From Muribaculaceae bacterium (lineage in GTDB: Bacteria; Bacteroidota; Bacteroidia; Bacteroidales; Muribaculaceae): DNA of 45,285 bases. The stretch is from positions 1 to 45,285 of the forward strand of contig JAGATN010000001.1 in NCBI GenBank assembly GCA_017621225.1. The letters run 5' to 3'. A model generated the notes under the pieces. That model saw only the letters and a program-made list of their open reading frames with translations, was not told the DNA's origin and made no database searches. Every line of letters starts with the position of its first letter. Position 1 is the stretch's first letter. A program made the position numbers and the translations under genes. Shown piece by piece: positions 1-45,285 of the stretch.

Positions 1-140
1 CGAAGGAATTGAGAGGATTTGTCAAGTAGATTTTTGATATTTATGAAGGAGTTATGGGGTGCCATAATGACTGAATAAATATCAACAAGATGCTGACAAA
101 GACCTCAATGACATGACAAAATAAATTTTTAAACAGTTTC
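1..140. repeat. Palindromic MITE-like element, copy A (left end cut by window)
   Basis: This stretch matches 31886-32025 over its whole 140 nt with five differences that I count (positions 28, 58, 60, 114 and 116). It is the same element as the complete copy at 31864-32025 but lacks the first 22 nt, which lie outside the window. The two halves are imperfectly complementary: a TTGATATTTAT segment near 33-43 pairs with ATAAATATCAA near 75-85. The right end is TTTAAACAGTTTC, followed by TAA at 141-143, which would be a 3-bp target duplication if the left side also carries TAA. The element ends about 38 nt before the S9 peptidase start, so it forms most of that gene's visible upstream region. No open reading frame is seen in it. 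Confidence 0.8.
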
Positions 141-178
141 TAAAATCCCTTAAGTCATAAATAAACATATTTTTCATA

Positions 179-2635
179 ATGAATAAGAAACATTTGCTTT
201 TTAGTTTTTGCGCCCTGCTATGCGCCGGATACTCGTCGGCCGACATAATCAAGGTTGAAAACTTTTATCACAACGGGCCGTATCCCATTGCCATGCCGAT
301 ACAATTTGACAGTACCGACGTGCAGTCAAAGAAGTTCGAAATTAAAGATGTAATCACCAATCATTTCGCCCCCTCGCTAAAAACGGCCAACCAAATTGCA
401 GTAACCGGAACCGCTCCGGGCCATGATGGCTCATACGCCCTGCATCGCCTCAGTTTCAACATCGAAAACTCGACATACGCTACCGCCAAGCTCAACATTT
501 CGGGCCTCGAAAACCACAAGGCATACCTCGATGGCGCACCGGTGGCCGGCGAACTCAAGCTCAAGCCTGCCACGCATACCATAAGCATCGATTACATTGC
601 CGACGGAACTCCCTCCGACAGCCTTAAAGTAAGTCTCGAGACCGACGACGCGAAGCTCATATCGCTCAGAAACGATGGTAAGAGAGTGCTCACGCTCGCC
701 GACATAATGCACGGCAAACGTATCTCGTCGACATCCACGTCGCCCGACGGAAAATGGGCAATCGTTGTATATTACAACTCACTGAAAGACGGACAAGCCG
801 ACTGGAGCGCAAAACTATACTCCACAGCCGACGGTAGAGTGGTAGGAAACCCCTCATATGCCGCACGCTGGATGCCCAAATCAAACAAATATTACTATAC
901 CCGCCGCACGGCCGAGGGAATAGAACTCGTTACCGTCGACCCCGCCACTGGCAACGAAACCGTAATGGCCGAGAAAATTCCGTCAGGACAATTTACAATG
1001 TCGCCCGACGAATCATATCTGATATACACCACATATAAGTCGGGACCTGCCGAAGACCTCAATGGAGTGTATCAGATACTCACGCCAAACGATCGCCAGC
1101 CGGGATGGCGAAACCGCTCGTCGCTGGCAAAATACGACCTGTCGACCGGATTCATGTCGCCCATAACGTTCGGGCACCACAACACCATGCTCAGCGACAT
1201 ATCGCCCGACGCCACGAAACTACTCGTAATGACGTCGTACGACCGACTCACCGAGCGCCCCACCACGCTGTTTTCGCTTTACCTCGTCGACTTGGCGTCG
1301 ATGAAGGCCGAAGCGCTCGTAACCGACGACGGATTCATACAGAGCGCTCAATTCTCGCCCGACGGAACGAAGATATTGATCACCGGATCGCCCGAAGCGC
1401 TCGGATCGATCGGCAAAAACGTTCCCGAAGGACGCACCCCGAGCATGTATGACATACAGCTGTACTCAATGAATCTGGCCGACAAAAAGATCACGCCGCT
1501 CACCAAGAATTTCAACCCGAGCATATCGAGCGTGGCATGGAACAACGCCGACAACCGCATATATTTCACGGCCGACAACCGCGACATGATAAGCTTCTAC
1601 CGCCTCAACCCGGCCGATGGGAAGATTACGCAAATCGACATGCCAGAAGATCTCGTAAAAGGATTTTCGCTGCCGTCGACGGGCAACACCATGACATGGA
1701 TCGGACAAGGCGCATCGGCACCCGATGCCTTCTACGTGATGAACACCAAAAACCTCAAGAGCACCGAAATCGACCGCCCGTTGAGCCAGCAGATAGCCGA
1801 CGTAGAGTTGGGCCGTTGCGAAGCATGGAACTTCGTCAACGAACGCGGCGACACCATCTATGGCCGATACTACCTCCCCGCCAACTTCGACGAGACCAAG
1901 AAATATCCCCTGATAGTAAACTATTACGGCGGATGCACCCCCACCGCGCGCAACTTCGAGTCACGCTATCCGCATCACGTCTATGCCGCCAACGGCTACG
2001 TGGTTTACGTGATAGAGCCGAGCGGCGCCGCCGGATTCGGTCAGGAATTTTCGAGCCGTCACGTGAATACGGCCGGAAAGGGCGTGGCCGACGACATCAT
2101 CGAAGGTACGAAGAAATTCTGCGCGCAGCACCCCTACGTCAACGACAAGAAGATAGGCTGCATCGGAGCATCGTATGGCGGCTTCATGACGCAATACCTG
2201 CAAACCGTTACCGACATATTTGCGGCAGCCATATCGCACGCCGGCATCAGCGACCACACAAGCTATTGGGGCGAAGGCTACTGGGGCTTCTCTTACAGCG
2301 AAACGTCGATGGCCAACAGCTACCCGTGGAGCGATCAGGAGTTATACGTAAAGCAGAGTCCGCTATACAATGCCGACAAAATCAACACTCCGCTGCTGTT
2401 CCTGCATGGCGACAAAGACAACAACGTGCCCGTGGGAGAGAGCATACAGATGTTTACCGCGCTTAAGCTTCTCGGCAAGGAAACAGCCTTCGTGGCCGTG
2501 GCCAATCAAGACCACCACATACTCGACTACGACAAGCGCATAAAATGGCAAGACACCATCTTCGCCTGGTTTGCCAAATGGCTTCAGGACAATCCGAAAT
2601 GGTGGGATGAAATGTACCCCGAAAAATCTCTATAA
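179..2635 (+). CDS. S9 family peptidase, dipeptidyl-peptidase IV-like, exported
   Basis: The 818-residue protein has a Sec signal peptide (residues 1 to about 21, hydrophobic core then SSA). A long beta-propeller region follows with repeated SPDG/SPDE/SPDA blades, then an alpha/beta-hydrolase domain from about residue 560. The catalytic triad fits the S9 family: Ser665 in GASYGG, Asp747 in HGDKDNN and His779 in QDHH. Family members release dipeptides or short peptides from N-termini in the periplasm or at the cell surface. The gene is followed after 17 nt by an M3 peptidyl-dipeptidase and is probably co-transcribed with it. The start fits the signal peptide. The exact substrate (Xaa-Pro or broader) cannot be read from sequence. 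Confidence 0.93.
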   Translation: MNKKHLLFSFCALLCAGYSSADIIKVENFYHNGPYPIAMPIQFDSTDVQSKKFEIKDVITNHFAPSLKTANQIAVTGTAPGHDGSYALHRLSFNIENSTYATAKLNISGLENHKAYLDGAPVAGELKLKPATHTISIDYIADGTPSDSLKVSLETDDAKLISLRNDGKRVLTLADIMHGKRISSTSTSPDGKWAIVVYYNSLKDGQADWSAKLYSTADGRVVGNPSYAARWMPKSNKYYYTRRTAEGIELVTVDPATGNETVMAEKIPSGQFTMSPDESYLIYTTYKSGPAEDLNGVYQILTPNDRQPGWRNRSSLAKYDLSTGFMSPITFGHHNTMLSDISPDATKLLVMTSYDRLTERPTTLFSLYLVDLASMKAEALVTDDGFIQSAQFSPDGTKILITGSPEALGSIGKNVPEGRTPSMYDIQLYSMNLADKKITPLTKNFNPSISSVAWNNADNRIYFTADNRDMISFYRLNPADGKITQIDMPEDLVKGFSLPSTGNTMTWIGQGASAPDAFYVMNTKNLKSTEIDRPLSQQIADVELGRCEAWNFVNERGDTIYGRYYLPANFDETKKYPLIVNYYGGCTPTARNFESRYPHHVYAANGYVVYVIEPSGAAGFGQEFSSRHVNTAGKGVADDIIEGTKKFCAQHPYVNDKKIGCIGASYGGFMTQYLQTVTDIFAAAISHAGISDHTSYWGEGYWGFSYSETSMANSYPWSDQELYVKQSPLYNADKINTPLLFLHGDKDNNVPVGESIQMFTALKLLGKETAFVAVANQDHHILDYDKRIKWQDTIFAWFAKWLQDNPKWWDEMYPEKSL

Positions 2636-2652
2636 AAAATATCATAACAACG

Positions 2653-4773
2653 ATGAGAAAATTTTCACTAACCACCGCTGCCGCTATATGTATGTTTGCA
2701 GCCACCACACCTTCATGCTCAGGGCCCGACAAGCGTGTCAATCCCTTCATGGAATCGTATGACACTCCGTTCAACATTCCGCCGTTCGACAAAATCACTT
2801 ACGACGACTACATGCCGGCCATAAAGGAAGGCATAGCCCAACGCAACAAAGAAATCGAAGCCATCGTAAGCAATCCCGAAACGCCCGATTTCAACAACAC
2901 CATTCTGGCAATGGAAAAATCAGGCAACCTGCTTTCGCGCGTAATGCTTGTGTTTTCAAGCCTCGACGAAACCGATTCGTCGCCCGAGATGGTAAAGATA
3001 TCGGAAGAAGCATATCCTCTTTACTCTCAGAACAACGACGAGATAATGATGAACGACAGCTTGTTCCAGAGAGTGAAATATGTCTACGACCATCGCGAGG
3101 AGATGGGCCTGAAGCCCTACGAACAGCGTGCCGTCGAGGAATCGTACAAGCAATTCGTACGCAACGGCGCTTTGCTTTCGGAAGCCGACAAGGAAGCGTT
3201 GAAAAAGTGCAATACGGAGCTTACCGACCTCTATCTGCAATTCAACAAGAATCTGCTCGACGACACCAATGCATTCGAATTGGTGGTTGACGACGAATCG
3301 CAACTATCGGGCATACCCGCTTCAAACATTGCCATGGCTGCCGAAGAAGCCAAGACTCGCGGCAAAGAAGGAAAATGGGTGTTCACGCTCCACGCGCCTT
3401 CGCGCTTACCGCTGTTGCAATATGCCGACAATCGCGAACTGCGTCAGAAGATGTACGAAGGCTACACCACCCTCGCATCGAAAGGCGAACACAACAATCA
3501 GCCGATTATCAACAAAATACTTAAAGTGCGTGCCCAAAAGGCAAAATTGCTCGGATATCCCGACTACGGATCGTACATGACTGCCAACGTAATGGCCAAG
3601 ACGGTTGAAAATGCCGAAAATTTGCTTATGAACATCTGGACTCCGGCCATTGCGCGCGTAAAAGAAGAAGTGGCCGAAATGCAGGCTCTGTCCAATAAAG
3701 AAGGCAACGACTTCAAGATTGCGCCGTGGGATTACTACTATTATGCCGAAAAAGTGCGCAAGGACAAATATAACCTCGACGAAAACGAAGTACGCGAATA
3801 TTTCGCCCTCGACAATGTGCGCAAAGGCATATTCACTATGGCTGAACGACTTTATGGCGTAACGTTTACCGAACTTCCCGACGCGCCCAAATACAACCCC
3901 GAAGTGAAGGTTTATGAAGTGAAGGACACCGCCGGCAACCACGTGGCCGTATTCATGACCGACTATTTCCCGCGCGCATCAAAGCGTCAGGGTGCATGGA
4001 TGAGCGAATTCCAGGGTGCATTCGAAGATGCCGACGGCACTTCGCAGCGTCCGATAGTGTACAACGTCGGCAACTTCTCGAAACCGACAGGCGACACTCC
4101 CGCATTGCTGACTCTCGACGAAGTGGAAACGATGTTCCACGAATTCGGACATGGCTTGCACGGAATGCTCACCCGCGCAAAACTTCGCAGCCAGGCCGGA
4201 ACGAACGTCGACCGCGATTTCGTCGAACTGCCTTCGCAGATTCATGAACACTGGGCTCTCGAACCCGAATTGCTCAAGGAATACGCATTCAATTACAAGA
4301 CGGGCGAAGTAATCCCCGATTCGCTGATTGCAAAACTCAACGCCGCTTCCACCCACAATCAAGGCTTCACTACCACCGAGCTCGTGGGCGCCGCCCTGCT
4401 CGACCTCCAGTATGGCAAGCTTAATCCTACCGACGACATCGACGTCGAGGCATTCGAACGCTCGGTAGTCGAAAAATTGGCCATGCCGTCAGAAGTGACA
4501 TTCCGCTATCGCAGCCCCTACTTCCGTCACATATTCGGTAGCGACGGCTATGCATCGGGCTACTACACTTACCTGTGGGCCGAAGTGCTTGACAGCGACG
4601 GATTCGAATTATTCAAGGAAAAGGGAATCTTCGATCCTGAAACGGCTAAATCGTTCAAGGAAAACGTACTCGAAGCCGGCGGAAGCGCCGACCCGATGGA
4701 ACTATACGTAAAATTCCGTGGTCACGAGCCTGAAGTGGGCGCACTGCTCCGCAACAGAGGACTCGCCAACTAA
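2653..4773 (+). CDS. dcp: M3 family zinc metallopeptidase, peptidyl-dipeptidase Dcp-like lipoprotein
   Basis: The 706-residue protein carries the M3 zinc site: HEFGH at residues 496-500 supplies two His ligands and the catalytic Glu, and Glu525 in DFVELPSQ is the third ligand. Length and the C-terminal block (SPYFRHIFG, GYASGYYTYLW) match Dcp, which removes dipeptides from C-termini. The N-terminus is a hydrophobic signal ending in TPSC, a plausible lipobox with lipid-bearing Cys22, so the mature enzyme is probably a periplasmic lipoprotein rather than cytosolic as in E. coli. It follows the S9 peptidase by 17 nt. Its stop codon abuts the stop of the convergent EFR1 gene with no base between. 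Oligopeptidase A is the main alternative. Confidence 0.92.
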   Translation: MRKFSLTTAAAICMFAATTPSCSGPDKRVNPFMESYDTPFNIPPFDKITYDDYMPAIKEGIAQRNKEIEAIVSNPETPDFNNTILAMEKSGNLLSRVMLVFSSLDETDSSPEMVKISEEAYPLYSQNNDEIMMNDSLFQRVKYVYDHREEMGLKPYEQRAVEESYKQFVRNGALLSEADKEALKKCNTELTDLYLQFNKNLLDDTNAFELVVDDESQLSGIPASNIAMAAEEAKTRGKEGKWVFTLHAPSRLPLLQYADNRELRQKMYEGYTTLASKGEHNNQPIINKILKVRAQKAKLLGYPDYGSYMTANVMAKTVENAENLLMNIWTPAIARVKEEVAEMQALSNKEGNDFKIAPWDYYYYAEKVRKDKYNLDENEVREYFALDNVRKGIFTMAERLYGVTFTELPDAPKYNPEVKVYEVKDTAGNHVAVFMTDYFPRASKRQGAWMSEFQGAFEDADGTSQRPIVYNVGNFSKPTGDTPALLTLDEVETMFHEFGHGLHGMLTRAKLRSQAGTNVDRDFVELPSQIHEHWALEPELLKEYAFNYKTGEVIPDSLIAKLNAASTHNQGFTTTELVGAALLDLQYGKLNPTDDIDVEAFERSVVEKLAMPSEVTFRYRSPYFRHIFGSDGYASGYYTYLWAEVLDSDGFELFKEKGIFDPETAKSFKENVLEAGGSADPMELYVKFRGHEPEVGALLRNRGLAN

Positions 4774-5526
4774 TCACAAATCGGAAGGAGCCATGTATTG
4801 TCCTTTGCCCTCGGTACGTTTACCGTACGCCACGGCATGATTCGGACAAACATGGTAACAAGCCAGACACATTGCGCACTCACGCCCCCATTCAGGGCGT
4901 GAGTGTTTCATTTCAATGTTGTTCAACGGACAAATACGAGCGCATTTCGAACACCCTACGCAAGCGTCGGTAGCCTTAAACCGGCCGGGGTTCATCTCAT
5001 ATTTGACGAATAGAGGATATATCACCTTAGTCTTGATCCACGCAATCGATCCCGGCACCACGTCGTCGATGCATCGTCCGCCGGCAATGTCGCGCGCCAC
5101 GGCATCGATACGCGCCACGGCTGCTTCAAGCTTCGACTGCTCAACGCGAGGCGAATCGACATCAAAGCCGGGCAACGACACGTAGTTATTGGGCATCTGC
5201 ACCGAGTGCGACGATACCCCTTTCCAGCCACGCGCGGCCAAGTCGCCGCGCCACATGGCGTTGGCAAGCCCTATGTCGTCGCCGCAACTGCACACCATAT
5301 GGTGCGGAACGTCGCAGTCGAGCTGCACCCTGCCCATGAACCGGCGCACCACCGGAGGCACGCCCCATGAGTATATGGGAAATACCCATACGATACGCTC
5401 GGCATCGGTTACGTGGCAGTGCGCGAGAGTCAAAGCGTTTATTTCGAGCATCGGTTCGTCAAGCTTATCGGAAAGCCTCTTTGCCACCAAGCGGCTGTTT
5501 CCCGTGCCTGAAAACCAAAATATCAT
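4774..5526 (-). CDS. EFR1 family flavodoxin-ferredoxin fusion protein
   Basis: The 250-residue protein begins with a flavodoxin-like FMN-binding loop (FSGTGNS, residues 5-11). It ends with two complete 4Fe-4S cluster motifs: Cys189-192-195-199 followed by Pro, and Cys217-220-223-227 followed by Pro. This matches the EFR1 (EFR1-type ferrodoxin) family, presumed cytosolic electron carriers with no assigned partner. Its ATG overlaps the stop of the upstream DUF2027-Smr gene as ATGA, so translation is probably coupled. Tail to tail it meets the M3 peptidase gene with no intergenic base. No signal peptide or membrane segment is seen. Confidence 0.88.
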   Translation of the reverse strand: MIFWFSGTGNSRLVAKRLSDKLDEPMLEINALTLAHCHVTDAERIVWVFPIYSWGVPPVVRRFMGRVQLDCDVPHHMVCSCGDDIGLANAMWRGDLAARGWKGVSSHSVQMPNNYVSLPGFDVDSPRVEQSKLEAAVARIDAVARDIAGGRCIDDVVPGSIAWIKTKVIYPLFVKYEMNPGRFKATDACVGCSKCARICPLNNIEMKHSRPEWGRECAMCLACYHVCPNHAVAYGKRTEGKGQYMAPSDL

Positions 5527-6593
5527 CTTATGGTCACTTGGGTTGCGCCAAATCCATACTCACGGAACGAAGCGTCCTGAACGTCGTGCCCCTTGTATCG
5601 GTGCGTCAGCTCCTTCATCAAAGCCTGACGCAGCACGCCTTCGCCCTTACCGTGTATGAACACTATTTTTTGGCCATGATTGTTGATATTGGCATCCATA
5701 ACCTTCATGAATTCGTCGACCTGAAGATTCAGCATATCGGCGTTCGACATACCGGCCGTAGTGTCAACCAGCTCATTTATGTGCAGATCCACCTCAATTA
5801 TGCCGTTCTCCTTCGGCACGTGCTTCTTTTTACGCTTTACAACCGGACGGCGTATCTGACGGTCAGCGTTTTTCTTTTTTCGAAGCGCATCTTCCAGGCG
5901 GCCGCTGTCTATCACCATTGCCCGCTGCGGTATGTCGTTTTTAACTATCTCTATGGCTATGACAGGTTTGTCGAAATACACGTTTTCACGAAAGCAATGG
6001 AGCTTGAAAAACTTCGTGACGTCGAGACGATTTTCAACCAATACGGGCGTTTTCAAATCGAACTCCTTATCGCGCTTAAAAGCTATGTACTGCACGGCCA
6101 CGCGATCCATCATGTTTAAATCCTCGCGAAGCACCTCGCCTATGAAAATCTGGATGTTAGGCTCCACTATGCCGGCATATCGGGTAATCCATCCGCCGTT
6201 GTCGGCGCGCGTCATATAAGTGAAATAAAGATAGTAGTTCGAATCGTTCACCACATAAGCGTCAAACGTAGTGGTGGTAAGATGTTTCAGCTCAACGGGC
6301 TCATAAGCCAGCACCACGTTGAGCTTCTCGCCTTCGGGGGTCTCCATCACATCGTCGTCCGACTCCTGAACGGGTTCGCTTATCACGGTCGATTGAACCG
6401 GCTGTTGCTTCGAAGAAGCCTTCGACGCTTTCGCCTCCGACGCTCCGGCCGACGCCACCACTACGCATTCGCGCAGAAGAACCGGCGTTTCGAATCCGTC
6501 ATCGTCAACATAGGCCATGTTACCCTCTATGCGCGTAATTCGGCCGCCACCCACTGCATTCAGGTAGCGTACCGTATCTCCTATCTGTGCCAT
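5523..6593 (-). CDS. DUF2027 domain protein with C-terminal Smr domain
   Basis: The 356-residue protein starts with a small beta-rich segment (GDTVRYLN...GGRITRIEG) and a charged Ala/Ser/Gln linker near residues 50-80. A central DUF2027 domain follows. The C-terminal Smr domain starts at about residue 268 with VDLHINEL and contains the HGKGEG loop near residue 325. Smr domains, as in the MutS2 C-terminus, bind or nick branched nucleic acid or act in ribosome quality control. The role of the DUF2027-Smr arrangement is not established as far as I know. It is translationally coupled to the downstream EFR1 gene through an ATGA overlap. Confidence 0.87.
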   Translation of the reverse strand: MAQIGDTVRYLNAVGGGRITRIEGNMAYVDDDGFETPVLLRECVVVASAGASEAKASKASSKQQPVQSTVISEPVQESDDDVMETPEGEKLNVVLAYEPVELKHLTTTTFDAYVVNDSNYYLYFTYMTRADNGGWITRYAGIVEPNIQIFIGEVLREDLNMMDRVAVQYIAFKRDKEFDLKTPVLVENRLDVTKFFKLHCFRENVYFDKPVIAIEIVKNDIPQRAMVIDSGRLEDALRKKKNADRQIRRPVVKRKKKHVPKENGIIEVDLHINELVDTTAGMSNADMLNLQVDEFMKVMDANINNHGQKIVFIHGKGEGVLRQALMKELTHRYKGHDVQDASFREYGFGATQVTIR

Positions 6594-6661
6594 ATATACT
6601 TTGTTCGTCGTTACTATTATACGTTATTTTTAATACTATACAATTTTGGATATGGTAACGT

Positions 6662-7567
6662 TCAGTCAACAGTCCGGCAACCGGTGCGACGTATGTCATC
6701 GATTATCTTTACAAGATACTGTCCGTAACCGTTTTTAAGCATCGGCTGCGCCAGCTCCCTGAGCTTTTGCTCGGTTATCCACCCTTGTCTGAACGCTATG
6801 CCTTCGAGGCATGCAATCTTCAACCCCTGACGTTTTTCAAGCACCTCGACGTATATCGAAGCGTCGGAAAGCGAATCGTGCGTTCCGGTGTCGAGCCACG
6901 CAAACCCTCGTCCGAGCATCTGCACCTTAAGCATCGACTGCTCGAGATAATGCTGATTGACGGTAGCTATTTCAAGTTCGCCTCGTGCCGAAGGCTTTAT
7001 GCCGACAGCCACGTCGACCACGCTGTTGGGATAGAAATACAATCCCACCACGGCATAGTTCGACTTTGGATGCAGAGGCTTCTCCTCTATCGACAAACAG
7101 TTTCCGTTTCCGTCGAACTCGGCCACGCCATACCGTTCGGGATCATTGACCCAATATGCAAAAACCGAAGCCTTGCCCTCCTCCTCAACCGTCCGGGCGG
7201 CTTCGCGAAGCATTCCCGAAAATCCGGCACCGTGAAATATGTTGTCGCCGAGCACCAGACATACCGAATCGTCACCGATGAATTCACGACCTATTATGAA
7301 TGCCTGGGCCAATCCGTCGGGCGAGGGTTGCTCCGCATACGAAAAACGCACGCCGAAGTCCGATCCGTCGCCAAGCAGGCGCTTGAACGAAGGCAGGTCG
7401 TTGGGAGTGGATATGATAAGTATGTCGCGTATGCCGGCAAGCATCAACGTCGATATGGGGTAATATACCATCGGCTTGTCATATATGGGGAGCAACTGCT
7501 TGCTTATTCCTTTGGTTATGGGATAGAGGCGCGTACCGCTTCCACCGGCCAATACGATTCCTTTCAT
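6662..7567 (-). CDS. rfbA: Glucose-1-phosphate thymidylyltransferase
   Basis: The 301-residue protein has the nucleotidyltransferase signature GGSGTRLYP (residues 8-16), the conserved lysine in SKQLLPI (Lys23) and the body of RfbA/RmlA. It makes dTDP-glucose from dTTP and glucose-1-phosphate, the first step to dTDP-L-rhamnose. The usual partners rfbB, rfbC and rfbD are not in the window, so this is an isolated copy between a DUF2027-Smr gene and a protease gene. A hairpin lies in the 78-nt gap upstream, so it may not be strongly co-transcribed with the protease. Length and start fit the family. Confidence 0.95.
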
Positions 7568-7594
7568 AATGTTGTTGTCAGGGTTTATTCAAAC

Positions 7595-7628
7595 ATCCCC
7601 CCGGACGCACAGTGCGTGACCGGAGGGA
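7595..7628 (-). terminator. Intergenic hairpin between tricorn-like protease and rfbA
   Basis: The arm TCCCCCCGG (7596-7604) pairs with CCGGAGGGA (7620-7628) with one mismatch, and the inner ACGC pairs with GCGT. On the minus strand the hairpin lies just after the protease stop. The sequence after it (TGTTTGAATAAA) is not a clean U-tract, so it may terminate, attenuate or stabilise the transcript. Confidence 0.4.
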
Positions 7629-7645
7629 TATTCATTGTTCGTATT

Positions 7646-10600
7646 TTATTTTTTCAAATCTTTAAGCAGGGTCTCGACGGCCACTCGCAACTGATCGTCC
7701 TCGCCCTTGACTATCGTTGCCGGATCGTTGGCAACCTTGATGTCGGGTTCGAGCTGCTGATTTTCGAGATAGGTTCCGTCGGGGATGCGCATGCCAGTAA
7801 CGGGGATGCCGAATACAAGAGAAGGATCCTGCATCGTAACCCAGTTTACGCTGGTCATGGTGCCGGGCACCGGCATGCCCACGAGCTTGCCGAGATTAAG
7901 GTGCTTGTACACCCACGGTGTACCGTGCGCATTGCTGTAATTGGCTTCGCATATCAGCATTATGCTCGGCTTGTTCCATCGACGCGATGGCATTTGCGAG
8001 GTTTCCACGCCGTGAACGTCCTGCGTAATGTATGCCTTGCCGCTAAACAGCACTTCGATGTCCTCATGAAGTCGGCCGCCGCCGTTCCATCGGGTATCGA
8101 TGACGATTCCATCGCGATCAATGTATTCGCCGAGAATCTTTGAATATATCTTACGATAGCTTGCATCGTCCATCGACTTGATGTGAACGTAACCGAGGCG
8201 ACCGTTCGACCAACGATCCACATCGGCCGCGCGCTGCTTCACCCATCGGTCGTAGAGCAGCGTGTTGAGCGTGCCTGCCGATATGGGAAGGGTTACTTCT
8301 TCGAAACGTTCGCCGGATGCCGGATCATATACCGAAACGAGTGTCTTCTTGCGGGTTATGCCATTGAGGGCAATGCTTACGTCGGCATCATTACCTATCT
8401 CGGTGCCATTGATCTTTTCGATTATCATTCCGGCCTTGACCTTGGAGTCGGCCTTGTCAAACGGGCCGCGCTCCACCACTTCGGCTATCTTCAATCCCTT
8501 TCCGTCGTAGCTCAAATCGTAAAGCAATCCGAGCGAAGCGGTAAGTTCGTTCGCGCCGGGACCGTAATATCTACCGCCGGTATGCGACACGTTGAGTTCG
8601 CCGAGCAATTCGCTCAACAATTCGGCGAAGTCGTAGTTATTGTTTATGTGCGGCAAGAATTTCTTGTAGTCCTCATACATCTTCTCCCACTTCACGCCAT
8701 GAAGGTCGGGGCGATAGAAACGTTCCTTTTCTTCGTTGTACACGAAACGCAGCATGTATTCACGCTCCTTCTCCGGATCGAGCTTCATAGAGGCCGAAAG
8801 GGGTATGTCCTTAAGCACGCGGTCCGACTTGGGATCATATTTTTTCACTGTCGATCCGAGCAAGAAGATGTTGCCGTCCTTGTCAAGTTCCATGTCCATG
8901 CCTCCGGCATTGAGCTTGTTGACCAGGCGCACGTCACCTTTGCGCAAATTCACCTTCCACATGTCATAACCGCGTTCCACGGCCGAGAGGTAATACAGAT
9001 TCTCGCCATCCTTGGTCAGTATGGCCGAAGCTATGTTCGATGAATTTGGGGTGAGTCTGACGGTACGTTCCTCAAGGTTGGTAAGGTCAAACTTCAGTTC
9101 ATTATCTTTTTTATCAGCCTGTTCGGTCTTCTTATCATCGGCTTTCTTGTCAGCGTCCTTCTTGTCCGTGGCTTTGTCGTTGGCACCGGCTTTCTTGCGC
9201 GATTTTTCAACTTCTTTATAAAGCTCATAATCTTCTTCGCTCAGACGGAAGCGATCGTATGCGTCCTGGTTGAGGAATGTAATCATGACGTCGTACATGG
9301 AGCCCCATGAAGCATGGTTACGCATGCCATAGCGTTCCGAAGCAAAGAGTATGGCATTTCCGTCCATCACCCATTTTGCGCCCTCGTCAAAATAGCCGGT
9401 AGCCGTGATTTTGGTAAGTTCACCGTTGTCAACATTTATTATGGCCACGTCGCCGTAAGGCTGATGTTTCAGCTCGGTATAGTTTATGGCTATCCACTTG
9501 CTGTCGGGCGACCAGTTGGAGCTGAAGCCCTTAGTGCGCGAAGCCACGGTGCTGCCGTCGGTCAGCTGCTTGATTTTTCCGCTTTCGAGATCCTTCACCA
9601 TGAGCTTGGTGCGATCCTCGACATAAGCAAGTTTCTTGCCGTCGGGCGAAAGAGAGGGCGAATTGCGGTCAACGCCGTCGGCCTTGAACAGCGGAGTTTC
9701 TTCGATAAGAGTTGCGTTTGAGAAATTGGGATCTTCGTCGCGCACAATCTTTGCCTTGTAGATGTTGTATTTTCCATCGCGCAGCGACGTATATATCAAC
9801 GTGCGGTTGTCGCCGCCCCATATGACGTCCGATTCGCCCTCGGGGGTGTGAGTAACCTGCTTGGTCGAACTGTGGTCGATGGAACGCACGAACACTTCGC
9901 CACGAGCCACGAATGCCAACTGCTTTCCGTCGGGCGAAACGGCCACGTCGCCGCCGCCACGCACAGCTATGTTGTCAACTTCGTTTTCGTCATCGTTCAC
10001 CACGCTTATTTTCACCTTTTTGGGCGATTCGGCACCACGTTTGGTGTATATTTCGCCGTCGTAGGTAAATGCAAGCGTGCCGTCGGCGCCCTGCGAAAGG
10101 AATCGAACGGGATGAGTGTTGTAATTTGTAACCTGACTTACCTTTTCGGGATTTGACAAGTCGAACGAATACACGTTAAACGTGCCACCGTTGCGCTCAC
10201 TCAATATATACACCGTCTTTCCGTCGGGCGACACCACCGGATTGCGGTCTTCGCCGGGACGATCGGTAAGATTCACGTGCTTCCCGGTCTTGATGTCATA
10301 CATCCATATGTCGCTCGTCACCGACGAGGTGTGGTGCTTGCGGAAACGATCCTCGAGGCCTTTTATGTCCTCATACAGGAATGCATTGCCACCCGGCGTA
10401 AAGTTCACCATATTGGCCGGGGTGCCTATCACCTGAGTGGTCTTGCCGCCCGACACGGGCACCTGATAAAGTTCGGTAAGGCGTCCTGACGGGAAAGCGG
10501 CGCTCGTTGCCGGATCCTGTATGGCCGCGCTGAACAGCACGTTTTTACCGTCGGGGCTGAATGCTTCGGGCACTTCGGAAGCGGAGTTAAAAGTGAGTCG

Positions 10601-10903
10601 CGTAGCCGCGCCGCCGGTCGACGGCATTATGAATATGTCGCTGCCTCCGTTACGGTCACTGGCAAAAGCTATGCTCTTGCCGTCGGGCGACCATATGGGC
10701 ACGCTCTCATACGATGGTTGCGAAGTAAGGCGCACGGCCATGCCTCCGGTCGACGGCACCTTGTATATGTCGCCTTTATAGGTAAAGGCTATCTCCTTAC
10801 CGTCGGGCGATATCTTGACATCTCTCAGCCACATCGGAGTGACGGTCTGTGCCGACACGCCAAACGCGGTCAATGCCATCAAAGCAAAAAATGTTTTTTT
10901 CAT
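7646..10903 (-). CDS. Tricorn-like S41 family protease, exported
   Basis: The 1085-residue protein has a signal peptide (residues 1-18, ending VSA) and about seven PD40/WD40-like blades marked by repeated SPDGK motifs up to about residue 540. A Lys/Asp-rich linker lies at about 568-601, followed by a second propeller-like part, a helical segment, a PDZ domain at about 791-875 and a C-terminal S41 core. Ser990 in NYSNAHG sits where the tricorn nucleophile is expected, after an upstream DTRWNGGG segment. Archaeal tricorn is a cytosolic peptidase, whereas this one carries an export signal and probably acts in the periplasm. The architecture is typical of Bacteroidetes tricorn homologues, and the substrate is unknown. 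The start is fixed by the signal peptide. Confidence 0.9.
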   Translation of the reverse strand: MKKTFFALMALTAFGVSAQTVTPMWLRDVKISPDGKEIAFTYKGDIYKVPSTGGMAVRLTSQPSYESVPIWSPDGKSIAFASDRNGGSDIFIMPSTGGAATRLTFNSASEVPEAFSPDGKNVLFSAAIQDPATSAAFPSGRLTELYQVPVSGGKTTQVIGTPANMVNFTPGGNAFLYEDIKGLEDRFRKHHTSSVTSDIWMYDIKTGKHVNLTDRPGEDRNPVVSPDGKTVYILSERNGGTFNVYSFDLSNPEKVSQVTNYNTHPVRFLSQGADGTLAFTYDGEIYTKRGAESPKKVKISVVNDDENEVDNIAVRGGGDVAVSPDGKQLAFVARGEVFVRSIDHSSTKQVTHTPEGESDVIWGGDNRTLIYTSLRDGKYNIYKAKIVRDEDPNFSNATLIEETPLFKADGVDRNSPSLSPDGKKLAYVEDRTKLMVKDLESGKIKQLTDGSTVASRTKGFSSNWSPDSKWIAINYTELKHQPYGDVAIINVDNGELTKITATGYFDEGAKWVMDGNAILFASERYGMRNHASWGSMYDVMITFLNQDAYDRFRLSEEDYELYKEVEKSRKKAGANDKATDKKDADKKADDKKTEQADKKDNELKFDLTNLEERTVRLTPNSSNIASAILTKDGENLYYLSAVERGYDMWKVNLRKGDVRLVNKLNAGGMDMELDKDGNIFLLGSTVKKYDPKSDRVLKDIPLSASMKLDPEKEREYMLRFVYNEEKERFYRPDLHGVKWEKMYEDYKKFLPHINNNYDFAELLSELLGELNVSHTGGRYYGPGANELTASLGLLYDLSYDGKGLKIAEVVERGPFDKADSKVKAGMIIEKINGTEIGNDADVSIALNGITRKKTLVSVYDPASGERFEEVTLPISAGTLNTLLYDRWVKQRAADVDRWSNGRLGYVHIKSMDDASYRKIYSKILGEYIDRDGIVIDTRWNGGGRLHEDIEVLFSGKAYITQDVHGVETSQMPSRRWNKPSIMLICEANYSNAHGTPWVYKHLNLGKLVGMPVPGTMTSVNWVTMQDPSLVFGIPVTGMRIPDGTYLENQQLEPDIKVANDPATIVKGEDDQLRVAVETLLKDLKK

Positions 10904-10955
10904 CGAATATATGTGTTAAATTACTATTTGCACGAATCATCTGACGGTCAACCCG

Positions 10956-11699
10956 TTACTGAGCCTTATTTTCGGCAAGAGGATTTATCTTCACCCCTAT
11001 CGAACGGTTTTTAATGTTAGGAGTACCGCTATACAGCACCTGGCCCGAGCCCGCGCCATTTACCGACAGCGTAGTAGTGGCATTGCATCCTATCGAGCCG
11101 GTGCCCCACAGACTGCATTTGGTTTCATCTGCCACCAACTCATCGGCCTGTATGTGTCCGGTGCCGGTGCATGACAATTTTGCACGTTCGCATTTTCCAT
11201 ACACTATCACGTTGCCGTTGCCGGTATCGATCGACGCCTCTACCTGAGTGGCCTCTACGTAACGCACCACCAGGCGGCCGTTGCCTATCTGACGGGCCTT
11301 GAACTTGGGGCCCTGGGCCACGTTGAGCACCCTTACCGTCGAGTCGCCGGCATTTTCTATGAACGTAAGATAGGTGGAATATACTGTTATCTTGGGCAGA
11401 TTGGTACGCTTTTTATCGTCCGTAGCCAGCTGTATTTCAAGTTTATTTTTGTTTGGCACGAACATCACGGTCGATGCCACGTCGGGAGTGGAATAGAAAA
11501 CCGCCTTGCCGGCCGAGTCGGGCACGCATTTATAGTCAACATTGATGCCGTCGACCACTTTCAATTCACTAAACTCCTTTACGTCTATTTCATAGCGAGT
11601 AGGCTGCTGTGCCGTAGCGTATGCGGCGGCAAGTAACAGCGATAGAGATAAAATGCACTTTTTCATATTCATATACGTGAAGCTATTATGTTTTTTCAT
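10956..11699 (-). CDS. DUF2807 (GIN/head domain) exported protein
   Basis: The 247-residue protein has a signal peptide (hydrophobic LSLSLLLAAAYATA) and a repetitive beta-strand body rich in Gly, Asn and Val (for example GNGRLVVRYV and GNGNVIVYG), typical of the DUF2807 putative autotransporter adhesin fold. The first ATG overlaps the dusB stop as ATGA, which suggests coupling. In-frame starts at 11672 (Met10) or 11666 (Met12) would give a more usual short n-region before the hydrophobic core, so the true start is uncertain. Members are exported in Bacteroidetes. I do not assign a function. Confidence 0.8.
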   Translation of the reverse strand: MKKHNSFTYMNMKKCILSLSLLLAAAYATAQQPTRYEIDVKEFSELKVVDGINVDYKCVPDSAGKAVFYSTPDVASTVMFVPNKNKLEIQLATDDKKRTNLPKITVYSTYLTFIENAGDSTVRVLNVAQGPKFKARQIGNGRLVVRYVEATQVEASIDTGNGNVIVYGKCERAKLSCTGTGHIQADELVADETKCSLWGTGSIGCNATTTLSVNGAGSGQVLYSGTPNIKNRSIGVKINPLAENKAQ

Positions 11700-12688
11700 T
11701 TTAATGTCGGTAATATGTCATGCTCTATGTCCGAAAGTATCTTGTCGAGTTCGGAATATGTCGAAGCACGGAGCATGGCTATGCGGGTTTCGCGGAAATG
11801 CGGAATGCCCTTGAACAGGGGCGATGCCGCGAGATGCCTGCGGATGTGAAGTATGCCGCGATACTCGTCGATTCGGTCGATGCTCTCGCGTATCTGGCGG
11901 CGCAACAGGGCAAACTTCACGCTGTCGGCAATCGGCTCGGCAGGCTTTCCGTATCGCACCATCGACTTTATGTCGTGAAACACCCATGGAGCGCCAATCG
12001 AGGCGCGCCCCACCATTATGCCGTCGACTCCGTAACGGTCAAATGCCTCAACGGCCTTTTCGGGCGTGGTTATGTCGCCGTTTCCTATCACCGGAATTTT
12101 GAGTCGCGGATTCTCCTTCACCTTTGCTATCATGCTCCAGTCGGCCTCGCCGGTGTACATCTGCGACCGCGTGCGCCCGTGGACAGTTATGGCCTGTATG
12201 CCGCAGTCCTGAAGCTGCTCGGCCAATTCCACTATTATGCGGCTGTCATGATCCCAGCCCAAACGCGTTTTCACCGTCACCGGCACGTTTACCGCCTTCA
12301 CCACCGCACTCGTTATGGCCAACATTTTAGGAATGTCGCGGAGCATGCCCGCTCCGGCACCCTTTCCGGCCACTTTTTTCACCGGACATCCGAAATTAAT
12401 GTCGAGTATGTCGGGGTTGGCGGCCTCGACTATCTTTGCGGCTTCGACCATCGGCTCCACCTCACGGCCATAAATCTGTATGGCGGTGGGTCGCTCCGCC
12501 TCGTCTATCACGAGCTTTCGGGTAGTGGCCGCTATGTTGCGTATCAAAGCGTCGGCCGATACGAATTCGGTATACGTCATGTCGGCTCCCTGCTCCTTGC
12601 ATATGAGACGAAACGACTTGTCCGTGACATCCTCCATCGGAGCCAGCATCACGGGCCTTTCACCAAGATCGATATTGCCTATTTTCAT
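11696..12688 (-). CDS. dusB: tRNA-dihydrouridine synthase DusB
   Basis: The 330-residue protein is a TIM-barrel flavoenzyme with LAPMEDVTDKSFR at the N-terminus, the catalytic cysteine Cys101 in NFGCPVKKV, and the FMN phosphate-binding region NGDITTPE...GVDGIMVGRAS. DusB-type enzymes reduce uridines in the tRNA D-loop using NADPH. The C-terminal helical domain is present. It is first of a coupled pair with the DUF2807 gene (ATGA overlap), although no functional link is obvious. Confidence 0.95.
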   Translation of the reverse strand: MKIGNIDLGERPVMLAPMEDVTDKSFRLICKEQGADMTYTEFVSADALIRNIAATTRKLVIDEAERPTAIQIYGREVEPMVEAAKIVEAANPDILDINFGCPVKKVAGKGAGAGMLRDIPKMLAITSAVVKAVNVPVTVKTRLGWDHDSRIIVELAEQLQDCGIQAITVHGRTRSQMYTGEADWSMIAKVKENPRLKIPVIGNGDITTPEKAVEAFDRYGVDGIMVGRASIGAPWVFHDIKSMVRYGKPAEPIADSVKFALLRRQIRESIDRIDEYRGILHIRRHLAASPLFKGIPHFRETRIAMLRASTYSELDKILSDIEHDILPTLK

Positions 12689-12829
12689 TTAACGTACAGT
12701 AGTGTTCTATAAAAGCATGAAGTTAACCATTCTATTCGACATACGACGAAACATTTCCCCAAAAATCGAGTCGCAAACCACCCTACAATAGGCTACGGCA
12801 GCCGCATTTAACCGCATTTAACTAATGCA
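12689..12829. other. Intergenic gap with no recognised feature
   Basis: This 141-nt gap lies between dusB and the small exported protein, both on the minus strand. It contains a short tandem echo of CGCATTTAAC near 12808-12826. I see no promoter of the TAnnTTTG type, no strong hairpin and no open reading frame. Confidence 0.5.
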
Positions 12830-13240
12830 TCACCTCACAAGGCGCGACGACAGCCTCCGGCCGTCGAAATCGTAGGTGGTAAGCCAGGCTCCATTGCGTG
12901 CCGTAAACGTGTCAACGCCCATCGACACTATTTCGCCGATTTCACTCACTTCAAACGACTTTTGCTTTCGGTTTCGCGTATTATAAAGATTGTATTTCGA
13001 ATCTGACCTCAACATGTAATATCCCGCCGAGAAGCATTGAAGCGTACCATTGACTTTGGGAAACGACCCTATTCGTCGGTTTTTCGAATCGTACATCACG
13101 TATGTGGTGCCCGACAGGCGTATGTCGGCCACCGACGGCCCGGCGGCCATTGCCGCAATTGGCACGAGCAGCGTCATCAGCCATATGCATGCCGACAGCC
13201 TCACCACTTTAACCGATCGTAAAACCTCAACCACTCTCAT
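12830..13240 (-). CDS. Hypothetical exported protein, about 136 residues
   Basis: From the start at 13240 the protein reads MRVVEVLRSVK, then a hydrophobic signal sequence (LSACIWLMTLLVPIAAMAA), then about 100 residues with short beta-strand repeats such as YVMYDSKNRRIGSF and YNLYNTRNRKQKSF. These resemble two copies of a Y-x-x-Y-[DN]-[ST]-[KR]-N-R unit. An in-frame ATG at 13279 exists, but it lies inside the M16 peptidase gene. I choose 13240, which starts 14 nt after the M16 stop and gives a normal signal peptide. I recognise no family, and the repeats suggest a small beta-sheet fold. Confidence 0.65.
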   Translation of the reverse strand: MRVVEVLRSVKVVRLSACIWLMTLLVPIAAMAAGPSVADIRLSGTTYVMYDSKNRRIGSFPKVNGTLQCFSAGYYMLRSDSKYNLYNTRNRKQKSFEVSEIGEIVSMGVDTFTARNGAWLTTYDFDGRRLSSRLVR

Positions 13241-13254
13241 CGTAGCATAGTTAC

Positions 13255-14478
13255 TTATCCGAGCGTCAGAACCGAGCAACCCGACGGAGCCAGCATGGCA
13301 CCCGCCTTAAGCATTTCATCGCCGGTAATGGCCATAATACGTTCAATGGTCTCTTGCGGGTCGTTAACATGGCCACGGTAAAGCAGGCTGCGCCCCATGC
13401 CGGTGGCCATCTGTTCGTGGTTTTCCGACGCCACGGCGAGCTGCCCTATATATTGCCTCTTGGCGCGCTCGAGCAGTCGCGGCGATATTCCGTCGTTGGC
13501 AATGCGGTTCAATATGTCGCTCACTATCCGTCGACATTTCTTAACGTCGGAGTGGTCACACCCGAAATATATGGTAAACAATCCGCAGTCGGAATATGCG
13601 ACCGTCGACGCGTCGACGGTATATACGAGCCCGCGCTTTTCGCGAAGCGCCACATTGAGCAGCGAATTCATTCCCGGGCCGCCTATTATGTTTGTCAGCA
13701 ACGACACGGCATATCTCAACGGATCGCCCATTCCTCCTATGCGCGCGCCCATCAACGTGTGCGATTGGTGACAATCGAGACTCAGATATTCGTCGAACGG
13801 AGCAAGCACCGGCGGCTCGGAGCGATTCACGGGCGAACGCCGCGACTCCATGTCGCGAAAATATCGGCTTACCACTCTCTCGACGTCCGACAGCTTCGAC
13901 GGGCCGAAATAGAAGAAAGCCATGTCGCCCGGCACGAACCATTCCGACAGGTATTCCCGACATATGTCCGAGGTGAGCCCCGACAGCGACTCCACCGTGC
14001 CAAGTATGTTATGCCCCAGCGAGGAGCCGGCAAATATCCGGTCGTCGAATTCATCGAACACGGCATCGGCCGGCGAGTCGAGATACGAATTTATTTCATC
14101 GGTCACCACTTCGCGCTCCCGCTCCAACTCCGCCGCCGGAAACACCGACGACGACACGAGATCCGATATCAGCTCCACGGCACGGGCAAGATGCCCTTTG
14201 GGGAAACAAGAATACACCACGGTTTCCTCCTTCGAGGTATAGGCGTTCAACTCGCCGCCAACGCTCTCCATGCGGTTGACTATATGGTATGAGCGGCGGT
14301 GCGAGGTACCCTTGAATATGGTATGTTCGACAAAATGGGCCAACCCCTCTCGTCCGGGAGCTTCGTCGCGGCTGCCGACGTTGATCGACAGGCCGCAATA
14401 TTCCACGTTTCCGGCGCACGAATAATGCACGGCACGCAGGCCATTTGGCAAACTGAAATAGTTGATCGTATCATTCAT
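13255..14478 (-). CDS. M16 family zinc peptidase (insulinase/processing-peptidase-like)
   Basis: The 407-residue protein (start 14478) has the inverted zinc motif HFVEH at residues 48-52 within GLAHFVEHTIFKGT. The distal ligand is expected in the ELEREREVVTDEI segment. A single-unit length near 400 residues fits bacterial M16B enzymes that act as dimers. An in-frame ATG at 14553 would lie upstream of the promoter element and inside the fabD terminator, so 14478 is preferred. It also gives the family-typical opening NYFSLPNGLRAV. No signal peptide is seen, so the enzyme is probably cytosolic or periplasmic by an unknown route. Confidence 0.9.
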   Translation of the reverse strand: MNDTINYFSLPNGLRAVHYSCAGNVEYCGLSINVGSRDEAPGREGLAHFVEHTIFKGTSHRRSYHIVNRMESVGGELNAYTSKEETVVYSCFPKGHLARAVELISDLVSSSVFPAAELEREREVVTDEINSYLDSPADAVFDEFDDRIFAGSSLGHNILGTVESLSGLTSDICREYLSEWFVPGDMAFFYFGPSKLSDVERVVSRYFRDMESRRSPVNRSEPPVLAPFDEYLSLDCHQSHTLMGARIGGMGDPLRYAVSLLTNIIGGPGMNSLLNVALREKRGLVYTVDASTVAYSDCGLFTIYFGCDHSDVKKCRRIVSDILNRIANDGISPRLLERAKRQYIGQLAVASENHEQMATGMGRSLLYRGHVNDPQETIERIMAITGDEMLKAGAMLAPSGCSVLTLG

Positions 14479-14487
14479 AAGCACTCG

Positions 14488-14495
14488 CAAAAGTA
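14488..14495 (-). promoter_or_regulatory. Candidate -7 element for M16 peptidase gene
   Basis: TACTTTTG on the minus strand fits the Bacteroidetes TAnnTTTG consensus. It ends 9 nt before the chosen ATG, so the leader would be only a few nucleotides. No -33 TTTG is present at the usual 19-21 nt spacing (one lies at 25 nt), so support is partial. It overlaps the U-tract side of the fabD terminator. Confidence 0.4.
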
Positions 14496-14538
14496 CAAAA
14501 ATATTGCGAATGCCACCGTGCAAAGTTGCATTCGCAAT
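14496..14538 (-). terminator. Rho-independent terminator of fabD
   Basis: ATTGCGAATGC (14503-14513) and GCATTCGCAAT (14528-14538) form a perfect 11-bp stem with a 14-nt loop. On the minus strand it is followed directly by ATTTTTG. It lies 48 nt downstream of the fabD stop. Confidence 0.75.
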
Positions 14539-14585
14539 ACTTAATAAATTCAAAAATCGGACTTAGCCAAACAGGCTTTATGCAA

Positions 14586-15464
14586 TCATTGATGTCCCGA
14601 AGTAGCCACCGAACGGTCTATTTTGGCAACGAGACCCTGAAGCACCTTGCCCGGGCCGAGTTCCACGAATTCGGTAGCGCCGTCGGCTATCATATTCTGA
14701 ACACTCTTAGTCCAACGCACCGGAGCGGTAAGCTGAGCCACGAGATTGGCCTTTATTTCGGCGGGATCGGTGTGAGGCTTTGCGTCCACATTCTGATAAA
14801 CGGGACATACGGGAGCAGAGAAGTTGGTGTGCTCAATGGCTTCGGCGAGTTCCGCGCGAGCCGGCTCCATGCAGGGCGAGTGGAACGCACCTCCCACGGG
14901 GAGCTTCAGCGCGCGCTTTGCACCTGCGGCGAGAAGCTGCTGGCAAGCGGCATCGATGGCTTCGTTTTCGCCTGAAATAACGAGCTGACCGGGGCAGTTG
15001 TAGTTTGCACATACCACAACGCCATCTATTCCGGCGCATATTTCTTCAACTTTTTCGTCGGGGAGAGCCAATACGGCAGCCATGGTCGACGGCTTCAATT
15101 CGCAAGCCTTCTGCATTGCCTGGGCGCGTGCCGACACCAAACGCAATCCGTCCTCAAACGATAACGCACCGGCAGCCACCAGAGCCGAAAATTCGCCAAG
15201 CGAATGTCCTGCCACCATATCGGGTTTGAATTCTTCGCCAAGAGTCTTAGCCAAAATCACCGAGTGAAGGAATATGGCGGGCTGAGTTACCTTTGTCTGC
15301 TTCAGGTCTTCGGCTGTACCTTCAAACATTATGTCGGTAATGCGGAATCCCAAAATATCATTGGCCTTCTCAAACATTTCATGAGCTACGGGATCATTGT
15401 CGTATAGACTTTTGCCCATACCCACGAACTGAGCCCCCTGTCCGGGGAATACAAATGCTTTCAT
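14586..15464 (-). CDS. fabD: Malonyl-CoA:ACP transacylase
   Basis: The 292-residue protein has FPGQGAQ (residues 6-12), the nucleophile Ser88 in GHSLGE and the AFHSP motif with the catalytic His. It transfers malonyl from CoA to acyl carrier protein for fatty acid synthesis in the cytosol. It stands alone here, with its own terminator downstream and a -7 element upstream, and it is divergent from tatA. Length and start match the family. Confidence 0.96.
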   Translation of the reverse strand: MKAFVFPGQGAQFVGMGKSLYDNDPVAHEMFEKANDILGFRITDIMFEGTAEDLKQTKVTQPAIFLHSVILAKTLGEEFKPDMVAGHSLGEFSALVAAGALSFEDGLRLVSARAQAMQKACELKPSTMAAVLALPDEKVEEICAGIDGVVVCANYNCPGQLVISGENEAIDAACQQLLAAGAKRALKLPVGGAFHSPCMEPARAELAEAIEHTNFSAPVCPVYQNVDAKPHTDPAEIKANLVAQLTAPVRWTKSVQNMIADGATEFVELGPGKVLQGLVAKIDRSVATSGHQ

Positions 15465-15502
15465 ATCGCTAAAAAAATGTGGATAATGGTTATAAAAGGC
15501 TA

Positions 15503-15510
15503 CAAAGGTA
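15503..15510 (-). promoter_or_regulatory. Candidate -7 element for fabD
   Basis: TACCTTTG on the minus strand matches TAnnTTTG exactly and ends about 38 nt before the fabD ATG. No clear -33 TTTG is visible at standard spacing. A similar TACCTTTA sits on the plus strand at 15553-15560 in front of tatA. Confidence 0.4.
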
Positions 15511-15587
15511 AGATTTTTTTCGCATACGGCATGTCATATTGGATAAAATTCGTACCTTTACGCCTCAATTCATAAAAAAACACAGAA

Positions 15588-15818
15588 ATGATAAATATGA
15601 TACCCGCATTTTTCAATCTTGGTACTGGTGAAATCATAATTATAGTATTCGTCATATTGCTTCTTTTCGGAGGCCGCAAAATTCCCGAACTGATGAAGGG
15701 ACTCGGTAAGGGCGTGCGTAGCTTCAAGCAAGGTATGAGCGACATCACCGACGAGCTCAACGCTCCCGTCGACGACGACGCGCCCAAAGGAAAATCAAGC
15801 GACGCAAAGAAGGATTAA
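15588..15818 (+). CDS. tatA: Sec-independent translocase subunit TatA/E
   Basis: The 76-residue protein has one N-terminal membrane helix ([13 protein letters not shown]) followed by the [16 protein letters not shown] hinge and amphipathic helix, then an acidic and polar tail. This is the TatA/TatE signature. It forms the pore-like component that moves folded twin-arginine substrates. Met1 or Met4 could be the start. tatC follows 37 nt downstream and no separate tatB is seen, as in other minimal TatAC systems. Confidence 0.93.
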
Positions 15819-15855
15819 AATCCGCCTCAACGCACTATAACCCCTTTCGATCCTT

Positions 15856-16809
15856 ATGGAGAAAGACACTGACAGTAGGAGAGAGTCATTGATTGAAATG
15901 GGATTTTGGGATCACGTGGAAGCCCTGCGAGGGGTGCTTTTACGTGCCGGGGTAACAATATTGGTATTTACCATCGGCTTTTTCATTGCCATGCCCTGGA
16001 TATTCGACAACGTGATTCTTGCCCCTTGCAGGGCTAATTTCCCGTTATACGAACTGTTCGCATCGCTGTCGGCGAACATACCTTTTGTACCCGATTTTTC
16101 AAACGAAGGTTTCGGCGTAGAGCTAATCAACATTCAGCTTGCGTCGCAATTCTTCATACATATGTCAACCTCGTTCTGGCTGGCCGTAGTATTTGCATTT
16201 CCACTTATAATATATCTATTGTGGGGCTTCGTGGCCCCCGGATTGTATAGCGGCGAAAAGCGTGGCATAAAGCGCGCGTTTTTCTTCGGCAACACCATGT
16301 TTTTCTTCGGAGTGGCCGTAGGTTACTTCATCGTGTTTCCGCTCACGCTCCGCTTTTTGGCCGAATACAAGGTCAGCGAAATGGTGCCAAACCAAATTTC
16401 GCTCGATTCCTATATGGACAATTTCCTTGTGCTCATACTGGTGATGGGCATAATATTCGAATTGCCGCTACTGGCCTGGATATTGGGTAGCATCGGAATG
16501 CTTACGCGCGACTTCTTCAGAAAGTATCGCCGCCACGCCATAGCCGCGCTGCTCGTACTGGCAGCGGTGGTGACGCCTACCGGCGACCCGTTCACATTGA
16601 TGGTGGTGTTCCTGCCCATATACGGTTTGTGGGAAATGAGCGCATATCTCGTGCCGGAGCGAAAGGATGACGACGATGACGACGACGATCCCGAACCGGT
16701 GCATGAAGGCGAAGGCGAACGCAACGAGCTGTACATACCCACCTACCATCCGTCGGCGGTAAACGACGAACCGGCAAAGGAGGATACTCCTGAAACAAAT
16801 CCTGAATAA
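15856..16809 (+). CDS. tatC: Twin-arginine translocase subunit TatC
   Basis: The 317-residue integral membrane protein begins with the TatC motif MGFWDHVEALRG at about residues 15-26 and has about six hydrophobic segments, including the FRKYRRHAIAALLVLAAVVTP region. It is the receptor for twin-arginine signal peptides. After the last membrane segment an unusually long, very acidic tail begins (about residues 268-317), with a run of Asp encoded by GAC/GAT repeats near 16666-16690 and then Glu, His and Pro residues. It forms an operon with tatA and converges on znuC, with 15 nt between the stops. Confidence 0.93.
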   Translation: MEKDTDSRRESLIEMGFWDHVEALRGVLLRAGVTILVFTIGFFIAMPWIFDNVILAPCRANFPLYELFASLSANIPFVPDFSNEGFGVELINIQLASQFFIHMSTSFWLAVVFAFPLIIYLLWGFVAPGLYSGEKRGIKRAFFFGNTMFFFGVAVGYFIVFPLTLRFLAEYKVSEMVPNQISLDSYMDNFLVLILVMGIIFELPLLAWILGSIGMLTRDFFRKYRRHAIAALLVLAAVVTPTGDPFTLMVVFLPIYGLWEMSAYLVPERKDDDDDDDDPEPVHEGEGERNELYIPTYHPSAVNDEPAKEDTPETNPE

Positions 16810-16824
16810 GAAATTCACGCCGTT

Positions 16825-17511
16825 TCAGCGCGAGTGACAAATGCAGTCGGGCGAGTCGCACTCGCGCAACGTGCCGTTGACCGTGACGTGGCGCGTGGCC
16901 ATCTTTCCGATCGTCGACATCTCGTGCGACACGAGCAATATGGTGCGGTTCGACACCAACGACGATATTATTTCATATATGCGATACTCAAAGCGCTTGT
17001 CGATGTAGCTCAACGGCTCGTCGAGCACCAATATGTCGGGATTGAGCACCAAAGCCCTCGCCAAAAGCGTGCGCTGCAATTGTCCGCCCGACAATCGGCC
17101 GATGCTTTGCGACGCGAAGTTTTCCATGCCCACGAGCTGCAACATCTCCTCGGTGCGCTGCGCCATTTCTTTGGAGCTCATATCCTTTTTGCCTATAAGC
17201 CCCGAAGCAATCACCTCGCGAACCGATATCGGGAAGCCCGAATCTATCACATTTTTCTGCGGCAAATAGCCGAACTTGAGGTTTGCGCCCTCCTTACCGC
17301 CGTCAAGGTGCTGCACCTTGCCCGACGTCGGTTTCAGCAACCTCAATATCAGCCTCAGCAGCGTAGACTTTCCGCCGCCGTTAGGGCCCGAAATTGCAAC
17401 GAAATCATTGCGATCGACCGTGAAGTTAATGTCATGCAATATCTCTTTCCTGTCGCGCACAAACGACACATCGGTAAGACGTATCACCGTATCACTTGTT
17501 TTCGGCTCCAT
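16825..17511 (-). CDS. znuC: Zinc/manganese-type ABC transporter ATP-binding protein
   Basis: The 228-residue ABC ATPase has Walker A GPNGGGKST, signature LSGGQLQR and Walker B ILVLDEP. It overlaps the end of the preceding periplasmic metal-binding protein gene by 20 nt. The C-terminus ends with a short Cys- and His-containing tail (CDSPDCICH) that could bind metal. It should power metal uptake at the inner membrane. No ZnuB-type permease gene is adjacent, since the next gene is the convergent tatC. Confidence 0.87.
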   Translation of the reverse strand: MEPKTSDTVIRLTDVSFVRDRKEILHDINFTVDRNDFVAISGPNGGGKSTLLRLILRLLKPTSGKVQHLDGGKEGANLKFGYLPQKNVIDSGFPISVREVIASGLIGKKDMSSKEMAQRTEEMLQLVGMENFASQSIGRLSGGQLQRTLLARALVLNPDILVLDEPLSYIDKRFEYRIYEIISSLVSNRTILLVSHEMSTIGKMATRHVTVNGTLRECDSPDCICHSR

Positions 17512-18400
17512 TTTCAGCTATTTCAGTGGCTATTTTGATTAATTGTCCCTCCCAGTCGTAATCGAGCAGATTTATCGCTACCGACTTCGCATCGGTTTGC
17601 TGAAGCACCGGCGAGGCTTTCCCCTCGTCAATGTCGCTTTGCGTGAAGAATATGCTCGTTTCATATTGGCGTGCGTCATCTATTTTGCTCGAAAGCGACT
17701 TCACCGACATCTCTTTGTTTTCCGATCCGAGCGACACCTGCTTCAATCCGTAGTCGCGGGCAAAATAGCTTAACGACGGATGCCACACCATGAACGATGC
17801 GCCCTGCTTATCGGCCAGCATATCGGATATTGCCCGGTCAAGCGAGTCGAGATGAGTCGAAAATCTGCGGAAATTTTCGGCATAATATTCTTTATTGTCG
17901 GGATCGAGTTTCACTACCGCCTCATACATGTTGCGGCCTATTATGACGGCATTTTTCACGGAGCTCCACACGTGCGGGTCGACGTCGCCGTGCGCGTGGT
18001 CGTGGCCGTGGTGATGATCCTCGTCATAGTGCATATGGGTGCCTTCAAGCAATTTTATGCCGGCCGAAGTGTCCACCGACATTATCGAGGGATGCGATTC
18101 AAGCACTTTTTCGACCACGGCATCCTCAAATGCCAACCGGCCGATGCGAAAGTATGCATCGCTTTCCGACACCGATTTCATGACCGACATCGGAGGGTCG
18201 AAATTTTCGGGATTCGCCCCGGCAGGCATGAACGTGACCACATTAATTTTGTCGCCTGCTATCTTATCCAATATGTATCGCTGCGGCTCTATGCTGACGG
18301 TCACCGTCGGCCTCGGGTCGGACTTCTCAGCTTTATGGCCGCACGATGCTAAAGCGGCACAACACACTACCACTACTGCTATTCGTTTCAACGTAATCAT
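17492..18400 (-). CDS. znuA: Zinc ABC transporter substrate-binding lipoprotein
   Basis: The 302-residue cluster A-I binding protein has lipobox LASC with lipid-bearing Cys20 and a His/Asp-rich flexible loop at about residues 122-138. That loop is typical of zinc-specific ZnuA and is followed by DPHVW with a conserved ligand His. At the position of the usual first His ligand the sequence is NPENFDP, so Glu seems to replace His. It delivers zinc (possibly manganese) to the importer. The gene is 21 nt downstream of the VanZ-GNAT gene and overlaps znuC. Confidence 0.9.
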   Translation of the reverse strand: MITLKRIAVVVVCCAALASCGHKAEKSDPRPTVTVSIEPQRYILDKIAGDKINVVTFMPAGANPENFDPPMSVMKSVSESDAYFRIGRLAFEDAVVEKVLESHPSIMSVDTSAGIKLLEGTHMHYDEDHHHGHDHAHGDVDPHVWSSVKNAVIIGRNMYEAVVKLDPDNKEYYAENFRRFSTHLDSLDRAISDMLADKQGASFMVWHPSLSYFARDYGLKQVSLGSENKEMSVKSLSSKIDDARQYETSIFFTQSDIDEGKASPVLQQTDAKSVAINLLDYDWEGQLIKIATEIAENGAENK

Positions 18401-18421
18401 AACTCTTATTTATCATTCTAC

Positions 18422-19387
18422 CTAATCGGTAACTCCATACACATGCCTATGCATTGTCGCGGCGGCCCGTTCGAGGTCGACCGCCTCCGGATTGCTCATA
18501 AGCACCAGCTTGACCGAGGGCAAGCCGGGCGAATAAGGTGGCTGAACATATTCATATCCGTGATGAGCCACGAATCCGTGACGTTCGTAAAATCGCACTC
18601 GGCGCTCCGCTTCGGCCGACGTGTCGACAGACTCCACTTCAAGTACCACGGGGCAACGGTCCATGGAGCCAACGAACAAGTCGATGGCCTTCGAGCCTAT
18701 GCCGTAATTGCGCATCGACCCGTCAACGGCAAAATGCTCCACGTACACGAATCCGTCAAAACGCCACCATGATATAAATCCGGCAACTTTGCCCTCAAAT
18801 AATATCAGCGACACGTGAAATGGCGACGATTCATCGGCTTGCAAAGTTTCGATGGACTCCCAGGGTCGTCGCTCCTCCGGGGGAAATGACGCCATGTATA
18901 TGCATTTCACTTCTTCGGGAAGACATGCCCCCGCTTCGACCAATCTGATTCGGCCATGCTTTTCATCGAGTCCGAGCCGACGCACCGCGAACGCAAAAAC
19001 GACAACGCCCGCCACTGCGCCCAACGAATCGGCCACGAAATCATACCAATCGGCCGAACGGCCCGCATCCATGGCACCTTGAGCCACTTCGACGGCACCG
19101 CCCGTCAAAGCCGACAAAAAAGCCATGACCGCCAGAGCGCTACGCGAAATCTTTATTTTGGCATAATCGCCTTTCGATCGGCCATAATCAAACGCCAATG
19201 CCATCGACAAGACGGCAAACATAATGAAATGCACCAATTTGTCGAACCCCGGGAATAGCTGAATGTCATTATCGCCCAACGGTTTAGGCACAAGCGTAGC
19301 ATATGCTATCAATGCTACTACAAGTATCGTCACAAGTGCCGGAGGCCATTTCATTACCAATCGAATAATCTTTTTTATTCCGTTCAT
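18422..19387 (-). CDS. VanZ-like membrane domain fused to GNAT acetyltransferase domain
   Basis: The 321-residue protein has two parts. Residues 1 to about 137 contain four hydrophobic segments with VanZ-like features (FPGFDKLVHFIMFAVLSMAL, ADWYDFVADSLGA). Residues 145 to about 300 form a GNAT domain with VEHFAVDGSMRNYGIGSKAI, including the R-x-x-G-I-G acetyl-CoA loop, and VRFYERHGF near the end. The fusion would tether an N-acetyltransferase to the inner membrane with its active site probably cytosolic. The substrate is unknown. Downstream lie znuA-znuC, perhaps in one operon. A frameshift-free reading frame across the junction argues against an assembly artefact. Confidence 0.82.
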   Translation of the reverse strand: MNGIKKIIRLVMKWPPALVTILVVALIAYATLVPKPLGDNDIQLFPGFDKLVHFIMFAVLSMALAFDYGRSKGDYAKIKISRSALAVMAFLSALTGGAVEVAQGAMDAGRSADWYDFVADSLGAVAGVVVFAFAVRRLGLDEKHGRIRLVEAGACLPEEVKCIYMASFPPEERRPWESIETLQADESSPFHVSLILFEGKVAGFISWWRFDGFVYVEHFAVDGSMRNYGIGSKAIDLFVGSMDRCPVVLEVESVDTSAEAERRVRFYERHGFVAHHGYEYVQPPYSPGLPSVKLVLMSNPEAVDLERAAATMHRHVYGVTD

Positions 19388-19491
19388 AATACAAAATTAT
19401 GAAAAATAATGCCACAAATATAGATAGGATGAAAATAAAAAGTCATAATTTTGCATTTATATATTTAAATGTCAGTAGTCAGTTAGGATTT

Positions 19492-20856
19492 ATGTCTAAA
19501 AAACCGCAATTTGCCTCTAAATTGGGCTTAATTGCCGCGACCGTAGGATCGGCTGTGGGATTAGGCAACATTTGGCGTTTCCCGGCCGAAGTCCAAGCAA
19601 ATGGAGGTGCCGCATTCTTAGTTTTATACGTAGTTTGTGTGTTTTTAGTGGGAATACCGGTAATGGTAACAGAATTTTCGCTCGGTCGTGCCGGACAAAG
19701 CGATGCCGTGGGCGCATTCAAAAACCTCGGAGCCAAACGCGCGTGGTGGAGCGTCGGCGCATTCGCCATACTTGCAAGCTATTTCATATTATGGTTTTAC
19801 ATGGTGGTGGCCGGATGGACGTTCGAGTACCTTTGGCAATCCATTACGGGCGGACTGTATGCACACCCCGACGGAGTGGAAGCATCGGCAAGCCTGTTTA
19901 AATCGAAGATGCAGGAATTCATAGTCGACGGATGGAATCCGCTCATCAACACCTACGTGGTCATATTCATAAACATGGTCATACTGATAATCGGGGTGCA
20001 GAAAGGCATCGAACGACTGTCGAACCTGCTGATGCCGCTCCTGTTCCTGATACTTCTGATATTCTGCGGCGTATCGCTCACCATGCCCGATGCGTCGGAA
20101 GGACTGAAATTCTTTCTAAAACCCGACATTTCAAAAATCACGCCGTCGGTGGCCATCAATGCATTGGGGCAGGCATTCTTTTCGCTGAGTCTCGGCATGG
20201 GCATCCTGATAACGTACTCAGCCTACTTTCCAAAGAAAGTCAACCTCACGCGAACGGCTTGCACCGTGTCGATGCTCGATTTGGTAGTGGCCATACTCAT
20301 GGGCCTGATAATATTTCCCGCCGTCACGAGCTTCAATCTCGAAGGCGAAAGCCTCGCCGGAGCCACATTGGTGTTCGTAACGCTCCCCGAAGTGTTTTCA
20401 CGTATGGGAGGAACGCAAATATGGTCGACGCTGTTTTTCCTCTTGCTTTTCGTGGCTGCACTGACCTCCACCATAAGCATAGCCGAAGTGTCGGTGGCAT
20501 TCGTGCGCGACAGATTCAATGCATCGCGACTGAAAGCCTGCTTGGTAGTGATGTTGCCGGTATTGGCGTTCAGCACGTTGTGTTCGCTTTCGCAAGGCGT
20601 GTTGAGCCATTACAAGATATTGGGGATGAACCTGTTTGACTTCCTCGACACCATGGCCACCAACATAATGCTGCCCATAGTGTCGATATTGATGTGCGTA
20701 TATATGGGATGGTTTGCGCCAAAGGGATTGATGATGAAACAGCTTTCAAACGACAACACCCTGTCATCGCGCACATTCTCGGTAATAATATTCATAGTGC
20801 GATATGTAGCTCCATTGCTTATTGCACTCGTCCTGATATCGGGATTCATAAAATGA
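19492..20856 (+). CDS. Neurotransmitter:sodium symporter (SNF) family transporter
   Basis: The 454-residue protein carries the NSS signature in transmembrane segment 1, GSAVGLGNIWRFP, where sodium and substrate are bound, and about 11-12 hydrophobic segments. Bacterial members such as LeuT, Tyt1 and MhsT import amino acids with sodium. The start at 19492 is preferred over an in-frame ATG at 19399 because it gives the family-typical short N-terminus (MSKKPQFASK) and exactly the same length as the paralogue at 21192. A small membrane-protein gene overlaps its stop as ATGA. The two symporters are clearly homologous but diverged. Confidence 0.92.
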   Translation: MSKKPQFASKLGLIAATVGSAVGLGNIWRFPAEVQANGGAAFLVLYVVCVFLVGIPVMVTEFSLGRAGQSDAVGAFKNLGAKRAWWSVGAFAILASYFILWFYMVVAGWTFEYLWQSITGGLYAHPDGVEASASLFKSKMQEFIVDGWNPLINTYVVIFINMVILIIGVQKGIERLSNLLMPLLFLILLIFCGVSLTMPDASEGLKFFLKPDISKITPSVAINALGQAFFSLSLGMGILITYSAYFPKKVNLTRTACTVSMLDLVVAILMGLIIFPAVTSFNLEGESLAGATLVFVTLPEVFSRMGGTQIWSTLFFLLLFVAALTSTISIAEVSVAFVRDRFNASRLKACLVVMLPVLAFSTLCSLSQGVLSHYKILGMNLFDFLDTMATNIMLPIVSILMCVYMGWFAPKGLMMKQLSNDNTLSSRTFSVIIFIVRYVAPLLIALVLISGFIK

Positions 20857-21158
20857 AACAACGGTTCACCACCGGCGAAAAACGGGGTCTGATACTGCTT
20901 TTGTCGGCTCTGCTCATAGTGCTGACGATAATAGCCGTCACATCAGGCCGTTTCGGCAATGCCAATGCCGACATGACCGAACCACCGACCGACGAGCACA
21001 TGCAAATGCAGGGGGCCGACGCAGTTCGCCAACTCGACACGAAGCCCGACACCACCAAACAGAAGTCGCGCAAAAAGCGAAAGAAGGCGGCCAAGAAGCC
21101 TGAATCGACCCCGGAGCCGCAACGGCAGCGTGAATACCTTGACGAAACCGTCAACTGA
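20853..21158 (+). CDS. Small single-pass membrane protein, hypothetical
   Basis: The 101-residue protein starts at an ATG overlapping the upstream symporter stop (ATGA), so translation is probably coupled. Residues about 13-31 form one hydrophobic segment (LILLLSALLIVLTIIAV). The rest is polar, with a Lys/Arg-rich stretch (SRKKRKKAAKK) and a Pro/Glu-rich part ending REYLDETVN. The second symporter starts 33 nt later, so the gene sits inside a transporter operon. I recognise no domain. It could be an accessory or regulatory subunit of the symporters, but that is only inferred from position. Confidence 0.7.
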   Translation: MKQRFTTGEKRGLILLLSALLIVLTIIAVTSGRFGNANADMTEPPTDEHMQMQGADAVRQLDTKPDTTKQKSRKKRKKAAKKPESTPEPQRQREYLDETVN

Positions 21159-21191
21159 AATTAAAAATTCATCGAAACCAATCATTTTCAT

Positions 21192-22556
21192 ATGAGCAAC
21201 GACCTTAAACCACCGACATCGAGAGCCCAATTCGCCACAAAGATAGGAGCCATAGCCACTACCGTAGGCTCGGCCGTGGGGCTCGGAAACATTTGGCGAT
21301 TTCCATACGAAGCAGGCGCGCACGGAGGCGGAGCATTCATGCTTTGCTATCTGTTTTTCATATTTTCCATAGGCATTCCGGTGATATGCGCTGAATTCAT
21401 ACTCGGCCGAGGCACGCGCAGCAACATTTTCGGCGCCTATCGCAAGCTATCGCCTAACGGCAAATGGTATCTTGCCGGCTACATAGGCATCGTGGCATCG
21501 ATAATGATACTGAGCTTCTATTCGGTGGTGGCAGGCTGGACGGTAGAATATTTCGTGCAGTCGGCAATCGGTGCGCTCGACCTCCCCTCGCAGCAGCACT
21601 ATCACACCCACTTCGATGAATTCAGCACAGGCAACTGGCGACCGATGATATGGACGCTCATATTCCTGGCCATGAACTTCGTCATACTGATGCGCGGCGT
21701 AACAAAAGGAATCGAAAAGGCATCAAACGTGCTGATGCCGATGCTGTTCATACTATTGCTGATATTCTGCATCAACTCCCTGACCCTCGACAAGGCGTCG
21801 GAAGGAGTATATTTCCTCTTGCACCCCGACTTTTCAAAGATCGATTCAACCGTTTTGCTCGGCGCCTTGGGGCAAGCATTCTTTTCACTAAGCCTGGGGC
21901 TCGGATGCATGATGACGTATGCATCGTATTTCAACGACAAGACGCGGCTCGGGCGGAGCGCCACCATGACGGCCATACTCGACACCATAGTGGCCGTACT
22001 TTCGGGCATAATCATTTTTCCGGCAGTGTTCACCTTCGGAGTGTCGCCCACGGCCGGCCCTACGCTCGTTTTCGAAGTATTACCCTCTATATTCCACAAA
22101 TTGCCGGGCGGCGTAATATGGTCGACGCTGTTTTTCCTGCTGCTGTTCATGGCATCGCTGTCGTCAACCATATCTATGAGCGAAATATCAATAGCCTTTT
22201 TCACCGAGGAGAAAAAGATGTCGCGACGCAAGGCCACGATACTCAACACCGTCATAGCCATGGTGTTGGGTTCGCTGTGCGCTTTAAGTTTCGGATGCCT
22301 CGGCGATTTCAAGATATTCGGCATGACATTTTTCAGCCTGTTTGACTACGTGTCGTCAAACATATTGCTGCCCACCGGCGGTCTCATCGTATCGATTTTT
22401 GCAGGCTGGGTAATCGACAAAAAGTTGCTGCGCGACCAGATGACAAACAACGGCTCGTTCCGGTTTAAGGCATTATGGCTCATTACATTTTGCCTGCGAT
22501 ACGTGGCTCCGACAGGCATAACGCTCGTATTTCTCGACTCCATAGGTTTGATTTAA
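21192..22556 (+). CDS. Neurotransmitter:sodium symporter (SNF) family transporter, second copy
   Basis: The 454-residue protein has the same NSS signature GSAVGLGNIWRFP near residues 25-37 and the same overall topology as the upstream symporter, including the matching LGALGQAFFSLSLGLG segment. Sodium-coupled amino acid uptake is the likely role. It lies last in the three-gene group. gltX follows after 90 nt with its own promoter. Confidence 0.92.
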   Translation: MSNDLKPPTSRAQFATKIGAIATTVGSAVGLGNIWRFPYEAGAHGGGAFMLCYLFFIFSIGIPVICAEFILGRGTRSNIFGAYRKLSPNGKWYLAGYIGIVASIMILSFYSVVAGWTVEYFVQSAIGALDLPSQQHYHTHFDEFSTGNWRPMIWTLIFLAMNFVILMRGVTKGIEKASNVLMPMLFILLLIFCINSLTLDKASEGVYFLLHPDFSKIDSTVLLGALGQAFFSLSLGLGCMMTYASYFNDKTRLGRSATMTAILDTIVAVLSGIIIFPAVFTFGVSPTAGPTLVFEVLPSIFHKLPGGVIWSTLFFLLLFMASLSSTISMSEISIAFFTEEKKMSRRKATILNTVIAMVLGSLCALSFGCLGDFKIFGMTFFSLFDYVSSNILLPTGGLIVSIFAGWVIDKKLLRDQMTNNGSFRFKALWLITFCLRYVAPTGITLVFLDSIGLI

Positions 22557-22584
22557 CGCGCCCTTTATCGATGCTTTTGCCCGT

Positions 22585-22619
22585 TTTGTTGTTAATTTGG
22601 CATTTAATAACTAATTTTG
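22585..22619 (+). promoter_or_regulatory. Promoter of gltX
   Basis: A TTTTGTTG box (22585-22591 contains TTTTGTT and TTG ends at 22591) is followed after 20 nt by TAATTTTG (22612-22619), an exact fit to the Bacteroidetes -33/-7 pattern. The gltX ATG is 27 nt further on. Confidence 0.7.
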
Positions 22620-22646
22620 CGCGTCATTTAACCATACCAACTAACT

Positions 22647-24179
22647 ATGGAACGTAAAGTAAGAGTACGATTTGCCCCGTCGCCCACGGGACCATTGCAT
22701 ATAGGCGGTGTGCGCACCGCTCTTTATAATTACCTTTTCGCGCACCAGCATGGCGGCGACATGATACTCCGCATCGAAGACACCGACTCTCGTCGTTTTG
22801 TTCCCGGAGCCGAGGAGTACATCAACGAGGCCCTCGCGTGGCTCGGCATAAAGATTGACGAGGGGGTGAAAGAAGGCGGCCCCTTCGGCCCTTACAAACA
22901 GAGCCAGCGACGCGACATATACCGCGAATATACCGATAAGTTGCTCAAGGCCGGCAAGGCTTACATAGCGTTCGACACCCCCGAGGAATTGGAAGCCGCG
23001 CGCGCAGCAACCCCCAATTTCCAGTACGACGCATCCACCCGCCTGGGCATGCGCAACTCTTTGTCGCTCGACAAAGCCGAAGTCGACCGACTGATCAGCG
23101 AAGGCACTCCCTACGTGGTGCGATTTAAAATAGAGCCCGGACGCGACGTTGAGGTCAACGACCTGATAAGAGGTAAGGTGACCATCAACTCGTCGGTTCT
23201 CGACGACAAGGTCCTGTACAAAAGCGCCGACGACCTGCCCACATACCACTTGGCCAACATTGTCGACGACCACCTGATGGAAGTGAGCCACGTGATACGA
23301 GGTGAAGAATGGCTTCCCTCCGCGCCGCTCCACGTACTGCTTTACGAAGCATTCGGATGGGCCGATACGATGCCATCGTTCGTGCATCTGCCCCTGCTGC
23401 TCAAGCCCGACGGAAAGGGCAAACTCAGCAAACGCGATGGCGACCGACTCGGATTTCCGGTGTTCCCGCTCGAATGGCATGACCCCAAGAGCGGAGAGAC
23501 TTCGTCAGGATATCGCGAAGCAGGCTATCTGCCCGAGGCCGTGATCAATTTCCTCGCACTCCTCGGATGGAATCCCGGCGACGACTCCGAAATAATGTCG
23601 ATGGACGAATTATGCCACAAATTCTCGCTCGACCACTGCTCGAAAGCCGGCGCAAAATTCGACTTCGAAAAAGGAAAATGGTTCAACCATAAATATCTGC
23701 AAGAGACTCCCGATGCACAGCTTGCCGAAATGTTCAAGCCGGTGCTCGAACAAAACGGCGTAAACCCCGCCGACTATACCGATGAATACATCACTCGTGT
23801 GGTATCGCTCGTGAAAGGACGCATCAATTTCGTTAGCGACCTATGGGATCAGGCTAAATTCTTCTTCAAGGCACCCGACACATACGAGGAAAAATCGGTA
23901 AAGAAACGCTGGTCGGACGAAACGCCCCGCATCATGGCCGAGCTGATCGAAGTGCTCAAGTCGCTCACCGATTTCTCAAGCGCGGCCGCCGAAAAAACGG
24001 TTCTCGACTGGATAGTGGAAAAGGGATACCACATGGGCAACGTGATGAATGCCTTCCGCCTCACGGTGGTGGGAGAATGCAAAGGCCCGCATATGTTCGA
24101 CATCACCGAACTCATTGGCCGAGAAGAAACCATACGACGCATACAGGCCGGAATCGACAACATAAAGAAACCCTGTTGA
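22647..24179 (+). CDS. gltX: Glutamyl-tRNA synthetase
   Basis: The 510-residue class I synthetase has the HIGH-type motif HIGG (residues 18-21, after APSPTGPL) and the KMSKS-type motif KLSKR (259-263). It charges tRNA-Glu, two copies of which lie at the right end of this window. It has its own promoter and is followed by a terminator before kdtA. Length and start fit the family. I see nothing that distinguishes discriminating from non-discriminating specificity. Confidence 0.96.
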
Positions 24180-24193
24180 CACATCAAAATATG

Positions 24194-24233
24194 CCGTGCG
24201 TAGCTCCGACGACAGTCTGCGCACGGTATTTTT
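24194..24233 (+). terminator. Rho-independent terminator after gltX
   Basis: CCGTGCG (24194-24200) pairs with CGCACGG (24220-24226), and TATTTTT follows. It lies 15 nt after the gltX stop and 30 nt before the kdtA start, so kdtA is either read through or uses an unseen promoter. Confidence 0.7.
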
Positions 24234-24263
24234 CCATACCTCCATTTCCCACCCCTGCCATAA

Positions 24264-25502
24264 ATGAACGCCCTATACAATACCGGCATATACCTTTTCA
24301 GACTCGGAGCCAAAGCCATTTCGGGCCGCAACGTAAAAGCTGCCAAGATGCTTGCCGGCCAAGAGCGCACTGAAGATGTGCTAAAAGAAAAAATAGTACC
24401 CGGACGGAAATATATTTGGATTCACGCCTCATCGCTCGGCGAGTTCGAACAGGGACGTCCGCTGATTGAGCGCATAAAGCAGTCGTATCCCGACACCGGC
24501 ATAGCGCTTACATTCTTTTCGCCGTCAGGCTACGAAGTGCGCCACAATTACAAAGGTGCCGACATAGTGTGCTATCTGCCGTTCGACACTCCCGGACGAG
24601 TGAAACGTTTCCTGGACTTGCTAAAGCCTTCAATGGCAATATTCGTGAAATACGAATTCTGGGGAAACTATCTGCACGAACTTAAGCGCCGCAACATACC
24701 CACATATCTCATTTCGGCCATTTTCCGCGACAGCCAGCCGTTTTTCAAATGGTGGGGAGGAATGTTTCGCGGCATGCTCGGGTGTTACGACACCATTTTC
24801 GTTCAGGACGCCGACTCTCAGCGCCGCCTGAATGGGATAGGAGTAACCAACGTGGTAGTGGCGGGCGACACTCGCTTCGATCGCGTGACCGACATATTGA
24901 AGACAACCGTCAACATTCCCGCCGTCGACAAGCTGAAAGCCTCGTCGACATTCACGTTCATAGCCGGTAGCAGTTGGGAGGCCGACGAAGATATATACAT
25001 ACCGTGGCTCAACTCGCACAAAGAGGTTAAGGCCATCATAGCGCCGCACGAATTCAACGACAGCCGCATCGCGGCTCTGCGTCAGCGCATCGACGGGCCT
25101 ACATTGCTGATGTCGGAAATTGAAAACGCATCCGACCAACAAATTTCCGAGGCAAAAGCATTGATAGTCGATTGCTTCGGATTGCTTGCCTCGCTATACA
25201 GATATGCCGATTTGGCTTACATAGGGGGCGGTTTCGGCGAAGGAATACACAACATTAATGAAGCAGCCGTCTACGACATCCCGGTCATGTTCGGACCCAA
25301 GCACAGCAAATTCAAGGAAGCGCGCGACCTGATAGCCATTGGCGGTGCATTCGAGATAACCGATTGCGACTCGTTGCGCTCAACGGCCGATTCATTTCTC
25401 ACCGACCGCGAAAAGCTGTTGGCTTGCGGACATAAGGCAGGCGAATACATACGCAGCAACATAGGCGCGTCGGACAAGGTGTTCAAGTGCATATTCGCAT
25501 AA
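24264..25502 (+). CDS. kdtA: 3-deoxy-D-manno-octulosonic acid transferase
   Basis: The 412-residue protein matches the KdtA/WaaA glycosyltransferase: an N-terminal membrane anchor region, HASSLGEFEQGRPLIE near residues 53-68 with the catalytic Glu in GEFEQG, FVKYEFWGNY, and GGGFGEGIHNINEAAVYDIPVMFGP near the C-terminus. It attaches Kdo from CMP-Kdo to lipid A on the inner leaflet of the inner membrane. It ends 3 nt before the convergent NfeD gene's stop codon. Confidence 0.94.
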   Translation: MNALYNTGIYLFRLGAKAISGRNVKAAKMLAGQERTEDVLKEKIVPGRKYIWIHASSLGEFEQGRPLIERIKQSYPDTGIALTFFSPSGYEVRHNYKGADIVCYLPFDTPGRVKRFLDLLKPSMAIFVKYEFWGNYLHELKRRNIPTYLISAIFRDSQPFFKWWGGMFRGMLGCYDTIFVQDADSQRRLNGIGVTNVVVAGDTRFDRVTDILKTTVNIPAVDKLKASSTFTFIAGSSWEADEDIYIPWLNSHKEVKAIIAPHEFNDSRIAALRQRIDGPTLLMSEIENASDQQISEAKALIVDCFGLLASLYRYADLAYIGGGFGEGIHNINEAAVYDIPVMFGPKHSKFKEARDLIAIGGAFEITDCDSLRSTADSFLTDREKLLACGHKAGEYIRSNIGASDKVFKCIFA

Positions 25503-25505
25503 GCT

Positions 25506-26894
25506 TCACTTCACCAGCGGCACCACATACAATTGCGCATTCTCGTATCGAACGACCTTGACGGCCGTTCCCGACTCTATGTATCCGCGCTGCGACACGG
25601 CATCGTACTCGTTGCCCTCTATCGTTATTTTGCCCGACGGATGCATGTCGGTAACGGTGACGGCCTCAGCGCCTACCAATGCCGACAGCGACGCATCGAC
25701 AGCTATGTAACCATCTTCCACTCGCTGTGAGTGATGCAACTCCGAACGATTGGTGATGAATTTCGGGCCGAAGCGCGACGTCAGGAACAGTATTCCACCG
25801 ATGGCGGCCACCGTGGCCAAAAGCATTGTCAAACAAGCTTTCCACACAGCCGAGAAGTCATAATCGAATTCATCGGGCGAGAAGCTGAAATTCTCGAGCA
25901 GGCCTATGAATACGGCGGCAACCATCATCAGCGCCCCGGCTATTCCCGTGATTCCGAATCCCGGTATCACGAATATTTCAAGCAGAAGCAATATCAATCC
26001 GGCCAGGAACAGCAGCACTATCCAGCTGCTTACTATGCCGGTGAGATACAACGGCATGAAGTAGAGCAGAGCCGCCACTATCGCGGCAACGGAGGGGAAT
26101 CCCATGCCGGGCGTCTGCAATTCGAAATATATGCCGCCCATTATTATCATTATCAATATGGCCTGTACGCCCGTCGACATAAGGAATCCCATGAACGTGT
26201 CGACCCACGTAGGCTCATACTTGATGATGCGATAGTCATTTACGTCAAGAGCCGAAAGCACCTCCGACACCGACTCGGCCTTACCGTCGGCATAGCCCCA
26301 TTTAATGGCTTCGTCGGGCGTAAACGTGAGCACCTTCGTCGAGTCGATAAGGCCATCGACCACCACGCGGCTATCGACCATCGCTTCCGCTATCAACGGA
26401 TCTCGGCGCCATTGCCACGTAGAGTCGGCGTTCTTATACTTGCCGTGACGCTCGGCCGTGGCGCGCATCATAGCGCGCATATACGACTGATATTTATCGG
26501 GCATCGCGGCACCGTCGGCACCATTCACCACCGTGGCCGCTCCCATGCTTCCGTCGGGGCGCATATACACCGTGTCGCAGGCCAAGGCGATGAGCGCGCC
26601 CGCCGACGCAGCATTGTTGTCGACAAATGCCACCGTTGGTATGGTGGAATGCAACAACGCCGTGCGTATCGAATCGGCATACACCACCTCACCGCCATAC
26701 GTGTTAAGATGCAGCAGCACCATGTCGGCTTTTGCCTCCGAAGCTTCATTCAGGGCTTGCCGCGTATGATGCCACGACGTGGCCCCTATCTCGTCATTTA
26801 TCTGAAACAGGTACACCGACTTCTTCTCGGCATAGCCCGACAACGCGCTTATAAGCATCGCAACGAAAACAGTCAATCGAATCATCATATTCAT
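25506..26894 (-). CDS. NfeD family protein, membrane-bound ClpP-class serine protease
   Basis: The 462-residue protein has a signal sequence (residues 1-22), then a ClpP/crotonase-fold protease domain with Ser97 in NNAASAGA and a candidate general-base Lys134 in MPDKYQSYM. About four to five membrane segments follow (about 235-375), and a C-terminal NfeD OB-fold from about 400. This is the long NfeD form (NfeD1b/PH1510-like), which cleaves near stomatin-type proteins. No stomatin gene is adjacent here. Its ATG directly follows the TGA of the upstream UPF0104-type gene, so the two are probably co-translated. Confidence 0.92.
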   Translation of the reverse strand: MNMMIRLTVFVAMLISALSGYAEKKSVYLFQINDEIGATSWHHTRQALNEASEAKADMVLLHLNTYGGEVVYADSIRTALLHSTIPTVAFVDNNAASAGALIALACDTVYMRPDGSMGAATVVNGADGAAMPDKYQSYMRAMMRATAERHGKYKNADSTWQWRRDPLIAEAMVDSRVVVDGLIDSTKVLTFTPDEAIKWGYADGKAESVSEVLSALDVNDYRIIKYEPTWVDTFMGFLMSTGVQAILIMIIMGGIYFELQTPGMGFPSVAAIVAALLYFMPLYLTGIVSSWIVLLFLAGLILLLLEIFVIPGFGITGIAGALMMVAAVFIGLLENFSFSPDEFDYDFSAVWKACLTMLLATVAAIGGILFLTSRFGPKFITNRSELHHSQRVEDGYIAVDASLSALVGAEAVTVTDMHPSGKITIEGNEYDAVSQRGYIESGTAVKVVRYENAQLYVVPLVK

Positions 26895-27950
26895 TCAAAC
26901 TTTTTTATTTTTAACCTTTTTACGGCCAACGCCCTTGCGTATCCACGACGGCACCATGAATGCGCCTATGGCAAGATATACGTAATACGATATGATTCGC
27001 CAGAATATGGCTATGACCAAAGCCACCGACACATCGTGAATCATATCGCCATAATAATTGGCAAACAACCATTCGCTCAACCCGCTGCCGCCGGGCGTGG
27101 GGCTGATGGTAAGCAGCGTCCACACCACGAACTGTCGCGCGAACACGACCGATTGCGAGGCACCCGCAGCAAATCCCCAAAACAGGGCATTGACCACGAG
27201 ATAGCGGCATACCCAGGTGAACACCGTGGCACACATGGCGTTGCACCACCATGAAAACGGGCGCAACCGCAAGTCGCGGCTCGCCACCTCCATATTGTCG
27301 GCAAGCTCCACTATCTTGTCGGCCCAGCGCCTCAACAGCCGCCATTTCGAGAATGCCACCAAGGCGCGCCGCACGGCATGAGGCTTCTTGAAAATGCCGA
27401 GATAGAGCAATGCCGTCCACAGGCAAATGCCGGCGTATACTATCCAGAACGCGGCCCTTATGCCAACGGTAAACGTCTTATTGTCGGCAGTGAAGCCGAA
27501 TATCACCCCATATGGCACGGCAAGCATGACCAACGGACACGCCAATACGAAGAACAATTCGTCGAGAAACAGCGTACTCATCATTATCGTGGTGCCTCGC
27601 CCGAGCGCGATGCCCTCGCGATTCATGAACACCATACTGAGCGCGCTGCCGCCCGCCGTCGTAGGCGTTATGGCCGACGTAAACTCACACAGCATAGTCA
27701 CCTTTATCGACTGTTTCCACGACAAATCCCTATCGGTCATCACCCTGAATCGCCAGACAAGACCGGCTTCACGACCGGCCATGCATATCCAGGCCAGGAC
27801 GAGCGCAAGCACTGTATGCATGCTCCACGGTATGCGCGCCCACTGATCGGCATCAAATTCGCGCACAAACAGCCATGCCACTACCCCAAGACCGATGGCC
27901 ACGGGTATCATGGTTTTAAAGAGCAAGGAATTTGTTCGATTCATAGTCAA
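26895..27950 (-). CDS. Lysylphosphatidylglycerol synthase TM-like (UPF0104/YbhN) flippase-domain protein
   Basis: The 351-residue protein is mostly hydrophobic with about seven to eight membrane segments and the family landmarks TPTTAGGSALSMVFMNREG (near residue 95) and SPTPGGSGLSEWLF (near residue 285). It lacks the C-terminal catalytic domain of MprF, so it is the stand-alone membrane part, suspected to move or bind lipids. It is the first gene of a pair with the NfeD protease (0-nt spacing). Confidence 0.88.
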   Translation of the reverse strand: MTMNRTNSLLFKTMIPVAIGLGVVAWLFVREFDADQWARIPWSMHTVLALVLAWICMAGREAGLVWRFRVMTDRDLSWKQSIKVTMLCEFTSAITPTTAGGSALSMVFMNREGIALGRGTTIMMSTLFLDELFFVLACPLVMLAVPYGVIFGFTADNKTFTVGIRAAFWIVYAGICLWTALLYLGIFKKPHAVRRALVAFSKWRLLRRWADKIVELADNMEVASRDLRLRPFSWWCNAMCATVFTWVCRYLVVNALFWGFAAGASQSVVFARQFVVWTLLTISPTPGGSGLSEWLFANYYGDMIHDVSVALVIAIFWRIISYYVYLAIGAFMVPSWIRKGVGRKKVKNKKV

Positions 27951-28060
27951 TGCCGATGCGTTATGGGCTACAAAGATAGCATTCTATTTGACACCAACCA
28001 ATTTGCCGAATAACAAAAAAATGCTTTAGCAATGTTATTTTTCCTCTCTAAACGTCGGCA

Positions 28061-28094
28061 TTGTTGCCAATGGCCGATAAAAGTAGTAACTTTG
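28061..28094 (+). promoter_or_regulatory. Promoter of uvrA
   Basis: TTGTTG (28061-28066) and TAACTTTG (28087-28094) are separated by 20 nt, matching the Bacteroidetes -33/-7 layout. The -7 element ends only 6 nt before the ATG at 28101, so the mRNA would be leaderless or nearly so. This position rules out the upstream in-frame ATG at 28032. Confidence 0.65.
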
Positions 28095-28100
28095 CAGGTC

Positions 28101-30911
28101 ATGGCAGAAAAAAAGCATTACAACATAACAGTAAAGGGAGCGCGCGTCAACAACCTGAAGAATGTCGACGTCGAGCTTCCGCGCAACCAACTGATAGTAG
28201 TAACGGGGCTTTCCGGATCGGGAAAATCGTCACTCGCCTTCGACACCCTTTATGCCGAAGGACAACGCCGATACGTGGAGAGCCTGAGTGCATACGCGCG
28301 CCAATTTCTCGGAAAGATGGCCAAACCCGAATGCGACATGATAAAAGGGTTGCCTCCGGCCATTGCCATAGAACAGAAAGTGAACACACGCAATCCGCGA
28401 AGCACCGTAGGCACGTCGACCGAAATTTACGACTATCTTCGCCTGCTGTTCGGGCGCATAGGCCGAACATATTCGCCGGTCAGCGGACAAGAAATAAAAA
28501 AGCATAGCATCGAGGATGTGCTTTCGACGGCTAAATCGTATCCCGAAGGCACACGCGTAGCCATCTCGGTGCCGGTAAGCCTCCCCGACAACCGCCCGTT
28601 TGCCACGCAGCTCGACATATACGTCAAAGAGGGATACTCGCGACTGATGAAGGATGACCGATTCATATCGATGACCGACCTGCTCGAAGCCAATGACAAG
28701 CCTGAAAGCGCCGACGGATACAGCCTGCTGATCGACCGTCTGTCGATAGCCTACGAGGGCGACGAACTCAGCCGTCTCGCCGATTCGGTGGAAACCGCCT
28801 TTTTCGAAGGCAACGGCGAGTGCACCCTGACCGTATGGACCGACGATGGTATCAAGCACCACAAGTTTTCAAAGCGCTTTGAAGCCGACGGAATCACGTT
28901 TACCGAACCGTCGGAACAGATGTTCAACTTCAACAACCCTTATGGGGCGTGCGCGCGCTGCGAAGGATTCGGACGCACCATAGGCATCGACGAGCGGTTG
29001 GTAGTGCCCAATCAGGCTCTATCGATATTTGACGATGCCGTAGTGTGTTGGCGCGGCGAAAAGATGAGCGAATGGAAGCATGACCTGATTCGGGTATCAG
29101 AGCGATGCGACTTTCCGATACATCGCCCGTATTGCGACCTCACCCCCAAGCAAAAAGAGTTTTTGTGGCACGGCAACAAGCATTTTGGCGGTATTGACGG
29201 CTTTTTCAAAATGCTCGAGGAAAACCAGTACAAGATACAATATCGCGTGATGCTGGCCCGCTATCGAGGCAAGACGATATGCCCCGAATGCCATGGGTCG
29301 AGGCTCAGAAAAGATGCCGAATATGTAAAGATAAACGGCATGTCGATTTCGCAACTGGTCAACATGCCGGTAGCCAAGCTGATCGACTGGTTCAACGACA
29401 TATCGCTGACCGACACCGAATTGAAGATTGCATCCCGATTGCTCACCGAAATACGCAACCGCCTGAATTTTCTTGTCGACGTAGGGCTCGGCTATCTGAC
29501 GCTCGACCGCCTGTCGTCATCGCTGTCGGGAGGCGAAAGCCAACGCATCAACCTTGCCACGTCGCTTGGCAGCAGCCTCGTAGGCTCGCTATACATACTC
29601 GACGAGCCGAGCATAGGGTTGCATTCCCGCGACACCCAACAGCTCATAAGAGTGCTGCGCAAATTGCAGCAGATAGGCAACACCGTGGTAGTGGTGGAGC
29701 ACGACGAAGACATAATGAAGGCCGCCGACTACATAATCGACGTAGGCCCGAAGGCAGGCCGACTGGGTGGCGAGATTATATACCAAGGCCCGGCCGACAA
29801 GCTGCCCGACTCAGAGCAGAGCCTCACGGCCGCATATCTTACAGGGCGACGGGAGATACCGGTGCCGACAAAACGCCGTAAGTGGCGCGACTACATCGAA
29901 GTGACCGGTGCGCGCGAACATAATCTGAAAAACATCGACGTGAAATTTCCGCTCGAGGCTATGACCGTGGTGACAGGCGTGAGCGGATCGGGAAAATCGA
30001 CGCTCGTGCGTGACATATTGTATCGCGCCATGGTGCGATACCTCGGCGATGCCTGCGACGCGCCCGGATCGTTCGAGACATTGCGCGGCGACCTTTCACG
30101 CATATCGGCCGTGGAGTTCGTCGACCAGAACCCCATAGGCCGCTCGTCGCGAAGCAATCCGGCCACATACCTCAAGGCTTACGATGAAATACGAAAGCTC
30201 TATGCCGACCAGCAGGGAGCCAAACAGATGGGATTCGGACCGGGATATTTTTCGTTCAACGCCGAAGGCGGGCGCTGCGAGGAGTGCAAGGGCGAAGGCA
30301 CCATAACCATAGAGATGCAGTTCATGGCCGACATAACCATACCTTGCGAGGAGTGCCACGGACAGCGCTTCAAGCGCGACGTGCTCGACATTGAGTATCG
30401 CGGCAAGAACATAAACGACATACTCAACCTTACCGTCGATGAAGCCATCGACTTTTTCAGCGAACACCCCGGCTCGTCGGAAAACAAAATAGTGCGACGG
30501 CTGCAACCGCTCAAAGACGTGGGTCTCGGATACATCAAGCTCGGACAAAGCTCGTCGACGCTATCGGGCGGCGAAAACCAACGAGTAAAACTGGCCTATT
30601 ACCTTTCGATGGAAAAGCCGCAGCCCACGCTGTTCATCTTCGACGAACCCACCACCGGCCTGCACTTCCATGACATAAACAAGCTCATGGACTCGTTCAA
30701 CCGACTAATATCAATCGGCCACACGGTGATAATCATCGAGCACAACCTCGACGTGATAAAGTGTGCCGACCATATAATCGACATAGGCCCGGAAGGGGGC
30801 GAAGCGGGAGGCTCGGTAGTGGCCGAAGGCACTCCCGAGGCGATAGCACGATGCAAACAGTCCTATACCGGACGCTTCCTTGCCGACAAACTTGCCGCAC
30901 GCGACGAATAG
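28101..30911 (+). CDS. uvrA: Excinuclease ABC subunit A
   Basis: The protein from 28101 is 936 residues and shows the UvrA plan. There is a first Walker A (GLSGSGKSS), a CARCEGFGR zinc-type module, CPECHGSR, the signature [16 protein letters not shown], a second Walker A (GVSGSGKST), CEECKGEGT...CEECHGQR, and a second signature [14 protein letters not shown]. It recognises DNA damage in nucleotide excision repair. An ATG at 28032 is in frame, but it lies upstream of the promoter and adds residues absent from the family, so 28101 is chosen. The last 49 nt overlap the convergent BadF-type gene. Confidence 0.96.
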
Positions 30912-31759
30912 TATTCAATCATGCCCTCGACGGGCGATTGCATTATCACGCCAAGCTCATAGCCGGTAAGACGCGCGGCTTCGTCAAGAATATCGGAAAA
31001 ATGATAGGCTATCGAGCCGGTGAAGTTAATCGGGAAATAGCCATAAACGTCGTAGTGCGACACATTGCGTCTGAAGAAGCTGCAAAATTCCGACAGCACA
31101 AGTTGCTTCAATTCGGGATGATGAATGTTTTCACGCAAAAACGGTGCAAACGATGCGAGAAACCGGCTTGGCGATTCGCCGCGATACACCCCTTTCACTA
31201 TCGACGTAACGTCAAGGCCATAACGATCGAGGAAGTCACGGCACAAGCGTTCGGGCAATTGCTTTTTCAAGACGTCGCCCACCAACCTGCGTCCGAGTAC
31301 GGCGCCGGAGCCCTCGTCGCCAAGTATGTATCCCAACGGCGACACGTTATGTGCCAATCGTACGCCGTCGTAATAGCAGCTGTTTGACCCCGTGCCGAGT
31401 ATGCACACTATGCCTTGCTTGTCACCACACAGACCTATGGCGGCACCGAGCAAGTCGGAATCGGCCGTTACCGTCTCGGCGCGCAACGCTTTGGCAATGG
31501 TTCGTTCGACCATCGACTTTATGTCGTCCGACACGCACCCCGCGCCAAAAAACTTCACGCATCCTATTTCGAAACCGTCGATACGCGGCGCCACCTCCGC
31601 TTTAAGCCGACGATATATCTCGTCGTCCGTCATAAGCACGGCGTTTATGCCCGACGTTTCAAACCGGCACCTCAAATTTCCGTCGGCATCCAGCCCCACC
31701 CATTCTATGTGTGTTGCTCCGCCATCGGCCAATAACAGCAATCGTTCACTCATATCCAT
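30863..31759 (-). CDS. BadF/BadG/BcrA/BcrD-type ATPase, N-acetylglucosamine-kinase-like
   Basis: The 298-residue ASKHA-fold protein has a phosphate-1 loop (LLLADGGATHIEW, near residues 8-20), the GTGSNSCYYDG segment (phosphate-2) and LGDEGSGAVLGRR. Relatives phosphorylate N-acetylglucosamine or related amino sugars. Cytosolic action is expected. Its 3' end overlaps uvrA by 49 nt on the opposite strand. Upstream lie a hairpin, the palindromic element and a ROK kinase gene. Met1 or Met3 may be the start. Substrate assignment is from the family only. Confidence 0.85.
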   Translation of the reverse strand: MDMSERLLLLADGGATHIEWVGLDADGNLRCRFETSGINAVLMTDDEIYRRLKAEVAPRIDGFEIGCVKFFGAGCVSDDIKSMVERTIAKALRAETVTADSDLLGAAIGLCGDKQGIVCILGTGSNSCYYDGVRLAHNVSPLGYILGDEGSGAVLGRRLVGDVLKKQLPERLCRDFLDRYGLDVTSIVKGVYRGESPSRFLASFAPFLRENIHHPELKQLVLSEFCSFFRRNVSHYDVYGYFPINFTGSIAYHFSDILDEAARLTGYELGVIMQSPVEGMIEYYSSRAASLSARKRPV

Positions 31760-31779
31760 AATGCGTAAAACAGCGAAGA

Positions 31780-31818
31780 ACGCTTTCCGAAGCCCAATTG
31801 CCGGCTACCGGAAAGCGT
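31780..31818 (-). terminator. Hairpin between ROK kinase gene and BadF-type gene
   Basis: ACGCTTTCCG (31780-31789) and CGGAAAGCGT (31809-31818) form a perfect 10-bp stem. On the minus strand it is followed by TCTTCGCTGTTTT, a weak U-rich stretch. It could be the terminator of the ROK transcript or an attenuator in front of the BadF-type gene, which starts 20 nt further on. Confidence 0.5.
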
Positions 31819-31863
31819 CCGTTCGTCATTCATTCATATTTTCATACAATTGTCGCTCCATCA

Positions 31864-32025
31864 GAAACTGTTTAAATTTATTTGTCGAAGGAATTGAGAG
31901 GATTTGTCAAGTGGATTTTTGATATTTATGAAGGAGTTATGGTGGGCCATAATGACTGAATAAATATCAACAAGATGCTGACAAAGACCTCAATGACAAG
32001 TCAAAATAAATTTTTAAACAGTTTC
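31864..32025. mobile_element. Palindromic MITE-like element, copy B (complete, 162 bp)
   Basis: The termini are GAAACTGTTTAAA and its complement TTTAAACAGTTTC. The two arms of about 79 nt are complementary with small gaps along their whole length and meet at a TGGG tip near 31943. TCA at 31861-31863 and TCA at 32026-32028 flank it as 3-bp direct repeats. The right TCA is the complement of the ROK kinase stop codon TGA. A second copy at 1-140 differs at five of 140 positions. There is no coding capacity, so movement would need a transposase in trans. The 3-bp TNA-type duplication recalls some IS5-family subgroups, but that link is inference. Confidence 0.8.
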
Positions 32026-33048
32026 TCAAGCCTGAGGGGCTGCAGTAGCGGCCGTAGCGGTAGCGGCGAGCGTGGTTGTGGCGGGTTTTGCCTCCCAACC
32101 GAGAGCACTTGCGCCAAGCACTGCGGCATCGGCTTCTTTCAATTCCGACAAAAGCACTTTTACTTTGCCTTTAAATACGCTCAGCATGTTCTTGTCCATT
32201 GCGTTTCGCAACGGCTTAAGAAGCAATTCGCCCGACTTGGCAAGACCGCCGAACAAAACGAAAGCTTCGGGCGACGAGAATACCGTGAAGTCGGCCAAAG
32301 CCTCTCCGAGTATCGTACCGGTATATTCGAACACCTCTTTGGCAAGTTTGTCGCCTGCCATTGCAGCGTCATACACATCTTTCGAAGTAATGCTGTCGAT
32401 GTCGAGATCGCGGAGCAACGACGGATCGGTGCGCAATTCGAGATATTCGCGTGCGGTGCGCGCAACCCCGGTGGCCGAGCAATAAGTTTCGAGACAGCCC
32501 GTGCGACCGCAACCGCACAGACGGCCATTGTTGCGCTTCACAATCACGTGTCCGAGCTCGCCGGCAAAACCGTCATGGCCATAAACCAACTGACCGTTTA
32601 TCACGATGCCGCTGCCCACGCCGGTGCCGAGCGTTATCATTATGAAATCCTTCAATCCTCTGGCAGCGCCATAGGTCATTTCGCCGATGGCAGCCGCATT
32701 GGCATCGTTGGTAATTGCTACGGGTATGCCGAATTTCTCAGAGAGCATTTGTGCAAAAGGTATGGGAGTAGGCCACGGCAAATTTACGCCGTCTTCTATC
32801 ATACCGGTAAAATAATTGGCATTCGGAGCGCCAACGCCTATGCCGTATATTTTCCCTTCTGCGTCGATCGAGCGAATGAGACGCAGAGCTTCTGAATGCA
32901 GTTCGTCGATATAATCGTTGATATTAGAATGTTTGGCTGTTTTGATGGAGTTGCTGGCCAAAACCACACCTCTGGCATCTACTATGCCAAACACAGTATT
33001 GGTACCGCCCATATCGATACCGATAACGTAAGGTTTACTGTTGTTCAT
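32026..33048 (-). CDS. ROK family sugar kinase, probable glucokinase
   Basis: From the start at 33048 the protein is 340 residues and opens with YVIGIDMGGTNTVFGI, the ROK ATP-binding loop. It has a GTGVGSGIV segment, the catalytic region HVIVKRNNGRLCGCGRTGCLE with the ROK zinc motif CxCGxxGCxE, and FVLFGGLAKSGELL. ROK glucokinases phosphorylate glucose in the cytosol. The in-frame ATG at 33111 lies upstream of a -7 element and is not used here. The last 20 or so residues are Ala/Thr-rich low complexity. The stop codon lies at the very edge of the palindromic element and coincides with its target duplication. Confidence 0.88.
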   Translation of the reverse strand: MNNSKPYVIGIDMGGTNTVFGIVDARGVVLASNSIKTAKHSNINDYIDELHSEALRLIRSIDAEGKIYGIGVGAPNANYFTGMIEDGVNLPWPTPIPFAQMLSEKFGIPVAITNDANAAAIGEMTYGAARGLKDFIMITLGTGVGSGIVINGQLVYGHDGFAGELGHVIVKRNNGRLCGCGRTGCLETYCSATGVARTAREYLELRTDPSLLRDLDIDSITSKDVYDAAMAGDKLAKEVFEYTGTILGEALADFTVFSSPEAFVLFGGLAKSGELLLKPLRNAMDKNMLSVFKGKVKVLLSELKEADAAVLGASALGWEAKPATTTLAATATAATAAPQA

Positions 33049-33085
33049 GTTGTAAGATTGCTTTTTATTTAAAACTTCAATGCCA

Positions 33086-33093
33086 CAAAGATA
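33086..33093 (-). promoter_or_regulatory. Candidate -7 element for ROK kinase gene
   Basis: TATCTTTG on the minus strand fits TAnnTTTG and ends 38 nt before the chosen ATG. A TTTG lies only 11 nt further upstream, too close for a standard -33, so support is partial. Confidence 0.4.
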
Positions 33094-33197
33094 ATTTAAA
33101 TATTCAAACATACTGAATCATCAGCGCCATTTTTTTATTTAAATTCAGTGATTATTTGTTAATTTAATGTTTCGCCCCGCAAACGCCACACGATTTA

Positions 33198-33229
33198 TTT
33201 GTGGCAAAATCAAATAAGCAGTAATTTTG
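33198..33229 (+). promoter_or_regulatory. Promoter of C11 peptidase-mscS operon
   Basis: TTTG (33198-33201) and TAATTTTG (33222-33229) are separated by exactly 20 nt, a full match to the Bacteroidetes pattern. The peptidase ATG follows 27 nt downstream. Confidence 0.72.
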
Positions 33230-33256
33230 TAACCTTAAAAAAACGTATATCGAATT

Positions 33257-34414
33257 ATGAGAACAGCTATACAGATATTGGCACTGCTCGGCCTGTGCCT
33301 GCTATGCGGATGCGGACCTAATAATGACAACCCCGCGCCCGAACCCACGCCACGCACGGTTCTCGTGTACATGGCGGCAAACAACGACCTCGGCCTGAAC
33401 AACTGGGATGCGCGCGACATAGCCGAAATGCGAAAGGCCGTGGAAGCCGACGCGCTCAACGGCGGACGATTGCTCGTGTACCACGACGATTACAACTCGA
33501 CTCCCACCCTTTTTGAAATAACGAAAGATGGCAACAATACGCTACGCACATATTCGACCGATGCCGCTGCCATCGACATCGATCGCATGAAAGAAGTGAT
33601 GAGCGACATCAAGTCACTTGCGCCCAACAAAGAGTACGGACTCGTGTTGTGGAGCCACGGAACAGGATGGGTGGAAGATGAAGGATCGCGATCGGCCGTG
33701 ACGCTCAATCCTTACTCGTTCGGCGCGCACTGGAACGACAACGGCAGTCAGGCAAAGATGAAAATCACGTCATTGGCCAAGGCCCTCGAAGGTGAGGACT
33801 TCGAATTCATATATTTCGACAACTGCCACATGGGCACCATAGAGGTGGTTTACGAAATGCGAAATGCCGCGCGCAAGATAGTGGCATCGGCAACCGAGCT
33901 TCCGCTCGAAGGCATGCCGTATGACCGCAACATACCGGTGTTTTTCGAAAAGAACCTCGACATTACGAAAGCCGCAAAAAACACTTACGACTACTATTGC
34001 AGCCCGGATGCATCAACCAATTCCTGCACCATTTCGGTAATCGACACCCGTCAGCTCGACAATCTGGCATCCGTAACTGGCAACATCATGGCATCGGCAC
34101 CGTCGCTTCCCGACGACTACAAGCCAATTCCGCTGTTCCGCCAATCGGTAGTTGCCGACGGAGGCATTTACGACATGTCCCACTACATCAGCGCTCTCGA
34201 CATAGATGCATCGAAGCTCAACACATGGCGATCGGCATACAACTCGGCCATACCGTATCACGCATCCACTCAAAAATCATACGGCCTCGACACCTCCAAA
34301 TTTTCGGGCCTCGGCTGCAACATATTGCAAAAGGCAAGCGACGCAACCATACTCGGATATGAAAACCTGAGCTGGTGGAAAAACGTTATAAGTAGAAATC
34401 CCGCACTACACTAA
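33257..34414 (+). CDS. Clostripain-related (C11) cysteine peptidase lipoprotein
   Basis: The 385-residue protein has a lipoprotein signal with lipobox LCGC (lipid-bearing Cys19), then a Pro-rich spacer and a C11 peptidase domain. The catalytic dyad is His134 in LWSHGTGW and Cys190 in FDNCHMG. Clostripain-like enzymes usually cleave after Arg or Lys and often self-activate. Lipid anchoring suggests action at the envelope. The mscS gene follows after 12 nt, most likely in the same transcript. Confidence 0.88.
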   Translation: MRTAIQILALLGLCLLCGCGPNNDNPAPEPTPRTVLVYMAANNDLGLNNWDARDIAEMRKAVEADALNGGRLLVYHDDYNSTPTLFEITKDGNNTLRTYSTDAAAIDIDRMKEVMSDIKSLAPNKEYGLVLWSHGTGWVEDEGSRSAVTLNPYSFGAHWNDNGSQAKMKITSLAKALEGEDFEFIYFDNCHMGTIEVVYEMRNAARKIVASATELPLEGMPYDRNIPVFFEKNLDITKAAKNTYDYYCSPDASTNSCTISVIDTRQLDNLASVTGNIMASAPSLPDDYKPIPLFRQSVVADGGIYDMSHYISALDIDASKLNTWRSAYNSAIPYHASTQKSYGLDTSKFSGLGCNILQKASDATILGYENLSWWKNVISRNPALH

Positions 34415-34426
34415 ACCAACCTTACT

Positions 34427-35539
34427 ATGAGATTACTTCAAATTCCATTAGTGCCATCGGTTCCCACCGATTCCATACCGTCGGCAAAAGCCGATTGGAG
34501 TGCATTGAAAACAATGTCGTTCGAAGATCTCATAAGTCGCCTGGCCAACAATCTGGTGGAATTTGCCATCAGCCTGTTCATAGCCATACTGGTGTTTTAC
34601 GTAGGTAAATACATCATAAAGAAGCTTTACGGCATAACCGCCACCATACTCATACGCCGTAAAGTCGACAAGTCGCTGAGCACGTTCATACTGAGCCTAA
34701 TACGCATAGTGATGTATTTCATTCTGATAGTCACCGTAATAGGTATACTCGGAATAAATACAAGTTCGTTCATAGCCATATTTGCATCGGTAGGCGTAGC
34801 CATCGGTATGGCACTGAGCGGCACGCTGCAAAACTTTGCCGGAGGCGTACTCATACTTCTCCTGAAGCCGTACAAGATAGGCGACTACATCGAGAGCCAA
34901 GGATTTGCCGGAACGGTGACGGAAATACAAATTTTTTCGACCATAATATGCACGCCCGACAACAAGTCGATAATAATACCCAACGGCGGCCTGTCGACCG
35001 GAACGATAAACAATTGGTCGCGCGAGGATTACCGACGCATACAGTGGGATGTAAGCATATCGTATGGCGATGACGTAGAAACGGCCAGAAAAACCATCCT
35101 CGACCTGCTGCTTTCCGACGATCGAATAGTAAAAAAATACATCGAAGACGACCGCGAGACACGACGCATCACCTCGATCCAACAAACCGACACGAATCAA
35201 GCCTCTCAGGCAGAGCAAAACGACGTATCGAAAACCAACTGGTTCAAGCGAATCTTTTCGCACCACAAGCGCCGCGTACAGTCGAAAATAGAGGATTGGG
35301 AAGAAGCTCAGGAATCGAAGCTGAAAATGCTCATGCCGAAGGTCGACCGCAGCCCGTCGGTCAACCTCGACAAAATGGCCGACAGCAGCATCAACCTCGT
35401 AATCAGGGCGTGGGTGCGGTCAACAGATTATTGGGACGTTTACTATAAATACAACGAACTAATATACGTTGAATTGCCCAAACACGGCCTGACGTTCCCA
35501 TTTCCGCAGGTCGATGTGCATATGGTTTCGCCATCCTAA
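34427..35539 (+). CDS. Small-conductance mechanosensitive channel (MscS family)
   Basis: The 370-residue protein has three hydrophobic segments and the pore-lining TM3 pattern SVGVAIGMALSGTLQNFAGGVLIL (about residues 121-144), then the beta domain (KPYKIGDYIE, IIIPNGGLSTGTINNWS). The C-terminal alpha/beta domain contains an insertion of roughly 75 residues (about 240-315), polar and rich in Gln, Lys and Glu, which ordinary MscS proteins of under 300 residues lack. It should release solutes on hypo-osmotic shock from the inner membrane. It is the second gene of an operon with the C11 lipoprotein. Confidence 0.9.
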   Translation: MRLLQIPLVPSVPTDSIPSAKADWSALKTMSFEDLISRLANNLVEFAISLFIAILVFYVGKYIIKKLYGITATILIRRKVDKSLSTFILSLIRIVMYFILIVTVIGILGINTSSFIAIFASVGVAIGMALSGTLQNFAGGVLILLLKPYKIGDYIESQGFAGTVTEIQIFSTIICTPDNKSIIIPNGGLSTGTINNWSREDYRRIQWDVSISYGDDVETARKTILDLLLSDDRIVKKYIEDDRETRRITSIQQTDTNQASQAEQNDVSKTNWFKRIFSHHKRRVQSKIEDWEEAQESKLKMLMPKVDRSPSVNLDKMADSSINLVIRAWVRSTDYWDVYYKYNELIYVELPKHGLTFPFPQVDVHMVSPS

Positions 35540-35856
35540 CATCACGGCCAATTACGCACGGGCATAATAGTCGGACTGCCATACGGGCCAAATCACAAAA
35601 CAATCTAAAATCATTTACATAAATAAACTTAAAGCACGTATATTTTTCCAATTTTTTTGTTACTTTTGCGTAATTCAATCATGAAAACAGGGCTTAGGTA
35701 CGTATGTCGCCGACAATAGTACCGTCAGCCATGTAAATGCGACCGGATTTTGACCGCCATAAGCCACGCAACCAGCATCTTTCCTCAAAGCTCCCGGTCA
35801 ATGAGCATCCATTCATTTGTCGCAAATTGTGATCGAAAAAATAAAAAACGACATAA
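35540..35856. other. Intergenic region upstream of recJ
   Basis: This 317-nt gap contains TACTTTTG at 35661-35668, an exact -7 consensus without a good -33 partner. An ATG at 35681 starts a reading frame of only 12 codons. If the -7 is real, the recJ leader would be about 190 nt, which is long for this genome. I see no strong terminator after mscS and no recognised riboswitch. Confidence 0.45.
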
Positions 35857-37587
35857 ATGACAAGCAAATGGAATTATTTACCCCTTACCACCGAAGAGCA
35901 AAAATTAGAGAACGAAATATCTAAAAAATACGCCAATTGTCCGCCTATAAGCGAGTTATTGGTTCAGAGAGGCATTACTTCAGTCGACGAAGCCGAAAAG
36001 TTTTTTCATCCGTCGCTCAGTGATCTACACGATCCGTACCTAATGCCCGACATGGACAAAGCCGTGGCGCGCCTCAACAAGGCCATGGGTTCGAAAGAAC
36101 GCATAATGGTTTATGGCGACTACGACGTAGATGGCACAACTGCCGTGGCTTTAGTATACAAATATCTTCAAAATTTTTACTCAAATGTGGAATACTATAT
36201 CCCTACGAGATACGACGAGGGATATGGCATATCTAAACGCAGCATCGATATAGCCGCCGAACAGGGGGTGCGGCTGATAATAATACTTGACTGCGGAATA
36301 AAGGCCATTGACGAAATAAAATACGCCAAGAGCCTTGGTATCGACTTCATAATATGCGACCATCACGTGTCGGACGACGAGCTGCCCGACGCCGTGGCCA
36401 TACTGAACCCCAAACTCGAAGGAAGCACATATCCCTGCCCTCACTTGTCGGGGTGCGGCGTGGGCTTCAAATTCATGCAGGCTTTTGCACTTAGCAACGG
36501 CATCCCCACCACCGAGCTTGAAAACATGCTCGACCTCGTGGCCGTAAGCATAGCCGCCGACATAGTGCCAATGGTCGATGAAAACCGCATAATGGCCTAT
36601 CACGGCCTCAGAAGGCTGAACTCGAACCCCAACATGGGTCTGAGAGCCATAATAAAGATATGCGGCCTAAACAACCGGGAGATATCAATCAGCGACGTGA
36701 TATTCAAGATAGGGCCGCGCATAAACGCTTCGGGGCGCATGCAGAGCGGACGCGAAGCGGTGGAGCTGTTCGTGGCCCGCGATGCCGCCGACGCATACGA
36801 GAAGGGCAAGGCCATCGACCAATACAATAAGGATCGCAAAGAGCTCGACAAAAGGATTACCGACGAGGCAAACGCCATTCTCGAAAAAAACGGCGAGATG
36901 CTTTCGGACAAGAAGTCGATAGTAATATACAACAAGGACTGGCACAAGGGCATAATAGGCATCGTGGCTTCGAGGCTAACCGAACTGTACTACAAGCCGG
37001 CCGTGGTGCTGACGCTCTCGAACGGACTCGCCACAGGGTCGTCGCGCTCCGTGCAAGGGTTTGACGTGTACAAGGCAGTGGATGCGTCGCGCGATCTGCT
37101 CGAAAACTTCGGCGGCCACACATACGCCGTGGGGTTGTCGCTGAAAGAGGAGAACATACCCGAATTCACACGTCGATTCGAGGATTACGTGGCAAAAAAC
37201 ATATTGCCATCACAACTGACTCCCCTGCTCGACATCGATGCTTACCTGACCTTTTCGGAGATTACCCCCGAATTCATCAGTACGCTTCGCCGTTTCAACC
37301 CATTCGGTCCGGGCAACCACAAACCCGTTTTCTGCACCCACTCGGTGATGGACTTCGGCACAAGCAAGCTCGTAGGCAAAAACCTCGAGCACATAAAGCT
37401 CGAACTCGTCGACGACACCTCGGGCAAGGTAATGAACGGCATAGCCTTCAACATGGCCGACAAGTTTGAATACGTGCATTCGGGGAAACGGTTCGACGCC
37501 TGCTTCACCATAGAGGACAACAAGCACCAGAACTCATCGGGAGCCGTTCAACTACTGATAAAGGAGATACGCCCGACCAAGAATTAG
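35857..37587 (+). CDS. recJ: Single-stranded-DNA-specific exonuclease RecJ
   Basis: The 576-residue DHH phosphoesterase has metal-binding motifs DYDVDG (residues 88-93) and DHH (168-170), then ASGRMQSG, the DHHA1 part with GGHTYAVGLSL, and a C-terminal OB-type domain. RecJ degrades single-stranded DNA 5' to 3' in recombination and repair. recQ follows after 20 nt, so the pair can supply a helicase-nuclease couple for end resection. Length and start fit the family. Confidence 0.95.
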   Translation: MTSKWNYLPLTTEEQKLENEISKKYANCPPISELLVQRGITSVDEAEKFFHPSLSDLHDPYLMPDMDKAVARLNKAMGSKERIMVYGDYDVDGTTAVALVYKYLQNFYSNVEYYIPTRYDEGYGISKRSIDIAAEQGVRLIIILDCGIKAIDEIKYAKSLGIDFIICDHHVSDDELPDAVAILNPKLEGSTYPCPHLSGCGVGFKFMQAFALSNGIPTTELENMLDLVAVSIAADIVPMVDENRIMAYHGLRRLNSNPNMGLRAIIKICGLNNREISISDVIFKIGPRINASGRMQSGREAVELFVARDAADAYEKGKAIDQYNKDRKELDKRITDEANAILEKNGEMLSDKKSIVIYNKDWHKGIIGIVASRLTELYYKPAVVLTLSNGLATGSSRSVQGFDVYKAVDASRDLLENFGGHTYAVGLSLKEENIPEFTRRFEDYVAKNILPSQLTPLLDIDAYLTFSEITPEFISTLRRFNPFGPGNHKPVFCTHSVMDFGTSKLVGKNLEHIKLELVDDTSGKVMNGIAFNMADKFEYVHSGKRFDACFTIEDNKHQNSSGAVQLLIKEIRPTKN

Positions 37588-37607
37588 CGCGCAACAAAGC
37601 CCGTAAA

Positions 37608-39515
37608 ATGCCGGCCGACATATATCAGATACTCCGCGATCATTGGAGCTACGAGGACTTTCGAGAGCTCCAAAAAGAGATAATCGAATCGGTGCTCGAC
37701 GGGCACGACACCATTGGGCTGCTCCCCACCGGTGGCGGAAAGTCGATAACGTTTCAGGTGCCGGCCATGGCTCTTGACGGCCTGACGCTCGTAGTCACGC
37801 CGCTGATATCGCTAATGAAGGATCAGGTCGACAATCTGCGCGACCACGGCATAAAAGCGCTGTATCTTCACGCCGGCCTGACGCTCCGCGAACAGAATCT
37901 TGCCTTCGACCGATGCCGTTTCGGCAAAGTGAAGCTGCTCTACGTATCGCCCGAAAAGCTCCAATCGCCGAGGTTCATCGACAAGCTGTCGACCATGGAC
38001 GTGCGCTTTCTCGTGGTCGACGAAGCGCACTGCATATCGCAATGGGGCTATGACTTCAGGCCGTCGTATCTCAACATTTCGAAGCTCCGCGACACGTTCA
38101 ACGACGTGCCGGTGCTCGCGCTCACCGCTTCGGCCACGCCCGACGTGGTGACCGACATCGCCGAAAAGCTGAAGCTGACGAATCACCGCATCTTCTCAAA
38201 GAGCTTCGCGCGCACCAACATTTCGTACGTGGTGCGACACGGCGACCATAAGGAGGACATGCTGGTGAGAATACTACGAGCCGTCGACGGATGCGGCATC
38301 GTTTACGTGCGGTCGAGGAAACGCACGCGCGAGTTAGTTGAAATACTGACGAAAAACAACATATCGGCCGACTTTTACCACGCCGGTCTGTCGATAGAGG
38401 ACAAAAACGAGAAGCAACAGCGATGGAAAGAGGGTGACACCCGAATAATGGTAGCCACGAACGCCTTCGGAATGGGCATCGACAAGCCTGACGTAAGAGT
38501 GGTGGTGCACTTCGACATGCCTTCGTCGCTCGAGGAATACTACCAGGAAGCCGGCAGGGCGGGGCGCGACGGAAAGCCGTCGTATGCAGTGCTGTTGGCA
38601 TCGCAATATGACAAATCGCAGCTTACGCGCCGAATAAACGACAGCTTCCCCGACAAAGATTACATAAAACGAGTGTACGAGCTGCTGGGCAACTTTCTGG
38701 AAGTGGCCGTAGGGTCGGGATATAATCAGATATACGAATTCAACTTCACCCTATTTTGCGACCGCTTCGACCTGAAACCGATTCAAGCGCGAAGCGCGTT
38801 GCTTCTGCTGACCCAAGCGGGATACATTGAATACGTCGACGAAATAGCCACCCGCTCAAGGGTCATGGTGCTCGCGACGAAAAACGAACTATACGATCTG
38901 CGAATAGATGCGACGGCCGACAAAGTGCTGCAACTGCTTCTGCGCACCTACACCGGACTGTTTGCCGACTACGTATTCATCAGCGAACCACTGATGGCAA
39001 AAAGGCTCGGCTTTACAGAGCAGCAGATCTACGAATCGCTCCTCGCGCTCGGCCGCCATAACGTGATACACTACGTGCCGCGCAAGTCGACGCCATACGT
39101 GCTGTATACCACCTCGCGCGAATTGCCCCGATACGTTCAGTTGCCTTTAAGCGTATATGAAGAACGCCGCCGACAGATGGAACGCCGCATCGAAGCCATG
39201 AAGGCATTTGCATTTAAGGTCGACGAATGCCGCGAATCGATAATTCTGAAATATTTTGGCGAAGAAAATCCGACAAAATGCGGAAAATGCGACATATGCC
39301 GCGACGAGAAGCGCGGCGACGAAAAGCGCGAAACATCGCAGTCGTTGCGCGAGGGCATCTTGTATCTCGCCTCGCAGCCCGGCGGCCACACCGTGCAATA
39401 CATATCCCGGCAGCTATCGACGAGAGTGGAACAGGTGATAGCCGAGGCTCGGCTGCTTGCCGACGAGGGCACGCTCCGCATCGACGGGCTCACATTGAAA
39501 TGCGACAAGCATTAG
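37608..39515 (+). CDS. recQ: ATP-dependent DNA helicase RecQ
   Basis: The 635-residue superfamily 2 helicase has Walker A TGGGKS (GGGKS at residues 42-46), DEAH at 138-141, the RecQ aromatic-rich loop region after CISQWGYDFRPSYL, and QEAGRAGRDG (motif VI). The zinc-binding RQC part contains CGKCDIC near residue 563. After the winged helix a short tail ends the protein, with no clear HRDC domain. It unwinds DNA 3' to 5' ahead of RecJ. It sits 20 nt after recJ. Confidence 0.94.
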   Translation: MPADIYQILRDHWSYEDFRELQKEIIESVLDGHDTIGLLPTGGGKSITFQVPAMALDGLTLVVTPLISLMKDQVDNLRDHGIKALYLHAGLTLREQNLAFDRCRFGKVKLLYVSPEKLQSPRFIDKLSTMDVRFLVVDEAHCISQWGYDFRPSYLNISKLRDTFNDVPVLALTASATPDVVTDIAEKLKLTNHRIFSKSFARTNISYVVRHGDHKEDMLVRILRAVDGCGIVYVRSRKRTRELVEILTKNNISADFYHAGLSIEDKNEKQQRWKEGDTRIMVATNAFGMGIDKPDVRVVVHFDMPSSLEEYYQEAGRAGRDGKPSYAVLLASQYDKSQLTRRINDSFPDKDYIKRVYELLGNFLEVAVGSGYNQIYEFNFTLFCDRFDLKPIQARSALLLLTQAGYIEYVDEIATRSRVMVLATKNELYDLRIDATADKVLQLLLRTYTGLFADYVFISEPLMAKRLGFTEQQIYESLLALGRHNVIHYVPRKSTPYVLYTTSRELPRYVQLPLSVYEERRRQMERRIEAMKAFAFKVDECRESIILKYFGEENPTKCGKCDICRDEKRGDEKRETSQSLREGILYLASQPGGHTVQYISRQLSTRVEQVIAEARLLADEGTLRIDGLTLKCDKH

Positions 39516-39644
39516 ACACCAATCCCTGACAAATTGCTCTGAATTGTTAAGAAAACGTCCCGTTTATGTAAAAATGGGCTAATAGTTTACATCTTTTAAT
39601 CTCTTTTAGTGCAATATACAAGGCATAACGCTGACTATATTTGT

Positions 39645-39808
39645 TGTAATAATGAAACAAAAAAGAAAAAGGAGCATGCATAATTAAAACATTAGAGCAT
39701 CCCTCGTCCTTAACGTCGGGTAGTGATACCGGATTTTAAGGCTCTCATAAATAAATAGTTGAAACGTGAGAGGAGGAGCCGACAACCCACGGCTCCTCCT
39801 TATTTTAT
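39645..39808 (+). ncRNA. Candidate small RNA, about 160 nt
   Basis: A TATATTTG element (39636-39643) precedes and a strong terminator ends this stretch, while no plus-strand gene follows, so the product would be a stand-alone RNA. AGAGC (39694-39698) can pair with GCTCT (39741-39745) around an inner CCC...GGG hairpin (39701-39720). CTCTCA (39742-39747) can alternatively pair with TGAGAG (39767-39772). An 11-codon frame lies near the 5' end. No -33 TTTG at normal spacing was found and I match it to no known RNA family. Confidence 0.4.
39771..39808 (+). terminator. Strong Rho-independent terminator
   Basis: AGGAGGAGCCG (39771-39781) and CGGCTCCTCCT (39790-39800) form a perfect 11-bp GC-rich stem with an 8-nt loop, followed by TATTTTAT. 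It lies about 255 nt after the recQ stop, so it ends either the recQ transcript or the candidate small RNA. Confidence 0.75.
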
Positions 39809-39981
39809 GCCTTGCCATTCCCTGACGGCCCGTTTGACTTGAGGCATGAGTGTGCTGATATGCATAGTAATAGAGTATGTATCGATGCTTGGAGATGTTC
39901 AATCACCGATACAAATTTACCGGGCAGCTATGCCGAAATACGGCACAGGTACTGAAAAATATCAAAAACACTTATGGCTGC

Positions 39982-40950
39982 TTAGAGTATAGTAACATTA
40001 TACTTTTTCAGCATGGCACAGGGATGATAGGCCATTTTTGCCTTACGCAGACCCTCATCGCCGGCATCTTCCTCCCTATTGACGTAACGTATGCCGGGAT
40101 GACGCTTCAACTCCATGTCGACGAAATTACGGCATATCATTTCGCCCGAACCGGTTATGTCATGGTTCATTTTTTCGATATGCACAAACAGCGTGTCGCC
40201 CACCACCTCGCCGATGGTAAACGCCACGACGCCATCGTCGGGCGTCGACAGCACCGCTCCTTCAAACGGATAGCAATCGTAATGGCGAAGCACGTCAAAC
40301 ACCTGAAGCCGCTCGTAATCGGCCGTAACCGACTTGCCGGCCGACAAGTGCTGACGTTCAAAGAAATCGAGCACCGATTCGATGTTAGAGGCATCGACAG
40401 GCACAAAATCATACGACGGATTATCGGCAATGAACCGGTTGAGGTGATTGCGCTTCTTATTGAGCTTTTTCCCCGAAAATGTCGACAAAGCGTCAGCCTC
40501 GTACAGATAGTCGGCCCAGTCGACAAGTTCGTCGGCCACCATCGACGGCATGACCCGTTTAATGTCGTACAACGCCGTTTCGGGCACGGCCGACAGCGTG
40601 AACGGCAAGCCGTGCGAGCTGCAATAATCGCCCAACAAGCCCAAGGATTGCCGCAACGGCATCTTTCCCACCGGCAGGGAAAACGCCGTGCGGTTCATAT
40701 CGTTCTCCACCACCCCTTTCACAAACAGAGTATCGTCGACTATGCCATACGAATAGTTGAAGTAGTCGACCCACATGAACATGCCGCCAATCGTAAAATC
40801 GCACGTGCGCGCTTTCGAATAACCGATAAAAGGCTCCACGCACGCCACATCGGCGATGCTCATGGGCCTGAAATCGAATTGAGCGCTCTTTGCCGTCGGA
40901 TGCTTACGCATCACGGCCTGCGCCTGACGATTATATAACAACGGTCTCAT
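39982..40950 (-). CDS. DUF2156 (phosphatidylglycerol lysyltransferase-like, GNAT fold) protein
   Basis: The 322-residue protein resembles the DUF2156 family, which shares the double-GNAT fold of the MprF catalytic domain. A landmark is KKLNKKRNHLNRFIADNPSYDFVPV near residue 150, followed by GAVLSTPDDGVVAFTIGEVVGDTLFVHIEK and a C-terminal YVNREEDAGDEGLRKAKMAYHPC. It has no membrane segment, so it is the soluble part only. Starts at 40911 (Met14) or 40863 (Met30) are possible, and the last gives the commonest family opening. The substrate is unknown. Confidence 0.82.
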   Translation of the reverse strand: MRPLLYNRQAQAVMRKHPTAKSAQFDFRPMSIADVACVEPFIGYSKARTCDFTIGGMFMWVDYFNYSYGIVDDTLFVKGVVENDMNRTAFSLPVGKMPLRQSLGLLGDYCSSHGLPFTLSAVPETALYDIKRVMPSMVADELVDWADYLYEADALSTFSGKKLNKKRNHLNRFIADNPSYDFVPVDASNIESVLDFFERQHLSAGKSVTADYERLQVFDVLRHYDCYPFEGAVLSTPDDGVVAFTIGEVVGDTLFVHIEKMNHDITGSGEMICRNFVDMELKRHPGIRYVNREEDAGDEGLRKAKMAYHPCAMLKKYNVTIL

Positions 40951-41026
40951 AAATCAGCTGAAGCAATTTATTTTATAACTTTAAAAGATAAACGCACCGT
41001 CAGCCGCCTGTGTTCAGCGTGATCCG

Positions 41027-42115
41027 CTACTTTTTGGAGAAATAAAAATCGAGTACCTCGCGTGCCGCCGTAAACGAACTTTGCTGATTTGACAGCACTC
41101 TGGCTTCCTTCGCGGCCAACATCTGCGCCACGTCGGGATTGTTGTAGAAGTGCGCGCGAAGATTGTCGTTGATGGTTTCGTACATCCAATAACGAGCCTG
41201 CTGGCTGCGCTTGTGCTCGAAATATCCGTTCGATTTCACGAACTCGAAATAACGGTCGATCATATCCCACACCTCGGGAATGCCGAGTTCGTAATAGCCC
41301 GAATAGGTAAGCACCTCCGGCATCCACCCCGAGGAGGTCGGCGGAAACAGGTGCAGAGCGCTCCGAAATTGAGCCTGGGCAAGGCGCGCGCGGTCGATGT
41401 TATCGCCGTCGGCCTTGTTTATCACAATGCCGTCGGCCATTTCCATTATGCCACGCTTTATGCCCTGCAACTCATCGCCTGTGCCGGCAAGCTGTATGAG
41501 CAGAAAAAAGTCGACCATCGAGTGCACGGCGGTCTCGCTCTGCCCCACGCCAACGGTCTCGACGAATATGTTGTTGTAACCGGCCGCTTCGCACAACACG
41601 ATGGTTTCGCGCGTTTTGCGCGCAACGCCTCCAAGCGATCCGGCCGACGGGCTGGGGCGTATGAATGCCGACGGATGAACCGCCAGTTTCTCCATTCGCG
41701 TCTTGTCGCCCAAGATGCTGCCTTTCGTACGTTCGCTCGACGGGTCGATGGCAAGCACGGCCAATTTTCCGCCGTTACGAAGCACGTGCAGGCCGAAAAC
41801 GTCGATCGACGTGCTCTTTCCGGCACCGGGCACACCCGTAATGCCGATTCGCCGCGAATTTCCCGAATGAGGCAGACATTTTTCTATGACCTCCTGAGCC
41901 AACGCCTGATGCTCTACCGAAAGGCTCTCCACCAGGGTCACGGCACGGCTAAGCATCGTGACGTCGCCCTTCAATATGCCGTCGACCATTTCACTTACCG
42001 ACGGCAGCGGCTTGCGACGACGCTTGGCCATATACGGATTTACCACCGGAGGCTGCGACACACCTGAATTGACGGTGAGTCCAACGTATTTATCATCGTT
42101 TTCTACGTGTTGCAT
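41027..42115 (-). CDS. meaB: Methylmalonyl-CoA mutase-associated GTPase MeaB
   Basis: The 362-residue G3E-type GTPase has the P-loop GVPGAGKS at residues 94-101, ETVGVGQSE (switch/metal region) and NKADGD (base recognition). MeaB guards and reactivates B12-dependent methylmalonyl-CoA mutase. The mutase genes mutA and mutB are not in the window, so they lie elsewhere. Its presence supports a succinate-propionate pathway. The relation to neighbouring DUF1573 genes is not evident. Confidence 0.94.
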   Translation of the reverse strand: MQHVENDDKYVGLTVNSGVSQPPVVNPYMAKRRRKPLPSVSEMVDGILKGDVTMLSRAVTLVESLSVEHQALAQEVIEKCLPHSGNSRRIGITGVPGAGKSTSIDVFGLHVLRNGGKLAVLAIDPSSERTKGSILGDKTRMEKLAVHPSAFIRPSPSAGSLGGVARKTRETIVLCEAAGYNNIFVETVGVGQSETAVHSMVDFFLLIQLAGTGDELQGIKRGIMEMADGIVINKADGDNIDRARLAQAQFRSALHLFPPTSSGWMPEVLTYSGYYELGIPEVWDMIDRYFEFVKSNGYFEHKRSQQARYWMYETINDNLRAHFYNNPDVAQMLAAKEARVLSNQQSSFTAAREVLDFYFSKK

Positions 42116-42170
42116 TACTTTGAAGCAAGTTTATGTTTAATCAACGGTTTATTGTCAGGCCATTCGAGCC

Positions 42171-43253
42171 TTATTTGGTGACTTCGCCGGCCACCCTTAT
42201 TATCTTTTCGGAATTTGCAGGATCGTCGGTTATCAGCATTATGCGCGCGTTAAGCAATCCGTCATCGCCAATCTTCGACGGGTCGACAATGACCTTGACC
42301 TTCGACTGCTTTCCTTTTTCCACCACATTGCCTTCGGCCACCACCTTCACGGCCTCGTCGATGCTGCTCACCTTGCGTATGTGAAGCGGCGAATTGCCGT
42401 TATTGGTAATGACGAGTTCGCGAGTAATGGGCTTCGATTTGCGCGATATGTTTTCAAGCGTTATCAGCTCGGTGTCGAGCGACATCTTGGGGGCTTCGGC
42501 CAACTGCGCCGGGGTAAGCTTGCTGAAGTCTTCCTTCAGTATCATGACGGTCGACAATGCCGTGGGCTGCACCGACATCAACGGATCGGGCAACAGCTTT
42601 ATCGAATCGGTAACCACGCCCCAGTCCTTGCAACGTTCGCTTACGGCCGTAGCCGACATTACGAACTGCTCTCCGGGGCCAACTGCCTTGGGTTCGAACA
42701 CTATGTCGACATATTCGGGCTTCGAGAACACCGACGGATGCAGCGAGTCGGTCGACACGTTATAGCCCTTCACGTATGCCCAGGCGCTTTTCCCCTTCGG
42801 CACGGTGCCGAACGTAAGTATCGAGGTGTCGAGGCGCATTTTTCCGGCCTCTATCGGATAGCGGCTTTTAAGCGTATTCGAAGCGCCCATCACCGTGCCC
42901 ACTATGTCTAACGACACATTGCCCACATTGGTGGTGACATATACGTTTTTATTGAATTTTCCGGGTCGCCCTTTTGCATCGTATGCCACGCTTATCACAA
43001 GCGTATCGCCGGGCTGCACGGGGTCGGGATTGTATTTCGGGGTGGTGCATCCGCAGTTAGCGCGCGCCGAATATATCACCAGCGGTTCATTGCCGGTATT
43101 TATCACCTTGAATTCGCATGTCACCATTCCCATGTCTTCACTGAACGCCCCGAAGTCATGCACCTTCTCAAGCCATTTCATGTTAGGGCCTTTTTGAGCC
43201 ATAGCCATCAGCACCGCCGACACCATGGCCATAAACAAAATGCTACGTTTCAT
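42171..43253 (-). CDS. DUF1573 domain exported protein, 360 residues
   Basis: The protein has a signal peptide (residues 1-19, ending AMA). It then carries a DUF1573 domain with the family pattern VHDFGAFSEDMGMVTCEFKVINTG, the doublet NCGCTTP and a further Ig-like beta repeat region to the C-terminus. DUF1573 proteins are Ig-like and abundant in Bacteroidetes, and their function is not established. The shorter DUF1573 gene lies 14 nt upstream in the same direction, so the two probably form an operon and arose by duplication plus extension. Confidence 0.85.
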   Translation of the reverse strand: MKRSILFMAMVSAVLMAMAQKGPNMKWLEKVHDFGAFSEDMGMVTCEFKVINTGNEPLVIYSARANCGCTTPKYNPDPVQPGDTLVISVAYDAKGRPGKFNKNVYVTTNVGNVSLDIVGTVMGASNTLKSRYPIEAGKMRLDTSILTFGTVPKGKSAWAYVKGYNVSTDSLHPSVFSKPEYVDIVFEPKAVGPGEQFVMSATAVSERCKDWGVVTDSIKLLPDPLMSVQPTALSTVMILKEDFSKLTPAQLAEAPKMSLDTELITLENISRKSKPITRELVITNNGNSPLHIRKVSSIDEAVKVVAEGNVVEKGKQSKVKVIVDPSKIGDDGLLNARIMLITDDPANSEKIIRVAGEVTK

Positions 43254-43267
43254 GTTTTTATCTTTAT

Positions 43268-43651
43268 TCAGGGAACTATTACGCCCGAAAATTTAAGCGA
43301 CAAACGTTTTTTCTGCACATTGGTGCGCACTTTCACCTCTCTATTGAACTCGCCCCTGCGTCCTGCCGGATTGAACGTGATCTTAACTACGCCGGTCTTG
43401 CCTGGCGCTATCGGCTCTTTGGGGTACATGGGCGTCGTGCATCCGCATCCGCCGTTGGTCACCGTTATTATTACAAGAGGTTCTTTACCGGTGTTGGTAA
43501 ATTTATATTCATACGAAACCGCGCCTCCGGTCGACTTTATGGTTCCGAAATCGTGCTCCGTCTCGGCAAACTTCATCACAGCATTGTCAGCCGCACTTAC
43601 CGACATTGAAAAAACGAGCGCAATGAAAATGAATAACAGATTTTTTTTCAT
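43268..43651 (-). CDS. DUF1573 domain exported protein, 127 residues
   Basis: From the start at 43651 the protein has a signal peptide (KKNLLFIFIALVFSMSVSAA). It consists of one DUF1573 domain with EHDFGTIKSTGGAVSYEYKFTNTG and GGCGCTTPMYPKEPI, the same layout as the first domain of its downstream neighbour. An ATG at 43708 is in frame but would put 19 non-signal residues ahead of the signal peptide and lies upstream of a -7 element, so it is not preferred. Probably periplasmic. Confidence 0.85.
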   Translation of the reverse strand: MKKNLLFIFIALVFSMSVSAADNAVMKFAETEHDFGTIKSTGGAVSYEYKFTNTGKEPLVIITVTNGGCGCTTPMYPKEPIAPGKTGVVKITFNPAGRRGEFNREVKVRTNVQKKRLSLKFSGVIVP

Positions 43652-43686
43652 GACGATATGATTCTTATCCGTGGTCAATTGAGGTT

Positions 43687-43694
43687 CAAATATA
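43687..43694 (-). promoter_or_regulatory. Candidate -7 element for DUF1573 pair
   Basis: TATATTTG on the minus strand fits TAnnTTTG and ends 36 nt before the chosen ATG at 43651. No -33 TTTG is found at 19-21 nt. Confidence 0.4.
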
Positions 43695-43739
43695 GTAAAA
43701 CTATTCATTATAACGTAACTAACGGCTCAATTGTTAAGA

Positions 43740-44516
43740 TTAATTTTGATTTTCGCCTATTCCTATGCCAAAAAGCGCATAATCGTACCACACCGGGTCG
43801 GCGGGACGGCGACTGCGCAACAGCTCGGTAAGCTCCACCACCGACCGCCTGTCGTTAGCCTTGCGCTCTATCAGTCCGAGCGAGCGCGCCGTATTTCCGA
43901 CGTGCACATCCATCGGTATGAACAGTTGCGAGGGTTTGATCGAAGTCCACACGCCCATATCCACTATCCCGTCGTCGCGCACGAGCCATCGCAATGCCAT
44001 ATTTATGCGCTTCAACGCCGTAACGGCCAGGTTTTGCGGCAGGCATCTCGAATCGGCCACTCCGCCATTGGCTTCGATCAGCACGCCGTTAAGAGCTTCG
44101 ACAAGGCTCCACGAGGGCGCTTCCGACTCGCCCGCGCCGACGGCACGAGCGAATGCGTCGAGGGAGCCGTACTTACCGTACACGGCATGCAGCCCGCGCA
44201 GAAAATATTTCAGATTCTCATTGAAAAAGGTTCTGTGTATGTTGCCCGACGGCAAATCTTCGTAGCCCTGATCCACCACGTAATTATACGGATCGTGGCC
44301 CATCAAGGCAAGCATTTTGTCGCAATTGCGGCAAATCATCTTTCTGTTTCCCCACGCGATGGTGGCCGAAAGCAATGCCGCTATTTCAATGTCGGGCAGC
44401 TTTTCGAATCGTCGCGGAAACTGAACCGGATCATTGGCTATGAACGACACTGAATTTATTTTTGCAGCTTCCTGATCAAGAAGCTCCCATATCTCATTAT
44501 CGACTGCTTGACTCAT
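43740..44516 (-). CDS. TIGR02757 family protein
   Basis: The 258-residue protein matches the TIGR02757 family (DUF2400), seen in Bacteroidetes and a few other groups, with LSATIAWGNRKMICRNCDKM near residue 50 and MGVWTSIKPSQLFIPMDVHVGNTARSLGL near 195. No signal peptide or membrane segment is visible. The second motif (V-P-x-D-x-H-V) resembles part of helix-hairpin-helix DNA glycosylases, which suggests a nucleic-acid role, but that is inference. A terminator separates it from the tRNA operon upstream. Confidence 0.83.
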   Translation of the reverse strand: MSQAVDNEIWELLDQEAAKINSVSFIANDPVQFPRRFEKLPDIEIAALLSATIAWGNRKMICRNCDKMLALMGHDPYNYVVDQGYEDLPSGNIHRTFFNENLKYFLRGLHAVYGKYGSLDAFARAVGAGESEAPSWSLVEALNGVLIEANGGVADSRCLPQNLAVTALKRINMALRWLVRDDGIVDMGVWTSIKPSQLFIPMDVHVGNTARSLGLIERKANDRRSVVELTELLRSRRPADPVWYDYALFGIGIGENQN

Positions 44517-44529
44517 ATGGCATATGATT

Positions 44530-44567
44530 AAAAAACAAAGGTGCGCTTCATTTTAGAAACGCACCTT
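44530..44567 (-). terminator. Rho-independent terminator of tRNA-Glu/rpsT operon
   Basis: AAGGTGCG (44538-44545) and CGCACCTT (44560-44567) form an 8-bp stem with a 14-nt loop. On the minus strand a TGTTTTTT tract follows. It lies 9 nt after the 3' end of the distal tRNA-Glu. Confidence 0.75.
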
Positions 44568-44575
44568 AAAAAGTG

Positions 44576-44647
44576 TAGCCCATAGGAGAATCGAACTCCT
44601 CTTTCAAGAATGAAAATCTTGCGTCCTAACCGATAGACGAATGGGCC
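44576..44647 (-). tRNA. tRNA-Glu (anticodon UUC), distal copy
   Basis: The 72-nt cloverleaf starts GGCCCAT and ends ATGGGCTA (G1 opposite U72, then six Watson-Crick pairs). The anticodon stem CAAGA/TCTTG encloses TTTTCAT, giving anticodon TTC. The T-arm AGGAG-TTCGATT-CTCCT is intact, and CCA is not encoded. It is identical in all 72 positions to the copy at 44969-45040. Confidence 0.95.
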
Positions 44648-44668
44648 TCGGTATAAGAACCTCTATTC

Positions 44669-44926
44669 TTATGCAGCCAACTTGTTTACGTGGTGTGCAA
44701 GCTTGCTCTTAAGATTAGAAGCTTTGTTCTTTGAGATGGTCTTCTTCGAAGCAAGACGGTCAAGCATTGCAGTTACCTTTACCAACGCAGCGGCAGCTTC
44801 GGCCTTGTCAGTAAGTTTGCGAAGATTGCGCACGGCATTACGTGCAGTCTTTTCGTAGTAACGATTGCGAAGACGACGCGACTCTGTCTCACGAATTCTT
44901 TTAAGAGATGATTTATGATTTGCCAT
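44669..44926 (-). CDS. rpsT: Small ribosomal subunit protein bS20
   Basis: The 85-residue protein starts [26 protein letters not shown] and is rich in Lys, Arg and Ala helices, typical of S20, which binds 16S rRNA. The frame is open upstream through the proximal tRNA-Glu to 45070, but the family start is at 44926. It lies between two identical tRNA-Glu genes and is most likely released from a common transcript by tRNA processing. Confidence 0.95.
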
Positions 44927-44968
44927 TACAAATAAATCTATTATATCTTTATTCAGTTTTTTAATTTG

Positions 44969-45040
44969 TAGCCCATAGGAGAATCGAACTCCTCTTTCAA
45001 GAATGAAAATCTTGCGTCCTAACCGATAGACGAATGGGCC
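44969..45040 (-). tRNA. tRNA-Glu (anticodon UUC), proximal copy
   Basis: Same 72-nt sequence and fold as the distal copy, with anticodon TTC in a TTTTCAT loop and no encoded CCA. It is the first gene after the promoter at 45068-45099 and precedes rpsT by 42 nt. Confidence 0.95.
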
Positions 45041-45067
45041 ATAAGCGCTTGTTCTCAAAAGCGAGTG

Positions 45068-45099
45068 CAAATATAGACACTTTTTTTAATCCTTGCAAA
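45068..45099 (-). promoter_or_regulatory. Promoter of tRNA-Glu/rpsT/tRNA-Glu operon
   Basis: On the minus strand TTTG (45096-45099) is followed after 20 nt by TATATTTG (45068-45075), an exact Bacteroidetes promoter. Transcription would start about 24 nt before the first tRNA. Confidence 0.75.
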
Positions 45100-45151
45100 T
45101 TTTAGAAGCCTTTTCTACGTTTTTTCACCAAAATCGGCAAAAATCCTACTC

Positions 45152-45285
45152 TCAACTGGCAAGTGCAAAATTAGCGATTTGTCGGAAGAAAGCATTCTTC
45201 GGAGTATCAAAATTGAGTTTTTTACGTGGTCTGCGGTTGATTTTATGCTGAACTCTGCGAATGAAGGCATCAGACAGATCAGAAA
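45152..45285 (-). mobile_element. IS30 family transposase, C-terminal fragment cut by window edge
   Basis: The 43 visible codons end in TGA at 45152-45154 and encode a C-terminus with NRRPRKKLNFDTPKNAF. This resembles the conserved end of IS30-family integrase-core transposases (N-x-R-P-R-K-x-L-x-F-x-T-P). The rest of the element lies beyond the window. Its terminal repeat should fall between the stop codon and about 45100, but I cannot define it from one end. Whether the transposase is intact cannot be judged. Confidence 0.8.

Follow-up and report, generated by a model that had tools for sequence, protein, structure and literature searches.

An end-to-end palindrome such as the one at 31864–32025 of the window, by which we mean the whole 45,285-nucleotide stretch of Muribaculaceae DNA that was analysed, raises two questions: whether it is a mobile element, and whether the mismatches inside its hairpin are decay or parts of a structure that is kept. 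The first-pass annotation had described a 162-bp palindromic element flanked by 3-bp direct repeats, and these bounds are borne out, with TCA on either side. The reported GAAACTG...CAGTTTC termini prove to belong to an exact 13-bp terminal repeat (AGAAACTGTTTAAA/TTTAAACAGTTTCT), the element beginning with GAAACTGTTTAAA and ending with TTTAAACAGTTTC. The features of the locus are as follows.

31864..32025, + strand: hairpin MITE (miniature inverted-repeat element) of type T1, 162 bp, oriented by the tandem GA mismatches on the + strand
31861..31863, no strand: left target-site duplication TCA, from the sequence read and the TNA rule over 103 elements
32026..32028, no strand: right target-site duplication TCA; on the minus strand these letters are the TGA stop codon of the ROK gene
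31864..31876, + strand: left terminal inverted repeat GAAACTGTTTAAA, a 13-nt sequence also found at the ends of the 869-bp insertion sequence (IS) of related genome G180
32013..32025, - strand: right terminal inverted repeat
31915..31976, + strand: conserved apex hairpin, model R1, 73.0 bits, 51 nt from the left tip
31930..31931, + strand: first tandem GA mismatch, 5' arm, facing 31958-31959
31934..31935, + strand: second tandem GA mismatch, 5' arm, facing 31954-31955
31954..31955, + strand: second tandem GA mismatch, 3' arm
31958..31959, + strand: first tandem GA mismatch, 3' arm
1..141, + strand: a further copy of this element, truncated by the contig edge at the window start

Folded as RNA, the whole element forms a single imperfect hairpin of -58.2 kcal/mol (z -9.3), and the DNA fold has a z of -7.9; none of 200 shuffles was as good in either case. 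The complementarity of about 79 nt between the two arms, as originally claimed, holds in that one imperfect hairpin is formed, but is loosely put, as the self-complement alignment reaches 69% over query positions 3–166; the inner inverted repeat spans 27 nt at 78%. The element encodes no protein, as had been noted, since the two + strand open reading frames (ORFs) of at least 80 aa that overlap it either enter from outside (31392–31922) or run out of it (31975–32895). A ROK-family gene (32026–33111, minus strand) adjoins its right side, and because the right TCA is the TGA stop of this gene, the element is placed exactly on a stop codon. Near the window end lie two tRNA-Glu genes with the same anticodon (44575–44647 and 44968–45040).

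Copies in the source genome

A search of the source genome, a draft assembly of 2.53 Mb in 47 contigs that is 93.8% complete, found the element at 36 places, which rules out a chance palindrome. The other 35 copies are 91–98% identical to it; eight of the places are cut by contig ends, and two hold internal partial or deleted forms. Deletion derivatives that keep both ends measure 78, 32, and 20 bp (84, 38, and 26 bp with flanks; L066 999–1082, L068 1001–1038, and L069 1001–1026, flanks included), the smallest being hardly more than two overlapping end repeats. The same genome holds a second palindromic MITE family with the ends GAGTATGTTTAC, seen at four places (L057–L060; G000:C24:111341, C8:86670, C1:4198, and C19:42776), which carries the same apex hairpin and has equal TNA flanks in all four.

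Target sites and loci in relatives

The flanks were surveyed over 103 related elements from all loci collected. The flanking 3 bp read TNA on the left in 100 and on the right in 99, and the two flanks are identical in 86 of the 103, against 39.8 on average and 57 at most when the right flanks were shuffled 10,000 times; 17 have unequal flanks. Hairpin elements with the ends GAAGTGATTTAAAC break the TNA rule, none of five having TNA on both sides; three of these five (L105, L113, L117, L208, and L214) have equal 3-bp flanks (ATA, AAT, and AGT), which may point to a different target rule.

Sequence surrounding the window copy is matched in 31 of the 34 genomes of the genus, its own included. Nineteen loci of relatives were compared, and 18 were informative, L234 being set aside as the end of the gene is absent from its stretch. 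Neither the apex hairpin nor such ends occur anywhere in 2.4–4 kb in 17 of the 18, so that relatives without the element at this site do exist, with intergenic sequence too diverged for a base-exact empty site. The remaining relative (L227, genome G033) carries a MITE of a different type, flanked by TAA/TAA, at the stop codon of its ROK orthologue; that MITE is followed directly by another element, whose ends resemble those of the source genome's IS.

The putative partner insertion sequence

A full-length IS with the same 13-bp termini was found in G180, which has at least eight copies of an 869–870-bp IS, all flanked by TTA/TTA. Both ends are exactly GAAACTGTTTAAA in seven of eight copies; in the eighth, one end differs by a single mismatch. 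The source genome, within its 93.8% complete draft, has no intact IS with the element's ends; its sole intact PF01609 transposase sits in an 891-bp IS5-type IS (L075) that is related and has the different ends GAGAGTGTTTGAATTTAAA. The transposases of three related ISs match DUF4096 and DDE_Tnp_1, and those of L075, L127, and L131 score 167–183 bits against the NCBIfam IS5 model NF033580, whose cut-off is 110 bits; these scores cover L075, L127, and L131, and the G180 transposase is 72–73% identical to that of L127.

Joint movement of IS and MITE is seen in genome G144, where four of six IS copies are abutted at an inner TTA by a hairpin MITE that shares their 13-bp ends (L267–L270, units of 1032 bp, the MITE being inverted relative to the IS in L268). 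The outer duplication is TAA/TAA in two of the four, and since the inner junction is TTA, IS and MITE have there moved as one unit via the far end of the MITE; in the other two the outer flanks are TTA, which is not diagnostic. Relatives of the source genome's transposase occur in two of nine hairpin-bearing genomes searched, its own and, in a weak and broken form, G003, and a G144-like transposase is present in 33 of the 297 family genomes, more rarely than the hairpin, many of the genomes in these searches being drafts. No hairpin match lies near the eight IS copies of G180, which is not among the 111 genomes that match model R1.

The reading as a miniature inverted-repeat element is thus supported by the copies, the TNA duplications, the absence in relatives, and the IS with the same 13-bp ends. 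By comparison of sequences, the mobility of the 162-bp element is well supported, and it is very likely an IS5-type MITE. Its interior differs from that of the G180 IS, and on this comparison the 162 bp are not a plain leftover of that IS.

The conserved apex hairpin

Elements of other genomes in the genus differ in their letters and have a similar architecture. A first alignment comprised 19 sequences. Without L035, which has an irregular apex and scores only 43.8 bits with R1, and without L059, it gave an apex alignment of 17 rows. This alignment has 17 invariant columns, eight of which are taken up by two tandem G.A mismatches. Covariation between paired columns is 0.697 in the 17 sequences, against 0.241 ± 0.027 in shuffles and 0.10–0.15 with the partner slid.

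Model R1 was trained on those 17 apex sequences, which come from eight genomes. Over 116 matches (96 distinct), covariation is 0.727 against 0.229 ± 0.010 in shuffles, and each of the eight GA residues is kept in 89–95 of the 96 distinct sequences, the 96-sequence alignment (A3) being fitted to the model's own structure and drawn from 91 selected loci of the 216 collected. With 20 representatives of clusters at 70% identity, covariation is 0.853 against 0.258 ± 0.028, and the GA residues are kept in 17–20 of the 20. Read from these alignments, the internal mismatches of the element are not decay, and the retention of the fold while many letters change suggests that the fold itself matters to the elements. 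The interior of the MITE is a conserved structured module, of which no earlier description was found: in the open-licence PMC full-text literature, none was found of the element or the fold.

Distribution, end types, and classes of IS

Within the family, R1 matches 111 of 198 genomes, spread over 21 of 30 genera. An order-wide sample of 393 genomes gave ten, four in the family and six outside it, and a phylum-wide sample gave none in 394 genomes besides the source genome, which shows that the model is specific; the per-genome match counts in the family, order, and phylum samples are lower bounds. Out-of-family loci L201, L202, and L211 are, by eye, palindromes with ends near GAAACTG and equal TNA flanks, and L210 is such a palindrome with TNA on the left side only. 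The palindromes that hold the apex hairpin in L204 (G551) and L205 (G294) are of a different family; GTGAGTTC or GTATGTTC occurs in their ends, which the MITE239 ends printed in PMC4596501 loosely resemble. L203 is ambiguous by eye, and the match at L206, in apparent coding sequence, is probably a chance one.

An exact apex pattern finds elements in three of 34 genomes, fewer than R1 matches because it allows no mismatch and only a narrow length. Among 44 named stretches with an exact apex pattern, 42 are in Muribaculum, Muribaculaceae, or uncultured Porphyromonadaceae records and two in Lachnoclostridium. The latter (L165 and L175) are apex-bearing elements on large contigs of a Lachnoclostridium sp. 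record (JAMPAP010000002.1 and JAMPAP010000001.1), the label of which may be wrong. The hairpin carriers appear to be Muribaculaceae, which are abundant in the mouse gut and present in people. Carriage by phages or plasmids was rejected for the patterns searched: one exact apex pattern had no match in viral contigs, the 162-bp element none in plasmids, and a type-T4 element none in phages.

The hairpin occurs with the end types GAAACTG, GAGATTG, GAGTATG/GAGTGTG, GAAGTGATTTAAAC, GACCCCG, and GAGCCGG/GAGCCTG, several of which match the ends of IS5-type ISs. Class I ISs (868–898 bp), some with the same ends, contain no apex hairpin, and class II ISs (1078–1281 bp) have it near their ends. Among five class II ISs with both ends resolved, four have the hairpin at both ends and L256 at the left end only, and it lies 50–51 nt from the tip at all nine hairpin-bearing ends; L257 and L258, with two inverted hairpins each, are left out of these counts. 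The MITEs are without a gene, so regulation of a transposase gene cannot be the sole reason for keeping the hairpin, and since class I ISs do without it, the fold is not a strict requirement for transposition.

Where selection acts

Comparison of 26 source-genome copies gave 80 substitutions over 126 paired positions and 36 over the 36 unpaired ones, 13 of these last falling at a single loop position. With variants found in more than three copies set aside, 50 paired and 10 unpaired substitutions remain, with no sign of pair constraint. Of 79 pair changes, 56 broke the pair, 22 kept it by a one-sided change, and one was compensated. Resident copies thus decay while lineages keep the fold, suggesting that selection acts not on resident copies; judged from these substitutions, it seems to act on the fold during spread.

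Proposed explanation

The element is best explained as a non-autonomous IS5-family MITE that is one copy of a shared hairpin module kept foldable, and we give this explanation, taken whole, a probability of about 0.8. The IS5-type transposase of the G180 IS, or that of a relative, would move the element in trans. The shared module consists of an end repeat, about 51 nt, the apex hairpin with its tandem G.A mismatches, and a closing complementary arm, and its lineages carry different end sequences, several of them matching IS5-type IS ends. The GA-bearing strand is kept foldable between lineages while single copies decay, and the folded strand could, for example, help the transposase or a host factor to act on the end of the element.

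As to its function, we think it most likely, at roughly even odds against the alternatives, that the single strand in its folded form contributes to the spread of the element itself and does not serve the genes beside it. A broader proposal, which we put forward tentatively and hold to be somewhat doubtful, is that a widespread family of IS5-type DDE elements and their MITEs relies for mobility on a strand-specific hairpin of RNA or single-stranded DNA, which lies about 51 nt from the tip and contains tandem sheared G.A pairs, and that the MITEs are an old self-standing lineage that swaps ends to follow transposases and keeps the fold.

Alternative explanations

The fold might act as RNA, with incoming transcripts forming the GA hairpin and insulating the element through termination, processing, or protection, thereby aiding its persistence. 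Since a GA mismatch reads as a TC mismatch on the opposite strand, the motif exists on one strand only, and this strand is the more stable in 18 of 18 elements (one incomplete element of 19 was dropped), by a mean of 16.2 kcal/mol as RNA and far less, 4.9 kcal/mol, as DNA. G.U cells outnumber A.C cells by 153 to 35, and by 87 to 35 without column 24–48, where G.U is the commonest state (66 of 96). The excess holds after clustering at 90% (39 vs. 14, P = 0.0008) and 80% (21 vs. 8, P = 0.024), and is not significant with the 20 representatives at 70% (12 vs. 7, P = 0.36). Together with the strand stability, it leans towards an acting strand of RNA rather than single-stranded DNA, as far as sequence can indicate. 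Both hairpins of the two-hairpin class II ISs, moreover, offer the GA strand to transcripts entering from outside. The folded-DNA mobile repeat proposed in the first-pass annotation is accordingly upheld in part: the fold is conserved, with one strand favoured, and the acting strand could be RNA or single-stranded DNA.

Several observations weigh against this insulating role. Rfam 15 gave no match at the gathering threshold in the 2.5 kb of window positions 31000–33500, and a lax search of seven loci gave none on the elements, so that a known Rfam family was rejected. The MIR840 and mir-341 matches of the lax search are spurious, coming from a separate long G+C-rich hairpin repeat at L044 1717–1851 (G035). 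No U-run follows the stem 3', by eye, which also disposes of an intrinsic terminator. Both neighbours at the window site are antisense to the GA strand, so that transcripts of the two flanking genes would carry the less stable strand, and orientation with respect to genes shows no significant preference. We consider an action of the fold as RNA in this sense rather unlikely.

Long perfect palindromes are unstable, and the mismatches could merely make a long palindrome tolerable to a host with hairpin nucleases such as SbcCD or RNase III. The helix is indeed interrupted at intervals in the 16 elements drawn (three drawings ended at a branch). Any mismatch would serve this purpose, yet the same GA residues stand at the same places in 89–95 of 96 sequences, and such an explanation is improbable.

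The host might also keep the element as a regulatory or 3'-end element for its neighbours, positioned on stop codons. Insertions fall exactly on a stop codon in 13 of 79 cases, against 7.6 expected (P = 0.024), 79 of the 103 elements being usable (12 lie in a called ORF, and 12 have no called neighbour or site), and copies of different types sit on the stop codon of the same gene in two genomes. This excess is too weak for strong stop-codon targeting, and it may be explained by the target rule itself, as TNA includes TAA and TGA and insertion there spares the protein. Among 60 elements with co-directional neighbours, 37 are antisense and 23 sense (P = 0.09), both counts resting on crude ORF calls, and single copies show no pair-keeping. 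The effect on processing or stability of neighbouring mRNA suggested at the outset is thus not supported, given the lack of a clear orientation preference and 56 pairs broken to one compensated, and a host regulatory element was rejected on the same orientation count and the decay of copies; we regard host upkeep as very improbable. That a plain deletion of one IS left the element behind, its likeness of fold across species being ancestry without selection, agrees with source-genome copies that are 91–98% identical and decay freely, but is scarcely credible given covariation far above the shuffled and slid controls, the fixed unpaired GA residues, and the lack of any such interior in the IS with the same ends.

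Relation to known systems and significance

The element, read as a non-autonomous IS5-family MITE, shares 13-bp ends and the 3-bp TNA duplication with IS5-family ISs (DUF4096 and DDE_Tnp_1), but has no gene; among these ISs, class I lacks the hairpin and class II has it near the ends. Subgroups of the IS5 family include IS1031 and IS427. A three-nucleotide insertion site is described as common in the IS1031 group (PMC2516522). Among the open-licence literature, the closest known elements are the IS5-type MITEs of Porphyromonas gingivalis (BrickBuilt, MITE464/PgRS, MITE239, and MITE700; PMC4596501), which are likewise non-coding, multi-copy, and furnished with IS5-like end repeats, the ends of ISPg4 being listed there as GAGACTGTTGCA. 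BrickBuilt and PgRS differ in having internal tandem repeats, and the description of the P. gingivalis MITEs, in the parts of PMC4596501 that concern them, makes no mention of a cross-species fold with tandem GA.

RUP and NEMIS are among the short repeats named in PMC3733652, as are REP elements, which resemble the element as strand-marked palindromic repeats, some of them spread by a transposase in trans. REPs measure 20–40 bp and bear a GTAG or CGTC tag at one end (PMC3733652), whereas the element has terminal inverted repeats and TNA duplications and is linked to an IS5-type transposase. These repeats and duplications speak against membership in the REP/RAYT system, as far as the sequences allow a judgement. 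RUP, NEMIS, Correia, and ERIC elements are, like the present one, short, palindromic, intergenic, and present in many copies with terminal inverted repeats; we know of no fold kept across many end types for any of them. At the ends of IS200/IS605 elements, which use a Y1 HUH transposase, folded DNA near the IS end takes part in mobility. The seekRNA of IS110/IS1111 elements, which use a DEDD transposase, is described as a folded RNA near the IS ends that acts in mobility (PMC11187229). Unlike both, the element pairs with an IS5-type DDE transposase and terminal inverted repeats, and no guide role is claimed for it.

MITEs are usually viewed as leftovers of ISs that matter only by their ends, whereas in the present family structural conservation extends to the interior, across several end types and also near the ends of autonomous ISs. 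Were the fold to function in mobility, reliance on a folded strand, which to our knowledge has so far been recorded for IS200/IS605-like and IS110-like systems, would extend to DDE elements of a large IS family, and this would help to account for MITE lineages that survive beyond the IS by which they were first mobilised.
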